In this document: piece by piece, positions 1 through 64,000 of the stretch
Layout of the letters: every line of letters begins with the position of its first letter
Position numbering within the stretch: position 1 is the first letter of the stretch
Source of the DNA: Planctomycetota bacterium
Lineage (GTDB): Bacteria > Planctomycetota > UBA11346
Assembly: GCA_022841245.1 (NCBI GenBank)
Contig: JALHRW010000001.1
Coordinates: 33,869 to 97,868 of the forward strand
Direction of reading: 5' to 3'
DNA length: 64,000 bases
Notes under the pieces: generated by a model
What the model saw: only the letters and a program-made list of their open reading frames with translations
Told to the model about the DNA's origin: nothing
Database searches by the model: none
Made by a program: the position numbers and the translations under genes

Positions 1-534
1 CGGCTTCCACGCCGAGTCGGTCAGCAGCACGCAGTCGATGCCGCCTGCGTTCTTCAGCGCCGAATCGACGATCAGACGCAGGAGGTGCTCGCCGGCCGCC
101 AGCTGCACCGGGGCGAGATGCACCCATCCCAGCGTCCGCTGGCTTGCCAGGGGCAGGGGCGCGATGGCGCCAGCGAGGTCGAGGCGCACCAGTTCGCCGC
201 CGTCAAAGGCGTAGCGGTACGATGAATTCGGCAGATTGCAGCGGATCCAGGCGTGGTAGGCGCCGGGCTTGGCGAGGGTGAAGCGCAGCTCCGACTGGCC
301 GACAGCATCGCCGCTGTGGCACAGCCAGTTGCCGCCCGACAGGTCGTTGCGCGGGACGTTGTCGTAGAAGCGGTCGCGGTTGAAGTTGTGGCGGGCCTGC
401 TCGCCCTCCATCCACACCACCTCGCCGGATCCAGGCACGGTGCTCGAGGCTGTCGCCGTGGGCTTCGGCGCCTCGCCCGCGGCGACGAGGCCGAACAGGG
501 TCAGGCTGAGCAGGGTGCGGCTGATATGGGTCAT
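1..534 (-). CDS. secreted protein, C-terminus off the left edge (partial); possible carbohydrate-binding/sugar-enzyme-associated domain
   Basis: Not in the ORF track because it has no stop in the window. Manual reverse translation from ATG at 534..532 gives MTHISRTLLSLTLFGLVAAGEAPKPTATASS..., signal-peptide-like, open to base 1 (178 codons, no stops). ATGA overlap with the upstream gene. Confidence 0.75.
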   Translation of the reverse strand, partial: MTHISRTLLSLTLFGLVAAGEAPKPTATASSTVPGSGEVVWMEGEQARHNFNRDRFYDNVPRNDLSGGNWLCHSGDAVGQSELRFTLAKPGAYHAWIRCNLPNSSYRYAFDGGELVRLDLAGAIAPLPLASQRTLGWVHLAPVQLAAGEHLLRLIVDSALKNAGGIDCVLLTDSAWKP

Positions 535-767
535 ATCCGGTCCAGGTTGGTAGATTGACACAGTCGCTCAGAAATTGCCTGACTGAATCCAATCTGTCCA
601 GCTCGGTACGCAGCCCAGGACTGGCTTACCGGGTCCGGGGTGCGGAGGTGGTCCAGGATGGTCTTGTGAACCTGGCTATCGATCGGATCCGCAGCAAGGC
701 ACACGTCCGAGGTGAGCAGCAAGGAAAGAACCAACGTATGAGCGAGAGGCAGGAGCGGGTACGGCAT
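531..767 (-). CDS. small secreted hypothetical protein
   Basis: ORF 531..800; start placed at MPYPLLPLAHTLVLSLLLTSDVCLAADP (signal peptide). Stop overlaps next ATG (ATGA). Confidence 0.55.
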   Translation of the reverse strand: MPYPLLPLAHTLVLSLLLTSDVCLAADPIDSQVHKTILDHLRTPDPVSQSWAAYRAGQIGFSQAISERLCQSTNLDRI

Positions 768-771
768 CCGG

Positions 772-1932
772 TCATTTCCCCTTGGTGTGGAGGCCTTCAT
801 TGGCCATGGCGACGAGTGGCACGACTAGCACGAGGATGGCGGCCAGGGCGGGAAAGAGCAGGACCGGGCCGGTGAGATGGGCCAGGGCGGGTGCGCTGGC
901 CACACCGAGCGAGCCGATCGCCACCACCACGCCGACTGCGCCGCCGGTGCGGCCCGGATTCATCGCGGCGGCCAGGGCGACTATCGCCGGCCAGATGCCC
1001 GCCGTCAGCAGCCCGGCCGCCGCCAGCAGCGCCAGGGCGGCCGGCCAGCCATCGACCAGGGCGAGCGCGCCCAGCGCCGCGGCGCCAAGCAGCGCCATGA
1101 GCACGGCCTGACGTGCGGTGGAGAGGACGGTGGAGAGGTACAGGCAGCCCAGGCGGCCGAGCAGCATGCCGCCCCAGAACAACGACAGGCCGAGCATGGC
1201 CCAGCGTTCTGGAGCGGCGAAGCGCTCATGCAGCTGCAAGTTGGCATAGATGGCGATGCCCGACTCGGCCAGGACGTAGCCGAACAGCGCCAGCGCCGGC
1301 AGCAGCACGCTACGCCGGCGCAGCAGCCCGGCCCCGGGTGCGGCGTCGGCAGCGCTGAGCGGCCGGGGCATGGGGACCGCCAGGTAGGAGATGAGCAGGA
1401 GCAGCCCAAGCCCGGCCTCGGCGGCGAAGAACAGGCGCCAGGGCGTGTCGAGCAGCAGCGCCATGACGCCGGGGCCGGCGATCGCCCCGGCGCAGTAGGC
1501 GACCTGCGACAGGTTCAAAACCATGCCCGGACGCTCGGGATAGAGATCGACCAGCAGGGCCGAGCCCTGGCTTTCGAGGATGCCGCCGCCCATGCCCATA
1601 AGCGCGCCGGCGAGGTGTGCTGCCGGCAGGCTGCCGCTGGCCGCCCACAGCGCCGCTCCACCCGCCAGCATCAGGCAGGCGGCGAGCAGCAGCGGCTTCT
1701 TGCCGTAACGGTCGCAGAGCATGCCGCCGTAGATGGTGGCGGCGAAGCAGGCCGCGAACTGGGTCGCCGCTACCCACGAGAGCGTGGTGGCATCGATGCC
1801 GAAATCCGGTGCGGCGCGCAACAGGGCGGCGGGCAGCAGCGTGGCCGAGACGGCGAAGGCGAACAGCGAGGCGCACGCCACCGCCAGCGCGGCGTGGCGG
1901 CCGGGAAGCGGCCCTGCCGGGGCGTCAGCCAC
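772..1932 (-). CDS. MFS transporter
   Basis: 386 aa, about 12 hydrophobic segments, MFS loop motif 'GGMLCDRYGKKPLLL'. Confidence 0.9.
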   Translation of the reverse strand: MADAPAGPLPGRHAALAVACASLFAFAVSATLLPAALLRAAPDFGIDATTLSWVAATQFAACFAATIYGGMLCDRYGKKPLLLAACLMLAGGAALWAASGSLPAAHLAGALMGMGGGILESQGSALLVDLYPERPGMVLNLSQVAYCAGAIAGPGVMALLLDTPWRLFFAAEAGLGLLLLISYLAVPMPRPLSAADAAPGAGLLRRRSVLLPALALFGYVLAESGIAIYANLQLHERFAAPERWAMLGLSLFWGGMLLGRLGCLYLSTVLSTARQAVLMALLGAAALGALALVDGWPAALALLAAAGLLTAGIWPAIVALAAAMNPGRTGGAVGVVVAIGSLGVASAPALAHLTGPVLLFPALAAILVLVVPLVAMANEGLHTKGK

Positions 1933-2863
1933 GGTGGAATACGGTGCTGACCGACACGCTCAGGCAGGCATCGGGTTCGAGCCGCACGGGCATGCCACCG
2001 GCCGCCTCGATCTCCATGAAGCCGTTGGCGTCGCTGTAGACGCTGTAGCGGCAGCCGCGCGCATCCGGAGCCTCGCCTGGCGGGCGGTCGGCAATGTCGA
2101 TGAAGCCGTGGCCGGCCTGCAACCCTCCGGCGCTGCGCCGCACGCGCAGGCCGCGCGCCGGATCGCGGAACTCGATCCACGGGACGGTGGCGGACAGGCC
2201 GAGCTGGAAGCGGTTGGAGCCATCGGTGCGCACGTGCCACAGCCCGTCCTCGCAGTGGCGCAGTGCCTCGCTGGGGCCGTAGAGATCCCACACGCAGTCG
2301 GCACCGCCATCGGGAAACACCGTCTCGCAGCCCGGCCTGCAATCGAACTGGCACAGCGTCCACGGCGCTAGGAGGCAGTCCTCGCGGCCCAGGCATGCGG
2401 TACCGCGGTAGGTGAAGGACTCCTCAACCAGCACGCCCAGGCCGTCGGCCTGCGGCCGCAGTTGGATGGTGCGGGCAGCACGTAGCGGAACGCCCAGGCC
2501 TATGGCGTTGATCAGGTCGATGTCCGCCTCGATGCGGGCGCTGTGCTCGGTGGTGGCGGTGCACTGCCAGCGGGCTCCGGTGAGGCCCGGCGGGACACGC
2601 CAGGCGCCGGTGGCGTAATGCCAGCCGAGACCGGTCCCTTCCGGGGCCGGCCACAGGCCGTCGCCACCGGGATTGGCATATCCGGCGGACGGGCCCGCCG
2701 CCAGGGCGGCGGGATTGACCCGCGTCAGCACCTCGTCGCGCAACACCGGATACAGCCGGCCTTCAAGGTCAAGTCCGGCGATGACGCCGTGCCCGGCATC
2801 GCCGATCAGGATGGCGCGCCTGCCGCCATCGGCAAAGAGTTGGAGGAGTTCCGACGTCTGCAT
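1925..2863 (-). CDS. hypothetical protein (sugar-epimerase-like beta-sandwich possible)
   Basis: Start set at MQTSELLQLFADGGRRAILIGD inside ORF 1925..3016; tightly packed in operon. Confidence 0.6.
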   Translation of the reverse strand: MQTSELLQLFADGGRRAILIGDAGHGVIAGLDLEGRLYPVLRDEVLTRVNPAALAAGPSAGYANPGGDGLWPAPEGTGLGWHYATGAWRVPPGLTGARWQCTATTEHSARIEADIDLINAIGLGVPLRAARTIQLRPQADGLGVLVEESFTYRGTACLGREDCLLAPWTLCQFDCRPGCETVFPDGGADCVWDLYGPSEALRHCEDGLWHVRTDGSNRFQLGLSATVPWIEFRDPARGLRVRRSAGGLQAGHGFIDIADRPPGEAPDARGCRYSVYSDANGFMEIEAAGGMPVRLEPDACLSVSVSTVFHRG

Positions 2864-2867
2864 GGCA

Positions 2868-3755
2868 TCAACTCCGCGCCCGTACGGCGTAGTCACGCAT
2901 GGTGGTGAAGGCGCAGTCGCGCTCCTGCATGGTGGCGATGTAGCGATCGAGACCCTGCAGGGCTGGCGTGCCGGTGCCTTCCCAGATGAAGGGGTCGAAT
3001 GTGATCGAGCATTCATCGCAGCGCATGGTCTGCGGCATGGCGACGTACTCCCACGGGTGCAGGTAGACCGCCAGCACCGCCTCCTCGCCAGCGGGGACGC
3101 GCGCCGCCATGCGGCTGCTCAGGTCGGCGAACCATTGCGGACCCTTGAGCCGCATCATCGGCCACTGGTCGCGGCCCCGGTCGACGCCTGTGCGAGCGGC
3201 CACGTCCATGTCGAAGAACGGCGGCAATTCGAGGATGCGCATGGCGCCATCGCGGGTCCAGTCGTCGGCATCCGGATGGTAGGGCTGGCCACTGCGCCCG
3301 TGCGCGTAGGCCGGCAGCGAGGAGTCGATCAGGTAGCCCAAGCGGTCGAGCGTGCGCAGCATGGCGCTGGAGCCGAACAGCCGCGGGGCGCGGAACGAGA
3401 CCGGTCGCCGGCCGCAGACCCGCTCGACCGTGGTGGTGGCCAGCTCCAGCCGGGCGTCGATCTCATGGTCGAGCATGAAGCCACCGACCGGGACGTCGTA
3501 GACCGGCCGCCCCACCGTCTCGTGGAACATGGTGTGGCAGCCGATCTCGTGTCCGGCGTCGCGCGCCGCCAGCACTGCGTCCGGATGCGCCGCTGCCTCG
3601 CGTCCGACGTAGAAGAAGGTCGCGGGCACGCCGCGACGGCGCAGGACGTCGAGGATTGCGCCGGTGCCCTCGCTGATCCCCCGCGTGGTCGAGCCCCACG
3701 AGCCGATGTCGGTCTCCATGTCGAAGGAGAGGATGATGGTGGTGCTGGCGGGCAC
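2868..3755 (-). CDS. polysaccharide deacetylase (CE4/NodB-like)
   Basis: VPASTTIILSFDMETDIGSW...GHEIGCHTMFHE...; NodB-type motifs. GTG start at 3755 inferred from domain boundaries. Confidence 0.85.
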   Translation of the reverse strand: MPASTTIILSFDMETDIGSWGSTTRGISEGTGAILDVLRRRGVPATFFYVGREAAAHPDAVLAARDAGHEIGCHTMFHETVGRPVYDVPVGGFMLDHEIDARLELATTTVERVCGRRPVSFRAPRLFGSSAMLRTLDRLGYLIDSSLPAYAHGRSGQPYHPDADDWTRDGAMRILELPPFFDMDVAARTGVDRGRDQWPMMRLKGPQWFADLSSRMAARVPAGEEAVLAVYLHPWEYVAMPQTMRCDECSITFDPFIWEGTGTPALQGLDRYIATMQERDCAFTTMRDYAVRARS

Positions 3756-3772
3756 GGCGCGCTCCTGCGGAT

Positions 3773-4945
3773 TCAGCGGACCGAGGTGAGCAGATGGTCC
3801 ATCCCGGGGCTGAAGGGTACCAGGCCGGCGGCGGTGACCTCGTAGCCGGTCTCGATGCGCGCCCCGTTCCACTCCGGGTGGCCGAAGAAGCTGATGTCGA
3901 TCGAGATCGCCATGCCAGGCTTCAGCTCGTCGTGGCTGTGCGGGCCGAAGAACGGCGACTCGGCCTCGTGCAGTCCGATGGTGTGGACGAAGGGGCAGAC
4001 CAGGTATTGCGACAGGCCGTGCTTGGCGAAATAGGCGCGGGCCGGTGCGTCGATCTGCTTGCCGACGCGGCCGGGCACCAGCGCGTCCTTGGTCAGCTGG
4101 AAGGCGGCGCGCAGGTGCTCGATGCAGGCCTTCTGGCTGGCGCTGAAGCCGCCGCCGATCGGCAGCATGTCGCCGACCACGCCGGCGTAGCCGTTCACCT
4201 TGGGGGCGATCCCGACCATCGCCATCTCGCCGGACGCCAGCACCTTGGAGCTGGCGGTCGGGACCACGGCATTGGCCCGCTTGCCGCTGCCGACGATGGC
4301 GGAGAAGCCGAAGCCGCTGGCGCCACGGCTGCGTGCAGCATATTCGCCGGCGGCGGCGACCTGGATCTCGGAGGCTCCCGGCCTGGCGGCCTCGCGCATC
4401 GCGGCGTAGCAATGGTCGGCGAGGGCGAAGGCGGCGCGGATCTGGGCCAGCTCCCAGGCCGACTTGGCGAAGCGCAGCTGGACGAAGGCGGCGGTGCAGT
4501 CGACCAGCTCGACTCCGGCGAAGCCGGCGAGGATCTGGCGATGGCAGTCGGCCGGCATGCGTCCGCCGCCGACCAAGCCGACGCGCTTCACCGTCCCCAG
4601 GGTCTGCTGCAACTCGGCGAACAGCTTGGGGAAGCCGATGATGACGGCGTTGGGGTACTCCTCGTCGGGGACCATGAAGACCGGGAAGTTGCGCGTCTCG
4701 GTGATCGCGCTGTCGAGCTTGGCGAAGGGCTCGCTCTCCGGTCCGCCCAGCAGCAGGCAGGGGCCGGTGCGCGGCACCAGCACGGCACCGCTTTCGAACT
4801 GCGGGCACCAGCCGGTCAGGTACCAGCCGTTGCCGATGTTGAACTCGTCATAGTAGACCAACACGGCATCAAGCTGCTGCTGGTGCATGATGGCGCGGAG
4901 CCGCTCGATGCGGGGGAGCTGTTCGGCGGCGTGCAGATAGGGCAT
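3773..4945 (-). CDS. M24-family (creatinase/Xaa-Pro peptidase-like) protein
   Basis: Start at MPYLHAAEQLPRIERLRAIM; pita-bread segment 'FVHTIGLHEAESP...LKPGMAISIDISFFG...ARIETGYEVTAAG'. Confidence 0.8.
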   Translation of the reverse strand: MPYLHAAEQLPRIERLRAIMHQQQLDAVLVYYDEFNIGNGWYLTGWCPQFESGAVLVPRTGPCLLLGGPESEPFAKLDSAITETRNFPVFMVPDEEYPNAVIIGFPKLFAELQQTLGTVKRVGLVGGGRMPADCHRQILAGFAGVELVDCTAAFVQLRFAKSAWELAQIRAAFALADHCYAAMREAARPGASEIQVAAAGEYAARSRGASGFGFSAIVGSGKRANAVVPTASSKVLASGEMAMVGIAPKVNGYAGVVGDMLPIGGGFSASQKACIEHLRAAFQLTKDALVPGRVGKQIDAPARAYFAKHGLSQYLVCPFVHTIGLHEAESPFFGPHSHDELKPGMAISIDISFFGHPEWNGARIETGYEVTAAGLVPFSPGMDHLLTSVR

Positions 4946-4946
4946 G

Positions 4947-5975
4947 TCAACGTTCCTTGGTGCTGTCGCGGACGCATAGATGCGGAAGCAGCCGGCGCCG
5001 GATGGGGGTGGTCGTGGTGTCCGCCTCGTCGCAGACGCAGGCGACGGCCAAGCGGCCGAGCACGTCGTAGTCGAGGAGGACAGTGGTGAGGGCCGGGACC
5101 AGATAGGCGCCCAGTGGCAGGCCATCGATCCCGGCCACGGCGACGTCCTCGGGCACGCGGCGACCGCGGCGCTGCAGGGTGTGCATGATGGCCATCGCCA
5201 TCTCGTCATTGCTCAGGACCGCATCGAAGGCCAGGCCGCGCCCGATCGCGGCATCCACCGCGGCGGACGCCTGGACCTGGGTGAAGTCGGTCGCCAGGTG
5301 CAGTTGGGGTTCGGGCTCCAGGCCGCGCTCCGCCAGAGCCTCGTGGTGGCCCTGCGCCAGTTCGCGTGCGAAATAGTGGTCGGCGAAGCCGTTGACCAGC
5401 AGGATGCGACGGCGTCCGGCGTCCAGCAGGTGGCGGGTCATCTGGCGCGCCGCATCGAGGTTGTCGAAGCCGATGCTGTGGCAGGGGGCGGCCACGGCCG
5501 GATCACCGGTATGATCGACCAGCACGGCGTTGGGGCGCACCGCGAGCAGGATCTCCAGCTGGCGGGCGGGCAGATAGCCGACGATCATGGTCGGCAGTTC
5601 GCGGTCGGCCCGCATGCATTCGCACAGCGCGAGGAATTCACGCTGGTCATCGTTGGCCATGCGGATGACGCAGTCGCGGTTGCGACGGCCGAGTTCGCGG
5701 CTGATGGTCGTGATCAGGCCCTGCTTGAACACCGAGGCGGTGGCCTGGAGGTCGCAGAGGATGACATCGACCGCGGTGCGCGGCGGCGCCGTCGCCGTGC
5801 GTGGACGCCCAAAATTCGGTCGTGGCCGGTAGCCCAGCCGTTCGATCGCCTGCATCACCCTGTCACGGGTCGCGGTAGCGACCGGCGAACCGGGCTTCAG
5901 GGCACGGGTGACGGTCATGACCGTCACACCGCATGTGTCGGCGATATCCTGCAGGGTGGCGTCTGACGTCTTCAT
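4947..5975 (-). CDS. LacI-family transcriptional regulator
   Basis: N-terminal HTH 'TLQDIADTCGVTVMTVTRALKPG', periplasmic-binding-like C-terminal domain. 1 bp upstream of the M24 gene. Confidence 0.92.
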   Translation of the reverse strand: MKTSDATLQDIADTCGVTVMTVTRALKPGSPVATATRDRVMQAIERLGYRPRPNFGRPRTATAPPRTAVDVILCDLQATASVFKQGLITTISRELGRRNRDCVIRMANDDQREFLALCECMRADRELPTMIVGYLPARQLEILLAVRPNAVLVDHTGDPAVAAPCHSIGFDNLDAARQMTRHLLDAGRRRILLVNGFADHYFARELAQGHHEALAERGLEPEPQLHLATDFTQVQASAAVDAAIGRGLAFDAVLSNDEMAMAIMHTLQRRGRRVPEDVAVAGIDGLPLGAYLVPALTTVLLDYDVLGRLAVACVCDEADTTTTPIRRRLLPHLCVRDSTKER

Positions 5976-5976
5976 G

Positions 5977-6018
5977 GTTGACTTTGCGTCTTGTAGACCC
6001 CATTATGTGAAAGTCAAC
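5977..6018. promoter_or_regulatory. divergent control region with inverted repeat GTTGACTTT-N24-AAAGTCAAC
   Basis: Exact 9-bp inverted repeat (5977-5985 / 6010-6018) between divergent genes; both arms contain TTGACT facing inward. Followed by ACTAACGAAAA (6019-6029), a half-site-like match to CTAACGTTAG. Confidence 0.5.
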
Positions 6019-6049
6019 ACTAACGAAAATATAAGGCGGCAATGCAGGT

Positions 6050-8197
6050 ATGAAGAGTGCTCTCACGATCGCCGCCGTCGCTGCCTGCCTGGCCGGATGC
6101 ACCAGCCGCACCGTGGGTGGTGACCTGCGTCCGCAGTATGAACTGCCGCGGCTGGCGGACGATCTGGTGATCGACGGTGATGGGGCCGAATGGTCGGCCG
6201 CCAGCCTGCGTCTGTCCGTGTTCACGGAGGACGGCGTCACCCCGATCGACCCGCTCCTGTTCTCGGCCGAGGCCCAACTGGGCTGGAACGTCCGTGGTCT
6301 GGTGGTGGCGGTGCACATGCGCAGCAACCAGCCGTGGGAGGAGTCGGCCGATGCCCGGTTGGCCTACCAGGCCGATTCGGTTGAACTGTTCCTGCGCCGG
6401 GGTGGTGCCTGGAAGGATCTGGTCCAGCCGGTGATCGCCCCTGGCATGGCGCCCGACCAGGATGCGGCGCGCTGCTTCGTCTACGACTACCGCGGCGGCG
6501 GCGCCGAGTGGACAGGACTTGCGACCGGGATCGAGTTCGTCCGTCAGCGCCAGGCCGACGGCTTCACCCTGGAGGCGCTGATCCCCTGGGCCCAACTGCA
6601 ACTGCCTGCCGAACTCGGCACGACCTGTGAATTCGCAATCAAGCTCAACAAGGTGCTGCCCAGTCTGGGACGCCGGCAGCTGTCCTGGTCCGGACCGACC
6701 GGTGACATCTTCCAGCGCTTGCGCCTGGCCGGCCCCGGAGCTGCCACGGTCGGACGCGCGGCGTGGATCGTACGAGACGGGCCGGATCGGGTGGCGGCCT
6801 GCGTGCTGGCCACGCATGGCGAGGCGGGTGCCAGCCTGAGTCTGCGCCGTGGCGAGGACGAACTGCTGCGCACGCCGCTGTGCCAGGTCGGCAACCGGGC
6901 GGCGGCGTGGGTCTCCATCCCCGCGCCCACGCCAGGCGGGCAGCCGCTGATCCTGTGCTGCGCCGACGAGGAGGTCTGCCGCTTCGAGGTCCAGGATGGC
7001 GGCCCGGCCCTGCGCCGGCGGCTCGAGGCCGCCGCCAGCCTGCCATGGTGGTACGGTGAGCAGGAACCGGGCATCGCCGGCCTGCGTTTCCGCGTGCCCG
7101 CCATCCTGAGCGTGGCAGCACTGCCGACGCCGGCCTGCGACGACCCCGTCCTGGCGCGCGCCGCTGGCGTGGTCGGGACCACGGTACGCTGGTATGGAGC
7201 TGATGGGGCCGCGGTGGAACGGGCCGAGCGTCCGGGTCGCTATGGTGCGGTGATCACCGTGCGCTGCGCCGATGGCAGCGAAGTCGTATTCCGCCAGACC
7301 TGCGTCCGTTTGGGTGATGATTTGCAGTCGAGGGGTCTCATGGATGACGCGCTGCGCCGGCTCGGTGCGACGGTCGCCGTCGATCCGGCCGGAGTTCAGT
7401 TGCGTGATCAGTTGGGCCTCCGCCTCGCCGACCAGCTGACGGCCGACCGCGACGTGGCACCTCTGCTCGCCGGCCTGCTCGAATCAGCCGTCGATGGCCA
7501 GCCGCCACGCGCGGCGGCACGCGATCGGGCATGGTGGCACCGCCTGGGCAGCAGTCACGGCGACGCCACCACCTACCGCTGGTTCCGCCGCCTGCCGAAC
7601 GGCTACGGACATGACCCTGACAGGCGCTGGCCGGCGGTGATCTACCTGCACGGCAGCGGCGGCCTGGTGCCGCGCGACTACAAACCCTACGAGCAGCGCG
7701 ATCCCGAGGCGGACCTGCTGGGCTGGGTCAAGGACAAGGATCTGCCGCTGGCGATCTACGCCCTGCAGGCCTCGAACCCGTGGGAACCGCCGGCCGTGCT
7801 GGCGGCGCTGGACCGCATCCTCGCCGAGGACCGCATCGACCCCGACCGGGTGGTACTGATGGGCTTCAGCATGGGTGGATTCGGGACCTGGGATTGCATC
7901 GTCGACCACCCCGAGCGTTTCGCCGGTGCGGTGCCGATCGGTGGGCGTGGCTTCCATGCCAGCGACGTTGCCGGGATCGCCGGCCGCCTGCCGGTGTGGG
8001 TATTCAACGGAGACAAGGACAACTCGACGACGCTGGAGGATGCCCAGGTGGTGGTGCGGACCCTGCAGGCGGCCGGCGGCGAGGTCCGTCTCACCGTCCT
8101 GCCCGGCGCCGATCACGGTGCCAGCCAGGCGGCGACCTACGCCACCCCCGGCCTGTGGGACTGGGTGCTGCAGCGGCGTCGCGGGACCACGCCATGA
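6050..8197 (+). CDS. lipoprotein with CBM9-like N-terminus and alpha/beta-hydrolase (esterase) C-terminus
   Basis: Lipobox 'AACLAGC'; 'LADDLVIDGDGAEW' CBM9-like; 'WPAVIYLHGSGG...RVVLMGFSMGGFGTWD' nucleophile elbow GFSMGG. Confidence 0.8.
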   Translation: MKSALTIAAVAACLAGCTSRTVGGDLRPQYELPRLADDLVIDGDGAEWSAASLRLSVFTEDGVTPIDPLLFSAEAQLGWNVRGLVVAVHMRSNQPWEESADARLAYQADSVELFLRRGGAWKDLVQPVIAPGMAPDQDAARCFVYDYRGGGAEWTGLATGIEFVRQRQADGFTLEALIPWAQLQLPAELGTTCEFAIKLNKVLPSLGRRQLSWSGPTGDIFQRLRLAGPGAATVGRAAWIVRDGPDRVAACVLATHGEAGASLSLRRGEDELLRTPLCQVGNRAAAWVSIPAPTPGGQPLILCCADEEVCRFEVQDGGPALRRRLEAAASLPWWYGEQEPGIAGLRFRVPAILSVAALPTPACDDPVLARAAGVVGTTVRWYGADGAAVERAERPGRYGAVITVRCADGSEVVFRQTCVRLGDDLQSRGLMDDALRRLGATVAVDPAGVQLRDQLGLRLADQLTADRDVAPLLAGLLESAVDGQPPRAAARDRAWWHRLGSSHGDATTYRWFRRLPNGYGHDPDRRWPAVIYLHGSGGLVPRDYKPYEQRDPEADLLGWVKDKDLPLAIYALQASNPWEPPAVLAALDRILAEDRIDPDRVVLMGFSMGGFGTWDCIVDHPERFAGAVPIGGRGFHASDVAGIAGRLPVWVFNGDKDNSTTLEDAQVVVRTLQAAGGEVRLTVLPGADHGASQAATYATPGLWDWVLQRRRGTTP

Positions 8198-9441
8198 TAT
8201 TCCGTATCCTGCTTGGCCTGCTGCCCTGGCTGGTGCTGGCCGCCGGTGAAGCCTCCGTGCCGGCCAACCGCTACGTCAGTTCCGATTGGACCGGCCCCGA
8301 GCGCGACTTCCGCCTGGTCGACGGCACGGTGGTCGGCCCGTGGTGGCAGGGCGGCGGCATCGGCGTCGCCTACTTCACCGGCCAGTTCGCGCAGAAGCTG
8401 GGCCAGTTCGAGGAGCTGGGCAAAGCGGTGGCGAAGGGGATGGGCCGGCCCTACCTGGAGATCCACAAGGAGGATCTGCCGCCGAACGTCGCGTCGGGCA
8501 ACGGCGCATTGGGTTATCCCGACGGCACCGCCCGGGTGCGGCTGCTGATCATGCCGGGCGGCAATGCCACACGAAACCTCTCGGAGGTCGTCGGCGTGGT
8601 CGCGCCGAGTACCGACCAGGCCCGTCTCGATGTCGGACGCAAGCTGCCGCAGCAGGTCTTCCGCACCGGGATGAACTACATCGGCGTCTGCGCCGGCGCC
8701 TACACCGCGACCAGCGGCTACGACCATCCCAACGCCGTGGATGCGCAGTGGGGATTGTGGCCGGGCAGGTTCCCCGACCTCGGTCCAGGGATCAGCCAGC
8801 CGTTGCCGGACGTGTTGGTCGATCCGGCGATGCAGAAGCATCCGCTGTGGAAGGCGACCGCGAACGGGACGCTCAAGGGGATGTTCTTCAACGGCGGTCC
8901 GCTCGACCTGCAGGCCGGCGTCCCCGACACAGAGTATTTCGGCCGTTACCAGGGCGGTGGGATGCCGGCCCTGGCCGGCCGCTGCTTCAGCCTCGCCTAC
9001 CGTCCAGCGGGCATCAACCAGAGTGGTCGCCTCGTCATCAGCAGCGGTCACCCCGAGGCACACCACCGCGAGTTCCTCGCCGCCATGGCGCAGTACGCCA
9101 TCGATCACGAGTACGCGGTGCCGCGCCGCCCGCTGGTCGTCGAACAGCCGGCCACCGCGGTCTGCGGCGAGGACCAGATGCACTACTGGAGCATTAGCGT
9201 CCCGGCCGGGAAGAAGCTGACCGTCACTTTGGAAGCGCTGGGCGCGAATTGCGACCTCTATGTGCGGGCCAAGCTGCCGCCAACGCTCAAAAAGTCGGAC
9301 GGTCGCTCAGCCAGGGCGCGCACCGCCGACGAGCAGGTGGTGATCGCCTCGACCAAGGAGGACGAATACTGGATCGGCGTGCTTGGCCGGCATCTCGATC
9401 CGGCTGGTGCGAACTACCAACTCAAGGCGACCATCCAATGA
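8194..9441 (+). CDS. secreted class I glutamine-amidotransferase-like (BPL_N-type) protein with PPC-like C-terminal domain
   Basis: Start MIFRILLGLLPWLVLAAGEA (ATGA overlap). Cys elbow 'GMNYIGVCAGAY'; C-terminus 'HYWSISVPAGKKLTVTLEALGANCDLYV...GANYQLKATI'. Confidence 0.7.
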   Translation: MIFRILLGLLPWLVLAAGEASVPANRYVSSDWTGPERDFRLVDGTVVGPWWQGGGIGVAYFTGQFAQKLGQFEELGKAVAKGMGRPYLEIHKEDLPPNVASGNGALGYPDGTARVRLLIMPGGNATRNLSEVVGVVAPSTDQARLDVGRKLPQQVFRTGMNYIGVCAGAYTATSGYDHPNAVDAQWGLWPGRFPDLGPGISQPLPDVLVDPAMQKHPLWKATANGTLKGMFFNGGPLDLQAGVPDTEYFGRYQGGGMPALAGRCFSLAYRPAGINQSGRLVISSGHPEAHHREFLAAMAQYAIDHEYAVPRRPLVVEQPATAVCGEDQMHYWSISVPAGKKLTVTLEALGANCDLYVRAKLPPTLKKSDGRSARARTADEQVVIASTKEDEYWIGVLGRHLDPAGANYQLKATIQ

Positions 9442-10925
9442 CCAGGACCATCTTGCTCACCGCCCTGGTGCTCGCCTCCGTGTCCGCTGGTGAGGCGGAC
9501 GGCCGCCGCAAGGAGGTCGAGCGCGTGCTCAAGGACCTGCGCACGGCGCTGGCCGCCGGTACGCCGACCCCGGCCGGGGTCGAGGACCTCGCCGGCCTGG
9601 CCGCCTGTCTCAAGCCGGCCGATGCGGCGATGCTGGAGGCGATCGCCGCCGCCGCCGAGCGCCTCGCCAGCGAGCAGGCGCTGGAATCGGCGGGCAAGCC
9701 GAAGCTGCTCGCCTACGCCGGGAAGAAGGCCGAGGCCCTGGCCAAGCTAGAAGCCCTGGCCAAGGCCTTCGCGCCCTTCGCCGACGCGGGCAAGGTGCTG
9801 GCCGAGGCCAAGGATGAAATCGAGAACGACAAGCCCGGCCTGCTGCTCGGCGACTGGTGGGGCGGCGCGGCGCTCGGCGCGGTGCGCTACATGGGGCCGG
9901 GCGGCAACACCATGGACTGGTTCAAGCCGCCGGCCGAGAAGGTCGCCAAGACCTGGGGCCTGCCCTGCATCGACTTCCGTGGGCAGGACGTGATCGGCGG
10001 AGCCGACGACGCGAACGGCATCCTCCTCTATCCCGACGGCACGGCTCGGGCGCGCTTCCTGGTCTGGCCGGGCGGCAGCCCGGGCGAGTGCATGGCGGAG
10101 ATGCAGCAGCAGACCGGCGCCGGTCGGATGCGGGCGGCATTCGCCGGTGGGATGAACTACCTTGGCATCTGCTCGGGCTGCTTCCTGGTTACCGAGATGT
10201 GCTTTGGCCTGTGGCCGGGGAAGATGAGCCGCAAGGAACCGGTCATCAAAGGGCCGCCGCACGACATCGTCATGCCGCCGTTCCATCCGCTGGCATCGCT
10301 GCTCAAGGCCGACCGGCTGAAGGAAGTGGTGTTCACCGGCGGAGCCAACGAGATGACCCTGGGCGTCGCGGATACGGAATACATCGGCTTCTTTCGCAAC
10401 GGGAAATACGAAGGCATGGAGGGCAACCCGGCGCTGATCGCCTATACGCCACCCGGATGGGGCGGCGGCCGCCTGGTCGTCACCCCGGCCCATCCCGAGG
10501 GGACCAGGCCCGACTTCCTGGTCATGATGGGCGATTACGCCATGCGCCACCGCTATGCCCTGCCGCGCCATCCGGTCGAGGCGGGGAAGCCGGTATCGGG
10601 TTTGGTCGGCGACCATCAGAACCAGTATTACGAGATCCTGGTTGGCGAGGGCGTACGCAAGCTGGAAGTGGTGCTGTCCGGGCTCGACGGCGATTGTGAG
10701 GTCGTCATCCGCCATGGCGAGCCGCCCAAGCCACGCGCCTGGCAGACGAAGACGGTGCCGAAACCGGGCGCACGTAATCGTCGTGCAGAGCGCAAAGTCT
10801 CTGTATCTTCGGCCAAGCCCGGGCGCTATTTCATCCAGGTCCACGGCAACCACGACATCCTCGATGGTGCCAACTACACCCTGACCGTCACCAGCGAAGC
10901 CGTCACCGCGAAGGACAACCCATGA
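9438..10925 (+). CDS. secreted class I glutamine-amidotransferase-like (BPL_N-type) protein, paralogue of upstream gene
   Basis: [20 protein letters not shown]; '[24 protein letters not shown]'; PPC-like '[31 protein letters not shown]...[10 protein letters not shown]'. Confidence 0.7.
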
Positions 10926-11641
10926 GCCAGCATTCCCGCGGAGCCTTCACCCTGATCGAGCTGCTGGTCGTGGTGTCGATCATCGCGATCCTCTCCGCCA
11001 TCCTGCTGCCGGCCATCAGCTTGGTCCGCGGCGCGGCCAATTCATTGAAATGCGGCAACAATCTGCGGCAATGCGGACTGGCGGTGATCGCCTACGCCGG
11101 AGACGAAGGCGGCGTCCTGCCCTACGCCGACCTCAGCGGTACGCCGTGGTGGACCGATCTGAGCGGGGCGTATCTCGACGATTCCTACCAGAAGACGCTC
11201 TACACCGGCAACAATGTCTACCACTGCCCGTGGGCCGAACGCGAGATCGCCAATCCGTGGAAGGGGGTCGACCGCTTCTCCTTCCACTTCTCGATGAATT
11301 CCAAGATCATGGGGGTGTGGAACAAGGGTGCCGGCAGCTGGGACCTCGCCCCGGTGGCTCTGTCCAAGGTCAGTAGCCAGACGGTGATGCTGGCTGATGG
11401 CATGGTCGGGGTATGGAGCGGGCAGGCGTACTTCTGGTGCTACGCCGATGCCACCGGTTACAGCCCGTGGCCGCTGCAGGGCAGCGCGATCGTTCCTGGC
11501 GCTCCGCCGGATCTCAACAACCCGAAGATCGTCAAGCATGGCGGGCGGGTGAACCAGGTCTTCATCGATGGGCACGTCGGGCCGGTGAGCGGCACCTGGT
11601 CGAAGCCGGCGCAGACCAAGGCCTGGTCGCTGCGTCCCTGA
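10922..11641 (+). CDS. type II prepilin/pseudopilin with H-X9-DG motif (DUF1559-like)
   Basis: '[27 protein letters not shown]' N-methylation segment; C-terminal '[16 protein letters not shown]'. Confidence 0.88.
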
Positions 11642-14600
11642 TCACCACTCCAGCACGACGTACCTGCTGCCGCTGATGGCATCCAGCGCCTGCAGCAGCG
11701 GCTCGGCCGGAGTCGGCGGGCAGGACCAGGCGGTGCCGGCGTAGGGATCGGCCTGCGGTCGGATCATCAGCGCCAGATTCGGATCGATGCGGCCGTTCAC
11801 CCAGCGCGGGATGCCTGCGGGATCGCTGCGTGGCTTCAGCCCGACCCAGAAGGGGCCGGTGATCGCCGGGTGGTTGGCGAGCAGGCGCAGGTCGGCACGG
11901 TCGAGCGGACAGGGCAGGCGGGCCCCGGCGGCGCTGGCGAGGGCCGCCGCCTCGGCGTGGCCCAGTTCGGCCGGCAGGGGCAGGCGGTCGTAGGCGCCAA
12001 TGCGCCGGGCCATGGCCCGCAGCCGGCGCCAGTCCTGTGCCTTGATAGCGGCCTGGATGCGCAACGGACCGGCGACCGCGGGCAGGAGCATCTCGCGCTC
12101 CAGATGGTCGGCGAGGGCGTCGAGCGCGGTGGCGCTGGCCGCCGTGTCCAGCAGGCTAAGCCGCTGCAGGCCGCTCACCTGGGTCAGCGCCCACACGTTC
12201 GCCACCGGGATGCCGTCGGCGAGCACCTGGTTCAGCGCCCGGCCGGCCAGCGGGCCGAGATCGCTGATCGCGGTGCCGCGGATGCTGAGGGTGTCGAGCG
12301 CCGGCGCCATCAGCGGGGCCAGCGAGGCGACCCGGGTGCGGTCGAGGACCAGGCGCGTGTTGCGGAACATGGTGATGCCGGCGATCCCCTCCAGGCTGGC
12401 GAGCGGCGTTCCGCTCAGGTCGAGCTGGTACAGCGCGAGGCCGGCCAAACTGGCCAGCCCGCTGACCGGCGTTCCGGCCAGGGTGAGGGATTCGATAGTG
12501 GCGCGCGGCAGCGCGCCCAGCTCGCTGACCTGCGTGCCGCTGAGATCGAGCCAGACCAGCCGGCTGGCGGCCAGCGGCGCGAGGTCGCGCACCGGGCAGC
12601 GTTGCACCGACAGGATGCGCAGCGAGACGAAGGGCAGGGGGGCGAGGTCGCTCAGCGGCGCGTCAGAGACCGCCAGGTCCGCCAGCTGCACGCAGCCGGC
12701 CAGCGGCGCCAGGCTGGCCAGGGGGTTCCGTTCAAGGCGGAGGAACTCAATCGGCATGCGTGCCAGCGGCGCCAGGTCGGTGATCGCGTTGCCCTCCAGG
12801 TTGAGACGCTCCATCGGCATGCCGGCGAGCGGGGCGAGGCCGCTGATGCGGTTGCCACCGGCATCCAGGCGGACCAGCTGCATGCCGGCGAGCGGAGCGA
12901 GGTCGCTGATCAGGTTGTCGGCGCAGACCAGCCGGCGCAGCGGCATGCCGGCGAGCGGAGCGAGGTCGGCAATGCGGTTGCCGCTGATGTCCAGCGACTC
13001 CAGGCGCATGCCGCGCAACGGCGTGAGATCGGCCAGGCCGAGCCCGGCGAGGTCGAGATGCGACACCGGCGAGCCGGAGGCGACCAGGCCGAGCAGCGCG
13101 GTGAGGGTGGAGGGCGGGACGCCGTCGACGCGCCGGCCGAGCAGGTCGAGGGCGCAGCGCGTGCCGGGATAGCGTCGCTGGACGCGTCCGGCCAGCTGCA
13201 ACGCCGGCTGCCAATCGCGGGCCTGCCAGCGGCACAACGCTTCGGCCTGCAAGACGTCGGAGAGGTACGGCGAGTCCTCCGGGATGCTCTCCTCGGCGAG
13301 CCGCAGGAGCTGACGGCGTTCCTCATCGCGATCGGGCAGCCGGGCGGCGACGAGATGGGCCTTGGCGATCGCCTGATGACGCTGCGCGGGCGGCAAATCG
13401 CCGCGCAGGCTAGCCCGGTAGACAGCCAGGGCATCGGCATGATGTCCAGCGTCGGCCAGGGCGTCGGCGGTGGCGAGGCTCACGGAGGCCGGTGCCCCGG
13501 CCGGCTTCTCGACCTCGATGCGCGCCACCTTGACCTGAGCCCAGGTGCGCAGGGCGAGCCAGCGGAAGCTGCTGTCACCGATCGGCACCACCTCGCGCTG
13601 GTCCCATACGACCGTTCCGTCGACGCGCAGGCGCAGGTGCTCGCCCTGACGCTCCAGCTCCAGGCGGTAGCGCCGGCCCGGGGTGAAGGCGAAGGCGATC
13701 GGCGCCGGGCGCAGCGGCCAGCCCGCCTCCGCGCTGGAGGAGAGGAAGGTCTGGGTGCCACGGAACCCGCCGAACTGGCAGGAGTACCCCGGCTGGGTCA
13801 TGAACGAGGCCGGCGGCTGGATGCGCGGCGCCGCCAACATCAGTTCGATGCCGTCGATCTGCCTGGTCCAGGTGACGTCGATGCCCAGGCGGACATCGCC
13901 GCGGCCGTCGACGCTGCGCAGCCAGACGATGCGGCCCGGCGGCAGGGACAGCCCGTCCCCGTCGGGCGGGGCGAGTGGTTCGGCAAGGTGCACGTCACGC
14001 CAGGTCGACTCCAGGCCGCTGGTGCCGGCGCCGCGGCTGAAGTCCCACTGCGTCTCGCTGCGCCAGGTGGAGGCGGCCTCCTGCCGCCAGGTCCACACCG
14101 CCACCGCCGCGATCAGCAGCAGCACCCCGGCGAGGACGGCGAAGCTCCAGCGCCGCCGCTGGTTGCGCGCCTGCAGCAGGTGCAGTTCGGCGTTCACCGC
14201 CGCGTGGGTCGCTCCGGAGAGCTGGCCGAGATGGCCGCTGGCGCCGGCCTCGTCGCCCTCGCGGATCGCGGCGATCGCCTGCGCCCCCTCGGCGCTCGAC
14301 AGGCCATCCAGGGCGGCGGGGTTACCCGGCCAGAGTGCGAGGGCTGAACGGAGGGTGGTGGCCACCAGGCGGGCCTCGCCGTGCCCCTGGGCGGCAGCGG
14401 CCAGCTCGTGCTCGGCCTGCAGGGTGATGGCGACGCTCTCCAGGCGCTGCATCCAGCCGCGCAGCGCGGTGAGCAGTTCCTCCATGCCCTGCCAGCGCAG
14501 AGCGGGATCGGGAGCCATGCCCTTGCGCGCGATGGCCAGCAGGTCGGCAGGCACGCGGCAGCGGATATCGCTGGGCAGGGGATCCTGCTCGCCGGCCTGC

Positions 14601-14989
14601 TTGCGCCGGTGGAAGCGGGTGAGGTTCTCTTCGACCACCAGGGGCGGACGCAGGGTCAGCAGCTCCCACAGGATGGCACCGAGGCCGTACATGTCCCCAG
14701 CCGCTGTGGCCGGTGCGCCGGCGGCGCATTCCGGTGCACGGTAGGCGTCTGTCGCCTCCGCTTCTCCACCCCAGCCGTCCAGGCCGACTCCGCCCTGGGG
14801 CGAGACCAGGACGTGCGCCGGCCGCATAGCACCATGGTAGCGGCCCTCGGCATGCGCCTCCTGCAGCATGGTGGCCAGGCGGCAGACCAGCTGGAGGCGG
14901 TCGATGAAACCGGCCAGGTCAGCGGGTGGCTGCGGCTGCGCGGCGCGCAGCAGGCGGTCGAGCGGCTGCGGGGGATCGGCTGGGTTCAT
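11642..14989 (-). CDS. membrane protein: degenerate protein-kinase domain, TM helix, LamG/DUF1080-like region, leucine-rich repeats, C-type-lectin-like C-terminus
   Basis: 'YHGAMRPAHVLVSPQGGVGLDGWG...YRAPECAAGAPATAAGDMYGLGAILWELLTLRPP'; TM 'SFAVLAGVLLLIAAVAVW'; repeats 'ISDLAPLAGMQLVRLDAGGNR'; 'GPFWVGLKPRSDPAGIPRWVNGRIDP'. Confidence 0.75.
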   Translation of the reverse strand: MNPADPPQPLDRLLRAAQPQPPADLAGFIDRLQLVCRLATMLQEAHAEGRYHGAMRPAHVLVSPQGGVGLDGWGGEAEATDAYRAPECAAGAPATAAGDMYGLGAILWELLTLRPPLVVEENLTRFHRRKQAGEQDPLPSDIRCRVPADLLAIARKGMAPDPALRWQGMEELLTALRGWMQRLESVAITLQAEHELAAAAQGHGEARLVATTLRSALALWPGNPAALDGLSSAEGAQAIAAIREGDEAGASGHLGQLSGATHAAVNAELHLLQARNQRRRWSFAVLAGVLLLIAAVAVWTWRQEAASTWRSETQWDFSRGAGTSGLESTWRDVHLAEPLAPPDGDGLSLPPGRIVWLRSVDGRGDVRLGIDVTWTRQIDGIELMLAAPRIQPPASFMTQPGYSCQFGGFRGTQTFLSSSAEAGWPLRPAPIAFAFTPGRRYRLELERQGEHLRLRVDGTVVWDQREVVPIGDSSFRWLALRTWAQVKVARIEVEKPAGAPASVSLATADALADAGHHADALAVYRASLRGDLPPAQRHQAIAKAHLVAARLPDRDEERRQLLRLAEESIPEDSPYLSDVLQAEALCRWQARDWQPALQLAGRVQRRYPGTRCALDLLGRRVDGVPPSTLTALLGLVASGSPVSHLDLAGLGLADLTPLRGMRLESLDISGNRIADLAPLAGMPLRRLVCADNLISDLAPLAGMQLVRLDAGGNRISGLAPLAGMPMERLNLEGNAITDLAPLARMPIEFLRLERNPLASLAPLAGCVQLADLAVSDAPLSDLAPLPFVSLRILSVQRCPVRDLAPLAASRLVWLDLSGTQVSELGALPRATIESLTLAGTPVSGLASLAGLALYQLDLSGTPLASLEGIAGITMFRNTRLVLDRTRVASLAPLMAPALDTLSIRGTAISDLGPLAGRALNQVLADGIPVANVWALTQVSGLQRLSLLDTAASATALDALADHLEREMLLPAVAGPLRIQAAIKAQDWRRLRAMARRIGAYDRLPLPAELGHAEAAALASAAGARLPCPLDRADLRLLANHPAITGPFWVGLKPRSDPAGIPRWVNGRIDPNLALMIRPQADPYAGTAWSCPPTPAEPLLQALDAISGSRYVVLEW

Positions 14990-17900
14990 GGGTAGGCCCG
15001 GTTGAGATAGCCGCGGTAGTAGCTGTGCACGGGGTGCTGGAACATCAGCACCGCGTCCTCGAGGTTGCCTGGCACGCCACCGCGCGTGACGTTGCCGTCG
15101 GGATCGACCAGCAGGGCGGATTCCAGATACTGCTCGGAGACGGCGCGGCCGATGAAGTTGTCGAACAGTTCGCCGCGTACGCGGATCTTGTACTGGCGGC
15201 TGCGCTCGAGGGTGAGGCAGCCGGTGAGCGAGAACGCGGTCAGGCGGCTGGCGGGATCACCGGTGGCGGGATCGCCGGGCTGCGCTCCCACGCCCGGGCC
15301 ATCGCCGTTGCCGAACGCGGGCTTCCAGCAGGTCAGGCCGCAATCGGCATCGGCAGCGCTGGCGACCAGGTAGCCGCTGCAGAACACCCTGTTGTCGCCA
15401 TCGAAGTCCTTGGGCCGGAACGACTCCTTGTACGCCTCGGCGGCGCCGAAGAAGCTCAGCCGCCAGTCGTTGAGCACGCGCTCCATCATCTTCGCCCGGG
15501 CCCGCGCGACCCGGGTCGGCTGCGTGTCGATGGTGGTCCCGGGGACGTAGCCAGGATCGTTGCCGGCATTCCACTCGTCGAGCAGCCACAGCTTGTGCGG
15601 TGGGACGTTGACGCCGCTCTGTGCGTCGGTGCTCAGCGGGGTCAGGGTCGGAGCACCGCCCATGGTGGTGTCGATCGGGGTCAGCAGGGTGCGGATGTTG
15701 TTGGTTACTCGGTACTCGGCGACGTTCAGGCTGGTGGCGCTCTGGTAGTTGGACACCGTGGTGTCCCAGCCCGTCCCCTGGAACATGACGTAGCGCGCAG
15801 GCCGGACGGCATGCTGGTCGGAGGGCAGGCGCCTGCCCGGATGGTCGAAGCTCTCGCCGAGGTTGGCGAGGAACTGGCGGTCGAGGTGCTCGATGGTGGT
15901 GAAGTCGGCGGCGCCCGGCAGCCAGCTGTCGCCACCTTTCGGGTCGCTGGCATGCTTGGCCGCGAACCGTCCCTTGCGCACGTACGAGGTGGCGTTCACC
16001 AGGTCCGGCGTGGCGGTATAGTTGATGCCGAGGCTGGCCGGACTCGGGCTCCACAATGTCTGGGAGCGCACATCCTGGCGGTTGGCCCAGGCGAGGTTGG
16101 CCGCCTGGTTGACGTAGACGCTGTGCCAGAAGGCCAAGGCCAGGCGCAGGTAGTAGGAGTTGAGGTAGATGCCGCTGGCCGGCGAGCCGTGGGCGCCGGC
16201 GCTGCGCGATACCGACCACCCCTCTGGCGTGATAACATTGAGCGGCGCGGGGCCGCGGGCGGAGGGATGCAGGGCCAAGGCCGACAGCTTGTTCGCCAGC
16301 GACCAGGAGGCTGCCGGATAGGTCTCGCCATTGACGTCGATCGGTACCGGCGGGGTGTAGACCTTGATGTAGGAACCGCGGTAGGGCGACAGCCTGCCAT
16401 CCGAACCGGCGCCGGCGATGCCCGGGCCGAAGGGGTGGGCAGGGACGAACTCCGCGGCCCAGTTGCTGAAGGTGAAGGTGGTGGCGTTGAAGAATGGCGA
16501 GAGGAACTTGAGGCTGGTGCCGACCGCCGGTGGCGAGCCGGCGACATTGTCCGCCTTGTAGAACACGATGTGCCGGCCGAGGTGGTCGGAACCAACTATC
16601 GGCGGGTAGACGTTCGATGAGATGTTGCTCCAGCGGGTGGTCCAGTTGATGCCTACCCCGGGCCGGTTGGAGTCGTCGGCGGACGAGGTGTGGGCAACCG
16701 TGCAGATGAACCAGTTGCCGCCGTTCTCGACCCGGCTGTTGAGCGCGTAGGCGGTCGAGTTGGTCCAGGCCGGCGGCGCGCTCAGCGGCGTGGCGTCGCG
16801 TTGCATCTGGCGCGGATTGCAGCTCGATCCGGCATGCGCGGTAACGTTGTCCGCCGCCAGGGCGCGCCAGGCCACCGGGCTCTGGGCCGCGGGTTCACGG
16901 GCGGCATCGCTGAAGAACAGTTCCCCTGGATAGCGCTGTGCATTGGCCCGGCCGTCGATCACCGGCACGTGGCTCGCACGCCAGGTCGCCGGCGCGTTCG
17001 GCGCCCCGACCGGTGTCGACCAGTAGTCCCGCATCGCCGGTGGAGCGTAGGCGAACGGCACCGCTCCGGCGGGCTGGAAGGAGCTGGTGAACAGGTCCGG
17101 CCCCTGGCCGTCGACCGTGAGGTTGGCGGCGGCCGGGATCAGCCAGGTGATCGCCTTGCTGTTGCCGGCATCCCAGGCGAAGGTGGTGTTGGCGCCGCTG
17201 ACCGTCCTGATCCAGGGGACGCAGGTCTCGCTAGTGATTGCGACGCCGCGTACCGCCGGCGGGATGTAGGCTGCGACCATCGCCTCGATCACGCGTGGCG
17301 CGACCATCAACGCGTTCAGCGCCCAGGGGTGGTCGGTGCCGGCGCCTTGCGGCCGGCCGAAGGGGGTGGTGCAGCGCTGCGCCACCAGATCGCCGCGCAC
17401 TCGCGACTCGTTGTCCTTGATCTCGCCGGCCATGTGCCAGTTGCTCTTCGAGCCCTGCATGGCGAAGCCGAGGTCGCTGAAGGAGGTGATGGCGCTGCCG
17501 ATCCAGGTTCCGCCCGGATCGTTCCAGCGCATGGCCGGGCTGCCGAAGACGCAATGCAGGGCGCGACCGCCCGGGGGGGCGTCGGGCGAACGGTACCACA
17601 TGGCGCCACCGCCGCGTCCGGGCCATTCGCGCGGCTGCCCGTTCACGAACAGGCTGTTGGCGTAGGCGCCCTGGCCGAGGAAGATGGCTTCCATGCTGTC
17701 GCTGCGGTCGTAATCGAGGCCGGCGAACTGCGCCCCGACCGCGTAGACGGATTCCTTGTAGGCGGTCTGGCACTGCATCCGGGCCGCGGCATCCAGCCAG
17801 GGCATGTCGGTGTTGAGCCACAACGCGGCCGACATGTCGTCGATGCCGACGGCGTAGCGCAACCGGTAGCGAGCATCCGCCACGCTGGTCACCGGACGGC

Positions 17901-18573
17901 AGTCGGCGTCGAGCAGCAGCGGGTTGTCGCCGGGATGCGCCTTGGTGATTACGGCGCCGCGCACGAACGGTTCGACCGGCGGGAAGGGGGTCTTGACCGC
18001 CGCCGGGTTCGGCGTGGTGGTCGAATAGAGGTCGTAGGTCGACGGGTCGTACAGCGCTCCTGGCCCGGTCGCCTTGAAGCTGAAGCGGTTGGCCTCGAAC
18101 CATCGGGCGAACCCCGGTTTGACTACCGTGCCGTTCGAAAACCCGATGGTGCGGCCGGTCGTGATACCGAAGAAGTGCAGATTCTGCAGGGCCAGGTCCG
18201 GTCCCATGTCGTACGGCTGTGGCGTCTGGATGTGCACCTCGCTGCTCGACTTCCGCCGCGACAGCAGCTGAAAGACGTTGCTGTTGGGCGAATCGTAGTG
18301 GCTGCGCGCCGGCACGGTGAGGTTGTCGCGCACCTCGTCGGCCATGGCGTATTCGTGCAGGCACACCGTCATCGCGTGCTGCATGCCCATGTCGGCAGCC
18401 AGCCGGGCGAGATCGTCCTTGCGCTGTACCAGGCTGGTGCCGCGCGACATCTGCATCGAGCGCAGGAACGAGAACGCGATCACCAGCATGATCGTGGTGA
18501 GGCCCATGAGGAAGAGCAGGACGCTCGCTTGCCTGCTGCGGCCGTGGGATCGGGAACCGGGTGCTGCGGGCAT
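14986..18573 (-). CDS. large pilin-like membrane protein (Verru_Chthon cassette protein A-like)
   Basis: 'RQASVLLFLMGLTTIMLVIAFSFLRSMQMSRGTSLVQRKDDLARLAADMGMQHAM' N-terminal helix, 1195 aa, operonic with four prepilins. Confidence 0.6.
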   Translation of the reverse strand: MPAAPGSRSHGRSRQASVLLFLMGLTTIMLVIAFSFLRSMQMSRGTSLVQRKDDLARLAADMGMQHAMTVCLHEYAMADEVRDNLTVPARSHYDSPNSNVFQLLSRRKSSSEVHIQTPQPYDMGPDLALQNLHFFGITTGRTIGFSNGTVVKPGFARWFEANRFSFKATGPGALYDPSTYDLYSTTTPNPAAVKTPFPPVEPFVRGAVITKAHPGDNPLLLDADCRPVTSVADARYRLRYAVGIDDMSAALWLNTDMPWLDAAARMQCQTAYKESVYAVGAQFAGLDYDRSDSMEAIFLGQGAYANSLFVNGQPREWPGRGGGAMWYRSPDAPPGGRALHCVFGSPAMRWNDPGGTWIGSAITSFSDLGFAMQGSKSNWHMAGEIKDNESRVRGDLVAQRCTTPFGRPQGAGTDHPWALNALMVAPRVIEAMVAAYIPPAVRGVAITSETCVPWIRTVSGANTTFAWDAGNSKAITWLIPAAANLTVDGQGPDLFTSSFQPAGAVPFAYAPPAMRDYWSTPVGAPNAPATWRASHVPVIDGRANAQRYPGELFFSDAAREPAAQSPVAWRALAADNVTAHAGSSCNPRQMQRDATPLSAPPAWTNSTAYALNSRVENGGNWFICTVAHTSSADDSNRPGVGINWTTRWSNISSNVYPPIVGSDHLGRHIVFYKADNVAGSPPAVGTSLKFLSPFFNATTFTFSNWAAEFVPAHPFGPGIAGAGSDGRLSPYRGSYIKVYTPPVPIDVNGETYPAASWSLANKLSALALHPSARGPAPLNVITPEGWSVSRSAGAHGSPASGIYLNSYYLRLALAFWHSVYVNQAANLAWANRQDVRSQTLWSPSPASLGINYTATPDLVNATSYVRKGRFAAKHASDPKGGDSWLPGAADFTTIEHLDRQFLANLGESFDHPGRRLPSDQHAVRPARYVMFQGTGWDTTVSNYQSATSLNVAEYRVTNNIRTLLTPIDTTMGGAPTLTPLSTDAQSGVNVPPHKLWLLDEWNAGNDPGYVPGTTIDTQPTRVARARAKMMERVLNDWRLSFFGAAEAYKESFRPKDFDGDNRVFCSGYLVASAADADCGLTCWKPAFGNGDGPGVGAQPGDPATGDPASRLTAFSLTGCLTLERSRQYKIRVRGELFDNFIGRAVSEQYLESALLVDPDGNVTRGGVPGNLEDAVLMFQHPVHSYYRGYLNRAYP

Positions 18574-18580
18574 GGGCGGC

Positions 18581-19564
18581 TCAGGGTCCGGGGTTGGCGG
18601 TCAGGCCGGGCGCGGCGATGGAGAAGGAGAAGTCCTGGGAGATGGTCTCCTGATCATCGGCCAGGTTCATCGCGATGCGGATGAGGCGCGGCCGCCTGGC
18701 GAGCTGGCCGCGGTAGTCGTTCCCGGCCGGCCCGCGCGCATCCATGTATAGGCCGTCGATGCTGTGCACCGCGGCGCTGCCGCTGCCGACCGTCACCTGG
18801 CTGCCGCCGGCATCGAGCCAGCCGATGGTCAGGTCGCGCACCCGGGTGGAGCTGAGCCGCTCATTGCGGTCGAGATCGGCGAGATCGCCGATGTCGGACA
18901 TGAAGTCCGACTGTTCGAGCAGCACCCTGGCGTCGGGCGTGTTATAGCGGTTGAAGTCGAGCGAGGCGATGCCGCCGGATGCGTCGCGCAACGGTCGCGG
19001 CAGATTGAGGAAGAGCAGGCCGCCGGAGTCGCCGCCGTCGGGCTTCTGCAGCTGGGTGCCCTGGTCCCACACGCTGGCGTTGGCGCCGACGATGCCGCGA
19101 TCGACCTGCCAGCGCCTGGTGCCGCTGCTCTGCGAGCGGTAGAGCGCGTGCGCCGCGATCTTCCATACTCCGTCCACCTGGCGCCAGGTGCGCTTGAAGC
19201 GCCAGCGGATCCAGTGGTGGTCGGACATGAACTGCTCGCGGATGTCCTCGGAGAACTGCGTGCGCAGCGGATTGGCGGTGCGCATGCACACCACTTCGAC
19301 GCTGTCGCTGCGCTCGCTGCCGACCACCACGCCGGGCGCGCTGCGCGCGAAGAAGGCGACGGCTGGCGCCAGGTTGGCGAAGTCGCGCTGCAGGAACTCG
19401 CGGTAGACCGCCGCCGACTGGTGCAATTCGACCCGGGCGGTGGTGCGCGCCGCTGCGGCCTTCGACTTGACCAGTGCTGACCATGCGAGGGTCATCAGCA
19501 GCATCCCCAGGGCGATGGAGACGAGTAGTTCGATCAGCGTGATGCCGTGCCGCGAACGCATCAC
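18581..19564 (-). CDS. prepilin-like protein (cassette protein C-like)
   Basis: 'RHGITLIELLVSIALGMLLMTLAWSALV' prepilin N-terminus. Confidence 0.75.
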   Translation of the reverse strand: MMRSRHGITLIELLVSIALGMLLMTLAWSALVKSKAAAARTTARVELHQSAAVYREFLQRDFANLAPAVAFFARSAPGVVVGSERSDSVEVVCMRTANPLRTQFSEDIREQFMSDHHWIRWRFKRTWRQVDGVWKIAAHALYRSQSSGTRRWQVDRGIVGANASVWDQGTQLQKPDGGDSGGLLFLNLPRPLRDASGGIASLDFNRYNTPDARVLLEQSDFMSDIGDLADLDRNERLSSTRVRDLTIGWLDAGGSQVTVGSGSAAVHSIDGLYMDARGPAGNDYRGQLARRPRLIRIAMNLADDQETISQDFSFSIAAPGLTANPGP

Positions 19565-20145
19565 AGGCCCCCGCTGCGCAGCACGCGGTCGACCACGCTG
19601 GCCAGGGGCTTGCTCTCGGCCGGCCCGTAGCTGGCCCAGTAGACGTCGACGCGCACCTCGACCAGGCGCGTGGTGTCGTTCAACCGGTCGCTGGCCAGCG
19701 ACTGTTCGCGGCGTTCGACGTAGTAGCCGTTGAGCCAGCCGGAAGCGCAGCCGGGGGCGGGGGTGCCGGCGGTGAACAGGCCGGCGTTGTTGGCCTTGGG
19801 ATCGGCCATGTCGTAGACCACGACCGGGGCGGCGGAAGTGACGTCCCAGCCGGTGTACGACCAGACCGGCGTCGCCGTGCCGTCACTGGCGTTCCAGGTG
19901 GCGCCGGTCCTGCTCCAGGTCCACGGTGTGCTCTGCCCGGTGAGCGGATCCGAGGTGACGCCGAGCGGCAGGGGGTCCTTGAGCACGGTCATGGCGGTGG
20001 CCCACGCCGAGGCCTCGGCCTGGGCGGAGGCCGCGGTGCGCACGCCGAAGAGGAAGACGCCGATCACCGACATCGTCCCCACCGCGAAGAGCAGAATGCA
20101 GGCGAGGATCTCGACCAGGGTGAAGGCGCGGTGGCGTGCGGTCAT
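19561..20145 (-). CDS. prepilin-like protein (cassette protein B-like)
   Basis: Start set at MTARHRAFTLVEILACILLFAVGTMSVIGVFLFG within ORF 19561..20310; 4-bp overlap with the upstream gene. Confidence 0.75.
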   Translation of the reverse strand: MTARHRAFTLVEILACILLFAVGTMSVIGVFLFGVRTAASAQAEASAWATAMTVLKDPLPLGVTSDPLTGQSTPWTWSRTGATWNASDGTATPVWSYTGWDVTSAAPVVVYDMADPKANNAGLFTAGTPAPGCASGWLNGYYVERREQSLASDRLNDTTRLVEVRVDVYWASYGPAESKPLASVVDRVLRSGGL

Positions 20146-21578
20146 TTCAGCCACACTTGCCTCTCGCTGAGCATGGTCGGGGTGACGAAGTCGGTGATCG
20201 GCCGGCCCTGGACCGCGCCCCGGCCCTGACCGAAGCCGCCCAGGACGCTGCCGTCGAGGTGGCGGTCGGCGGGGAAGTTCACCTGCATGTTGCCGGCGTT
20301 GCGCCACCACGTGGCCGCGGGCGGGAAGGTGGTCAGGCCCTGCAGGTGATCGCTGCGCGACACCGCGATCACGCGCACCTCGCCGAGGCGGGTGACGAAG
20401 ACGCGGTACAGCGGCGAGATCGAGGCAAGCGCGGCTTGCGCGGTGTCGAAGCGGTCGTTGTCGTCCAGGCTATCTGGCGCGATGGTGATGAACCAGCCGC
20501 CGCTGTCCTGGTCGAAGTTGCCGGCTTCGGCCTGGGTGTGCTGGTTGACATCGCCGCTGTAGGTAGCGAGCCCGCTGCCGTTGCAGCGGTCGTTGGCGCC
20601 GCGCAGGAAGGCCGGTCCGGCAGCGGTGTTCTTGCCGTTCCACAGGTAGGGGCTGTGCCGTCCCGGCATCCAGTTGCCCCAGCGCACCTCGCCGGTGCTG
20701 AGGAAGACGAGCGAGCAGTCGCGCCAGGCGGCGTCGATCAGCGGACGTGGGGTCCCGGCGGTGTAGAGGACATCGCCGGAGGGCTGGTTGGGGATGGTGA
20801 GCGCCTCGTTGCAGCGGTAGTTGGTCTGCCCCACATCCCAATGCGCGAGGCTGCGGGTGGCGGTGTGCTCGCAGGTGGTCGGTCTGGGATCCCGGATGCC
20901 GATCGGGACAGTGCCGGTGGCGGTCGTGACGATGGTGCGATCCATGCCCCAGTAGAAGAAGCCGCTGCCGTCGACCGTCGGATCGTAGCCGCCCCACGGC
21001 CACAGGCGCTTGTTCACCGCATCGTACCAGCCGAACCATGGGCGCGGATAGGAATCGTGCGCCGACACGCCGCGGTACGCCCCCGAGATGTCGGTGATGT
21101 CGCCGTAGTCCATGTCGCTCAGGGCGAGGAGGCGCGCTTTGCCCGCCGGCAGCACATGCGCCTCATCAGCCCAGGCGCGATCGATCAATTCAGCGGTCTC
21201 GAACAGCGAGTGCGGCTTGAAGTTGTAGCCGGCGGCTGCGATCGCCGGCAGATCGTCGTATATCTGCGGTCGATCGGCGGTGTCGGCGGTGCCCGGCCCC
21301 AGGATGCGGTACCAGTGGCCACCGGAACGGTTGTTGAGCACGAGCCCGCTGCTGCCCGGCTTGTTCTGGATGTGGAAGACCACGGCGTGCACCGTCTTGC
21401 GCTCCATCGCCAGGGCGCGGGCCCGGCGGCATGTGGCCGCCAGCTCGTCAGCCGCGGCCTTCACCGCCTGCCGGCGCACATCGGTCTTGGCGAAGTCGTA
21501 GCTCACCATGCCCATGAGCAGGGCGATGATGCCGATGACCACCAGCAGCTCGATCAGGCTGAAGCCGAGGCGATTCAC
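20142..21578 (-). CDS. prepilin-like protein (cassette protein D-like)
   Basis: 'MNRLGFSLIELLVVIGIIALLMGMVSYDFAKTDVRRQAVKAAADELAATCRRARALAM'. Confidence 0.78.
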   Translation of the reverse strand: MNRLGFSLIELLVVIGIIALLMGMVSYDFAKTDVRRQAVKAAADELAATCRRARALAMERKTVHAVVFHIQNKPGSSGLVLNNRSGGHWYRILGPGTADTADRPQIYDDLPAIAAAGYNFKPHSLFETAELIDRAWADEAHVLPAGKARLLALSDMDYGDITDISGAYRGVSAHDSYPRPWFGWYDAVNKRLWPWGGYDPTVDGSGFFYWGMDRTIVTTATGTVPIGIRDPRPTTCEHTATRSLAHWDVGQTNYRCNEALTIPNQPSGDVLYTAGTPRPLIDAAWRDCSLVFLSTGEVRWGNWMPGRHSPYLWNGKNTAAGPAFLRGANDRCNGSGLATYSGDVNQHTQAEAGNFDQDSGGWFITIAPDSLDDNDRFDTAQAALASISPLYRVFVTRLGEVRVIAVSRSDHLQGLTTFPPAATWWRNAGNMQVNFPADRHLDGSVLGGFGQGRGAVQGRPITDFVTPTMLSERQVWLK

Positions 21579-22792
21579 TGCAGCCCCTTGTTGTAGGACA
21601 GCACCGATATGTTATCGGCGTTCTGCGGGTCGCTGCGCATGGCGCTGAACAGGCCGTTGCGACCCGGGCTCCACAGTTCGAATTCCAGGGCGTAGGGCCT
21701 GGCCGCGGTGCTGCGGACATCCGAGGCGATTGCCCCGGTCACGGCCCGGCCTTTCGGCCCCATGCCGTAGTCCAGCTCGTCGAGGATGGTGAGGTTGCTG
21801 GTCGAGAAGGCCCGGGCCCCGGGGCTGACGGTGCAGACGTAGACCAGCGCATGGCCGTAGGGATCGAGGATGGTCTGGCCGCTGGCATCGATGTCGCCCT
21901 TGGCCGAGGTTGCGCTGCGCCGGCGCAGCGTTTCGCTGAGGTACTCGCCGCGCCAGCCGGACGCCTTGGCCGCCGCTGCGCCCAGCGCCGGGCCGCGGCT
22001 GTCGTCGCCCAGCGCGCCGCGCTTGTTGTAGGGCCGGTACTCGTACCGACTGAAGGTGTTGTAGCACAGGGTGGTGTAGCGGGCGTCGAGCTTCGGCCGC
22101 AGCGCCTTGTCGGCCGGCAGCGCCGGATCGAGCCCCTCCGGGGCGAGGGTCGGCAGCTGGCCGGAGAGGTAGCGCAGCAGGGTGATCTCGCTGGCCAGGC
22201 GGGTCAGCGTGGAGGCGGAGAGGATGGCCGTGCCGCCGTCGCTGTTGGCCGGCGGGTTGATGCTGGGCAGGTGGCTGGCGGCCCCGCCGTTGAGCAGGAA
22301 GTGGCTGTTGGGCCTGCTGATCAGCGGGACGTTGCCGTTGTTCTCGTTCAACAGGATGTTGCTGCGGTAGCCGGCGACGCCGGTGAATTCAGCGCGGAAC
22401 GCATGCGTCCCGTCCAGGCCGGCGACGCCGACGTTGCGCCCGTTGATGAAGGCGAAGGCGTTGCCGATGGTGGTGAGGTCGCTCTGCATGTCCGTCAGGT
22501 AGGTGGCGCGTTCGGCCGCGTCGGCCGGCTTCCAGGCTAGGCGCCGACCGAGATCGTTGCTCCACTGCGTCGGATCGGCATGGGCGTTGGTCAGGTCGGT
22601 GTTCCACGGATAGGTGCCGATCTCGCTGCGGAACTGGCGCAGGGCCTGGTCCACCTTCATCAGCAGGGCGCGGGTGTTGGTCTCCAGGGCCTTGCGCTGG
22701 GCGATGCCCATCACCGAGGTCAGCATGGCGCTGAGCAGGGCCAGGATCGCGATCACGATCAGCAGCTCGATCAGCGTGAAGCCGCGGTTCAT
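21575..22792 (-). CDS. type II secretion major-pseudopilin (GspG-like) protein
   Basis: 'MNRGFTLIELLIVIAILALLSAMLTSVMGIAQRKALETNTRALLMKVDQALRQFRSEIGTYP'; first gene of the operon. Confidence 0.82.
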   Translation of the reverse strand: MNRGFTLIELLIVIAILALLSAMLTSVMGIAQRKALETNTRALLMKVDQALRQFRSEIGTYPWNTDLTNAHADPTQWSNDLGRRLAWKPADAAERATYLTDMQSDLTTIGNAFAFINGRNVGVAGLDGTHAFRAEFTGVAGYRSNILLNENNGNVPLISRPNSHFLLNGGAASHLPSINPPANSDGGTAILSASTLTRLASEITLLRYLSGQLPTLAPEGLDPALPADKALRPKLDARYTTLCYNTFSRYEYRPYNKRGALGDDSRGPALGAAAAKASGWRGEYLSETLRRRSATSAKGDIDASGQTILDPYGHALVYVCTVSPGARAFSTSNLTILDELDYGMGPKGRAVTGAIASDVRSTAARPYALEFELWSPGRNGLFSAMRSDPQNADNISVLSYNKGLQ

Positions 22793-22840
22793 CGGCTCGG
22801 TGCAGCGTGGATAAGTGGGCCAGGCATTACGCTTGTAAAA

Positions 22841-22850
22841 CTAACGTTAG
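22841..22850. promoter_or_regulatory. LacI-type operator CTAACGTTAG (site 1)
   Basis: Perfect 10-bp palindrome in the divergent region between the pseudopilin operon and the LacI gene; the identical core recurs at 25632-25641. Confidence 0.65.
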
Positions 22851-22894
22851 CGCTAAGCTTGTCAATCTGAGCAGGAAGGATACCATCAGGCTGT

Positions 22895-23896
22895 ATGAAG
22901 AAGGCCACGCTGCGCGATGTCGCCACCCAGGTCGGACTCCATCCGGTCACCGTATCCCGCATGCTCGGCGGCACCTATGCCGGCAGTGCCGAGACGACCG
23001 AGCGCGTCCGCCGGGTGGCCGAGGAACTGGGCTATCGCACCAGCATCTTCGCCAAGGCGATGCGTGGCCGTTCGCTGCCCTTCGTGCTGCTCAGCGGCAA
23101 TCTCGATCCGTATTCGATGAGCTACATGCGCGTGCTGGAGGGCCTGCTCCAGGAGCATGGACTGGCCCTGCAGGTGGTTCTCGACCGCAATCAATTGCCG
23201 GAGATGATCGAGCGCATCAACCCGGTGGCGACGGTGCTGCTGTGGGGGGAATTGGAGGCGCATCTCCAACATCTGTACACCCGTCCGGACGTCATCGCGC
23301 TGCACGTCGAGATGCCGGCCGGCCTAGCCGCCCGCTGCTTCAGGCTGCAGATGGACTTCGGCGCCGGGTTCGCCGACCTCGCCCGTCATCTGCACGGCAA
23401 GGGCCACCGACGCTGCGTCTTCCTGACCTGCGATGATCTCGATCAACAGCCGATGTACCATGAGCGTCGGGTGCGCTTCACCGACACCCTGTGCGGGCTC
23501 GATCCGTCCGCCCGGGTTCAGGTCCTCAGCCTGCCGCGCCTCGACGCGCTGCCGGACATGCTGAACGCCGTGTTCGCTCCTAGCGGCCGGCCGACCGCCT
23601 TAGTCTGCCTGGGCGACATGATCGCGTGGCAGGCGGTCTACCACTTCTGTCAGATCGGTGTGCGTGTGCCGCATGACGTCTCGGTCACCGGCAGCGACGG
23701 CATCCCGCTGCTCCATCACTGCCCGCGCCTGACCACGGTGCATGTCGACCACGATGCCGTCGCCCTGCAGATCGTACGTTGGATCACCGGCAGCATCGCT
23801 CCGGCCAAGGAGCACAAGCAGGACGCGGTGGCGGAATACCGCCGTTTGCCCTGCTTCATCCACCAGGACGCCTCGGTGGCGCCCCCTCCACCATAA
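22895..23896 (+). CDS. LacI-family transcriptional regulator
   Basis: 'MKKATLRDVATQVGLHPVTVSRMLGGTYAGSAETTERVRRVAEELGYR' HTH; ligand-binding C-terminal domain; purine-rich AGGAAGGA upstream. Confidence 0.93.
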   Translation: MKKATLRDVATQVGLHPVTVSRMLGGTYAGSAETTERVRRVAEELGYRTSIFAKAMRGRSLPFVLLSGNLDPYSMSYMRVLEGLLQEHGLALQVVLDRNQLPEMIERINPVATVLLWGELEAHLQHLYTRPDVIALHVEMPAGLAARCFRLQMDFGAGFADLARHLHGKGHRRCVFLTCDDLDQQPMYHERRVRFTDTLCGLDPSARVQVLSLPRLDALPDMLNAVFAPSGRPTALVCLGDMIAWQAVYHFCQIGVRVPHDVSVTGSDGIPLLHHCPRLTTVHVDHDAVALQIVRWITGSIAPAKEHKQDAVAEYRRLPCFIHQDASVAPPPP

Positions 23897-23914
23897 GTCT
23901 GCCGCGGAAGTACT

Positions 23915-25243
23915 ATGCGCATGCTGATCGTCGCGCTGATGACCTTGACCCTTGTTGGCGGGGAGGTCGCACCCGTGGCGGGGGTCGACCCGAGCCGCGA
24001 CGAGCTCGCGCTGCTGCTGCTGCTGAACCAGCACCGCTCCACGCCGTCGCGCAGCACCATGTGGGTCGGCGAGCTGCGCAAGGCGAAGCAGGTGGAATGC
24101 GACGACCGCACCTGGGCCTGCTTCCATCAGGGCGGCAGCGCTCCGCCGCTGGTGCTCAACCCGATCCTGTGCGCGGTGGCGCGGGATCTGCTGAAGCAGG
24201 ACGTGAAACCGCCGGAGAAGGCTATCTACGACGTCCTGCCGGCGATGCGTGCGGCCGGCTACGGGAACTCCGCCAAGGCCATGACCATGTTCGCGACGGA
24301 TGCGCCGGATATTCCGCTCGCCTATGCCAGGACCCTGGTCCGCATCATCCGTGAGCGGGATGCCGGCGGCTTCCCCCTGGCGACGATGGCGATGGAGGAC
24401 GTGGTGCTGCCTGACTGGCGCGAAGTCGGTGTGGCTGTCGGCGGCAAGGATCGGTTGAACGCGGTCATCGTGCTGGGCCAGGGCACGGCCAAGAGCCATC
24501 TCGGCGGCGCCGTCTATGCCGATGCCGATCGCGATCTGGTCCATGATCCTGGCGAAGGCCGGGCCGGCATCACGGTGTCCTGCGGCACCGTCAGCATGAC
24601 CACTGGTGCCTCGGGTGCGTGGTGGCTGGCGGTGAACGATGCGGCGGCCGAGGTGTCGTTTGCGGGCGGTGGATTCCGCACCACCCGTCCGGTGGCCCAG
24701 GCGGCGAACGCCATCATCGACTGGCGTCTGCCGGATCCAGCCGACCTCAAGGCGGCCGACAGGCTGATCGGTGAGGCGACGAAGGCAGCGAAGCTGGGCG
24801 ACGTGGAGAAGATGCGGGTGCCACTCGCGGCCCTGCTGGCTGGGACCCGCATGTCCGCCCTTGATGATGCACGTTTGCAGCGGATCGAGGAACTGGTTGC
24901 ACCCATTCGAGGCGATTTCGATTCGGCATTGGACCGGATCATGGCGATGCTGGGCGACGAACCCGCTGAAGCGAAGAAGAAACTGGCCGACATCCAGCGT
25001 GCCTGGAAGGGGGCCATGCCCGCCTGGTTCAAGGAGGCGGACGCACTGATCAGGATGCGTCAGCAGGTGTATGCCGTGCTGGCGGCTCCGGAGGAGCAGC
25101 AGGCCAAGCTCGCCCAACCCGTGCTTAGGGGCTTGGCAAAGGGACAACTCGATTCCACCGAGCCGCGCTTCATGGCCCAGTATGCACAATGGCAGCAGCA
25201 GCTTCCGGCTGAGGCGGCTACGGAGAAGCCGAAGAAGCGGTGA
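23915..25243 (+). CDS. secreted CAP/SCP-like protein with SdrD-B-like segment
   Basis: Signal peptide; 'LLLLNQHR...LNPILCAVARDLL...REVGVAVGG'; 'LGGAVYADADRDLVHDPGEGRAGITVSCG'. Confidence 0.55.
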   Translation: MRMLIVALMTLTLVGGEVAPVAGVDPSRDELALLLLLNQHRSTPSRSTMWVGELRKAKQVECDDRTWACFHQGGSAPPLVLNPILCAVARDLLKQDVKPPEKAIYDVLPAMRAAGYGNSAKAMTMFATDAPDIPLAYARTLVRIIRERDAGGFPLATMAMEDVVLPDWREVGVAVGGKDRLNAVIVLGQGTAKSHLGGAVYADADRDLVHDPGEGRAGITVSCGTVSMTTGASGAWWLAVNDAAAEVSFAGGGFRTTRPVAQAANAIIDWRLPDPADLKAADRLIGEATKAAKLGDVEKMRVPLAALLAGTRMSALDDARLQRIEELVAPIRGDFDSALDRIMAMLGDEPAEAKKKLADIQRAWKGAMPAWFKEADALIRMRQQVYAVLAAPEEQQAKLAQPVLRGLAKGQLDSTEPRFMAQYAQWQQQLPAEAATEKPKKR

Positions 25244-25312
25244 TCGGCTGGTCGCCGATCCGCCACGCGTCCGAGCTGCCGCTGATGCGCCTGCTTTGCG
25301 CGATTTGTGTGC

Positions 25313-25430
25313 CTGGCCGCTGGCGTCGATGTCGCCCTTGGTCGAGGTCGCGCTGCGCCGGCGCAGTGTCTCGCTGAGGTACTTGCCGCGCCAACCGGCC
25401 GCCTTCTCTGCCGCTGCGCCCAGTGTCGGG
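25313..25430 (-). pseudogene. 118-bp duplicated fragment of the GspG-like gene
   Basis: Ungapped alignment to 21875-21992; minus-strand translation LGAAAEKAAGWRGKYLSETLRRRSATSTKGDIDASGQ versus LGAAAAKASGWRGEYLSETLRRRSATSAKGDIDASGQ. Confidence 0.85.
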
Positions 25431-25631
25431 TTGACGCGCGATGCTCGACCAGCTGCGAGGCGCTGCGCTGACCACCAAGTACCCATGTCCGGTGCACTGA
25501 CCGAGTGCGCCGGCGCCCCAGCGGGGGACCGTTCATAGCACGTGTTCGCGTATGGCGCCGCCCAACGACTGTCTGATTCACTGATGGCCCGCCATCGCCG
25601 CCATTCTTGACGCTGCACCAATCAGCCAAAA

Positions 25632-25641
25632 CTAACGTTAG
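25632..25641. promoter_or_regulatory. LacI-type operator CTAACGTTAG (site 2)
   Basis: AAAACTAACGTTAGTATATG; same 10-bp palindrome and AAAA flank as site 1, upstream of the FN3/GH2 operon. Confidence 0.65.
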
Positions 25642-25671
25642 TATATGAACACTATTGGCAGCGGAGGCTTC

Positions 25672-28600
25672 ATGTCTTGTCGCCCCTTCTTCCCGGCTCG
25701 TCGGATCCCCTGCTTGCCCGGGTGCATACTGGTCTTGCTGGCGACCGGGCTGGCAGCCGCCGACATCACGGTGAACTTCCCGAACGGGGACGAGAATCAG
25801 GTCTATGGCGTGGTCTACACGGGCTGGACCTCGACGGTGGCCGGCACGGTCGACCTGCAACTGCTGAAGGGGGGCGCCCTCTACCAGACCATGGCGACCG
25901 GGCAGTCGGCGAGCGGCACCTTCGTCTACACCCTGCCGGGCGACACCCAGATGGGCGAGGACTTCACGGTACGGGCCGTGCTGTCGACCGGCGCGAGCGA
26001 TACCAGTGATCGCGTATTCCGCATCTCCGGCAACGCCTACGAGAAGATTGTCCCGCTATCCGCCAGCGTCCAGGCCGCACCGGCCCAGATCACCCTAGCC
26101 TGGGGCGCGACCGGATCCGACAGCGGCACCAACAGCTTCACCGGCTACTCGGTGTACCGCCGCATTCCCGGGACGGTGAGCTGGGGCACTGCGTTGGTGA
26201 CCCTGGCGAACACGGCCACCGGCTGGAGCGACACAGCTGTGGCGACGGGTGTTCCCTATGAGTACCGGGTGCTGCGCTTCGGCGGTCTGCGCGGTTCGGC
26301 AGACGGTTTCATCCAGGCCGGACTCGACCTGCCGTTGACCGAGTCGCGTGGCACGGTGGTGCTGGCTGTCGAATCCGGACTGGCGACCGCCCTGGCTCCC
26401 GAGGTCGAGGCACTGCGGAATGATATGCGCGCCGATGGCTGGACCGTCGCGGACATCCAGGCCGCCGCCGTCCAGGTCGGAGCAACCGGCTATGCAGCGG
26501 CCGTCGCCGGGGTGAAGGCGCAGATCAGGGCTGCCTACGATGCCGATCCCTCCCGGGTGAAGCTGGTCTACGTGTTGGGCAATGTGCCGGTGCCATACTC
26601 TGGCCGCATCGTCCCCGACGGCCATTCTGGTGATCACCTGGGCGCCTGGCCCGCCGATGTCTATTATGGCGCCATGAGCGAGCCGTGGACCGACACGACG
26701 GTCAACTACACATCCACCGGAACCCGAAACGTCAATGTGCCTGGTGATGGGAAGTTCGACACCAGCACGCTGACCACCCAGATCGAACTCGGCGTCGGTC
26801 GGGTCGACCTGGCGCGGCTGCCCGTATTCTCGTCCAGCGGCGACGAGCTGGCACTGATCCGCGCCTATCTCACCAAGGCGCATGCCTTCCGCTGTCGCCA
26901 GCGGATCTTTCCGTCGACGGCGATGATCGATGACGAGTTCAAGACCTATGCTGAAGGTTTCGCCGGTTCGGCATGGCGGGGGTATTCGACCCTGGTCGGC
27001 CGGGCCAATGTCCGGGCTGCGCAATGGAATCCGACCCTCACCGCGACTCCGCACCTCCTCGCCTATGGAACTGGTGCCGGGGCCAATGGCGTGGTGTCCA
27101 ACGTGACGACCATCGAGGAGATCCAGCAGTACCGGCCGCAGGCGGTGTTCACCAGCCTGTTCGGCAGCTACTTCGGCGACTGGGACGGAGTCGACAACGT
27201 CCTGCGCGGCATCCTTGGACCCGGCGCCGGCCTGACCTGTTTCTGGTCGGGCAGGCCATATTGGCAGATGCATCAGCTGGCCACCGGTGCCACCTTCGGC
27301 GACCTGGCCAGGATCAATTTTAACGCCGACGGCACCAGCTACCCCAACTCGGGCGATTCGCAGCGCAAGGTCCACATCGCCCTGATGGGCGATCCCACCT
27401 TGCGCCTGCATCCGGTGGCCATGCCCGGCGCCGTCGTGGCCCGTGGCATGGCGGGCGGCATCGAACTGCGCTGGAACGCCTCCGCCGACGGCGCGGCGGC
27501 CGGCTACCACGTCTACCGGGCGGCCACGGCGGCGGGACCGTTCACCCGCCTGTCGGGCAGCTCCGCCACGGCCGGCAACCCCTCGGGATCGCCGCTGACC
27601 GCCTTGAGCTATGCAGATGGAATGGCCGGAAACGGAACGACCTGGACCTACCTGGTGCGGACGGTGAAACGTGAAGTGACCCCGAGCGGCACCTACTGGA
27701 ACCAGAGCGTCGGGGTCATGGCCACGGCAACCGCCGGGATGGCCACTCCCTTCGCCCCGACGGGGTTGACCGTGCGTGCAGCCTCGCGCAGCGCCTTCCA
27801 GTTGGCCTGGCAGGATCGGTCCTCGGACGAAACCTCCTTCGTGGTCGAACGCAGCGCCGGCTCGACAGGGACCTGGGCCACCGTCGCGACCCTGGCAGCC
27901 AACACCACCGCCTGGAACGACAGCGGCTTGGCCGCCGGCACCATCTATTGGTACCGCGTGCGCGCGGCCAACGCGGCCGGATCATCGGCCGCCTCGGCCT
28001 CCGCCGCAGATACTGGCACCCCAGGTGTGCTCAGCATGGTGGCCACCTACGTGAGTACCGACCGCAACGGCAGCGCGGTCACGGTCAGCGTGCAACGTAC
28101 CGGCGGCGACATCGACACGGTGCAGTGCTCCTTCACCGACGCCCAGATGACCGCGCTGGCGGGGACCGACTACGTCGCCTCCTCGGGTGTCCTCACCTGG
28201 GGGCACCGCGACAGTTCGCTGCGCACCATCACCTTCAGCCTGCCCCCCAGGCCGCTGCCGCGCCTCGACGCAGCATTCCGCGTCACCATCTCAGCGCCGA
28301 CAAACGGCGCCGTGCTGGGGACGCAGAAGTGGACCCAAATCCTCCTGGTGAACAGCGATGCCAATGTCCTGCCGGCCGGCTGGAGTTCGGAGATGCTGTC
28401 GGGACTTGCGGCGAGCGGGGCCGCGCGCTGGGACGGCAGCGCTTTCAGCGTCTCCTCGGATTCGCGCAAGAACCTGGACATGTCACGCTTCGCATATCGG
28501 ACGATTAGCGGGGACTTCGACTTCCGCATGCGCGTCCTGCGACTGGACGGGACCATGTATGGTGGCAATTGCATGGCGATGGTCCGGGCCGACCTGACCG

Positions 28601-30042
28601 CCAGCTCGATCGCCACCGAGGTCCTGCTGACCGGTCCATCCGGAGGCATCGTCGACAACCGGCGATCGGCCACCAGCGGCGCCGTCACCTCCGGCGGTCT
28701 GGCCTGGGGCCATTCCGTGCCGGTGTGGCTGCGCATCCAACGTTCAGCCGGGACACTCGCCACCTTCAAGTCGACCGATGGGACGACCTGGAACCAGGTC
28801 TCCACTGGCGCCGACACGCTGCCAGTCACGACGCTGGTCGGCTTCGGGGCCTGCAGCAACGATTCGCCGGCCATGCTGGGCATCGCGGTCGTCGATCAGG
28901 TGCAGTTGCTGTCCCTGGGGACTTCGCCGCCGACCGCGACCCTGACAGCCGGCAACGTGAGTGGCGCCGGCGCGGCCACGCATGCCATCCAGGTGCGCTA
29001 TGCTGATCCGGACGGGGTCAACGTCTCTTCCATCGGCGGCGGTGACCTGCGGGTGACCAACGCGGCCGGGACCCAGCTGCCCCCGACCCTCGCCGGCATC
29101 GACACGGCCGGCAACGGGACTCCGCGGACGGCCACCTACCTGGTGCCGGCGCCTGGAGGCAGCTGGGATGCAACGGACAACGGCACCTACACGGTGGCAC
29201 TGCTCGAAGCTGCGGTTCAGGACATCGGCGGAACAGCAACCCCGGGCCAGATTCTCGGCACCTTCCAGGTGTCGATCGCCACGTCCGCTGTCGCCCCGGT
29301 GATCACCGAGGGCGCCACCGCCACGGCGACAATGTCCGAGGACGGCAGCCCCAACGCGTTCGTGCTGGTCCTGCACGCCACGGATGCGGACTCGGCGACC
29401 TTGGCCTGGTCGGTAGCGACCCAGGCCGGGCACGGCACCGCCGCCGTGTCGGCGGGCGGGCTCAGCACGGCCGTCACCTATGTTCCGGCGAGCAACTGGA
29501 ACGGCAGCGATACCTTCGTGGTGCAGGTCAGCGATGGCGTGCTGAGCGACAGCATCGCGGTGACGGTGACGGTACAGGCGGTGAACGACGCGCCGGTGTA
29601 CACGGCAGGGCCGCTGGTGAGCGGATCGGCCGTGGCGGGGCAGAACCTGATGTGCAGCTCCGGAAGCTGGAATGACAACCGTGACACGGCTGTGGGTGGG
29701 ACGTCGACCTGTTCCTACGCCTATCAATGGTGGCTGGCAGACGATGCGTTGGGCGCAAATCCCATGGCCATCGCCGGGGCGACATCCAGTGCATATGTCC
29801 TGCTGACCACCGATGCTGGACGCTGGGTACGCTGCCAGGTGACCTGCAGCGATGACGGGGTGGGGTCGCCCGCGGTACGATCGGCGACCGCGGAATCAGC
29901 CTGGATGCAGGTGACGACCCCAACGGGCAGCGGCTCGGCGGCTGGCACCCAGGGGAACGGTGGCGGTGGAGGCTGCGGTGCGGGTGTCCTCAGCCTGCTG
30001 ATCGGCGTGTTCCTGGTAAGCCTGCGTCAGCGCCGGCGCTGA
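25672..30042 (+). CDS. large secreted multidomain protein: C25-peptidase-like N-terminal region, FN3 repeats, cadherin-like repeats, C-terminal Gly-Cys/TM/Arg sorting-like tail
   Basis: Start at MSCRPFFPARRIPCLPGCILVLLATGLAAADI because GGAGG lies just upstream (25663-25667) and the ORF-track ATG at 25645 abuts the operator. 'VKLVYVLGNVPVPYSGRIVPDGHSGDHLGAWPADVYYG'; FN3-like 'APTGLTVRAASRSAFQLAWQDRSSDETSFVVERS'; tail 'GGGGGCGAGVLSLLIGVFLVSLRQRRR'. Confidence 0.7.
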   Translation: MSCRPFFPARRIPCLPGCILVLLATGLAAADITVNFPNGDENQVYGVVYTGWTSTVAGTVDLQLLKGGALYQTMATGQSASGTFVYTLPGDTQMGEDFTVRAVLSTGASDTSDRVFRISGNAYEKIVPLSASVQAAPAQITLAWGATGSDSGTNSFTGYSVYRRIPGTVSWGTALVTLANTATGWSDTAVATGVPYEYRVLRFGGLRGSADGFIQAGLDLPLTESRGTVVLAVESGLATALAPEVEALRNDMRADGWTVADIQAAAVQVGATGYAAAVAGVKAQIRAAYDADPSRVKLVYVLGNVPVPYSGRIVPDGHSGDHLGAWPADVYYGAMSEPWTDTTVNYTSTGTRNVNVPGDGKFDTSTLTTQIELGVGRVDLARLPVFSSSGDELALIRAYLTKAHAFRCRQRIFPSTAMIDDEFKTYAEGFAGSAWRGYSTLVGRANVRAAQWNPTLTATPHLLAYGTGAGANGVVSNVTTIEEIQQYRPQAVFTSLFGSYFGDWDGVDNVLRGILGPGAGLTCFWSGRPYWQMHQLATGATFGDLARINFNADGTSYPNSGDSQRKVHIALMGDPTLRLHPVAMPGAVVARGMAGGIELRWNASADGAAAGYHVYRAATAAGPFTRLSGSSATAGNPSGSPLTALSYADGMAGNGTTWTYLVRTVKREVTPSGTYWNQSVGVMATATAGMATPFAPTGLTVRAASRSAFQLAWQDRSSDETSFVVERSAGSTGTWATVATLAANTTAWNDSGLAAGTIYWYRVRAANAAGSSAASASAADTGTPGVLSMVATYVSTDRNGSAVTVSVQRTGGDIDTVQCSFTDAQMTALAGTDYVASSGVLTWGHRDSSLRTITFSLPPRPLPRLDAAFRVTISAPTNGAVLGTQKWTQILLVNSDANVLPAGWSSEMLSGLAASGAARWDGSAFSVSSDSRKNLDMSRFAYRTISGDFDFRMRVLRLDGTMYGGNCMAMVRADLTASSIATEVLLTGPSGGIVDNRRSATSGAVTSGGLAWGHSVPVWLRIQRSAGTLATFKSTDGTTWNQVSTGADTLPVTTLVGFGACSNDSPAMLGIAVVDQVQLLSLGTSPPTATLTAGNVSGAGAATHAIQVRYADPDGVNVSSIGGGDLRVTNAAGTQLPPTLAGIDTAGNGTPRTATYLVPAPGGSWDATDNGTYTVALLEAAVQDIGGTATPGQILGTFQVSIATSAVAPVITEGATATATMSEDGSPNAFVLVLHATDADSATLAWSVATQAGHGTAAVSAGGLSTAVTYVPASNWNGSDTFVVQVSDGVLSDSIAVTVTVQAVNDAPVYTAGPLVSGSAVAGQNLMCSSGSWNDNRDTAVGGTSTCSYAYQWWLADDALGANPMAIAGATSSAYVLLTTDAGRWVRCQVTCSDDGVGSPAVRSATAESAWMQVTTPTGSGSAAGTQGNGGGGGCGAGVLSLLIGVFLVSLRQRRR

Positions 30043-30072
30043 CAACCCCTGAACACAGATCGGACCTCTGCC

Positions 30073-33000
30073 ATGATCGCACGCCTGCTGACCGCCATCG
30101 TCCTCTGCACCGGTCTGGAGGCTGTCGACTTCGCCTGGTGCGAAGGCGAGTCGCCCGCCGCCAAGCCGGTCTTGCCCGAGGGGCTGAGCGCGGCGGCGGT
30201 GAAATACGGCGATGCTTGGGGCCTCAGCCGCATCATGTCGGATGGCAGGATCCTGCATGTGAACGTCGGCGATGCCGAGGTCGCCAGACTGCTGCCCGAT
30301 GGTCTGACCTTCGGCTACGATCTGACGCTGCGCACGGCCGGCCGGCAGGAGGTGTGGGCGCGCATCGGCTACGAGCGGGTCCGCTCGCCGCTGCGTTGGC
30401 GCGTCGCCGGCGGCGCCTGGCAAGACTGCGGCAACGATGCCCCGACCCAGGATGTGCAGCAGATCCAGACCTGGAATGAATTGGCCTGGGCCCGGCTCGG
30501 CGAGATCGAAGCCAAGACCGGCACCCTGCGGATCGAGATCCAGTGGATCCGCCCCGAGCGCAAGGACGGTGACAAGGTCAAGGTCGAGCGCATCCTCGGC
30601 ATGCTCGACGCCCTGTGCGTCGCCGCCCCCGGCACGTTCCGCCCCGACGGACGTTGGAAGCCGGGCGAGGACCATCGCGACGAGGCGGCCCGCGCGGCGG
30701 AAGCCCAGCTGTTCAAGCTGCCCGAACCAGGGCCAGCCGGCGAACGCAGCGCCGTCGCCCTGACCGGGGCCTGGCAGATGGCGCACTGGGAGGAGTCCTT
30801 CGCCGCCGCTCCGGGGCGCAACCCGGAAGGCCGCCTGGAGGGTGTCGCGGCCCTGCCGTCCTTCGCTGGCCTCCGCTGGTACGCCCTGCAGGTGCCGGGT
30901 GATCGCAACCAGCAGCGTCCCGAGGCTTCCTTCCAGCATCGTCTGATCGCGCGCTGCCGCGTCGAGGTGCCGAAGGCGCATGCCGGGCGCTCGTTCCATC
31001 TCGCCATCGAGCGCTTCAACACCCTTGTCACGGTGTTCGTCAACGGCGTCGCCTGCGGCTGGTCGAAGGACCACAGCACCGCCTGGCAGGTCGACGTCAG
31101 CGCGGGGGTGAAACCGGGCCAGATCAACGAGATCGCGATGGTGATCAAGGACCGCTACTACTCGCTCGACGGCTCCAAGGATGCGAAGCACGGCTGGCTG
31201 GGCTTCCGCAACCTGCCCAACGGCTTCCTCACCGACAACATGGGCGTCTGCGCCCAGCACGACCTGCCGGTCGTCTCCGATCCCACGGTCGGCATCACCG
31301 AACCGGCGACCCTGGTCGCCACCGGGCCGGCCTATGCAGCCGACCTCTTCGTGAAGACCTCGGTCAAGAACCGGCGCATCGCCGTCGAGACGACGCTCGC
31401 CAATCCGGGTGCGGCGCGCACCGTCAGCGTCGCGTTGTCCGCCGTGCCATGGTCGCGGGATGGTGCGGCGGCGAAGCCGGCCAAGCAGCTGCAGGCAGTC
31501 CAGGTCGCCCTGGCGGCCGGTGAAACGAAGGTGGTCGAGATCGCCGAGGCCTGGGCCGATGCGAAACTGTGGTGGCCGGATGACGTCAACCTCTACCAGC
31601 TCGTCGCGACGGTCACCGAGGGGGGCAAGGCGATCGACGTCAGCCGCACCCGCTTCGGCTTCCGCGAGTGGTCGTGGGACAGCCATGTGTTCCGGCTCAA
31701 CGGGGTGAAGTGGCAGCTGTGGGGCGACTGCGACCACAACACCGACGCCCAGGCGATGACGGCGCAGGCCGGACGCAGCGGGCAGAACACCGCCCGCCTG
31801 TGGACCAACGGCGGTCTGAAGGGCATGACCCGCGACCAGACCCTGGCCTGGTTCGACGAGACCGGCATGGTCGTGCGCACGTCGGGCATCTTCGATGGCC
31901 AGCTGGCGAACTTCGGCATCGGCCTGGTCGAGGAGGTGATGGTCGACGGCAAGAAGGTGCGCCGGGCCAAGGCCAGCCTGATGACCAACTGGAAGTCGCA
32001 GCTCGCGGCCTGGGTGAAGGCCGAGCGCAACCACCCCTCGATCGCCATCTGGTCGGTCGAGAACGAAGTCGTCTTCGTCAACGCCTGCAACCTGGGCATG
32101 GCCGACCTGTTCGAGCCGCAGGCCAGCGATGCGATCCGCAACGTGGTGATGAAGCTCGACCCGACGCGGCCCGCCATGGTCGACGGCGGCAACGCGCTCA
32201 AGGATGAGAGCCTGCCGGTCAACGGCGCGCACTACACCGAGATGTACAACCTGCATTGGCGCGACCTGCCCGACGCCAGCTACAGCCGGGACCACTGGTA
32301 CACGCCGGAGGCCAAGAGCCGCAACATGTGGCGCTTCGTGCCGGACCGGCCGATCTTCAAGGGCGAGGTGTTCTTCGCCAGCGGCTACGGCACCGAGCAG
32401 TTCGCCACCATCGGCGGCGAGCGCTGCTTCATCGGCATTGGCGAGACCGGCGACGCGATGCGCCGGCTCGGCCAGATCTTCAACGAGGGCTGGCGCTGGG
32501 GCGAGGTCGCCGCCTGGCAGCACTGGCTGGGTGGCGGCTTCGGCCGCTACTGGAATGGCTGGCAGCCGGTCGCGGTGCTGTGCCGCCAGTGGGATACCAC
32601 CTTCGCCCCCGGGCAGACCGTCGAGCGCACCCTGCGGGTGTTCAACAACACCTCGAAGGCCGACCCGGTCACCGCGACGTGGGAACTGCAACTCGACGGC
32701 AAACGGATCGGCGGCGAGAGCCGGGAGTTCGCGCTGGCGCCGGGCAGCGAGCAGGAATGGACGGTGCGTCTCACCCTGCCCAAGGTCCCGGCCGCAGTGC
32801 GCGGCTCGTTCGTGCTCGGCGCCACGCGCGGTGGCGCCGCAATCTACCGCGACGAGCGCGAGATCCGCGTCCTCGTCCCGGCGCTGGTGGCGAAACCCGG
32901 GCTGCCGGCGGCGGAGCTGGTGGTGTGCGATCCCAAGGGGACGGTCACGGCCCATCTGCAGGCGCGTGGCATCCCCTTCACCGCGACGACGTCGATCGAC

Positions 33001-35289
33001 GCCATCCCGGCCGGGACCAAGGTCCTGGTCCTCGGTCCCGACAGCATCCCGATCGAGCGGGTGAGCGATCCCCTGTGGTACGATCGCGCCGTGCGCGGAC
33101 TGAAGGTGGTGGTGCTCGACCAGCGCTATCCCCTGCGCTACCGCGCCCTGCCCGCCGACCTCGAGCCGCTCGACGAGGAGCCCACGGTGTGGGCGCGCAT
33201 GCAGGCCAAGGCGGCTGGCGCCACGCCCGAGCTGCGCGGCCGCTACGGCTTCATCGAGGACGTCGCGCATCCGATCTTCGTCGGCCTGGTACAGGACGAC
33301 TTCTTCACCTGGGGCGCCGACCACGTCGTCTACCGCAATCCCTACCGCAAGGGCAGCAGCGGCTACCGCTCGCTGTTCCAGTGCGAAGAGGGCCTGGCCG
33401 GCACCGCCCTGGCCGAGTGCCAGACCGGCGACGGCCTGATGCTGTTGTGCCAGCTGGCGATCGGCGAAAAGCTGGCCACCTGCGCCGTGGCCCAGCAGGT
33501 CTTCGGCCAGATGCTCAACCACGCCGCGGCTTACGCCCCGGTGCGCCGTCAGGTCAGCGTCGCCGCCGGCCCCGCCATCGCCGGCGTGATCGCCGCCTCC
33601 GGGGTGCAGCAGCGGACCGTCGCCGATCCGCTAGCCGCCATCGCCGCAGACGGCATCGCCGTGGTCGAGGCCAGCCCGGCCAACCTCGGCCTCCTGGCCG
33701 GCAAGGCCGACGGCGTGCGGGCCTGGTGCGCCAAGGGCAACTGGCTGATGCTCTGGGGCGTCACCCCCGAAGGCCTCGCCGACTTCAACCGCCTGGTCAG
33801 CGTCGACCACGTCCTGCGTCCGTTCTCGACCGAGCGCGTGCTGATGGCGGTGCCGGCCGACGCGCTGACCGCCGGCCTGACCCTGCGCGACGTGGTGATG
33901 GACACCGGCCAGAACATGTACCCGTGGATGGCGCTGAAGCGGCCCGACGCCGACCAGTTCAGTTGGATCGTCGACCACACCGACATCGCCCCGTTCTGCG
34001 CCTTCCCGTCGCCGACCGCGATGGGCAAGGCAAGCGACAGCGATCCCGGCGCCGACCACTGGCCGCGCAACATGGTCAACGGCTTCACCAGCGCCGACAA
34101 CTGGTGCTTCTGTTACACCATCATCATGGACAAGGGGCATAAGCTGAAGTGGACGCTGACCCTGCCCAAGGAGGAGGAGATCACCGCGCTGAAGATCCAG
34201 CCCAGCCGCCTGTATCACCCGATCACGCGTATGAACCTCTACTTCGACGAGGACCCGGTCCCAGTTCCTGCCGAACTGCGCATCGATCCCGGGGTGCAGG
34301 AGGTGGCCATCGCGCCGCGCAAGGCGCGCAAGGTCACGCTCGAAGTAGCAACGTGGGCCGAGCGCGGCGACGCCAACATCGTGGTGATCGACAACCTCTG
34401 GCTGACAGTGAAGCGCCCCGACGCCTACCTCAGGCGGGTGAAGCCGCTGCTGAATATCGGCGGCCTAGTGCGCTATGACGAAGGCAGGGGAGGCATCGTG
34501 CTGAACCAGCTCAAACCGGTCGAACGCGAGGTGAACCCGGCCAATGCGATCAAGAAGCAGAGCATCGCCAACACCCTGCTCGCCAACCTCGGGGCGGTTT
34601 CCGCCGGCCGCAGGACGGTGGTGGTCAGCAGCCAGCTGAAGTACGACCCGCTCGTGCTGCCGGTCGAGCAGTGCACCGCCTACGTCGGCCGCGGCAAGCA
34701 GCCGGCCTGGTGGGACGGGCCGACCGATCTCGCCGCCATGCCGGCTGGCGAGCAGGTCTTCGCCGGGGTGCGCTTCCTGCTGCCGCGGTTTACCACCTCG
34801 CCGGTGCCGACCGCCTACATGCTGCGCGGCCGCGGCGGCACCGTGCGGACCGACCGCATCGAGCAACTGCCGGTGGGACGCAAGGCCGATGCCCTGTTCT
34901 TCCTGCACACCCACAACGACCGTGGCGATCTGGGCCGGCATCTGCAGTGGATGAAGGAGCGCAGCCGCGCCGGCCTGGATCCAGGCGAGATCCCGGTCGT
35001 GCTGACTTACGCCGTGCGCTATGCCGACGGCCAGACGGCGGAGGTCCCGGTGCGCTGGGGCCGTGACATCAGCAACTGGCTGTCGCGCGAGCCCACCGGC
35101 CGGATCAACGCCGCTGTCGGTTGGGCCGGGACGGCCGCCGCGGACGGGCAGCAACCGGTCATCTACGTCATGCAGTGGACCAACCCGCGTCCCGACGCGG
35201 TGATCGCCGCCATCGACCTGGTCGCCGGCGAAGAGCGATGGGGCTCCCCGGCCGTCTTCGCCATCACCGCGGCAAGCCAGGTGAAGTGA
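30073..35289 (+). CDS. very large GH2-like glycoside hydrolase (beta-galactosidase/mannosidase superfamily fold)
   Basis: Jelly-roll 'RSFHLAIERFNTLVTVFVNGVACGWS', 'NGVKWQLWGDCDHNTDAQ', acid/base-region 'NHPSIAIWSVENE'; 1738 aa; signal peptide. Confidence 0.8.
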   Translation: MIARLLTAIVLCTGLEAVDFAWCEGESPAAKPVLPEGLSAAAVKYGDAWGLSRIMSDGRILHVNVGDAEVARLLPDGLTFGYDLTLRTAGRQEVWARIGYERVRSPLRWRVAGGAWQDCGNDAPTQDVQQIQTWNELAWARLGEIEAKTGTLRIEIQWIRPERKDGDKVKVERILGMLDALCVAAPGTFRPDGRWKPGEDHRDEAARAAEAQLFKLPEPGPAGERSAVALTGAWQMAHWEESFAAAPGRNPEGRLEGVAALPSFAGLRWYALQVPGDRNQQRPEASFQHRLIARCRVEVPKAHAGRSFHLAIERFNTLVTVFVNGVACGWSKDHSTAWQVDVSAGVKPGQINEIAMVIKDRYYSLDGSKDAKHGWLGFRNLPNGFLTDNMGVCAQHDLPVVSDPTVGITEPATLVATGPAYAADLFVKTSVKNRRIAVETTLANPGAARTVSVALSAVPWSRDGAAAKPAKQLQAVQVALAAGETKVVEIAEAWADAKLWWPDDVNLYQLVATVTEGGKAIDVSRTRFGFREWSWDSHVFRLNGVKWQLWGDCDHNTDAQAMTAQAGRSGQNTARLWTNGGLKGMTRDQTLAWFDETGMVVRTSGIFDGQLANFGIGLVEEVMVDGKKVRRAKASLMTNWKSQLAAWVKAERNHPSIAIWSVENEVVFVNACNLGMADLFEPQASDAIRNVVMKLDPTRPAMVDGGNALKDESLPVNGAHYTEMYNLHWRDLPDASYSRDHWYTPEAKSRNMWRFVPDRPIFKGEVFFASGYGTEQFATIGGERCFIGIGETGDAMRRLGQIFNEGWRWGEVAAWQHWLGGGFGRYWNGWQPVAVLCRQWDTTFAPGQTVERTLRVFNNTSKADPVTATWELQLDGKRIGGESREFALAPGSEQEWTVRLTLPKVPAAVRGSFVLGATRGGAAIYRDEREIRVLVPALVAKPGLPAAELVVCDPKGTVTAHLQARGIPFTATTSIDAIPAGTKVLVLGPDSIPIERVSDPLWYDRAVRGLKVVVLDQRYPLRYRALPADLEPLDEEPTVWARMQAKAAGATPELRGRYGFIEDVAHPIFVGLVQDDFFTWGADHVVYRNPYRKGSSGYRSLFQCEEGLAGTALAECQTGDGLMLLCQLAIGEKLATCAVAQQVFGQMLNHAAAYAPVRRQVSVAAGPAIAGVIAASGVQQRTVADPLAAIAADGIAVVEASPANLGLLAGKADGVRAWCAKGNWLMLWGVTPEGLADFNRLVSVDHVLRPFSTERVLMAVPADALTAGLTLRDVVMDTGQNMYPWMALKRPDADQFSWIVDHTDIAPFCAFPSPTAMGKASDSDPGADHWPRNMVNGFTSADNWCFCYTIIMDKGHKLKWTLTLPKEEEITALKIQPSRLYHPITRMNLYFDEDPVPVPAELRIDPGVQEVAIAPRKARKVTLEVATWAERGDANIVVIDNLWLTVKRPDAYLRRVKPLLNIGGLVRYDEGRGGIVLNQLKPVEREVNPANAIKKQSIANTLLANLGAVSAGRRTVVVSSQLKYDPLVLPVEQCTAYVGRGKQPAWWDGPTDLAAMPAGEQVFAGVRFLLPRFTTSPVPTAYMLRGRGGTVRTDRIEQLPVGRKADALFFLHTHNDRGDLGRHLQWMKERSRAGLDPGEIPVVLTYAVRYADGQTAEVPVRWGRDISNWLSREPTGRINAAVGWAGTAAADGQQPVIYVMQWTNPRPDAVIAAIDLVAGEERWGSPAVFAITAASQVK

Positions 35290-35328
35290 CATGATTCTGA
35301 CATCCACCCCCCAAACGAGGAAGAAGAC

Positions 35329-35727
35329 ATGAGAACGTGCATCATCGCCATGCTTGCGCTGCTGGTCACGCAGACGCTCCACGCCGCCGAATTCACCGTT
35401 GCGTCCCTGAGCGCGGACGTGGAAGCGACTGCCGCTGAGTTGCAGGCCGTGAACTCGAAGGCCGGGGCTGAGGCCTTCGTCAAGGCACACATGCTGCCGG
35501 CGACGGTCGCAAAGCTCAAGGCCGCGGACCAGCTGGATCCGATTATGGAGATATTCAGCGGAGAAAATGCGATCAAGGCGCAACAGGTCGCATCGCTGAA
35601 GCAACTCGATTTCAAACGTGTCGCCATCGATGCCGCGCGGCAGATGATGACGGTCCCCTCGCAGGCTGCGGCTGATGAGAAGACCGATTTCGTCCTGGTC
35701 GACAATCATTGGTACATCGCGAACTGA
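35329..35727 (+). CDS. small secreted hypothetical protein (copy 1)
   Basis: MRTCIIAMLALLVTQTLHAAEFTVASLSADVEATAAELQAV...; close paralogue of 36523..36915. Confidence 0.75.
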   Translation: MRTCIIAMLALLVTQTLHAAEFTVASLSADVEATAAELQAVNSKAGAEAFVKAHMLPATVAKLKAADQLDPIMEIFSGENAIKAQQVASLKQLDFKRVAIDAARQMMTVPSQAAADEKTDFVLVDNHWYIAN

Positions 35728-35760
35728 CCGGGAACGACAATGCACAGCCGTTTAGTCCTC

Positions 35761-35800
35761 CTGCTCCGCGGTGAACGCCACTGCTCCGCGGTGAACGCCA
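35761..35800. repeat. exact 20-bp tandem duplication (ctgctccgcggtgaacgcca x2)
   Basis: Read directly in sequence. Confidence 0.97.
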
Positions 35801-35880
35801 CCATCGACATGGTCGCCGGCGAGGAGAGATGGGGCTCCCCGGCCGTCTTCGCGATCACCGCGGCGAGCCAGATGAAGTGA
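35801..35880 (+). pseudogene. 80-bp copy of the 3' end of the GH2-like gene
   Basis: ccatcgacatggtcgccggcgaggagagatggggctccccggccgtcttc... aligns ungapped to 35210-35289 and ends at the equivalent stop. Confidence 0.88.
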
Positions 35881-35971
35881 TGAGACTAAATCGCAATGGC
35901 TTTTGTGATTCACCAAAGAGTTAGCGCGAGGCGATGGTAGATGATCCAATATCACCCAAGGAGTCTGATCA

Positions 35972-36481
35972 ATGAACCTAATGTCTATTTTTCTATTCAT
36001 TATTTTTTCTGCAGGTGGCCTCTTTTCTGAGGAACATCCAAGCAAGCTATCCGTCACGCTTGTTGAAACATTCATTGGAGGCAACGCAGAGGCGCTTCAA
36101 AATATTGCGAAAGTACATTACTATAAGCCAGCAAAGGCCGAGGAATTCGCCGCCAATATGGCACGTGGACTGATGGACATCCCACCGCAATCACGACTTT
36201 TGTTGGGGGCTTCCATGGGGAAGTATAAATATGTAGGATGCGTTGTTGACGGAGGAGCATATAGAAGGGATTTTTATATCGTATACCATGAATTCGCGCC
36301 GCTTTCGATGATGGTGATGACGTATTTCAATGGAGTGGAATACCGTCTGTGTGACGTGGCTATTGGCGATGCGGCAGGGAAGTTCATTACGGATAATTTT
36401 GTTTCGGTGATTGATGCCGCCGGTCGTAGGGACAAAGCGGTTCAATCTGGCAAAGATGTTCGTGCTCGTGCGGAGCCGTAG
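35972..36481 (+). CDS. secreted hypothetical protein, AT-rich gene
   Basis: MNLMSIFLFIIFSAGGLFSEEHPSKLSVTLVETFIGGNAEALQNIAK...; signal peptide; base composition clearly lower GC than neighbours. Confidence 0.65.
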   Translation: MNLMSIFLFIIFSAGGLFSEEHPSKLSVTLVETFIGGNAEALQNIAKVHYYKPAKAEEFAANMARGLMDIPPQSRLLLGASMGKYKYVGCVVDGGAYRRDFYIVYHEFAPLSMMVMTYFNGVEYRLCDVAIGDAAGKFITDNFVSVIDAAGRRDKAVQSGKDVRARAEP

Positions 36482-36522
36482 CCATGGCCGGAACAGTATC
36501 CCGCCTTCCCAAGGAATATCCG

Positions 36523-36915
36523 ATGTGGCCATGTAGCTTAGCCATTCTATTGGTTACGCAGATGCTTCATGCCGCAGAATTCACCCTAGTGTCCTTGAGC
36601 GCTGAGGTGGATACTATCGTCGCTGAGGTGCAGGCTGTGAGTTCGAAGGCCGAAGCGGAGGAATTCATCAATGCGCACATGCATCCGGCAATGATCAAAA
36701 GGCTCCGGGATGGTGGTTACCTCGACGCACTTGCGTCAGTCCTCGTCGGGAAAAACGAGATCAAATCGGCACAAATCCAGTCATTGAAGAACCTCGACTT
36801 CAAGCGAGTCGCCATCAATGCTGAGTTGCAGACAATGTCGGTTCCATTGCAGGTCATGCCTGGCGAGAATGCCGATTTTGTTCTGATCGACACGAAATGG
36901 TTTATAGTGAACTGA
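36523..36915 (+). CDS. small secreted hypothetical protein (copy 2)
   Basis: Start at MWPCSLAILLVTQMLHAAEFTLVSLSAEVDTIVAEVQAV (SD-like AAGGAA upstream); paralogue of 35329..35727. Confidence 0.72.
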   Translation: MWPCSLAILLVTQMLHAAEFTLVSLSAEVDTIVAEVQAVSSKAEAEEFINAHMHPAMIKRLRDGGYLDALASVLVGKNEIKSAQIQSLKNLDFKRVAINAELQTMSVPLQVMPGENADFVLIDTKWFIVN

Positions 36916-36916
36916 G

Positions 36917-38548
36917 ATGCGCTACCAACTCGTCCTCTTGCTCCTCATCCATATTGCGCTGGTCGCCGCAGAGCCGGTCGCCTGGGCGGTCGTCACCACC
37001 ACCGACCACGCTGGCGCCACCAGCGTCGCACTCATCGGGTTGAGCCAGGCCGGCTCCTCGGCACCAGAGATGAAAGAGTTGCAGACGGCGGCGGCCGAGG
37101 CCTACGGCACGGCGAAGCAAACGTGGGATCAACGGCGCAAGGCCTACGAGGCGGACAAGGCCAATGGCGGTAGGTCCTTCCGCAAGGTCGAGGCCGAGCC
37201 GTCCAAGCCAGTGGTCAAGATCTCGGGCGCGGTGCAGAAGGACAGGGCCAAGGCGGAGGAGCTGCTCGCCAGGCTGGAGCTGGAGCTGCTGGCGAAGAGC
37301 GATCCGGGCGCCGCACGGCGCAAACGGGTGATGACGGGGCAGCTGCTGCAGTACTTCACCATCGGCATTCAGGCGAGCCCGGAGTGGATCATCGAGACGC
37401 GGGAGAAGCATGGCGACCGCTGGGCCTGCCTGGCCGACTACAACTCGAACGTGGTGGCGACGCCGAACGACGTCGAGGGCAAGGACACATGGTTCTTCAA
37501 GTACGGCCATCTGCGCAAGAAGTTCGAAGGCTGCCGCACCGCCAAGGTGATCTGCTGGAACACCTGGTACGGTCTGGCCCAGGCTCCGCCGGCCAGCTAC
37601 AAGCCGACCCCGGCGGCGGCGACACCGGTGAACGCCAGGACCCAGAGCACGATGATCGCCTACTGGAGCATGGTGAAGAAGTTCCTCGAGATGGCCAAGG
37701 AGTTCGAGGACGTCGATTGCGTCATGCAGGTCGAGCCCGACGAGTGGGGGCACCTGCTGATCCCTGCTGGTTTCGATGTCGACAAGGAAGGGACGATCCT
37801 GGTCGGTGGCTCCGGCATGCCCGAGCTCAAGGGCATCCCCGACACGGTGAAGGGCTTCGCCCTTGCCTTCCGCATCCTGCGCAACCGCTACGCCCCGCAT
37901 GTCCTGCTGGCGGCCAACCCCAGCGCCTGGGATCGCAACCGCACGATGTCTGGCGAGAAGTGGGGCGAATATCTCAACGCCGCCGAGGTGAACCAGAAGA
38001 ACGGCTGGGATCTTTTCATCACACAGCTGCACGACTGGGACCGTGGCCAGGCGCGCAATGGCTCGGCCGCCAAATACCCACCCTACACCGAGGCCGACAC
38101 CGTCACCATGCACGGTTCGGTCGACAACTGGTGCGCATGGATCAAGCCGATCCACGACGCCACCGGGATGTGGTGCGTGGCTTGGCAGCTGTCGCAGGGC
38201 AATAGCACCTACGCGACCTGCGACGGCAGCGACGGTCACGCCATGGATGGCGTGACCGAACTGCTGCTTGAGAACTATCCGGCCAACCGCGTGGCCGCAC
38301 GGATGGCGGCGGCCGGTTGCTGCATGTGGATCTTTTCGCTCGGTGGCGACGGGGCCTGCGTCCTCGACGCCAAGAAGGATGGCATCACCAATCCCACGCC
38401 GCATGCCGGCAACAAGGGCAGGCAGAGCCTTTATCCCGATGATGACGGTGGCTACCTGCGCCTGATGGGCGGGGAATACTTCAAGAACCCGGTGCCGATC
38501 CTGGGCAAGCCGCTCAAGCAGAAGGGCAAGGCTGGTCCGCCGCCGTGA
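36917..38548 (+). CDS. secreted hypothetical protein, possibly TIM-barrel glycoside-hydrolase-like
   Basis: MRYQLVLLLLIHIALVAAEPVAWAVV; conserved-looking core '...VDCVMQVEPDEWGHLLIP...'; no family recognised with certainty. Confidence 0.6.
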   Translation: MRYQLVLLLLIHIALVAAEPVAWAVVTTTDHAGATSVALIGLSQAGSSAPEMKELQTAAAEAYGTAKQTWDQRRKAYEADKANGGRSFRKVEAEPSKPVVKISGAVQKDRAKAEELLARLELELLAKSDPGAARRKRVMTGQLLQYFTIGIQASPEWIIETREKHGDRWACLADYNSNVVATPNDVEGKDTWFFKYGHLRKKFEGCRTAKVICWNTWYGLAQAPPASYKPTPAAATPVNARTQSTMIAYWSMVKKFLEMAKEFEDVDCVMQVEPDEWGHLLIPAGFDVDKEGTILVGGSGMPELKGIPDTVKGFALAFRILRNRYAPHVLLAANPSAWDRNRTMSGEKWGEYLNAAEVNQKNGWDLFITQLHDWDRGQARNGSAAKYPPYTEADTVTMHGSVDNWCAWIKPIHDATGMWCVAWQLSQGNSTYATCDGSDGHAMDGVTELLLENYPANRVAARMAAAGCCMWIFSLGGDGACVLDAKKDGITNPTPHAGNKGRQSLYPDDDGGYLRLMGGEYFKNPVPILGKPLKQKGKAGPPP

Positions 38549-38769
38549 GCGGGGTTCTGCGTACCCGGTTGTAGAAGACCTCGATGTACTGGAAGATGGC
38601 TTGCTTGGCTTCAGCCCTCGGGCGGAACCGGCGCCGATAGACGAATGTGACCTTCAGCCTGGCCCAGAAACTCTCGCTGCAGGCGTTGGCGCCCGAGCAA
38701 GCGCCGCCGCTGATAGTCTTGACTGGCGTACTGACTGCAGCGATCGCTGGGGGATCCAGGCTCATAGGA
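38514..38769 (-). pseudogene. IS3-family transposase (OrfB) remnant
   Basis: 'NACSESFWARLKVTFVYRRRFRPRAEAKQAIFQYIEVFYNRVRR' plus, in another frame, 'SDRCSQYASQDYQRRR' (cf. HSDRGSQYAS); frameshift and internal deletion. Confidence 0.85.
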
Positions 38770-38859
38770 GATCTGCAGCTGCGCTGTCGAGGTGATCCGA
38801 GATCATTTGTAGGGTCCTACACAGGCCCCCGGTGTATGTGAGTGCAGCCATACTCGGCG

Positions 38860-41259
38860 TCAGTTGGCGACGCGGATGCGGGCTGCGGGATCGGCGGCCT
38901 GGACCGCGAGAATGGCGCAACCGGCCAGGGCGAGGATGCCGCCGGCCTCGACCGTGACGGTCTTCCCTGTGGTGCCGCTGGTGATGAAGCCGTAGCCCTG
39001 GCTCGTGGCGAGGGCGGCCCGGTAGTCGATCAGCGGCTTCTGCAGATCCGGCACCAGCATGACGCCGAAGGGCATTGCCAGGTCGAGAGTGGCGGCCGGG
39101 CGGATCAGGGCGCAGGCGTTGATGTTCCCCGCGGGTATCGCCGCCAGGGCGCGCTGGATCTCGGGCTGGGTGGTGAAGCCGCCGGCATGGTCGAAACTCA
39201 CGATCCCGCCCGGATGGGTGGTGGCGACGAAGTGGCCGCCATGCCAGCCCAGAGTGAACGCGACCGGACCGGCCAGCAGCGAGGCCGAGCCGTCGGCAGC
39301 GCGGGGCAGGCCGCTGGCGATGATGACCGCCTCGGCGTCGGCCGGGGCGAGGTCGACCTCGATGGTCAGGCTGGGAATCGGCATGCCCGGTTCGATCCAG
39401 GCGAGCATCACCCCGTCGGCCTTGTCGAGGAGCAGGCCGGTGGCAGTCATGGCGGCCTGCGCCTCGACAGGCAGCCTGCCGCCGTGCTGGGCCTCGAGCC
39501 CGCTACCGATCGTGGTGAGCAGGCTGCGATAGTAGCCGGTGGCGCCGGTGTTACCGGGAGCGATCGCCATCGCGGCGGCGATGATCGCCGCCGCCGGGAC
39601 GCGGGCGAAGCACCCGCGGTCGAGGCCGGGGCCGGCCGGCGCATCGCGGCCAGTCTCGACCGTGGAGGTGAAGCGGAGGCCGTCAGCGCCGATCAGCAGG
39701 CTGCCGGTGGCGGTGCGCATCGGGGCGAGGCCGGGGCGGCCCGGGTCAAGGTAGGTGGCGAACTCCAGTTCGGAGGCCGGCATCGCGGCCTTGCGTGCCA
39801 GGGCGGTGATCACCGCTGGCACGGCGGTTGCAGTTGCTGGGGCGGTGATGGCGATGTGATCACCGGCGATGGCGATCCGTCCATCGCCGGCCACCGTGGT
39901 GAAGGTCCAGGCTCCGGGGCCGGCAGGTTTGGTGCCGAAGGGAGCCTGCTGGCCATCCAAGGTCGCGCGCAGACGCGCCAGGAGTGGGGACTCCGCGGCG
40001 GTGCCGGTGATCATGCCGGCGAACGTGGCCAACGTGGTGCCTGCTTGCGGCTTCTGTCGCGCCGTATCGGCGAGGACGCGGCGGACCTCGACCAGGGCGC
40101 GCTCCTGCTGTTCGGCCGGGGTCAGCGCCGTCATCTCCTGCTGCAGCCGGTAGGTGCGGACGCGTTCGGCGTCGGGCAGCAGCGAATCCTGATCGATCAC
40201 GAAGGAGGCCTCGCGCAGCGAGGCGAGGGCGTCGAGCCACGCCGTCTGTCCGGCTGGCAGCAGGGCCATCTCGGGCTGGGTGCGTAGGCGTTCGACGGTG
40301 CGGGCGCCATCGTTGGCGCGCAGGATGATCCAGCTCCGGGCATGCTCGGGATCGAGGTCGCGGATCGGATCGCCGGTGGCCTTCCACACCGGCTTCGGCG
40401 CCGGCACGAGGCTCGGCGGCTTCGCGGCCGTGGGTGACGCGGCGGGTTCAGCGGAGGGAAGGAACTGCCAGGCGGCGCCTCCGACGAGGAGGAGGCCGGC
40501 GGCGGCAATGGCGATACGGGTCATAGGGGACGTTCTCGGTTTCGACCAGCGGACGACACGATCGGAAGGCGCGGTGGTCGATCCCGCTCCTCCGCCGGCA
40601 TGAACCAGATCACGCAGATGGACCAGTACCGCCGCCGGTACGGCAGCCTGCGCCTCGGACGCCAGGACGGCGGCCAGGGCGACGCTGCTCAGCGCCACGC
40701 CGCGCTTGGCCAAGAGCGTCCGCAGGCGCTCCAGGCCGCGCTCGATGCGGTAGCGCACCGTGCTCAGTCCGCTCCCGGTCAGCCGCGAGACCTCCGCCAG
40801 GGTATGTCCGGCGAGGTGGTGCAGCATGACAACGTCCCGTTCCCGCTTCGGCAGTTCGGCCAGGCAGGCGTCAAGGTGGTCCTGGATTCCTGGCATGGCC
40901 GGCTCCTCGGCGCGGGGTTCGGGGGGGGGCACGGACGATTCGGCGATGCGGCGACGCTGCCGGTCACGCCAGGCGTTGCGGACGACGTTGCCCGCCACCG
41001 TCATCAGCCAGGCCGCGAAGACCGGGCTGGCGGCTGCCTGCTCGCGCTTCTGCGCGAGGACCAGGAAGACCGCCTGGGTGGCGTCATCGGCATCCGTCTC
41101 GCCAAGCGAACGACGGCAGCGACTGAAGACCAGGGGCGCGAAGCGGACCACGATGGCATCGTAGGCCCGCTCATCCCCCGCCGCCCAGGCCAGGGCCAGA
41201 TCGGCATCGGTCGTTTCAGCGTGCATGGTTTCCATCTGCGAGGACTCCTGCATCATCAT
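38860..41259 (-). CDS. ECF RNA polymerase sigma factor fused to TM helix and large C-terminal region
   Basis: Sigma-70 region 2 'ALAWAAGDERAYDAIVVRFAPLVFSRCRRSLGETDADDATQAVFLVLAQKR', region 4 'LPKRERDVVMLHHLAGHTLAEVSRLTGSGLSTVRYRIERGLERLR'; TM 'MTRIAIAAAGLLLVGGAAWQFL'. Start may be an internal Met. Confidence 0.85.
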   Translation of the reverse strand: MMMQESSQMETMHAETTDADLALAWAAGDERAYDAIVVRFAPLVFSRCRRSLGETDADDATQAVFLVLAQKREQAAASPVFAAWLMTVAGNVVRNAWRDRQRRRIAESSVPPPEPRAEEPAMPGIQDHLDACLAELPKRERDVVMLHHLAGHTLAEVSRLTGSGLSTVRYRIERGLERLRTLLAKRGVALSSVALAAVLASEAQAAVPAAVLVHLRDLVHAGGGAGSTTAPSDRVVRWSKPRTSPMTRIAIAAAGLLLVGGAAWQFLPSAEPAASPTAAKPPSLVPAPKPVWKATGDPIRDLDPEHARSWIILRANDGARTVERLRTQPEMALLPAGQTAWLDALASLREASFVIDQDSLLPDAERVRTYRLQQEMTALTPAEQQERALVEVRRVLADTARQKPQAGTTLATFAGMITGTAAESPLLARLRATLDGQQAPFGTKPAGPGAWTFTTVAGDGRIAIAGDHIAITAPATATAVPAVITALARKAAMPASELEFATYLDPGRPGLAPMRTATGSLLIGADGLRFTSTVETGRDAPAGPGLDRGCFARVPAAAIIAAAMAIAPGNTGATGYYRSLLTTIGSGLEAQHGGRLPVEAQAAMTATGLLLDKADGVMLAWIEPGMPIPSLTIEVDLAPADAEAVIIASGLPRAADGSASLLAGPVAFTLGWHGGHFVATTHPGGIVSFDHAGGFTTQPEIQRALAAIPAGNINACALIRPAATLDLAMPFGVMLVPDLQKPLIDYRAALATSQGYGFITSGTTGKTVTVEAGGILALAGCAILAVQAADPAARIRVAN

Positions 41260-41310
41260 GTGTCCGCTCGGTGGGAGGGTACAAAAGAACTTCCAGGCCG
41301 CTGCCGCCGG

Positions 41311-42921
41311 TCACCGGGGCAGCGCGTTCGCCTTGCCGCCGGATTCGGCAGCCTGCAGGCGCCGGCGATAGGACTCTGGCACCGTCTTGCCGGCCCAGCC
41401 GATCGCCTTCTTCCATGTCGCCGCCGCGTCGGCCAGGCGACCCTGACGATAGTAGATGCAGGCCAGGGCATCCGCCATCGGGTGGGCCACCGAGGGGTTG
41501 GCCAGCAGATCACGGCGCTGGAGGCCGGTCTCCAGGGCGGCGGCCAGATCGCCGGCCTGCTCAAGCTCGGCTGCGGACGGGGCGGCCACGCGGCCGACCA
41601 GGGCGATGGCGAGATCCCGGCTGACCGAGATCCGCGGGGCCTCCTCCAGCTTCGTCGCCGGAGCTCCGGCGAGGAAGGCCAGATAGAGATGCCGCTGCGC
41701 GAAGTACGCCTGCGCCAGATCGGCCGGCTTCCCCTGCTTCGGCAGGGATTGGATGGCGATGCCGAAAACCGCCCGGTCGGCCAGGCTGGAGTCGCGGATC
41801 CAGGCGGACAGCGCGTCTATCCGCCCTTTCTCTGCCTCGGCATAGGCGGCAGCGAAGGCGGGGTCTTTCTTGGCCAGGTTCTGCAACGCCGTGCGGGGGT
41901 CGCTTGCCGCCTGCATCATCGCTGTCGGATCGAGACCCAATCCCGCCGGCACCGGGACCTCACTGGGGCGTTCGCCGTCGACCTGCCGTCCATCCACAGC
42001 GATGCGGACGATCCGGCCTTTGGCTGCCTGGGCGAGCGGAGGCAAGCCGGCGCGCTGACGGGCCTTGTCGACCGCGGCCAGGTCCACGGGCACCGGGACG
42101 ATCATCTCCATGCTGGCGGGAGTCTGCTGCGGCCGGATCTGGCTCTGGCTGCCGTAGGGCAGCGGATCGCCGAGGATCTGGGCGCAGGCATCGATGATGG
42201 CCACCGCTTCGCCCTCGGGGAACCTGCCCTTGACGAGTTCCGCCTGGACGCCGGCGCGGATGGTGTTCATCAGGCGGAAGTCCCACAAGCCCGGTGTCAG
42301 CGCCGCCAGGTCGGCGGCCACGTGTGGCCCTGAGGCGACCGCGATCCAGCCCTCCTTCTGCAGCGTCTCGCGCAGCCAGCGCCGTATCTCGGTCAGCTGC
42401 AGTTGGACGGCCTTGGCCTCCGGCAGGTCGGCGTGGTTCCCTGAGAAGCCCGGCGCCATGACTTTGGCATTGTAGGCCTCGTTCAATCGCTGTAGTTCGC
42501 TGGCCTGGCGGTGCAGTTCCTCGGCACGAGCGGTGCGAGCCGGGTCGTCTGCGGTGGTTGCAGGCAGACGGTAGGGCTGCCAGCCGGTCGCTGGCGGCGG
42601 GGTGGCGATGCGGACGAATCGGGTCGTGGTGCCATTGGCGAGGGACACCCGGAGCGCGTCCTTCTCCCGTTTCATGTAAGACAGGCCCGGGACGCCCCAC
42701 AGGTACTGGGTCAAGACCCCGTCCTTCCCGGCGACCACGCGCATCGCCCAGCGGTACTCCCCGCTCTCGTCCTGGGCCACGGCATGGCTGGCATCCAGGG
42801 TCAGGAACAGCGATTCACCCGACCCCTCGGAGCGGTAAGTCTCGATCGAGGGGTCTTCGCCACTGATCAGGGCGGCCACCAAGAGCAAGGCCAGGGTGAA
42901 GCGGGCGTATGGGCTGGGCAT
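41311..42921 (-). CDS. secreted hypothetical protein
   Basis: Start set at MPSPYARFTLALLLVAALISGEDPSIETYRS within ORF 41311..43128. Confidence 0.6.
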   Translation of the reverse strand: MPSPYARFTLALLLVAALISGEDPSIETYRSEGSGESLFLTLDASHAVAQDESGEYRWAMRVVAGKDGVLTQYLWGVPGLSYMKREKDALRVSLANGTTTRFVRIATPPPATGWQPYRLPATTADDPARTARAEELHRQASELQRLNEAYNAKVMAPGFSGNHADLPEAKAVQLQLTEIRRWLRETLQKEGWIAVASGPHVAADLAALTPGLWDFRLMNTIRAGVQAELVKGRFPEGEAVAIIDACAQILGDPLPYGSQSQIRPQQTPASMEMIVPVPVDLAAVDKARQRAGLPPLAQAAKGRIVRIAVDGRQVDGERPSEVPVPAGLGLDPTAMMQAASDPRTALQNLAKKDPAFAAAYAEAEKGRIDALSAWIRDSSLADRAVFGIAIQSLPKQGKPADLAQAYFAQRHLYLAFLAGAPATKLEEAPRISVSRDLAIALVGRVAAPSAAELEQAGDLAAALETGLQRRDLLANPSVAHPMADALACIYYRQGRLADAAATWKKAIGWAGKTVPESYRRRLQAAESGGKANALPR

Positions 42922-43078
42922 GGCAGGTACTCCTCTACCCCTTTGTCCGCTGCGGGAGGAAGTGCCAAAATAAATCGGTAACCACTGTCGGAGTCGGCAA
43001 AAGCAACCTTCAGCCGGCATCATCCAGCACCCAGGCTGGGGATGCACCAGCGCTCTCGCCGGTTGGGGCCATGCGTTG

Positions 43079-43105
43079 GCTCTTGGCGCTCTTGGCGCTC
43101 TTGGC
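43079..43105. repeat. 3 tandem copies of GCTCTTGGC
   Basis: Exact 9-bp x3, followed by degenerate GCCTTGGCG. Confidence 0.9.
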
Positions 43106-43403
43106 GCCTTGGCGGCTCTCAAATGCATTGCGCTGCTTCCGCCCGTGCCGGCGTTGCCGTGTGCGTTTCTTCGGCACGGGGTGTAGCAGCGGGGGGTTGG
43201 GCGTAGCCCGTCAACGCGCGGGCATGACCGGTAGAACAGCGACGTCGGGGATCTGGTTCAGGCGGCAGTTCCGTTGCAGATGGTGACGGCGGAGGCGTTG
43301 CCGGTTCTGGAGACGCCCTGACGCGTGGTCGCCACCCAGCAGTGGCGGGCGCCATCCCAGCTGCCGGCGGTGACGATCTGATGGGCGTGGGGATGCCAGC
43401 GGA

Positions 43404-43478
43404 GAGCAGGCGCCGCCGCTGATAGTCGTGACTGGCGTACTGACTGCAGCGATCGCTGGGGGATCCAGGCTCATAGGA
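43404..43478 (-). pseudogene. IS3-family transposase remnant, 75-bp direct copy of 38695-38769
   Basis: 75 bp ungapped with 2 mismatches by eye; frame gives 'SDRCSQYASHDYQRRR'. Confidence 0.85.
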
Positions 43479-43573
43479 TATGCACCTCTGCACAAACCCA
43501 CCGAGTGGCTCTGGGCCAACCTCATGTGGAGGACTACGCCCGGGACCGCGGTAGCTTCTGACCCAAGATCGGG

Positions 43574-46417
43574 TCACGGTCCGCCCTGCCGCAACGTGCC
43601 ACCGAGCAACTGATGCATGAATACCGACTCCTCTGCAAAGATCGGATCATCGCGGAACCGCCTGGCCGTCATGCGAGCGGCGGCCAGGGCGTGGTTCGGA
43701 GCGCCGACGACCGCTGCCTCCCAGGCGATTGAGAACCATTTTGGTTTGTAGTCGACCTCGTCGGCCCAGATATTCAGCACCGTGATCCATTGTGTATCGC
43801 TGCACAATGGCGACAGCCGGCCGATCATCTGCGCCGATGCGTCGCGCAGTGGCTTGTCGTTCTGGATTCTGACGTAGCACAGCCTCTCGCGAAGGACGCG
43901 GTTATCAGCATTGGCGAGGGCGGTAGCGAGGACCGCGAAGTGCTCGTACAGGTCTGTCTGCCGGCCACCAAGGCCGAATCCGATGCAGGCGGCCCGAGCC
44001 TTGCTGGTGCCGCAGGCGGCGGCAGCGACCGCGGCCTTATCGGTCCATGCAGGATCCAGATGCTCTTCGATATAGCCACTCGTATCGCTCCAGCCGGACA
44101 CTTGCTCGTCGTGATCTTTGCGGATGCACCTGAAGGTCTCTGTCATCCACCAGGCTGGGCACATGCGTATCCAAGGCAGGTCGGCCTCCCGCGACTGGGT
44201 GGAGGCAGCAAAATTGCGCGCGAGATGGTCGCGCTTGCCATCGGCCGGCATAGGAGCGGCAGCGACCGCGACGGCGAGGGCATCCTTTCCGATGTCGAGG
44301 GCATGGATGCGGGCGGCGAAGCTGTAGGTGTCGAGGGTCATATCCATGGTTTCGGCGTCGAGGAAGGCGAGTCTGGCCAGCCAGGCGTCGACGATCTGCC
44401 GACTCTTGACCAGCAGTGGATCCCTGGCCGTCTCTGGACTGGCTTTTTCCAGATGGGCGATGAGGCAGTCGACGAAGCTGCGGACCAGGCCGCGGATTGG
44501 AGCTAGGCTACTACTGCCAGTCCAGGCCTGGCGGTCGAAATTCGGCTGCGATGCCAAATGGATCAGGCGACTAACCAGTGTTGCCAGGGGATTGAAGGCG
44601 GTGGTGACCAGCACCGTGCGGGCACCCTCCTGGTCACCAGCTTGAAGCATGCCCATGGAGATGCGGATGCCGATCTGGGGGACTCCGTCGCCCAATCCTG
44701 GAGCCGCCCTCTTCAGGGTGGCGGCGGCCTCCGTGAGCGCGGCCTGTGCTTCCTTCGGCTTGCCGTCACGGAGCAGCACCGTGGCGAGAAGCAACTGCTC
44801 CTGGATACGGGAGACGGGTTCGTTGTTCTCCTGGATGACTTCACGAAACTGCTTGGCGGCTGCCGCCAGTTGCCCGGTGCGAAGGTAGAGCCCGGCTCGT
44901 TCGGTGAGATTGGCAGGATCGCGGTCACCTGTATCAATCAGCTTGCCCATCTGGGCGATCGCATGGCCATAGGTGTGGTACTGCCAGTCGCGCTGCACGT
45001 CGATCATCGTCCGGGCATATTCGCGCTCGGTGAAGATGCGCCAGCCGAGGCCGAAGCGACCGCGGGTGTTTTCTCCAGAAAATCGCAGGAGCAGGCCAAA
45101 GTTATTGGGATTGAACGGCTTGGTGGGATCAAAGTGAGCCTGGGCGGCGCGCAGGGCGTCACGCACATCGGGACGGGCAAAAGCGAGGGTCGGCCCCGTC
45201 TGCATCACGTCGATCACCCAATCTTCGCCATCCTTGCTGGCGACGGCGAAGGCGGTGTGCGAGGGAAGAAGCAGCAGATGTCCGAAGCGGTTCTGCCTCT
45301 CGGCAATAGACTGATAGAGTTCAGCGAGGTCGTCGCAGTCGCCCCGGAACTGGCCGCAGGTGGTGGTTCCCAGGGTTTGGACAGCCGTCTGGTGGATCTC
45401 GCCCCTCACGTCGGGGGTGCCGAACACCAGTGGGAAGCGCGGATCGGGGCTATCGTAGACGTAGCTGAAGCAGTACTGCCCGATGAGGTCGAGGAGCTGC
45501 GTGTCTGACAGTGTCCGTGCCGCCTCGGTCAGGAAGCGCTCTGCCTCCATCGGAGTGTCGTTGTGCGGTGGTACCACCGAGCCCTTGAGCGTCGCCAGGC
45601 GCAGGAGATCACCCTCAGGGGTGCACAGGACGAGGTGGGGCGGGAACAAACCCTTGGCCATGTCGCGCTCCTCCGGCTCCCGCACCACTTGCCGCCAGGC
45701 GAACGGGTCGCTGGCCAACTTGTTGTCTTTGGCGCTCCAACGCGCCACGCAGGCGGTGCCGGTGAATAGGGCGGCAGCTTCGGCCTTGCCGGCGTCGGTT
45801 ACGGGGTCGGCGTTGGCCGGCAGCTCGACCACCAGGGCCAAGCTTGGCATCATCCGCGTGAAGTGCGGAGTCGGGTGTGGGACTGCGTAGGCGATGCGCG
45901 TTCCGCCAAGGCACCATGCACCGATCCCGAAGGCGTCGCGACGCTCCTCCAGGCGCGCGCCTTGCGGGCCGGCGAAGGCGGCGGTGGTGCGCAACCGGCA
46001 AGCCTCGGCAACCGCCTGCTCGATTTCGCTGGATTCGGCCCCCAGCCGGCGCAGCGCGCCACCGCGCACGGCGCGTCGGGCGAAGACCGGATCGAGCGCA
46101 TCCGGGTGTTCGCCCTTCGTCGAGGCGGCCAGGGTCTTCACCAATTGCGCCACCGCCTTCTGCGCCTCGGCATTCGGCCCATCCTTGGCTGACTGGAGGG
46201 CGGCGAGGAAGCGCCCTCCGGCGGCCTCGATCCGGGTGGGATCGGCGGACCGGTCGGGCGCTGTCACCGCCAGATCGCGCCATGCCCCTGCCGGCAGCGC
46301 CAGGGCGGCGATTAGTGGTGAACGGGCAGCCAGGGCGGCGGCATCAAGGTCAGCAGGAGCGGTTTCGCTGGCGGCGAGGCGGCCGAGCAGCATGCAGAGA
46401 GCGTAGGTCCGGATCAT
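43574..46417 (-). CDS. secreted protein with transglutaminase-like domain and TPR-like repeats
   Basis: Start at MIRTYALCMLLGRLAASETA; 'TTTCGQFRGDCDDLAELYQSIAERQNRFGHLLLLPSHTAFAVASKDGEDWVIDVMQ' with spaced Cys/His/Asp; TPR-like 'ERAGLYLRTGQLAAAAKQFREVIQ'. Confidence 0.6.
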   Translation of the reverse strand: MIRTYALCMLLGRLAASETAPADLDAAALAARSPLIAALALPAGAWRDLAVTAPDRSADPTRIEAAGGRFLAALQSAKDGPNAEAQKAVAQLVKTLAASTKGEHPDALDPVFARRAVRGGALRRLGAESSEIEQAVAEACRLRTTAAFAGPQGARLEERRDAFGIGAWCLGGTRIAYAVPHPTPHFTRMMPSLALVVELPANADPVTDAGKAEAAALFTGTACVARWSAKDNKLASDPFAWRQVVREPEERDMAKGLFPPHLVLCTPEGDLLRLATLKGSVVPPHNDTPMEAERFLTEAARTLSDTQLLDLIGQYCFSYVYDSPDPRFPLVFGTPDVRGEIHQTAVQTLGTTTCGQFRGDCDDLAELYQSIAERQNRFGHLLLLPSHTAFAVASKDGEDWVIDVMQTGPTLAFARPDVRDALRAAQAHFDPTKPFNPNNFGLLLRFSGENTRGRFGLGWRIFTEREYARTMIDVQRDWQYHTYGHAIAQMGKLIDTGDRDPANLTERAGLYLRTGQLAAAAKQFREVIQENNEPVSRIQEQLLLATVLLRDGKPKEAQAALTEAAATLKRAAPGLGDGVPQIGIRISMGMLQAGDQEGARTVLVTTAFNPLATLVSRLIHLASQPNFDRQAWTGSSSLAPIRGLVRSFVDCLIAHLEKASPETARDPLLVKSRQIVDAWLARLAFLDAETMDMTLDTYSFAARIHALDIGKDALAVAVAAAPMPADGKRDHLARNFAASTQSREADLPWIRMCPAWWMTETFRCIRKDHDEQVSGWSDTSGYIEEHLDPAWTDKAAVAAAACGTSKARAACIGFGLGGRQTDLYEHFAVLATALANADNRVLRERLCYVRIQNDKPLRDASAQMIGRLSPLCSDTQWITVLNIWADEVDYKPKWFSIAWEAAVVGAPNHALAAARMTARRFRDDPIFAEESVFMHQLLGGTLRQGGP

Positions 46418-46529
46418 CGTGGCACGATGGGGATGCTCCCACGGCCGGACAACCTGTATCCGCAGGCCTGTGTCCACATCGTGAATTCTGGCTGTTCAAT
46501 TCGTTGCCGCACATCGCCCAAGTTGACTT

Positions 46530-46548
46530 GGCGCCCGCGTCGGGCGCC
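46530..46548. other. perfect GC hairpin GGCGCCCG-CGT-CGGGCGCC
   Basis: 8-bp stem, 3-nt loop, between the transglutaminase-like gene and the phage module; no adjacent T-run. Confidence 0.5.
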
Positions 46549-46757
46549 CATGTCCAGCGACTTTTTGTTGCGAGCAATCAGGGGCCAAGCTGCCAGCGTT
46601 TCGTCGATTCCTGGCACTGCGGATCGTGCATCAAGCCGCACACGAACCGAAAGCTGAATTCACAAAGCAAGGCGGTTCGGATACACAAGTACTGAACGGC
46701 AGGTCCACCAAGCGAGACAAGTGCCCCTTTTGATCAAAATGTGGCAATTTTGACTAA

Positions 46758-47164
46758 CTATACGCTAGCATAGACCGGGCAGATGATCGTGTAGACCCAC
46801 GCCGTTCCGCTGTTTGGCGCGCTCGTCACCACCAGGCACCAGGCCGGGTCGCCCGGTGCCGGGGCGTAGGACCACTGCAGGTACCAGTCCCCGAGACCAG
46901 TCCGCCAGTCGAGGTCACTAGGACACCTTTGTAGAAGCAATCCAGGCGGTCGGGGATGCCGTACATGTCGTAAGTGATGCGGACCAAGCCGGGCGACGAG
47001 CCGAGAGCGTGGCGGGTGCGCGTGACGCCCTGCCTGCCGCTGGCGGTCACCTGGCCACAGGGTTTCGGGGGCGATCGTCGGCGGGGCAGGGCGCGCAGGT
47101 GGCGACAGCGAGTTCGGGGCAGGTCGAGGGGACGAGCGCCGTTGGCTTGGTCGGAGCAAGGCAC
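46758..47164 (-). pseudogene. phage hypothetical protein, split by two apparent 1-nt deletions
   Basis: Joining frames gives VKCLAPTKPTALVPSTCPELAVATCAPCPADDRPPKPCGQVTASGRQGVTRTRHALGSSPGLVRITYDMYGIPDRLDCFYKGVLVTSTGGLVSGTGTLQWSYAPAPGDPAWCLVV...; shifts near 47067-47071 (G5 run) and 46880-46881. Confidence 0.55.
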
Positions 47165-47165
47165 T

Positions 47166-47585
47166 TCACCAGCGGCCCCCCAGGCAGCGGGCGACGGGCG
47201 AGATGACGCGCTCAGCGATGACGAACGCGCAACCGCACATGCCGCAGCGGTCGCTGTCCGCGCGGTAGCTCGAGCAGGACCGACAGGCGGTGATGCGCCG
47301 CGCCGCCTGCTCTGGCGTGATCGGAACGGCGGACGGCATCGGCGCGATGACGGGAAGCCACTGCGGTTCTGCCCCAACCCGCAGGAGCAGGGAGCCGATG
47401 CCACCGCTGATGTGCACAGCAGTCGTTTCTGCTGGCCAGCTCAGGTCGGCAAGCAGACGGGTCAGGCCCAGATGCCGGTAGGTACGAATGACGGCATCAC
47501 CGACATAGCGCGGATCCCGCCAATCGTCGGCGTGGACGCACGGCAACCGGGCCAACGCCTCAAGCGATGGAGAGGGAACCATCAT
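47166..47585 (-). CDS. phage protein with Cys4 zinc-ribbon-like C-terminus
   Basis: 'CRSCSSYRADSDRCGMCGCAFVIAERVISPVARC'; start at MMVPSPSLEALARLPC. Confidence 0.65.
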   Translation of the reverse strand: MMVPSPSLEALARLPCVHADDWRDPRYVGDAVIRTYRHLGLTRLLADLSWPAETTAVHISGGIGSLLLRVGAEPQWLPVIAPMPSAVPITPEQAARRITACRSCSSYRADSDRCGMCGCAFVIAERVISPVARCLGGRW

Positions 47586-48075
47586 CGCGCACCGTGATGG
47601 ACCACGCCACACCGTTGGTGCAGGAACCAGGGTAGGGCACTGTGCGCGTTGGCGGCCCGAGTGTTGCCGGGAACGGGCTGAACTCTGGACCGACGAAGAT
47701 GCCGGCCGATCGCGATGCCCCATTGAAGGCGACTGGTATCAGGTCGATCTGGATCGAACTCGTCCAGAATCCCTGGGCCAGGGCACGCCAGACATCGATG
47801 TAGCTGTAGTGTTCGGCGCTGACCCAGAAACTGATGAGCGGCTCGCTCGCACCACAGGAGGCGAAGACGGGATTCACGACCGTGCCGCTCCACCAGCCGC
47901 CACGCAGGCCGTAGATCGGTCCGCGCCCGCCGCTGGCATCGTAGCTGCGGATCTGCAGGCGCTGGAAGCACACCGCATTGACGGCACGCCAATACCGCAG
48001 ATCCGCGGTCGGCCAGCCGCAGCCGGCGCCCGTGGGCCGCAGGCCCCCCGCCATGTCGGTCAGGAGTATGGCCAT
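47560..48075 (-). CDS. phage hypothetical protein
   Basis: 171 aa ORF packed between phage genes with short overlaps. Confidence 0.65.
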   Translation of the reverse strand: MAILLTDMAGGLRPTGAGCGWPTADLRYWRAVNAVCFQRLQIRSYDASGGRGPIYGLRGGWWSGTVVNPVFASCGASEPLISFWVSAEHYSYIDVWRALAQGFWTSSIQIDLIPVAFNGASRSAGIFVGPEFSPFPATLGPPTRTVPYPGSCTNGVAWSITVRDDGSLSIA

Positions 48076-49517
48076 CAGTAGGGATCGCTTGCCAAGATGA
48101 GCATCTTCTTCGCCACCCCACCGCTGCAGACATCAACCTCACGCAGCCGCAGGGCGCGGGCGGCGGTAGTGACCACGGATGCGTCGATGACCACTGCGTC
48201 ACCAACTGGGCCGGAACCGCGGACGCGCAGCACTCCATTCCGATAGGCGTCGCCCACCGCCAGTGAGCGAAAGGCGGGCAGGATCTGTACGTAGAGATAA
48301 CTCTGCCCCATGCAAAAGCCGATGGGTAATGCCGATGGTGGTGCCGTCGCCACGAGTTGGCCAGCCACGCTGTCGCTCAGGAAGTAGGCGGTGTAGTCGA
48401 TCAACCCGCTCATGGCGATGATGCCATGCGACACGAACTCGAAGGTGTTGGTGTCGATGACGGCACTGACCACGCCGACAGGTGCGGCCCAGGACGTGCT
48501 GCCCGGGTTGGCGATCGCTTTGACGAACTGCAACCCGCCGGCATTCCCCCCGATGACGGTGCCCACGGTGAAACCATGGCTCGCCTGGCGTACCCGACGA
48601 TTGGCCGCTGGCCGGTAGGCAGCCGCAGTCGTGCCGACGAGGATCTCGGTCGTCGTCGCTGTTGTTGTGAACACGGGGATCTGAGCCAATCCGGGATCGG
48701 CGGTCACCCAGCCAGGGGTACCCGACTGCAGGTAATAGGTGGTCCATGGCGCCAACGGGTACAACGACGGAGCGAAACTGCTGACGCGGCCGGCCAGCAC
48801 GACCGTGCAGTGCCCCGCATCGGCCACCGCCGTGACCACTCCCAGCGCTCGGGCGCGGTGACCGGTGACCGCCTCGGCAAGGATCCATCGTGCGGTGACC
48901 GGGTCAGTCGTGACCACGTGACCGATTTGGAATCCATGGGCGGACTGCGTGACGGGAATCTCCAGACGGTCCCCGCTGCCGCCGCCACCGGCGCTGGGAC
49001 CATGGAGCCGCACCACCGCATGACGCAAGCCGGTGCCGGCTTCCTTCCACAGGATGAGCGCTGTACCGGTAGCAGCGCTGGCCAGCACACTGGATCCGTT
49101 GGTCACCTCGGCGGCGGTGTCCGCCGCCGCATTCACCTGCAGCCGCACCGGCGTGACGCCGCTGGCCAGGGCTCGCCCGATGCGCCCAGCAGCCAATGGT
49201 TCCTGGAGCACCACACAGACGCCGGGGCGGCCGGCATCGGGAGCGATGCCACGCATGGCCACCCGACTTTGGAAGCCGGCCAGATTGACGCTGGGGAGGA
49301 TGAGCGGATCGCCCAGCCCAACGACATCGAAGCGCCCGCGTGCGGCGCCGGTGTCATTGCGCACCAGGATCTCGCCAAGCGCTAGGGAACGCTCGGCTGG
49401 ACCTGCTCCCTGGCCAAAACGCTCGGCCTGGATGCTGGACGTAGCCTCCATGACCGCGTTCCAGGTATCGGCTGCGATGCGCAGGGGCTGTCCGGGACTG
49501 ACCTTGGCCAGCGTCAC
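48075..49517 (-). CDS. phage structural/tail-associated hypothetical protein
   Basis: 480 aa, 'MTLAKVSPGQPLRIAADTWNAVMEATSSIQAE...', position downstream of tape measure. Confidence 0.65.
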   Translation of the reverse strand: MTLAKVSPGQPLRIAADTWNAVMEATSSIQAERFGQGAGPAERSLALGEILVRNDTGAARGRFDVVGLGDPLILPSVNLAGFQSRVAMRGIAPDAGRPGVCVVLQEPLAAGRIGRALASGVTPVRLQVNAAADTAAEVTNGSSVLASAATGTALILWKEAGTGLRHAVVRLHGPSAGGGGSGDRLEIPVTQSAHGFQIGHVVTTDPVTARWILAEAVTGHRARALGVVTAVADAGHCTVVLAGRVSSFAPSLYPLAPWTTYYLQSGTPGWVTADPGLAQIPVFTTTATTTEILVGTTAAAYRPAANRRVRQASHGFTVGTVIGGNAGGLQFVKAIANPGSTSWAAPVGVVSAVIDTNTFEFVSHGIIAMSGLIDYTAYFLSDSVAGQLVATAPPSALPIGFCMGQSYLYVQILPAFRSLAVGDAYRNGVLRVRGSGPVGDAVVIDASVVTTAARALRLREVDVCSGGVAKKMLILASDPY

Positions 49518-50323
49518 GAGCCGATCCCCAGGCCAGCGAAGGACGCGAACGGATAGACCTGCTCGACGTAGACTGCGACGGGCTTCTGAATCAGGACCGA
49601 CGCTGCGGTGTCCACGTCCTCGCCGTACTGCACCCAGAGGTAGTCCCAGCCGCGCTTTTGGATGCCGCTGATGCCTCCCACCGACATGCCGCTCCGGTTG
49701 GGCGAGGCGGCGAACTTGTAGGTGATCTCCCAGCGATCGGTGGGATCCGTTCCACGGCGGGCGCCGCTGGCGCCCATGAACAGCACCTCACCGGCCTGGA
49801 ATCCGCGGAAGACAGCGCTGTTCACGACGCCGGTCAAACCCATCAGCGTGAGTTTGTAGCTTTGGGTAACCGACGCTGGGGCGAGGTAGTGCGTCTCGCT
49901 GAACTGGTAGACGGGGATGGTGATGTCGACACCAGCGACGTGCTGCCCATCGTAGCCGATGGCCCCGGCCAAGGCGATCGAGGCTGCCGGTCCATAGCGA
50001 CCGACGGTCTGGAGGGATTGCGTGACGTGCTGCGTGCCGCCGCCGGTTTCGAAGGTGAACGTCGACTCCGGGTTATCCTGCTCCTGCGGCTCGGGCGCCT
50101 CGAAGGCCGCCACCACCTTCCAGGTCGTGGCGTTGAGCCGCTCGTCCAGGGTGACCGTGCTGCGATTGAGTCCCTGGTAGGCGGCCGGGATACCGGCCAG
50201 AGCGACGGTGCGGACCTCGGCCTCGTCGGCGGCCCCGAGGACGACGTAGGCGATCTCGGCCTTGGGCTTGGTGCCCAGGGTCTCGGTTCGCCCGGCGAAG
50301 AGTTCGTGGAGCGTGGCGGCCAT
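49514..50323 (-). CDS. phage tail-associated hypothetical protein
   Basis: 269 aa immediately downstream of tape measure; beta-rich. Confidence 0.65.
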   Translation of the reverse strand: MAATLHELFAGRTETLGTKPKAEIAYVVLGAADEAEVRTVALAGIPAAYQGLNRSTVTLDERLNATTWKVVAAFEAPEPQEQDNPESTFTFETGGGTQHVTQSLQTVGRYGPAASIALAGAIGYDGQHVAGVDITIPVYQFSETHYLAPASVTQSYKLTLMGLTGVVNSAVFRGFQAGEVLFMGASGARRGTDPTDRWEITYKFAASPNRSGMSVGGISGIQKRGWDYLWVQYGEDVDTAASVLIQKPVAVYVEQVYPFASFAGLGIGS

Positions 50324-50326
50324 AGG

Positions 50327-52255
50327 TTATCCGAACGTGGCTCCGTCGCCGTCCTCCAGCGCACGGGCGATGCGCTGGGTGTTCTTGGCGGTCTCTTCGG
50401 TGGCCTTGGCGGTGCGCTCGGTCGTGGTGTCGCCCACGCCCAACTGGCCGATGGCGGCGGAGGAAAAGGAGCCGGTGACATCGAGCTTCTGCGCCTCGGC
50501 GGTGACCGTCGCCGGGATCTGGTCGAGGGAGTTTCGCAGCGCATCGAGATCCGGCAGGTCCACCTGCACCGGCTGCTGCCCCGGCCCCTGCACCTTTCGC
50601 TCCACGGCAGTACGCTCCTGCTTAGCCTGGCTGAGGGCCGCGTCGAGTTCAGCACGGGCCTGCTCTACGCCGGCATCGCGCTGCATGACCTTGTCCGCGA
50701 GGTCCTGGCTGATGCCGGCCTTCACCGCATCGCGTTCTGCGGCGAGGTTGGACAGATCCTTGTCCCGGGCCTGGGTCCGTTGCTGCCGCTGCTGATCGAC
50801 GCCAACATTCTTCTGGTCGGTCTCGGTCTGGATGCGGAGGTCCAGCCCCTTGTCGGCTAAGCCGACCAGTTCGAGCAGCTGCTCCAACTTGCCAGCGATC
50901 CAGCCGACCGCGGTGTTCCAGGCCTTGGTGATGCCGCCCACCACCCAATCCCAGGCGTCGGCTAGGGCATAGACCACGTTCCAGAACACGGTCTGGATAC
51001 CGTACCAGGCCGAGGCGAAGATCTGGGCGAAGCCGGCCACAGCTGCATCCCAGAAGTTCAGGAGGAAGCTGGTCCCACGCTCCCACTCGAGCTTGAGGGT
51101 CGCCCAGACGATCTTGGCCGCGAGGCCGATGTCGCCGGCGGCCAGGGCGTCCGCGATGCCGCCCCAGGCGTCCACCGCGTCCGATTGCAGGGTCTGGAAG
51201 CCGACCGACAACATCCCCAGCGCCTGCTGGCCTGTGGTGGTCTGGGTGACGATCACCGCACCAAGAGCCGCCACGCCAGCGATCACCGCTCCGATGGGCG
51301 AGAACAGGGCGCCGATGATCGCGCCCAGGGCACCGATCACGGTTCCGGCCACCGATGCCGCCGAGGCCAGGGCGCCAATGCCGGCGCTGGCCCCAGAGAC
51401 CGCCAGTCCCAGCGCAATCAGGCCGGCGCCGATGCCGGCAACCGCTGCGCCCACCGTCAGAATGGTCACCACCAGCCCCTGGTTCTGGCTGACCCATTCG
51501 CGGAAGCCGACCAGGAAGCCGGTCACCTTGCCGGCCAGGTCCAGAAGCACAGGCGCCAGAGCGGAGCCGACCGCATTGGCCACGCCCTGCAGGCTAGCCT
51601 TCACCCGGTCGAAGGCGTCGCCGAGGTCATCGGCCAGCTTCGCCTGTCCGCCCGACATCACGACGCCCAGGCGCCGGGCCTCGGCCCGTAGGGCGGCGAG
51701 GTCCGCCACCATTGGCAGCAGCGTGGTGCCGGATTTGCCCAGCACGCCCATGGCGCTGGCCGCCCGCTGGGTTGGGTCCTCGATGCGGGCGAGGGCCGCC
51801 GCGATGGCGGCGAACTGCCGCTCGGGCTTCAGGCCAGCTAGGGACTCGGCGGAAAGACCAACTCGGTCGAGCGCCTGCGCGGCCTGGTCGCTGCCATTGG
51901 TCGCCGCGACGATGGTCCTCTGCATGGTGCGGACGGCCTTCTCCACGTCCTCCAGAGATGCGCCGGACTGCTGGGCGGCGTAGCCCAGTTCCCCCAGCGC
52001 TTCGACCGATACCCCGGTGCGCGCCGCCATGTCGTTCAGCTGGCTGCCGGTGTCGGCAAAGGCCTTCGCTGCCAGGGCGAGCGGCGCAACGATGCCGGCG
52101 CCGAGGGCGAGCATATGTGTGCCGAGGCCGCGCACCGCGGCCCCGAAGGCTGCGAGCTTCTGCTGCGCGGAGCGCAGCTCACGCACGAGAGCGCGATCGT
52201 CGGCGAACAGTTCGACGAAGGCGCGACCCGCCCGGATGCCGCTGGCGCCCGCCAT
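50327..52255 (-). CDS. phage tail tape measure protein (TP901-type core)
   Basis: 'AKAFADTGSQLNDMAARTGVSVEALGELGYAAQQSGASLEDVEKAVRTMQRTIV...AASAMGVLGKSGTTLLPMV'; long helix and hydrophobic segments. Confidence 0.92.
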   Translation of the reverse strand: MAGASGIRAGRAFVELFADDRALVRELRSAQQKLAAFGAAVRGLGTHMLALGAGIVAPLALAAKAFADTGSQLNDMAARTGVSVEALGELGYAAQQSGASLEDVEKAVRTMQRTIVAATNGSDQAAQALDRVGLSAESLAGLKPERQFAAIAAALARIEDPTQRAASAMGVLGKSGTTLLPMVADLAALRAEARRLGVVMSGGQAKLADDLGDAFDRVKASLQGVANAVGSALAPVLLDLAGKVTGFLVGFREWVSQNQGLVVTILTVGAAVAGIGAGLIALGLAVSGASAGIGALASAASVAGTVIGALGAIIGALFSPIGAVIAGVAALGAVIVTQTTTGQQALGMLSVGFQTLQSDAVDAWGGIADALAAGDIGLAAKIVWATLKLEWERGTSFLLNFWDAAVAGFAQIFASAWYGIQTVFWNVVYALADAWDWVVGGITKAWNTAVGWIAGKLEQLLELVGLADKGLDLRIQTETDQKNVGVDQQRQQRTQARDKDLSNLAAERDAVKAGISQDLADKVMQRDAGVEQARAELDAALSQAKQERTAVERKVQGPGQQPVQVDLPDLDALRNSLDQIPATVTAEAQKLDVTGSFSSAAIGQLGVGDTTTERTAKATEETAKNTQRIARALEDGDGATFG

Positions 52256-52258
52256 GGA

Positions 52259-52654
52259 TCAGGCCTCCTGCTTCGGGTTCGGCACCTTCATCTGCTCCCG
52301 TTTCTTGAGCGCGAGGTAGCCGGTGGTCGCCGCGGTGAACGCTGCGCCCACGCTGCCGAGCACCCCGGACCAGGGAAAGGCCGCACCGGCTGCCGCCGGG
52401 GCGATGGTCGCCAGCCCCGCCGCCACCGCCTGCGTGATCGCGTCCGTGTCCGGACCGGCATGGCTCTCCTCCGATTCGGTGCCGATCCGGCGGATGGTCC
52501 CCGTCACCGGGACGATCTTTACGCCCTCGGCAGTGGGGACCGGCACCTGGGCCCGGAAGGTGATGCGGTCGGTTTTTTGGGTCTCCGATCGCGTCTGGCT
52601 GAAGCAGCCGGTGAGCAGGAGCGCGATGGGGATGATGACGAGGAGACGTTTCAT
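52259..52654 (-). CDS. phage-encoded lipoprotein
   Basis: 'MKRLLVIIPIALLLTGCFSQTRSETQK' lipobox; C-terminal hydrophobic segment. Confidence 0.65.
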   Translation of the reverse strand: MKRLLVIIPIALLLTGCFSQTRSETQKTDRITFRAQVPVPTAEGVKIVPVTGTIRRIGTESEESHAGPDTDAITQAVAAGLATIAPAAAGAAFPWSGVLGSVGAAFTAATTGYLALKKREQMKVPNPKQEA

Positions 52655-53393
52655 CGCGGCTTCTCCAGTGATGTGCGGTCGACAAACACGGCCTTCAGTA
52701 CGGACAGATCAGCAGCCGGCAGCACGCCATCCCGACCGGCGCGGCCGGGCAGGAAGTCGGCCGGCTCGTAGGCCTTCCGCCGATGCGGGTCGCGGTGGCA
52801 GTTGGCGATGAGGGCGAGCAGGGCGGCGGTGTGGTTCCACCGCTCCTGGCTGCGCGCCTCAGCCATCGCCACCAGTTCGCGCAGGGTCAGCCCGGCGGGG
52901 TCGATCCCGCAGAGGCCGGCGAACTGCCAGATGAGGCGCCAGGCTGTTGCTGCCTTGGCCCCAGGGGCTGGCGCAGGGCGGCCAGCACCGCTGCGTCGAG
53001 CGCCGGGTCGTTGAGCCGGGCCTCCGCCGCCGACAGCGCCGCCGCCCGCCACCCCGCCAGCTTGGCCAGTGCCTGGGCGAGCACCTGCCGGCGGGGCTTC
53101 GGGAAAAAAGCCACGAACTCCTCCAAGAGTGCGGTCGTGGCCGTGTCGATGGCATCGCCGGCGAGGCTGCGGCCGAAGTCCTCGTCGGTGATTTTCCGCT
53201 CTTCGGCCTGCGGCTTCACGCAGGCGTAGAGCACATCGCCCAGGAGGATGGGATCTGCGACCAGGCGATCGAGCAGGGTTCCGCCGGCTGCCTCGATGAG
53301 ATCGACGCCGGCCACGGCACGCACGCGCTTGAGGGTGGCGACGGTAATCTCGATGGACCACGAACGGCCGAGCGCATCGGTGAAGATATGCAT
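52651..53393 (-). CDS. tail assembly chaperone, -1 frameshift fusion product (frames of 52887..53393 and 52651..)
   Basis: Start at MHIFTDALGRSWSIEITVATLKRVRAV; short frame stops at 52887; -1 frame continues '...AWRLIWQFAGLCGIDPAGLTLRELVAMAEARSQERWNHTAALLALIANCHRDPHRRKAYEPADFLPGR'. Confidence 0.7.
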
Positions 53394-53403
53394 GGTCGGC
53401 CCC

Positions 53404-53844
53404 TCAGACCAGCGGCGCCGTCGCCCAAGTGGGCGCGAGCGTCGCATCGTAGGTCGGCTTGAGGGTCACCTTGGCGAGGACGGCCTCCTCCAGGTTTTCA
53501 TCGCGCGACAGGTTGGTTACCGAGAAGCGGGCGTGCAGACCCTGCGATGGCGCCGCGTTCGGGCCGTCGAGGAAGGCCATCTCCACCGAGGTGTCATTGA
53601 AGTACGCATCCTTGATGGCGACGAAGTTCAGGTCGTCGCCGTCCCAGACCATCTCGGTCTCGACCGAGCCCTCCTTGAGGGTGCCGACCGTCAACTTCCA
53701 GCCGTTGGCGGCGCGCGTGGTGATGTCCGCCTCGCCCTTCTCGAGCGAGAGCGTGACGTTGCGGAGATTGCCAACCTCATGCCACGTGGCGGGCGAACCG
53801 CGCTTGAGGTAGGCTTTGCACTGGAGACCGAGCCGAATGGCCAT
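53404..53844 (-). CDS. phage tail tube protein
   Basis: 'NLRNVTLSLEKGEADITTRAANGWKLTVGTLKEGSVETEMVWD' TP901-1-like tail protein. Confidence 0.8.
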   Translation of the reverse strand: MAIRLGLQCKAYLKRGSPATWHEVGNLRNVTLSLEKGEADITTRAANGWKLTVGTLKEGSVETEMVWDGDDLNFVAIKDAYFNDTSVEMAFLDGPNAAPSQGLHARFSVTNLSRDENLEEAVLAKVTLKPTYDATLAPTWATAPLV

Positions 53845-53856
53845 GGGGTTGTTCCT

Positions 53857-54291
53857 TCAGCGGATGGAGTTGCGCCACAGGGGCGGGAGGGAATTCTGCT
53901 CGGCGGCGAAGGCTGGGCGCATGTAGGGGCGGGGCGCGATGAGGACGCGCCGGGCCTGACCCCGGCGCACGACCACGGCCGGACCGCCGTACTCCAGGGT
54001 GGGCGGCACATCGCCGGCTTTTTGGTTCAGCCGGGCCGGGCCGATGATCACTGAACGCCGCACCCCGTCCCAGGCGAAGTAGAGGTGCTGCTTCAGCAGG
54101 CCGACCTGGACGGCGGGTGGCTGCCCCGGTGGCGACGGGATCTTCCGCCGCTTCATCGAGGTCCGCGCCCGCTGGCGCACGAAGGCACCGAAGCGGGAGA
54201 GGACCTTGCGTTCGGCCCGCGTGGTGGCGTTCACCACCGCCGCGCGGTCGAAGAACCCAGCCTTGGCCTGGCTGATGCGCATACCCAGCAT
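53857..54291 (-). CDS. HK97 gp10-like tail component
   Basis: 'RFGAFVRQRARTSMKRRKIPSPPGQPPAVQVGLLKQHLYFAWD...LEYGG...PRPYMRPAF'. Confidence 0.75.
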   Translation of the reverse strand: MLGMRISQAKAGFFDRAAVVNATTRAERKVLSRFGAFVRQRARTSMKRRKIPSPPGQPPAVQVGLLKQHLYFAWDGVRRSVIIGPARLNQKAGDVPPTLEYGGPAVVVRRGQARRVLIAPRPYMRPAFAAEQNSLPPLWRNSIR

Positions 54292-54292
54292 C

Positions 54293-54922
54293 TCAGACCT
54301 TGATGAGCCAGCGCACGACGGCGCTGGGCTGCAGGTTGTTGTGTGCCCCGCCGCCGCCGGTGGATCCGGTGTTGCCGTTGCGACCCTGGCTGTTGCCGCC
54401 GCCGAATCCGTTGCCGACGAAGGACCCGGCGGTGATGGCCGGATGGGTATGGGCCGGCATCTGGGCGGTGGTCAGGGTGTGCGTTTCTGCGCCGCCGACG
54501 TTGCCCACGGCATTGCCGAGCGTCCCCGTGCCGGTCCCGCCTGCTCCGACCAGGGTCCGCCGACGCAGATCCGGCAGGGCGAACGTTGTGCTGCCATCGC
54601 CCGCACCCCAGGCTGTGCCGATGGCGGCGAACAGGGCGGCGTAGGTCGTCCGGTTGACCAGCGCGCCGTCACAGTCGAGCCACCCGGCCGGGACGGTGGC
54701 GCCCGGCCAGGGCTTGAGGTCGCCGGCGACGAAGCCGACCACCGCGGCCCCGCCGCCGCCGACCTGCTCCCAACTGCCCGGCGATCCGGGAGCGGAGCAC
54801 CGCCACAACGCCCCGACGGCGTCCATGGCCAGGGTGCCCAGCCGCCAGGTGCTGGTCGTGGGCGGACCGACCTGGGCCATGGGCACCAGCTCGATCGGGG
54901 TCAGCAGGCGGCGGGTGGCCAT
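54293..54922 (-). CDS. phage tail collar-domain protein
   Basis: 'PAGWLDCDGALVNRTTYAALFAAIGTAWGAGDGSTTFALPDLRRR...AHTH'. Confidence 0.88.
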   Translation of the reverse strand: MATRRLLTPIELVPMAQVGPPTTSTWRLGTLAMDAVGALWRCSAPGSPGSWEQVGGGGAAVVGFVAGDLKPWPGATVPAGWLDCDGALVNRTTYAALFAAIGTAWGAGDGSTTFALPDLRRRTLVGAGGTGTGTLGNAVGNVGGAETHTLTTAQMPAHTHPAITAGSFVGNGFGGGNSQGRNGNTGSTGGGGAHNNLQPSAVVRWLIKV

Positions 54923-54923
54923 G

Positions 54924-55580
54924 TCAGCGGCCCACCACGACGCGGTAGGCGCCGGCCACCGGCGGGGCGCCGCCGACCTCGACGACCACGGTGTTGCCGT
55001 CCGGGCGGGTCACCCGGCAGTCCACATCGGCGTAGGCGTCGGCGGTGTCGAGCACCGCCACCTGCACGTCGCGGGTGCCGAGGCCGTGGGCGATGTTGAA
55101 CAGCGTCGCCACACCGTCGCCGATGGTCGCCTGATGCGACAGGCGCACGACGCCGGTCAGGCCGTCGACCGACAGGACGTAACCGGAGGCGACCAGCTCG
55201 ACCCAGTTGCCGACCTGGCTTGGATCATCGGTGGCGAGGATGAAGCTCTTGCCGAGATCGCTGCGGATGGCGACGTCACCGCGCTCGGCGATGAGCGCCA
55301 GCATCGCCGCCTGGCTGGCGACCACGAAGGTGTCGGTGATGGCGAGGGCCGGCAGCTGGCTGGGATCCAGCGTGCCGTCGATGGATAGGCTCGCGAAGCC
55401 GCCGGGCACGCCGCGCTGGGCGATGATGTCGGCCACGGCATCGGCGCGCGCCTGGGCCGCCTGGCCGTCGGCGTAGTCGCGGTTGGCGGCATCGTCGCCG
55501 TTGACCGGGTTGGCCAGATGCCGGATGGCCTGGCCGAGCATGTCGATGGGGACGGCGATCTTCTTGACGGGGTCGGGCAT
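54924..55580 (-). CDS. phage tail fibre-like protein
   Basis: 'HLANPVNGDDAANRDYADGQ...ATDDPSQVGNWVELV'. Confidence 0.75.
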   Translation of the reverse strand: MPDPVKKIAVPIDMLGQAIRHLANPVNGDDAANRDYADGQAAQARADAVADIIAQRGVPGGFASLSIDGTLDPSQLPALAITDTFVVASQAAMLALIAERGDVAIRSDLGKSFILATDDPSQVGNWVELVASGYVLSVDGLTGVVRLSHQATIGDGVATLFNIAHGLGTRDVQVAVLDTADAYADVDCRVTRPDGNTVVVEVGGAPPVAGAYRVVVGR

Positions 55581-55590
55581 GGGATGCTCC

Positions 55591-55830
55591 TTAGGACAGA
55601 TCGGCGATGCCGCTGATGGGCAGGCCGAAGGTGATGGTGGTGGTGGTCGGATCGAGGTGGGCGACCGCGCCTTCGACGACGGTTCCGCTGGTGTCGGTAA
55701 CCAGGACGCCTGAGGGCCGGAAGCCGAGGTTGTGGACGATGAGCCACTGCGTGGCGGGCACGGGTTGGGCGTGCCGGTACGCGAGGACCGGCGGCGGGGC
55801 GGAGGCGGGCGGGATGCTGGTGTAGGGCAT
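55591..55830 (-). CDS. phage hypothetical protein
   Basis: Start MPYTSIPPASAPPPVLAYRHAQPVPATQWLIVHNLGFRPSGVLVTDTSG. Confidence 0.6.
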   Translation of the reverse strand: MPYTSIPPASAPPPVLAYRHAQPVPATQWLIVHNLGFRPSGVLVTDTSGTVVEGAVAHLDPTTTTITFGLPISGIADLS

Positions 55831-55832
55831 GG

Positions 55833-56087
55833 TCACCAGGTCCCACCGATGACGGTGAGGGCATCGCCCACGGATCCGCGCACGCGCAGGCTGCCGAGGT
55901 CGATGCGCTCGAACTGGTGCCACTCGCCCGGCAGCCAGGGCACCTCGGAACCGTCGTCGCCCTGGAACCAGACCATCCCCACATTCTGCGGCAGACAGGA
56001 GACATCGACGCTGGCGACGAGTGGCACGGCCGAGACCGGCTGCCAGTCGGCGGTGAGGACGATGCGGCGCTGGACGAGGTTGTTCAT
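55833..56087 (-). CDS. phage hypothetical protein
   Basis: Start MNNLVQRRIVLTADWQPVSAVPLVASVDVSC; short overlap with upstream gene. Confidence 0.6.
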   Translation of the reverse strand: MNNLVQRRIVLTADWQPVSAVPLVASVDVSCLPQNVGMVWFQGDDGSEVPWLPGEWHQFERIDLGSLRVRGSVGDALTVIGGTW

Positions 56088-56509
56088 GCCGGTTCCCAGG
56101 TCCGCCAGGTGGCGGTGATGAGCGAGGTGAACTGCCGCAGTTCGTTGAGGTGGTTGGGATCGACGAGCGGCGCGTGCTCGGTCCGCACCCAAACGCCCTC
56201 GGGCATGGGCAGGGCCGGGAGGGTGGCGGCGATCTCGGTCACCAGCGCCAGCAGCGGATCGCAGGCGGCGGGGTCCTCGACCGCTACCTTCTGCTGCACG
56301 GCGATCTCGATGCGGTGCTCGACCTGTCGCTCGGCCCGCGACAGCGGCGCGATGGTGCGCCCGGCCGCCACGACCGTGACGTGCAGATCGAGCATCGCCC
56401 CGAGGTCGAAGAGCGGGAGGTAGGCGCGGGCGGCGGTGAAGGACGGAGTGAAGGTCCGGGCGTTGAGCCCATCCACGACTGCCTGGGCGATCTCAGCCGT
56501 GGTGGCCAT
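56084..56509 (-). CDS. phage minor structural/tail-completion-like protein
   Basis: Start MATTAEIAQAVVDGLNARTFTPSFTAAR; position between head and tail genes. Confidence 0.6.
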   Translation of the reverse strand: MATTAEIAQAVVDGLNARTFTPSFTAARAYLPLFDLGAMLDLHVTVVAAGRTIAPLSRAERQVEHRIEIAVQQKVAVEDPAACDPLLALVTEIAATLPALPMPEGVWVRTEHAPLVDPNHLNELRQFTSLITATWRTWEPA

Positions 56510-56825
56510 CGGCGTCCTCCACGGCGCGGAGCCGGCGGGTCGGGGCGAAGCGCGGGTCCTCGGCACGCTCCAGCCAGGTGGCCATGCGCTCCATCGCCTT
56601 GGCGTTGCGCTCCATGGCGCCCACCAGGGTCTCGCGGATCCACTTCTGCTGGCCGTCGATGGCGGCGCCCATGCGCTTCTCGCGCTGCCAGTCGCGCCAG
56701 AGGACGTAGGCCACGACCACGCCGGCAAGGCCCCACTGCGCCCAGAGCGATGGCTCGGTGGCATCAATCGGGGTCGCCGCGGCGAACAGCCCGACCATGC
56801 TCATCTTGGCGACGGTTTCGATCAT
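56493..56825 (-). CDS. phage small membrane protein (TM plus coiled region)
   Basis: Start MIETVAKMSMVGLFAAATPIDATEPSLWAQWGLAGVVVAYVLWRDWQREKRM. Confidence 0.6.
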   Translation of the reverse strand: MIETVAKMSMVGLFAAATPIDATEPSLWAQWGLAGVVVAYVLWRDWQREKRMGAAIDGQQKWIRETLVGAMERNAKAMERMATWLERAEDPRFAPTRRLRAVEDADGHHG

Positions 56826-57199
56826 GGGATGGTCTCCGTGGTCAGGTGCTTGGTGTGGATGCGGTAGCAGCGCCGGTTCGGGTCTGACCAGCGCCAGTGC
56901 GGCTCGCGGCCCGGGGCGAGTACCTCGTAGAGGTGGCGCTGGCCGCAAACCTCCTCGATCACCCGGTCGCCGCGCTGCGGCTGGCCGAAGCCGGCCAGGT
57001 GCGTCGCGGCGATCAGGTAGTCCCGGGCCTCGATCCGCTCGGTGACGCCCGGCCCGGTATCGAGCCGAAAGATCGTGCGGCCCACCGTGGCTGGGACCGC
57101 GACCTCCTGGGCACCTCGCCGGTAGATCACCGGCCGGGTGAAGAACCGCTCGCGCTGCTGGTCGAGCCAGTCGAGTCCGGCACCCAGGAGGTCTGCCAT
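56822..57199 (-). CDS. phage head-tail connector-like hypothetical protein
   Basis: Start MADLLGAGLDWLDQQRERFFTRPVIYRRG; 'WRWSDPNRRCYRIHTKHL'. Confidence 0.6.
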   Translation of the reverse strand: MADLLGAGLDWLDQQRERFFTRPVIYRRGAQEVAVPATVGRTIFRLDTGPGVTERIEARDYLIAATHLAGFGQPQRGDRVIEEVCGQRHLYEVLAPGREPHWRWSDPNRRCYRIHTKHLTTETIP

Positions 57200-57206
57200 G
57201 CCGTAC

Positions 57207-57536
57207 TCAGCGGTTGATGAGGACGCGAGCGGTGGCATCGGTGGCGGCCAGGTCTCGGGTCAGGACACCGCAGCGGAGGACGCCCGGCACGGCGCTGTCG
57301 CTGGTGACCTGGTTGGTCGCCGGGTTCCAGTAGGCCGGAGCCCAGGCCGTGCCGGCAACCCCGGCACTCGGCAGGTCCCAGACGCCCTCAATGGCGAGGC
57401 CGCCCAGGGCGTTGGCCGGGATGGGGCGCGGGGTAATGCCGATCAAGTGACCCAGCACCACGACGGCCCCGCAGGGCAGATCGGTGGCCGGGATGTGATC
57501 GACGGCATCGCCGTCATGGATGTAGATCGCGGGCAT
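57207..57536 (-). CDS. DUF2190-like phage protein
   Basis: 'GAVVVLGHLIGITPRPIPANALGGLAIEGVWDLP' immediately after capsid gene. Confidence 0.7.
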   Translation of the reverse strand: MPAIYIHDGDAVDHIPATDLPCGAVVVLGHLIGITPRPIPANALGGLAIEGVWDLPSAGVAGTAWAPAYWNPATNQVTSDSAVPGVLRCGVLTRDLAATDATARVLINR

Positions 57537-57577
57537 GTGCAGTCCTGGGTTGTGATGGTTGATGGGTCAGGCGGGCC

Positions 57578-58668
57578 TCAGGCCTCGCCCTTCGACTTCA
57601 TGCCGGCGCGCGGCTCCTGCAGGGCCACACCGAAGTCGTGGTAGCCGCGCATCTGCACGCCCAGGATGTTGAAGTCGGCTTGCGCCGTCTCGATCACCGG
57701 CGCCTCCTGGCCGTTGAGGAAGACCACCTCGATGACCGGCAGGTCGGCCGGCTCGGCGAGCAGATACCAGGCCTTCTGCGAGTTGCCGGCGTACTGCGGG
57801 TTGGACAGGTAGCGGCTGACCTCGGTCCGGAACTTACCCTGGTGGGGGTTGGCCACCGGGTACTTGGCGTTGGCCGTGGTCTCGCGCAGTTCCAGCGACT
57901 TGTTGAGCTGGCTGCCGAAGGCCGACAGCGCCGGCGGCACCAGGAGGATGGCCGGCATGGTGCCCAGCGGCTTGCCGTCCGGATCCACCTGCTCGAGGAA
58001 GGCGGTCTCCGCTTTGGTCAGACCGTCGATCGTGAGGGCGGTATCGGCACCGACGAGCAGGTTCTTGTTCGCGGCGTTGAAGAACCCGCCGTTGTTCAGG
58101 AAGGTCGACCAGAACACGTCGTTGATCTTGAGACCCGCCCCGCGACCGAGCTTCCTGGGCACGGTGGTGATGGCCCCGAGGTCGTCATTGATCAGGTCGC
58201 GGCGGTCGATCGACAGCATAAGGCCGTAGGTGTCGGCCTGGTTTTGGTACTTGGTCTCGCCCAAGGTGCCGTGCTTCAGTTCACCGCCGGGAGCGACCTT
58301 GTCGTACTGGTCCTTGCCGATCAGGCGGTAGCGGGTGATCGCCTTGAAGTCGGTCACCGGCCCGACGATGGCGATGTTGCGCCAGGTGCGCTCGACCGAG
58401 CCGAACCCTTCCAGGAGGAAGCGGTTGGCAACGTTCGAGAGGATGCCGCCGATGTCGATCGAGCTGAGCGCGCCGGCCTGGACGCCACCGGGGAAGGCGG
58501 CGCGCAGCACCTCGCGGGTGTCGCGGAAGCTGCGGCCCTGGTAGCGGCCGGCAGGTTGGCCTCGACCCACTCCGGGGAGCAGGCGAAGGCGACCACCGGG
58601 GCCGGATCGTCCGGGGCCAGGGGCGGGGCGGTGGCGAGGATCTTACGCGGCTCGGGCATCGAGGTCAT
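57578..58668 (-). pseudogene. phage major capsid protein, interrupted by an apparent 1-nt deletion
   Basis: Frame 58354.. gives MTSMPEPRKILATAPPLAPDDPAPVVAFACSPEWVEANLP, frame 57578..58570 gives GRYQGRSFRDTREVLRAAFPGGVQAGALSSIDIGGILSNVANRFLLEGF...; shift at about 58549-58552. Confidence 0.75.
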
Positions 58669-60163
58669 CTCCTGCATCGGAATTGGGGGTGTCGGGGGAG
58701 GGCGGCTGGGCGGGCGGGGTAGCGGTCGGCGTGGCGGCTGCCCCATCGGCAGGCTTCACCTCCAGGCCGAGTTCGCGCATGAGGCGCTGCTCACGCGCCC
58801 GCTGGCGCAGCTGGGCTTCCCAGTCCTGGCCCTTGCGGGCGTACTCGTCCGCCAACGTGGTCGTGTGGTTCTCCAGGCGCTTGCCCTGGGCATTGGCCTC
58901 CTTGAGCGGATCGACGTGCTCATGGCCGTCCCAGAACCACTGGTGCGACCAGTCGATGGTGCCGAAGCGTGCCGCGGCGCGGACCGTGATCGGCAGCAGG
59001 CCGTCGATCAGCACCGCCTCCGCCACCCAGGCGGCGAAGATGCGGTCGAGCACCTGCAGGGCCATGCGCGCCTGGTCGACGCGGATGGCCTTGTAGTAGG
59101 TCTGGTGGTCGAGCCGGCCGGAAGCGTAGTTGTAGCCGCTGCTGTTCCCGGCGGCGATGTTGAACGGCATGTTCAGGCAGCGGGCGATCTCGTTGAGGAT
59201 CTCGTGCTTGAACTCGGCGTAGGTGGTCGCGGGCTGCTCGGCCCGCATCTGCTCCATCTTCCAGCCGCCGGGCATGGTCAGCAGCGCCCGCTTCTCCAGG
59301 TTGATGGTGTCCATCGGCTCAACCTGATCGGCCTCGCCGCCGGCCGGCGCGTCGGTGTAGACGATGCCGGCGTAATCGGCGGCGGTCTCGGCCGCGGCAA
59401 GAACGGCCAACGTGTACCGGCGCAGCTGGGCGAAGAGCGGCAGCGCCGGCGTGATCTCTGGTACACCACGCCGCTGGCCGGGACGGTCGGGCCGGAAGAC
59501 GTGGATGATCGACGCCGCCGGCACCCGGATGGCCTCCGCGACCCAGCCCAGGGGTCCGCCCGGGTGGTGTTTGAGCACCTGGTACTCAACCGGGTTGCCG
59601 GCGGCGTCGAAAGCGATGCCGTCGATGGCGTTGGCGGTGGCGTCGACGCTCCCCAATGGGGTGGTGACCTGATCGGCCTCGATGAGTTTGATGTCCAGCT
59701 TCACCGGCCCGGGCAGGCCGGGATTGCTGGTCAGCAGGGCGAAGCCTTCGCCATCTTCGCACAAGGCGACGCGGAGATTGCGCAGCTTCTCGGCTAGATC
59801 GACGGTCCGCGCCCAGTCGATGAACGCGTGCTCAACCTGCCGGGCGTCGGCCCCGTCGATGCCCAGCAACTGCAGCCGCGGCCCGGTGCCGACCGTGTCG
59901 TTGGCCAGGGTGAGGACGATACCGCGGGCGTAGCTGTTGTTGGCGACCTCGTAGCGGGTCCGGTTCCGGAGGGTCCGGCGGACGGCCGGCGACGCCGCAG
60001 CGTCCGCCGACAGCCCGTCCGCCAGCGCCCAGTGACGGTGGTTGTCCTGATTGGTGATCGCGGCGTCGTAGCGCGCGCGGACCACCCGGTGACCCCCAGG
60101 GACGGCGGCGCTGGGACGGCCGATGGCCCGCAGGCCCTCGATGATCCGGCCGAACACGCTCAT
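58643..60163 (-). CDS. phage portal protein (lambda-type)
   Basis: 'RRTLRNRTRYEVANNSYARGIVLTLANDTVGTGPRLQ...AASIIHVFRPDRPGQRRGVPEI...'. Confidence 0.93.
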   Translation of the reverse strand: MSVFGRIIEGLRAIGRPSAAVPGGHRVVRARYDAAITNQDNHRHWALADGLSADAAASPAVRRTLRNRTRYEVANNSYARGIVLTLANDTVGTGPRLQLLGIDGADARQVEHAFIDWARTVDLAEKLRNLRVALCEDGEGFALLTSNPGLPGPVKLDIKLIEADQVTTPLGSVDATANAIDGIAFDAAGNPVEYQVLKHHPGGPLGWVAEAIRVPAASIIHVFRPDRPGQRRGVPEITPALPLFAQLRRYTLAVLAAAETAADYAGIVYTDAPAGGEADQVEPMDTINLEKRALLTMPGGWKMEQMRAEQPATTYAEFKHEILNEIARCLNMPFNIAAGNSSGYNYASGRLDHQTYYKAIRVDQARMALQVLDRIFAAWVAEAVLIDGLLPITVRAAARFGTIDWSHQWFWDGHEHVDPLKEANAQGKRLENHTTTLADEYARKGQDWEAQLRQRAREQRLMRELGLEVKPADGAAATPTATPPAQPPSPDTPNSDAGDDLDARAA

Positions 60164-60363
60164 GCCGCCCCCGGGGGGACGAGCTTGCTGATGATGATGC
60201 CCCTGCTGCGCGACCGCATCGCCCGCTTGGACGCCAGGTAGCGGTCTGCCGCGATCTGGTCGGGCAGGCTGTGCTGCTCGACCGAGCCGGCATCACCCTG
60301 GGCCTTCTTCGGGCCCTGGGCGTTCTGCTCGATGGCGGCTTCAGTGGGGGTCGGATCGGGCAT
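60160..60363 (-). CDS. phage small head-tail joining-like protein
   Basis: 67 aa 'DQIAADRYLASKRAMRSRSRGIIISKLVPPGAA' between terminase and portal. Confidence 0.65.
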   Translation of the reverse strand: MPDPTPTEAAIEQNAQGPKKAQGDAGSVEQHSLPDQIAADRYLASKRAMRSRSRGIIISKLVPPGAA

Positions 60364-60431
60364 GGGGGGTGGCGAGGCCCCCGCGTCATGCAGGCGTCCT
60401 CACTATGTTATATTTGCTACCACAGCGCATC

Positions 60432-62707
60432 TCATCCCGACTTTCTCCGCGCATGGAGCGAGGAGAGCCGGAGCCGGGGTTTCGCGAGACGGGGACCCTG
60501 GTCACTGGTTCCGGGCAGCGCTACCCCGACCAGTGACGCCGCCACCGCGCAGCCAACGACGCCGTCGAGCCAGTGGTTGTCGAAACCAGTCGGCCGCAGC
60601 TTCCATTCATCAACCTCGCGGCCACGGCCGCTGGTGCGGACCCGGTACTCAGCGGTGAGGTGCTCGGATAGCAGGCGGTGCCGTTCGGGATCATGGCCAT
60701 ACAGCGACAGGCATCCGGGATCGCCCATCGGCACGGCCAGGCGCGCCTGTACGAAGGACTTCCAGTGGTTGGTATCGTGGAGCAGGTGGCGGACGGTGCG
60801 GCGTCCGACGACGGTCGGGATACGCCAGTGATGGCCGACCCGGTCACCGCGCTTGCGCTGATACTCCTGAAACGGCAGCGAAGCGGCGCCGACGAAGCGG
60901 CCGTGGCTGGGCATCACGATCGCGTTGTGCGGTGACTGGCGGCAGAACTGGTACACGACGTCCGTGCTCTGCCCCCAGTTGGCGTCGATGAGCAAACGAT
61001 CGATGGCCATGGTGGCGCCATCATCGCGCTGCCAATTCCGCCCAGCAGATCACCAACGCAGTGCTCCAGCCCAGCATAGATCGCGCCTTCGACCCCGGCG
61101 TCCTTGGTCGCTGCTGCGAGGGTGATGCGCAGATCCCGCAGGGTGAAGTAGGGGCGCCGCTGATCCGGCCAGGTGCCGTAGTCGAGGACGTAACCGGTGA
61201 AGTCATCCTCCCAGGCGCAGACCACCCAGAACAGCGCCTTCTGCTGCACGTCGATGAACGCCGTGATGTGCTGCGCCTGACCGGGCACCTCGGCACGGCC
61301 CAAGCCGTTGAGCTTGGCCGCGATCTGCTCGGCCGTGAGCTCTTCGCCGGTGTCAGCGGTCTCGGGCAGCGGCTCGTTCTGGTACTCGGCGAAGAACGCG
61401 GCTTCGTCTTGCAGCCGCAGGTTCATGGCGTGCTGAATCGCCGACAGCTCATCGTGGTTGTGGCGCGCCGGCCACGCGACCACCGCGTCCGCGTCCATGC
61501 GCTCGCGGTTGGCCAGGTAGTAGGCGGTCGCATCGGCGAGACCGCGGCCAGCGCGCAGGCCGTCAGCGCGGTGCTTGGCGTAGATATCCCACAGCTTCGT
61601 GGCGGTGGGGAAGGCGTAGACCATCTTGGTCCGTTCGCCATTCCACTCCGGGTGCGTGTCTCGATCGAGAATCCGGTCGGCCATGTCGCCGGGCCGGATC
61701 ACGGTGCACGGCATGACGCCGGCAATCTTCTTCCCCGGTCCGGCCAAGCCGAGGACGGCGCCGGCGAGGATGGCCTCACGGTGCTGGCACTGGCTCAGGC
61801 TACGTGCGCTCTCGTCGGTCTGCGGATCATCGAGCACGACCAGGCTCGGGCGTGCGGCCCGGCCGTCAGACCGCTTGAACTTCATGCCGCGAATCCGCCC
61901 GGTGATGCCGGCAACCTTGACGATGGCACCAGAGGCTGGCGAGCCGGGGATCGTTGGCAGGACGATTTCCTTAGCCGTCCAACCGATGTGCGTTCGTTCG
62001 CCGCGGTACAACTGGCCGCCAGCGCGGTGCGGAATGCCCTCCAGGGCGTGGATGGGGAAGACGGCCTCGGGGAAGTCTGCCAGGAGCAGATCGTTGGTTT
62101 CCAGTTCAGTCTTGAGCGACTCGAGCATATCAGCTGCGTGGGCTTCATCGGAACCGATGAGCACGACGAAGTCACGGTGGCCATAGAGCGCCGCCCACAG
62201 GCACCCGATCTCGCAGAGCGACGATTTTCCAAAACCGCGCGGTGTCGCCATCGCGAACAGGCCGCCATGCAGCACGGCCTCCTCGATCTTGGCGATCACC
62301 CGCAGGTGATCATCCGACCAGGGGAGGCAAAACACGCTGGCGAAGTACGCCTCGCAGAAGTTGCGCAGATGACGTTCGCCAGCACCCCGCCGCTCGGGGT
62401 TCACCACCGTTGGCAGGTTGCCGATGTCGCGGCCGGCATCTGACATCTCTCGTTTGCGGTTGGCAGCGGCGGCCCGATGGGCGAGGTAGTCACGCTCCGG
62501 ATCTGCAACGGCTACTGGTGTGGCGAGGCGTTCCGCTACCCAGGCCAGGTAGCGGAAGAGATCGACCGTCCCCCCATCGCCGATCCGTAGCCCGGCCCTG
62601 GCGCGATGTCGACGCAAGCGCAGGTCGTGCAGGGCGACACCCTGCGCGGAGGAGTTGAGCAACCGGACCAGATCGCTGGGCCGCAGATGGCGGAGGTCAC
62701 GCATCAC
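60432..62707 (-). pseudogene. phage terminase (DNA-binding N-terminus plus large subunit), interrupted by an apparent 1-nt deletion
   Basis: ORF 60914..62707 has Walker-A-like 'ATPRGFGKSS' and 'LVVLDDPQTDESARS'; ORF 60432..61010 continues 'IDRLLIDANWGQSTDVVYQFCRQS'. Inserting one G at 61041-61043 joins them as DLLGRNWQRDDGATMAIDRLLIDANWGQ. Confidence 0.82.
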
Positions 62708-62918
62708 GGTGCCCCTCGCGGCGCGCCAGTTCCTGCAGCATCCAGGCGCCGTAGGCGATGAGGTTGATCGTGCCGTCAGGGTTGGCGGGTGCTCCAGCCG
62801 CTATATCGGCCTTGACGCGCTGGGCGTCCATGTGCCGGGCCCCAGCCCGATGCAGGACTGCGGCAGTCTGATCGAGGCTCAGGCGCGTCAGCCCACTGGC
62901 GCCGGGGTCAGCGCTCAT
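62697..62918 (-). CDS. phage hypothetical protein
   Basis: Start MSADPGASGLTRLSLDQTAAVLHRAGARHMDAQRVKADIAAG; overlaps terminase start. Confidence 0.6.
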   Translation of the reverse strand: MSADPGASGLTRLSLDQTAAVLHRAGARHMDAQRVKADIAAGAPANPDGTINLIAYGAWMLQELARREGHRDA

Positions 62919-63062
62919 GGCGACACGCGAGGGAACACTGTGCCCAAACTGTCTTACCCCATGCGACTGTTCCCTTGGGCCTTGGCATGCACGGATCGGC
63001 GGGAAGGAACCAAGTTCCCGGTCCATCGATACACTCCGGTAATACCACCGCAGGCGACACCA

Positions 63063-63311
63063 GGTGGGTATGGGTGGGTAAGGTGGGTAAGTGGGCGGTA
63101 AGTAGGAGATGTAAATATATATCATTATTATACTTACTTACTTTCCCACCTTTCCCACCTTTCCGCCCACCCTCTCGCCCGCACCACCACACCCCCGCGA
63201 GCGCGTGCGCGACCCCTGGGCGGAAAGGTGGGTAAGGTGGGTAAGGGTCTGCGCCCTGTGATGACATGGAGTTACGCATGGACTTACCCACCCTGCGGGG
63301 ACTTACCCACC
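63063..63311. repeat. four alternating-orientation clusters of GGTGGGTAA / GGTGGGAAA iteron-like repeats around an AT-rich core
   Basis: (+) 63063-63101, (-) 63132-63171, (+) 63218-63245, (-) 63282-63311; AT-rich core about 63110-63140. Confidence 0.85.
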
Positions 63312-64000
63312 AGGGCGGTAAGTCGGTAGATGGTGCGCGGGCGTCCGCCGCTGTCCTCGAGGTCAGCGACGATCTGCCCGGTCTGGATGAGGTTGGCGAT
63401 CACCTCGTCACGCTCCCGAGCGGGCAGGGCGCGGAGCGCTTTGGAGAACTGCTCCTGGCGGAGCCGCCCGCCCGCCTCCTGGATGGCGCGCAGGGCCCGC
63501 TTCTGGCGCGCGTCGAACTCGCTCTCGTAGACGTGAATGGCGGCCATGGCGAGCATGCGCCGGGTCTGGTGGGCGACGAGTTGCCACGCCCAGGCGACCC
63601 CCGGCTCGGTGATCTCGGGCCGCTCCTGCCGTTGACTGCAGGCGTAGATGAGGGCGAGCCGGCGGACCTTCTCGGCGCCACGCGCCCAGAGAGCCATGCC
63701 CATTTGGTCGCCGTCAGCCTCGCGCTCGGCGTAGTGGCGGTCGGCCTCGGCCCGGATCTGGCGCAGGAGGTCGGCGGCAGCTGGTGTAGCCGGCACGATC
63801 ACCGGCGACGGATGTACGAGGCCCAGGTTCGCCCCGGCGACCGGCGCGAAGGCGGCCCAGGCGCGCGCGATGACCAGGATCGGCTCCGGTACGTCCTGCG
63901 TGGTCGCTTCCTGCCCGGTGCCGCGCCGTCCCGCCTCCAGCACCAGCATGCGAGCGAAGAAGCCGTTGGAGAGCATCTTGGACGACAGTGATTCGTAGAA
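63284..64000 (-). CDS. DUF3987/YfjI-type (primase-helicase-like) protein C-terminal part, partial at right edge
   Basis: Frame open to 64000: FYESLSSKMLSNGFFARMLVLEAGRR...GMALWARGAEKVRRLALIYACSQ...ITEPGVAWAWQLVAHQTRRMLAM. Confidence 0.8.
   Translation of the reverse strand, partial: FYESLSSKMLSNGFFARMLVLEAGRRGTGQEATTQDVPEPILVIARAWAAFAPVAGANLGLVHPSPVIVPATPAAADLLRQIRAEADRHYAEREADGDQMGMALWARGAEKVRRLALIYACSQRQERPEITEPGVAWAWQLVAHQTRRMLAMAAIHVYESEFDARQKRALRAIQEAGGRLRQEQFSKALRALPARERDEVIANLIQTGQIVADLEDSGGRPRTIYRLTALVGKSPQGG

Follow-up and report, generated by a model that had tools for sequence, protein, structure and literature searches.

The window, that is, the whole 64,000-nucleotide stretch of DNA analysed here, carries an element with its own terminase, portal, capsid, tape-measure and tail genes; a search for tRNA genes, a possible hint of an attachment site, found none in it. 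The window ends within a primase-helicase gene, whose 5' part is missing because contig C1 stops at base 64000. Due to this truncation, the catalytic domains are seen in relatives only: full-length homologs match Prim-Pol (PF09250) and DUF3987 only, some of them with PriCT_1. The stop codon of this gene leads into an array of short repeats (iterons), and the next reading frame on the same strand (62697-62918, minus strand) encodes a 73-residue protein with no Pfam or PHROG match. Judged from its sequence, this product resembles a Nu1-type terminase small subunit in minimal form; similar ORFs in genomes G011, G046a and G360 share with it the pattern AGAP(A/T/V)N(P/A)DGT(I/L)NL. It is followed by the gene of the terminase large subunit (60432-62707, minus strand), which is in two frames, split near 61010, its GpA_nuclease domain being divided between ORFs 60914-62707 and 60432-61010. 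The prophage copy may therefore be decaying, or the split may be an assembly error. The features of the array and of the primase gene are collected in Table 1.

Table 1. Features of the primase-helicase gene and of the iteron array behind it (window coordinates).
Feature	Position	Strand	Basis
Primase-helicase gene, 3' part, 238 codons	63284-64000	-	DNA primase matches phrog_3022 and phrog_10514
Predicted C-terminal winged helix, proposed iteron reader (residues 161-227 of the fragment)	63320-63520	-	AlphaFold2; co-variation
Iteron cluster I, copy 1 (inside the primase gene)	63303-63311	-	motif search
Iteron cluster I, copy 2 (supplies the TAA stop of the primase gene)	63284-63292	-	ORF list and motif search
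Iteron cluster II, two head-to-tail copies pointing opposite to the gene	63227-63244	+	motif search
GC-rich 47-nt spacer, potential hairpin	63170-63216		inverted repeat; single-strand DNA fold
Iteron cluster III, two copies (GGTGGGAAA)	63142-63159	-	motif search
AT-rich core, proposed DNA unwinding element	63112-63142		nearest-neighbour energy
Iteron cluster IV, GGTGGGTAT and two GGTGGGTAA	63063-63090	+	string check and motif search
Iteron words of the window locus and of the G033 pair C91/C108: GGTGGGTAAG, TTGACGGATT, GACAATAAG			

Nine 9-mers of the GGTGGGWAA type are spread over positions 63063-63311, grouped in four clusters whose orientation alternates. GGTGGGWAA itself is found eight times in the 64-kb window, always inside 63073-63311, as compared to 0.40 copies expected, and none of 100 shuffles reached eight; the ninth iteron is GGTGGGTAT, at 63063-63071. 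No exact copy of the 9-mer lies outside the array in the window, and no copy of the double repeat (up to one mismatch) lies beyond it in the 5.7-Mb genome to which the window belongs. Searched by DNA similarity against known phages, the array yields chance matches only. Every repeat string listed in the preliminary description was found where it had been placed, and cluster I does overlap the 3' coding end of the primase gene as announced there, one iteron lying within the gene and the other providing its stop codon. The same description had pointed to a strikingly AT-rich stretch in GC-rich DNA; nearest-neighbour energies bear this out, since the AT-rich core, located between clusters III and IV, has the lowest stability of any 30-bp segment in the whole window, and the same spot comes first at 40 and 60 bp. 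The second least stable stretch of the window, 35968-36295, is an AT-rich small-gene region with a composition unlike its surroundings. The two middle clusters, II and III, belong to a single 29-nt inverted repeat, 93% complementary, with arms at 63141-63169 and 63217-63245. Around the GC-rich spacer, this repeat has a computed single-strand DNA folding energy of -40.7 kcal/mol (z -6.9).

The relatives comprise genomes from the phylum of the window, together with two named phages of rhizobia and a phage-plasmid of a gammaproteobacterium. Of the first 150 related genomes, 14 encode homologs of the primase C-terminus; a profile search that covered 394 genomes of the phylum yielded 40. Arrays were sought with a detector that presupposes no sequence, demanding at least five copies of some 9-mer and a count exceeding all 15 shuffles of the locus. 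By this measure, an array is present at the same place behind the primase gene in 40 of 59 homologous genomic loci. With at least six copies, 32 of 70 targets are positive versus 43 of the 1478 control windows taken from these loci (p 1e-26 in a Fisher test that treats loci as independent), and the density of iterons in the arrays is ~81 times that in the flanking DNA. In about one third of the homologs, mostly distant ones together with several other phages, the detector shows no array. Two named phages carry arrays, Sinorhizobium phage AP-16-3 and Rhizobium phage RHph_TM3_3_14B, and Sphingomonas phage Eidolon is borderline; the detector finds none in eight others with more distant primases, and none is obvious by eye behind the primase genes of phages NV1.1.1, Ssp-JY40 and CRP-902.

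In the window and in most array-bearing relatives, the array starts at the primase stop codon. The iteron words differ by lineage and include GGCAATAAG, ACGGTAAGT, AATCCGTCA, CCTATTGAC, GACAATAAG and GGGTGAAAC, as well as GTGAAAGAA, GTGAAGGAA, GAGAAAACC, ACGATTATT, GGACAGAAT, CGAATTATT and others. Across lineages with such unrelated iterons, the cluster offsets from the stop codon remain similar (about -40 to +25, +35 to +70, +125 to +150 and +190 to +240) and the orientation usually alternates. An AT-rich core between inward-facing iterons is seen in 28 of 41 loci, a rough figure because for some iteron classes the orientation taken as canonical was picked by eye; for iterons ending in AAG or AGG, whose orientation is clear, the count is 16 of 18 loci. 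In many loci, a GC-rich stretch of alternating CG/CA/TG lies between outward-facing iterons. Read from the gene, the GC segment precedes the AT core in the window, G009 and G013 and follows it in most other loci, so that, with respect to the gene, the core seems to be turned round. No second iteron cluster was found in the relatives' loci or in the genome of the window, an absence that is not absolute since the window contig is truncated. The preliminary description had envisaged homologous loci that keep the gene and lack the repeat clusters, or an array occurring genome-wide away from replication genes. The relatives present instead repeat clusters with other repeat sequences; the array is not seen apart from the gene in its own genome, and the relatives' iterons form no cluster elsewhere in their loci. 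The search for GGTGGG(T/A)AA beside DUF3987 genes that it recommended would miss these clusters: looking in relatives for the window's own repeat is misleading because they use other sequences.

A further case is plasmid pC of Spartinivicinus ruber (NZ_CP048881.1; L137/L138), a circular record with a terminase, a LexA-family regulator and two sets of tail/capsid genes. As it has terminase, capsid and tail genes, pC looks like a phage-plasmid, and by its gene content it appears to be a previously unrecognised one. Of the 16 ATGTGANAN sites in its 82 kb, 10 are gathered in ~250 bp past the primase/polymerase gene, with an AT-rich core among them. This primase/polymerase is the only one annotated on pC, in a gene table that is incomplete, so that other replication genes are possible. 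The GC skew of pC shows no turn at the array and is uninformative. The circular record gives indirect support to a putative autonomous replication with initiator and origin.

The part of the primase that might read the iterons is its C-terminus. AlphaFold2 modelling of the window fragment predicts a winged-helix block there with a pLDDT of about 89-95, in line with weak profile and fold matches of the C-terminus to winged-helix proteins; a fold search of the PDB returned generic winged-helix matches only, none below E 0.001. The co-variation of protein and repeats was followed in 33 loci, leaving out near-duplicates and the detector match G375c, a CG-rich artefact. The distance between iterons correlates at r 0.53 with that between winged helices, and far less, at r 0.17, with that between helicases. 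In partial Mantel tests, the winged helix retains an r of 0.51 (permutation p 0.0005), versus -0.06 for the helicase (p 0.77). A ten-column sliding window gives values of about zero along the helicase, a peak of 0.57 near residues 179-189 and ~0.28 at the extreme C-terminus. Linkage to the neighbouring DNA alone would predict a steady rise towards the C-terminus, whereas the correlation drops there. The strongest co-variation falls in helix 2 (residues 179-190) rather than in the canonical recognition helix 3. For pairs with less than 40% winged-helix identity, a weak signal (r 0.14-0.17, p 0.01-0.03) is left in the wing and in helices 2 and 3, and none in the helicase.

Individual pairs illustrate the same behaviour. 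The two loci of G033 encode helicase parts that are 90% identical and winged helices that are 30% identical, and their iterons are unrelated; the window and G013 follow the same pattern, with 85% identity in the helicase and 48% in the winged helix. Conversely, G116b and G392a have a GTGAAAGAAG-type iteron in common despite 27% helicase identity. Iteron divergence thus tracks the C-terminal winged helix and not the helicase part. This co-variation supports a probable recognition of the iterons by the adjacent primase, and with it the earlier suggestion of a putative origin or regulatory site read by the neighbouring DUF3987 protein.

Taken together, the array is very probably an iteron origin from which the prophage replicates, and the winged helix of the prophage's own Prim-Pol/DUF3987 primase-helicase is the domain most likely to bind it. 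The basis is computational, comprising the anatomy of the array, its repeated association with the primase gene in different lineages, the winged helix predicted by modelling and the iteron/winged-helix co-variation; from these we infer the steps of binding, melting, helicase loading and priming. The origin would act in cis with the adjoining primase gene. The C-terminal winged helix would bind the 9-bp iterons, starting at the gene's own stop codon, and oligomers would form on the inward-facing iterons across the AT-rich core, causing its melting. Between clusters II and III, a hairpin of the GC-rich inverted repeat may assist. The DUF3987 domain would then be loaded as a helicase and the Prim-Pol domain would prime.

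The gene located after the array varies: it is the Nu1-like ORF in the window and G011, a ParB-methylase gene in many loci, a SpoVG-like gene in G033a and G326a and an integrase gene in G392a, and the array stays with the primase throughout. In the window, the small Nu1-like ORF and then a gpA-type TerL come next, and cos sites are often found just ahead of such genes; the repeats could then belong to a cos/pac region and be bound by the terminase small subunit. Such a packaging role is improbable, as the array is tied to the primase whichever gene follows, the terminase-side genes may be distant (the Nu1-like ORF ~4 kb beyond the array in G046a and G360, the terminase genes ~8 kb from it on pC), the iterons co-vary with the primase, and a separate conserved element downstream fits a cos site better. 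A cos/pac identity of the iterons was rejected, the site not being tied to terminase genes. The downstream element is composite (62943-63011, minus strand): GGTTCCTTCCCGGC (or GGTACTTCC), ~20 nt, GGGAACAG, ~20 nt, CAGTTTG(T) and TGTCCG. Its sequence is conserved in the window and in ~20 related loci, ~200-700 nt past the primase stop, irrespective of which iterons or which following gene the locus has, and it is a candidate cos site or late promoter.

It is quite improbable that the repeats serve mainly as an operator through which the primase or another regulator would control transcription of the primase gene or of the late operon. The array has the replication gene on one side and the late genes on the other, as such a function would have it; yet no match to a sigma-70-like promoter or an intrinsic terminator is found in 62600-63700, and inward-facing iterons around an AT core are a typical feature of origins. 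Being at the 3' end of the gene, with no second iteron cluster in the loci, the array is therefore not at the primase promoter. The iteron sites may nevertheless have a secondary regulatory role as well. A cluster of DnaA boxes, with the host DnaA as initiator, is very unlikely. The DnaA box is TTATCCACA, and the window iteron TTACCCACC is two positions off it; however, the iterons of relatives at the same positions (GGCAATAAG, AATCCGTCA, GGGTGAAAC, GAGAAAACC) are unrelated to TTATCCACA, despite the conservation of DnaA specificity between hosts, and iterons co-vary with the primase instead. A DnaA-dependent origin was thus rejected, the relatives' repeats not being DnaA boxes. Finally, chance or a functionless relic of neutral tandem duplication, for which the interrupted TerL frame could be invoked as a sign of a decaying copy if it is not an assembly error, is hardly credible in view of the shuffle tests, the similar layout despite unrelated iterons and the co-variation with the protein.

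The best reading of this iteron origin is a layout like that of SaPI/PICI origins, but paired with another helicase and carried by tailed prophages. In SaPI/PICI rep and SCCmec cch2, the iterons lie directly 3' of the gene and are read by the C-terminal domain of its product (PMC6092414, PMC7581432), a reading assigned to SaPI Rep and Cch2 themselves (PMC7581432). Here too, the predicted origin is immediately 3' of the initiator gene and iteron sets flank an AT-rich, putative melting site. The initiator, however, is of the Prim-Pol and DUF3987 type instead of the DUF927 or D5/Primase_Cterm type. The present element encodes a terminase, portal, capsid and tail of its own, in contrast to the SaPI/PICI satellites, which depend on a helper phage, and the array differs by its four clusters, its extra GC-rich inverted repeat and its iterons reaching into the coding end. 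The SaPI/PICI origin is the closest match in working principle, and membership fails on the helicase family and the element type.

Phage P4 alpha, invoked in the preliminary description, is a multidomain primase-helicase whose C-terminal winged helix binds origin repeats (summarised in PMC4234260). The analogy holds for the principle, a primase-helicase with a (here predicted) C-terminal winged helix and repeats at the origin, and fails for the primase, which is of the bacterial (Toprim) type in P4 and a Prim-Pol (AEP) with DUF3987 here. P4 uses two separated sites, ori and crr, unlike the single array found here. ORF904 of the archaeal plasmid pRN1 combines a Prim-Pol, a helicase and a C-terminal winged helix, its origin being directly downstream of the gene (PMC4234260). 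It shares with the present system the set of domains and the 3' position of the origin, but its helicase belongs to superfamily 3 and its origin is a 100-nt stem-loop devoid of iterons, as opposed to the iterons, plus a possible strong hairpin, observed here. The PrimPol-PV1 (PrimQH, All3500) primases are described, in the available part of their account, as AEP primases fused to DUF3987, a predicted helicase, and their C-terminal winged helices were proposed as possible readers of origins (PMC5862659). The full-length homologs of the window protein have such a fusion, and the window fragment has, by prediction, such a C-terminal fold; that available part describes no origin or iteron, whereas an iteron array is present here. 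A literature search found no paper on iterons for the Prim-Pol/DUF3987 family, weak evidence with subscription journals mostly outside it.

The origins of many temperate phages are not known, and DUF3987 is still labelled "unknown function" in Pfam despite its helicase prediction. The Prim-Pol/DUF3987 family now gains a concrete, predicted DNA target, together with a simple position rule: check the stop codon. A layout once called exclusive to phage satellites is also extended to tailed prophages and a phage-plasmid. The loci provide natural pairs for studying a protein-DNA specificity code, and for constructing mutually compatible replicons for laboratory strains. We lean slightly towards a wider view, in which prophages of several bacterial lineages would share one modular origin family: winged helix and iteron would form an exchangeable specificity cassette, swapped together under a near-identical helicase, with many mutually different words and an AT/GC core working in either orientation to the gene. 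If true, these would constitute a natural orthogonal set of origins, ensuring separate replication control for co-resident prophages.

The chromosome of G354 harbours seven primase loci of the Prim-Pol/DUF3987 family (L094, L096, L100 and L102-L105). At least five of them display related GAAAACC-type arrays and one a GAAGATTCA-type array, a natural set for cross-recognition between co-resident prophages.
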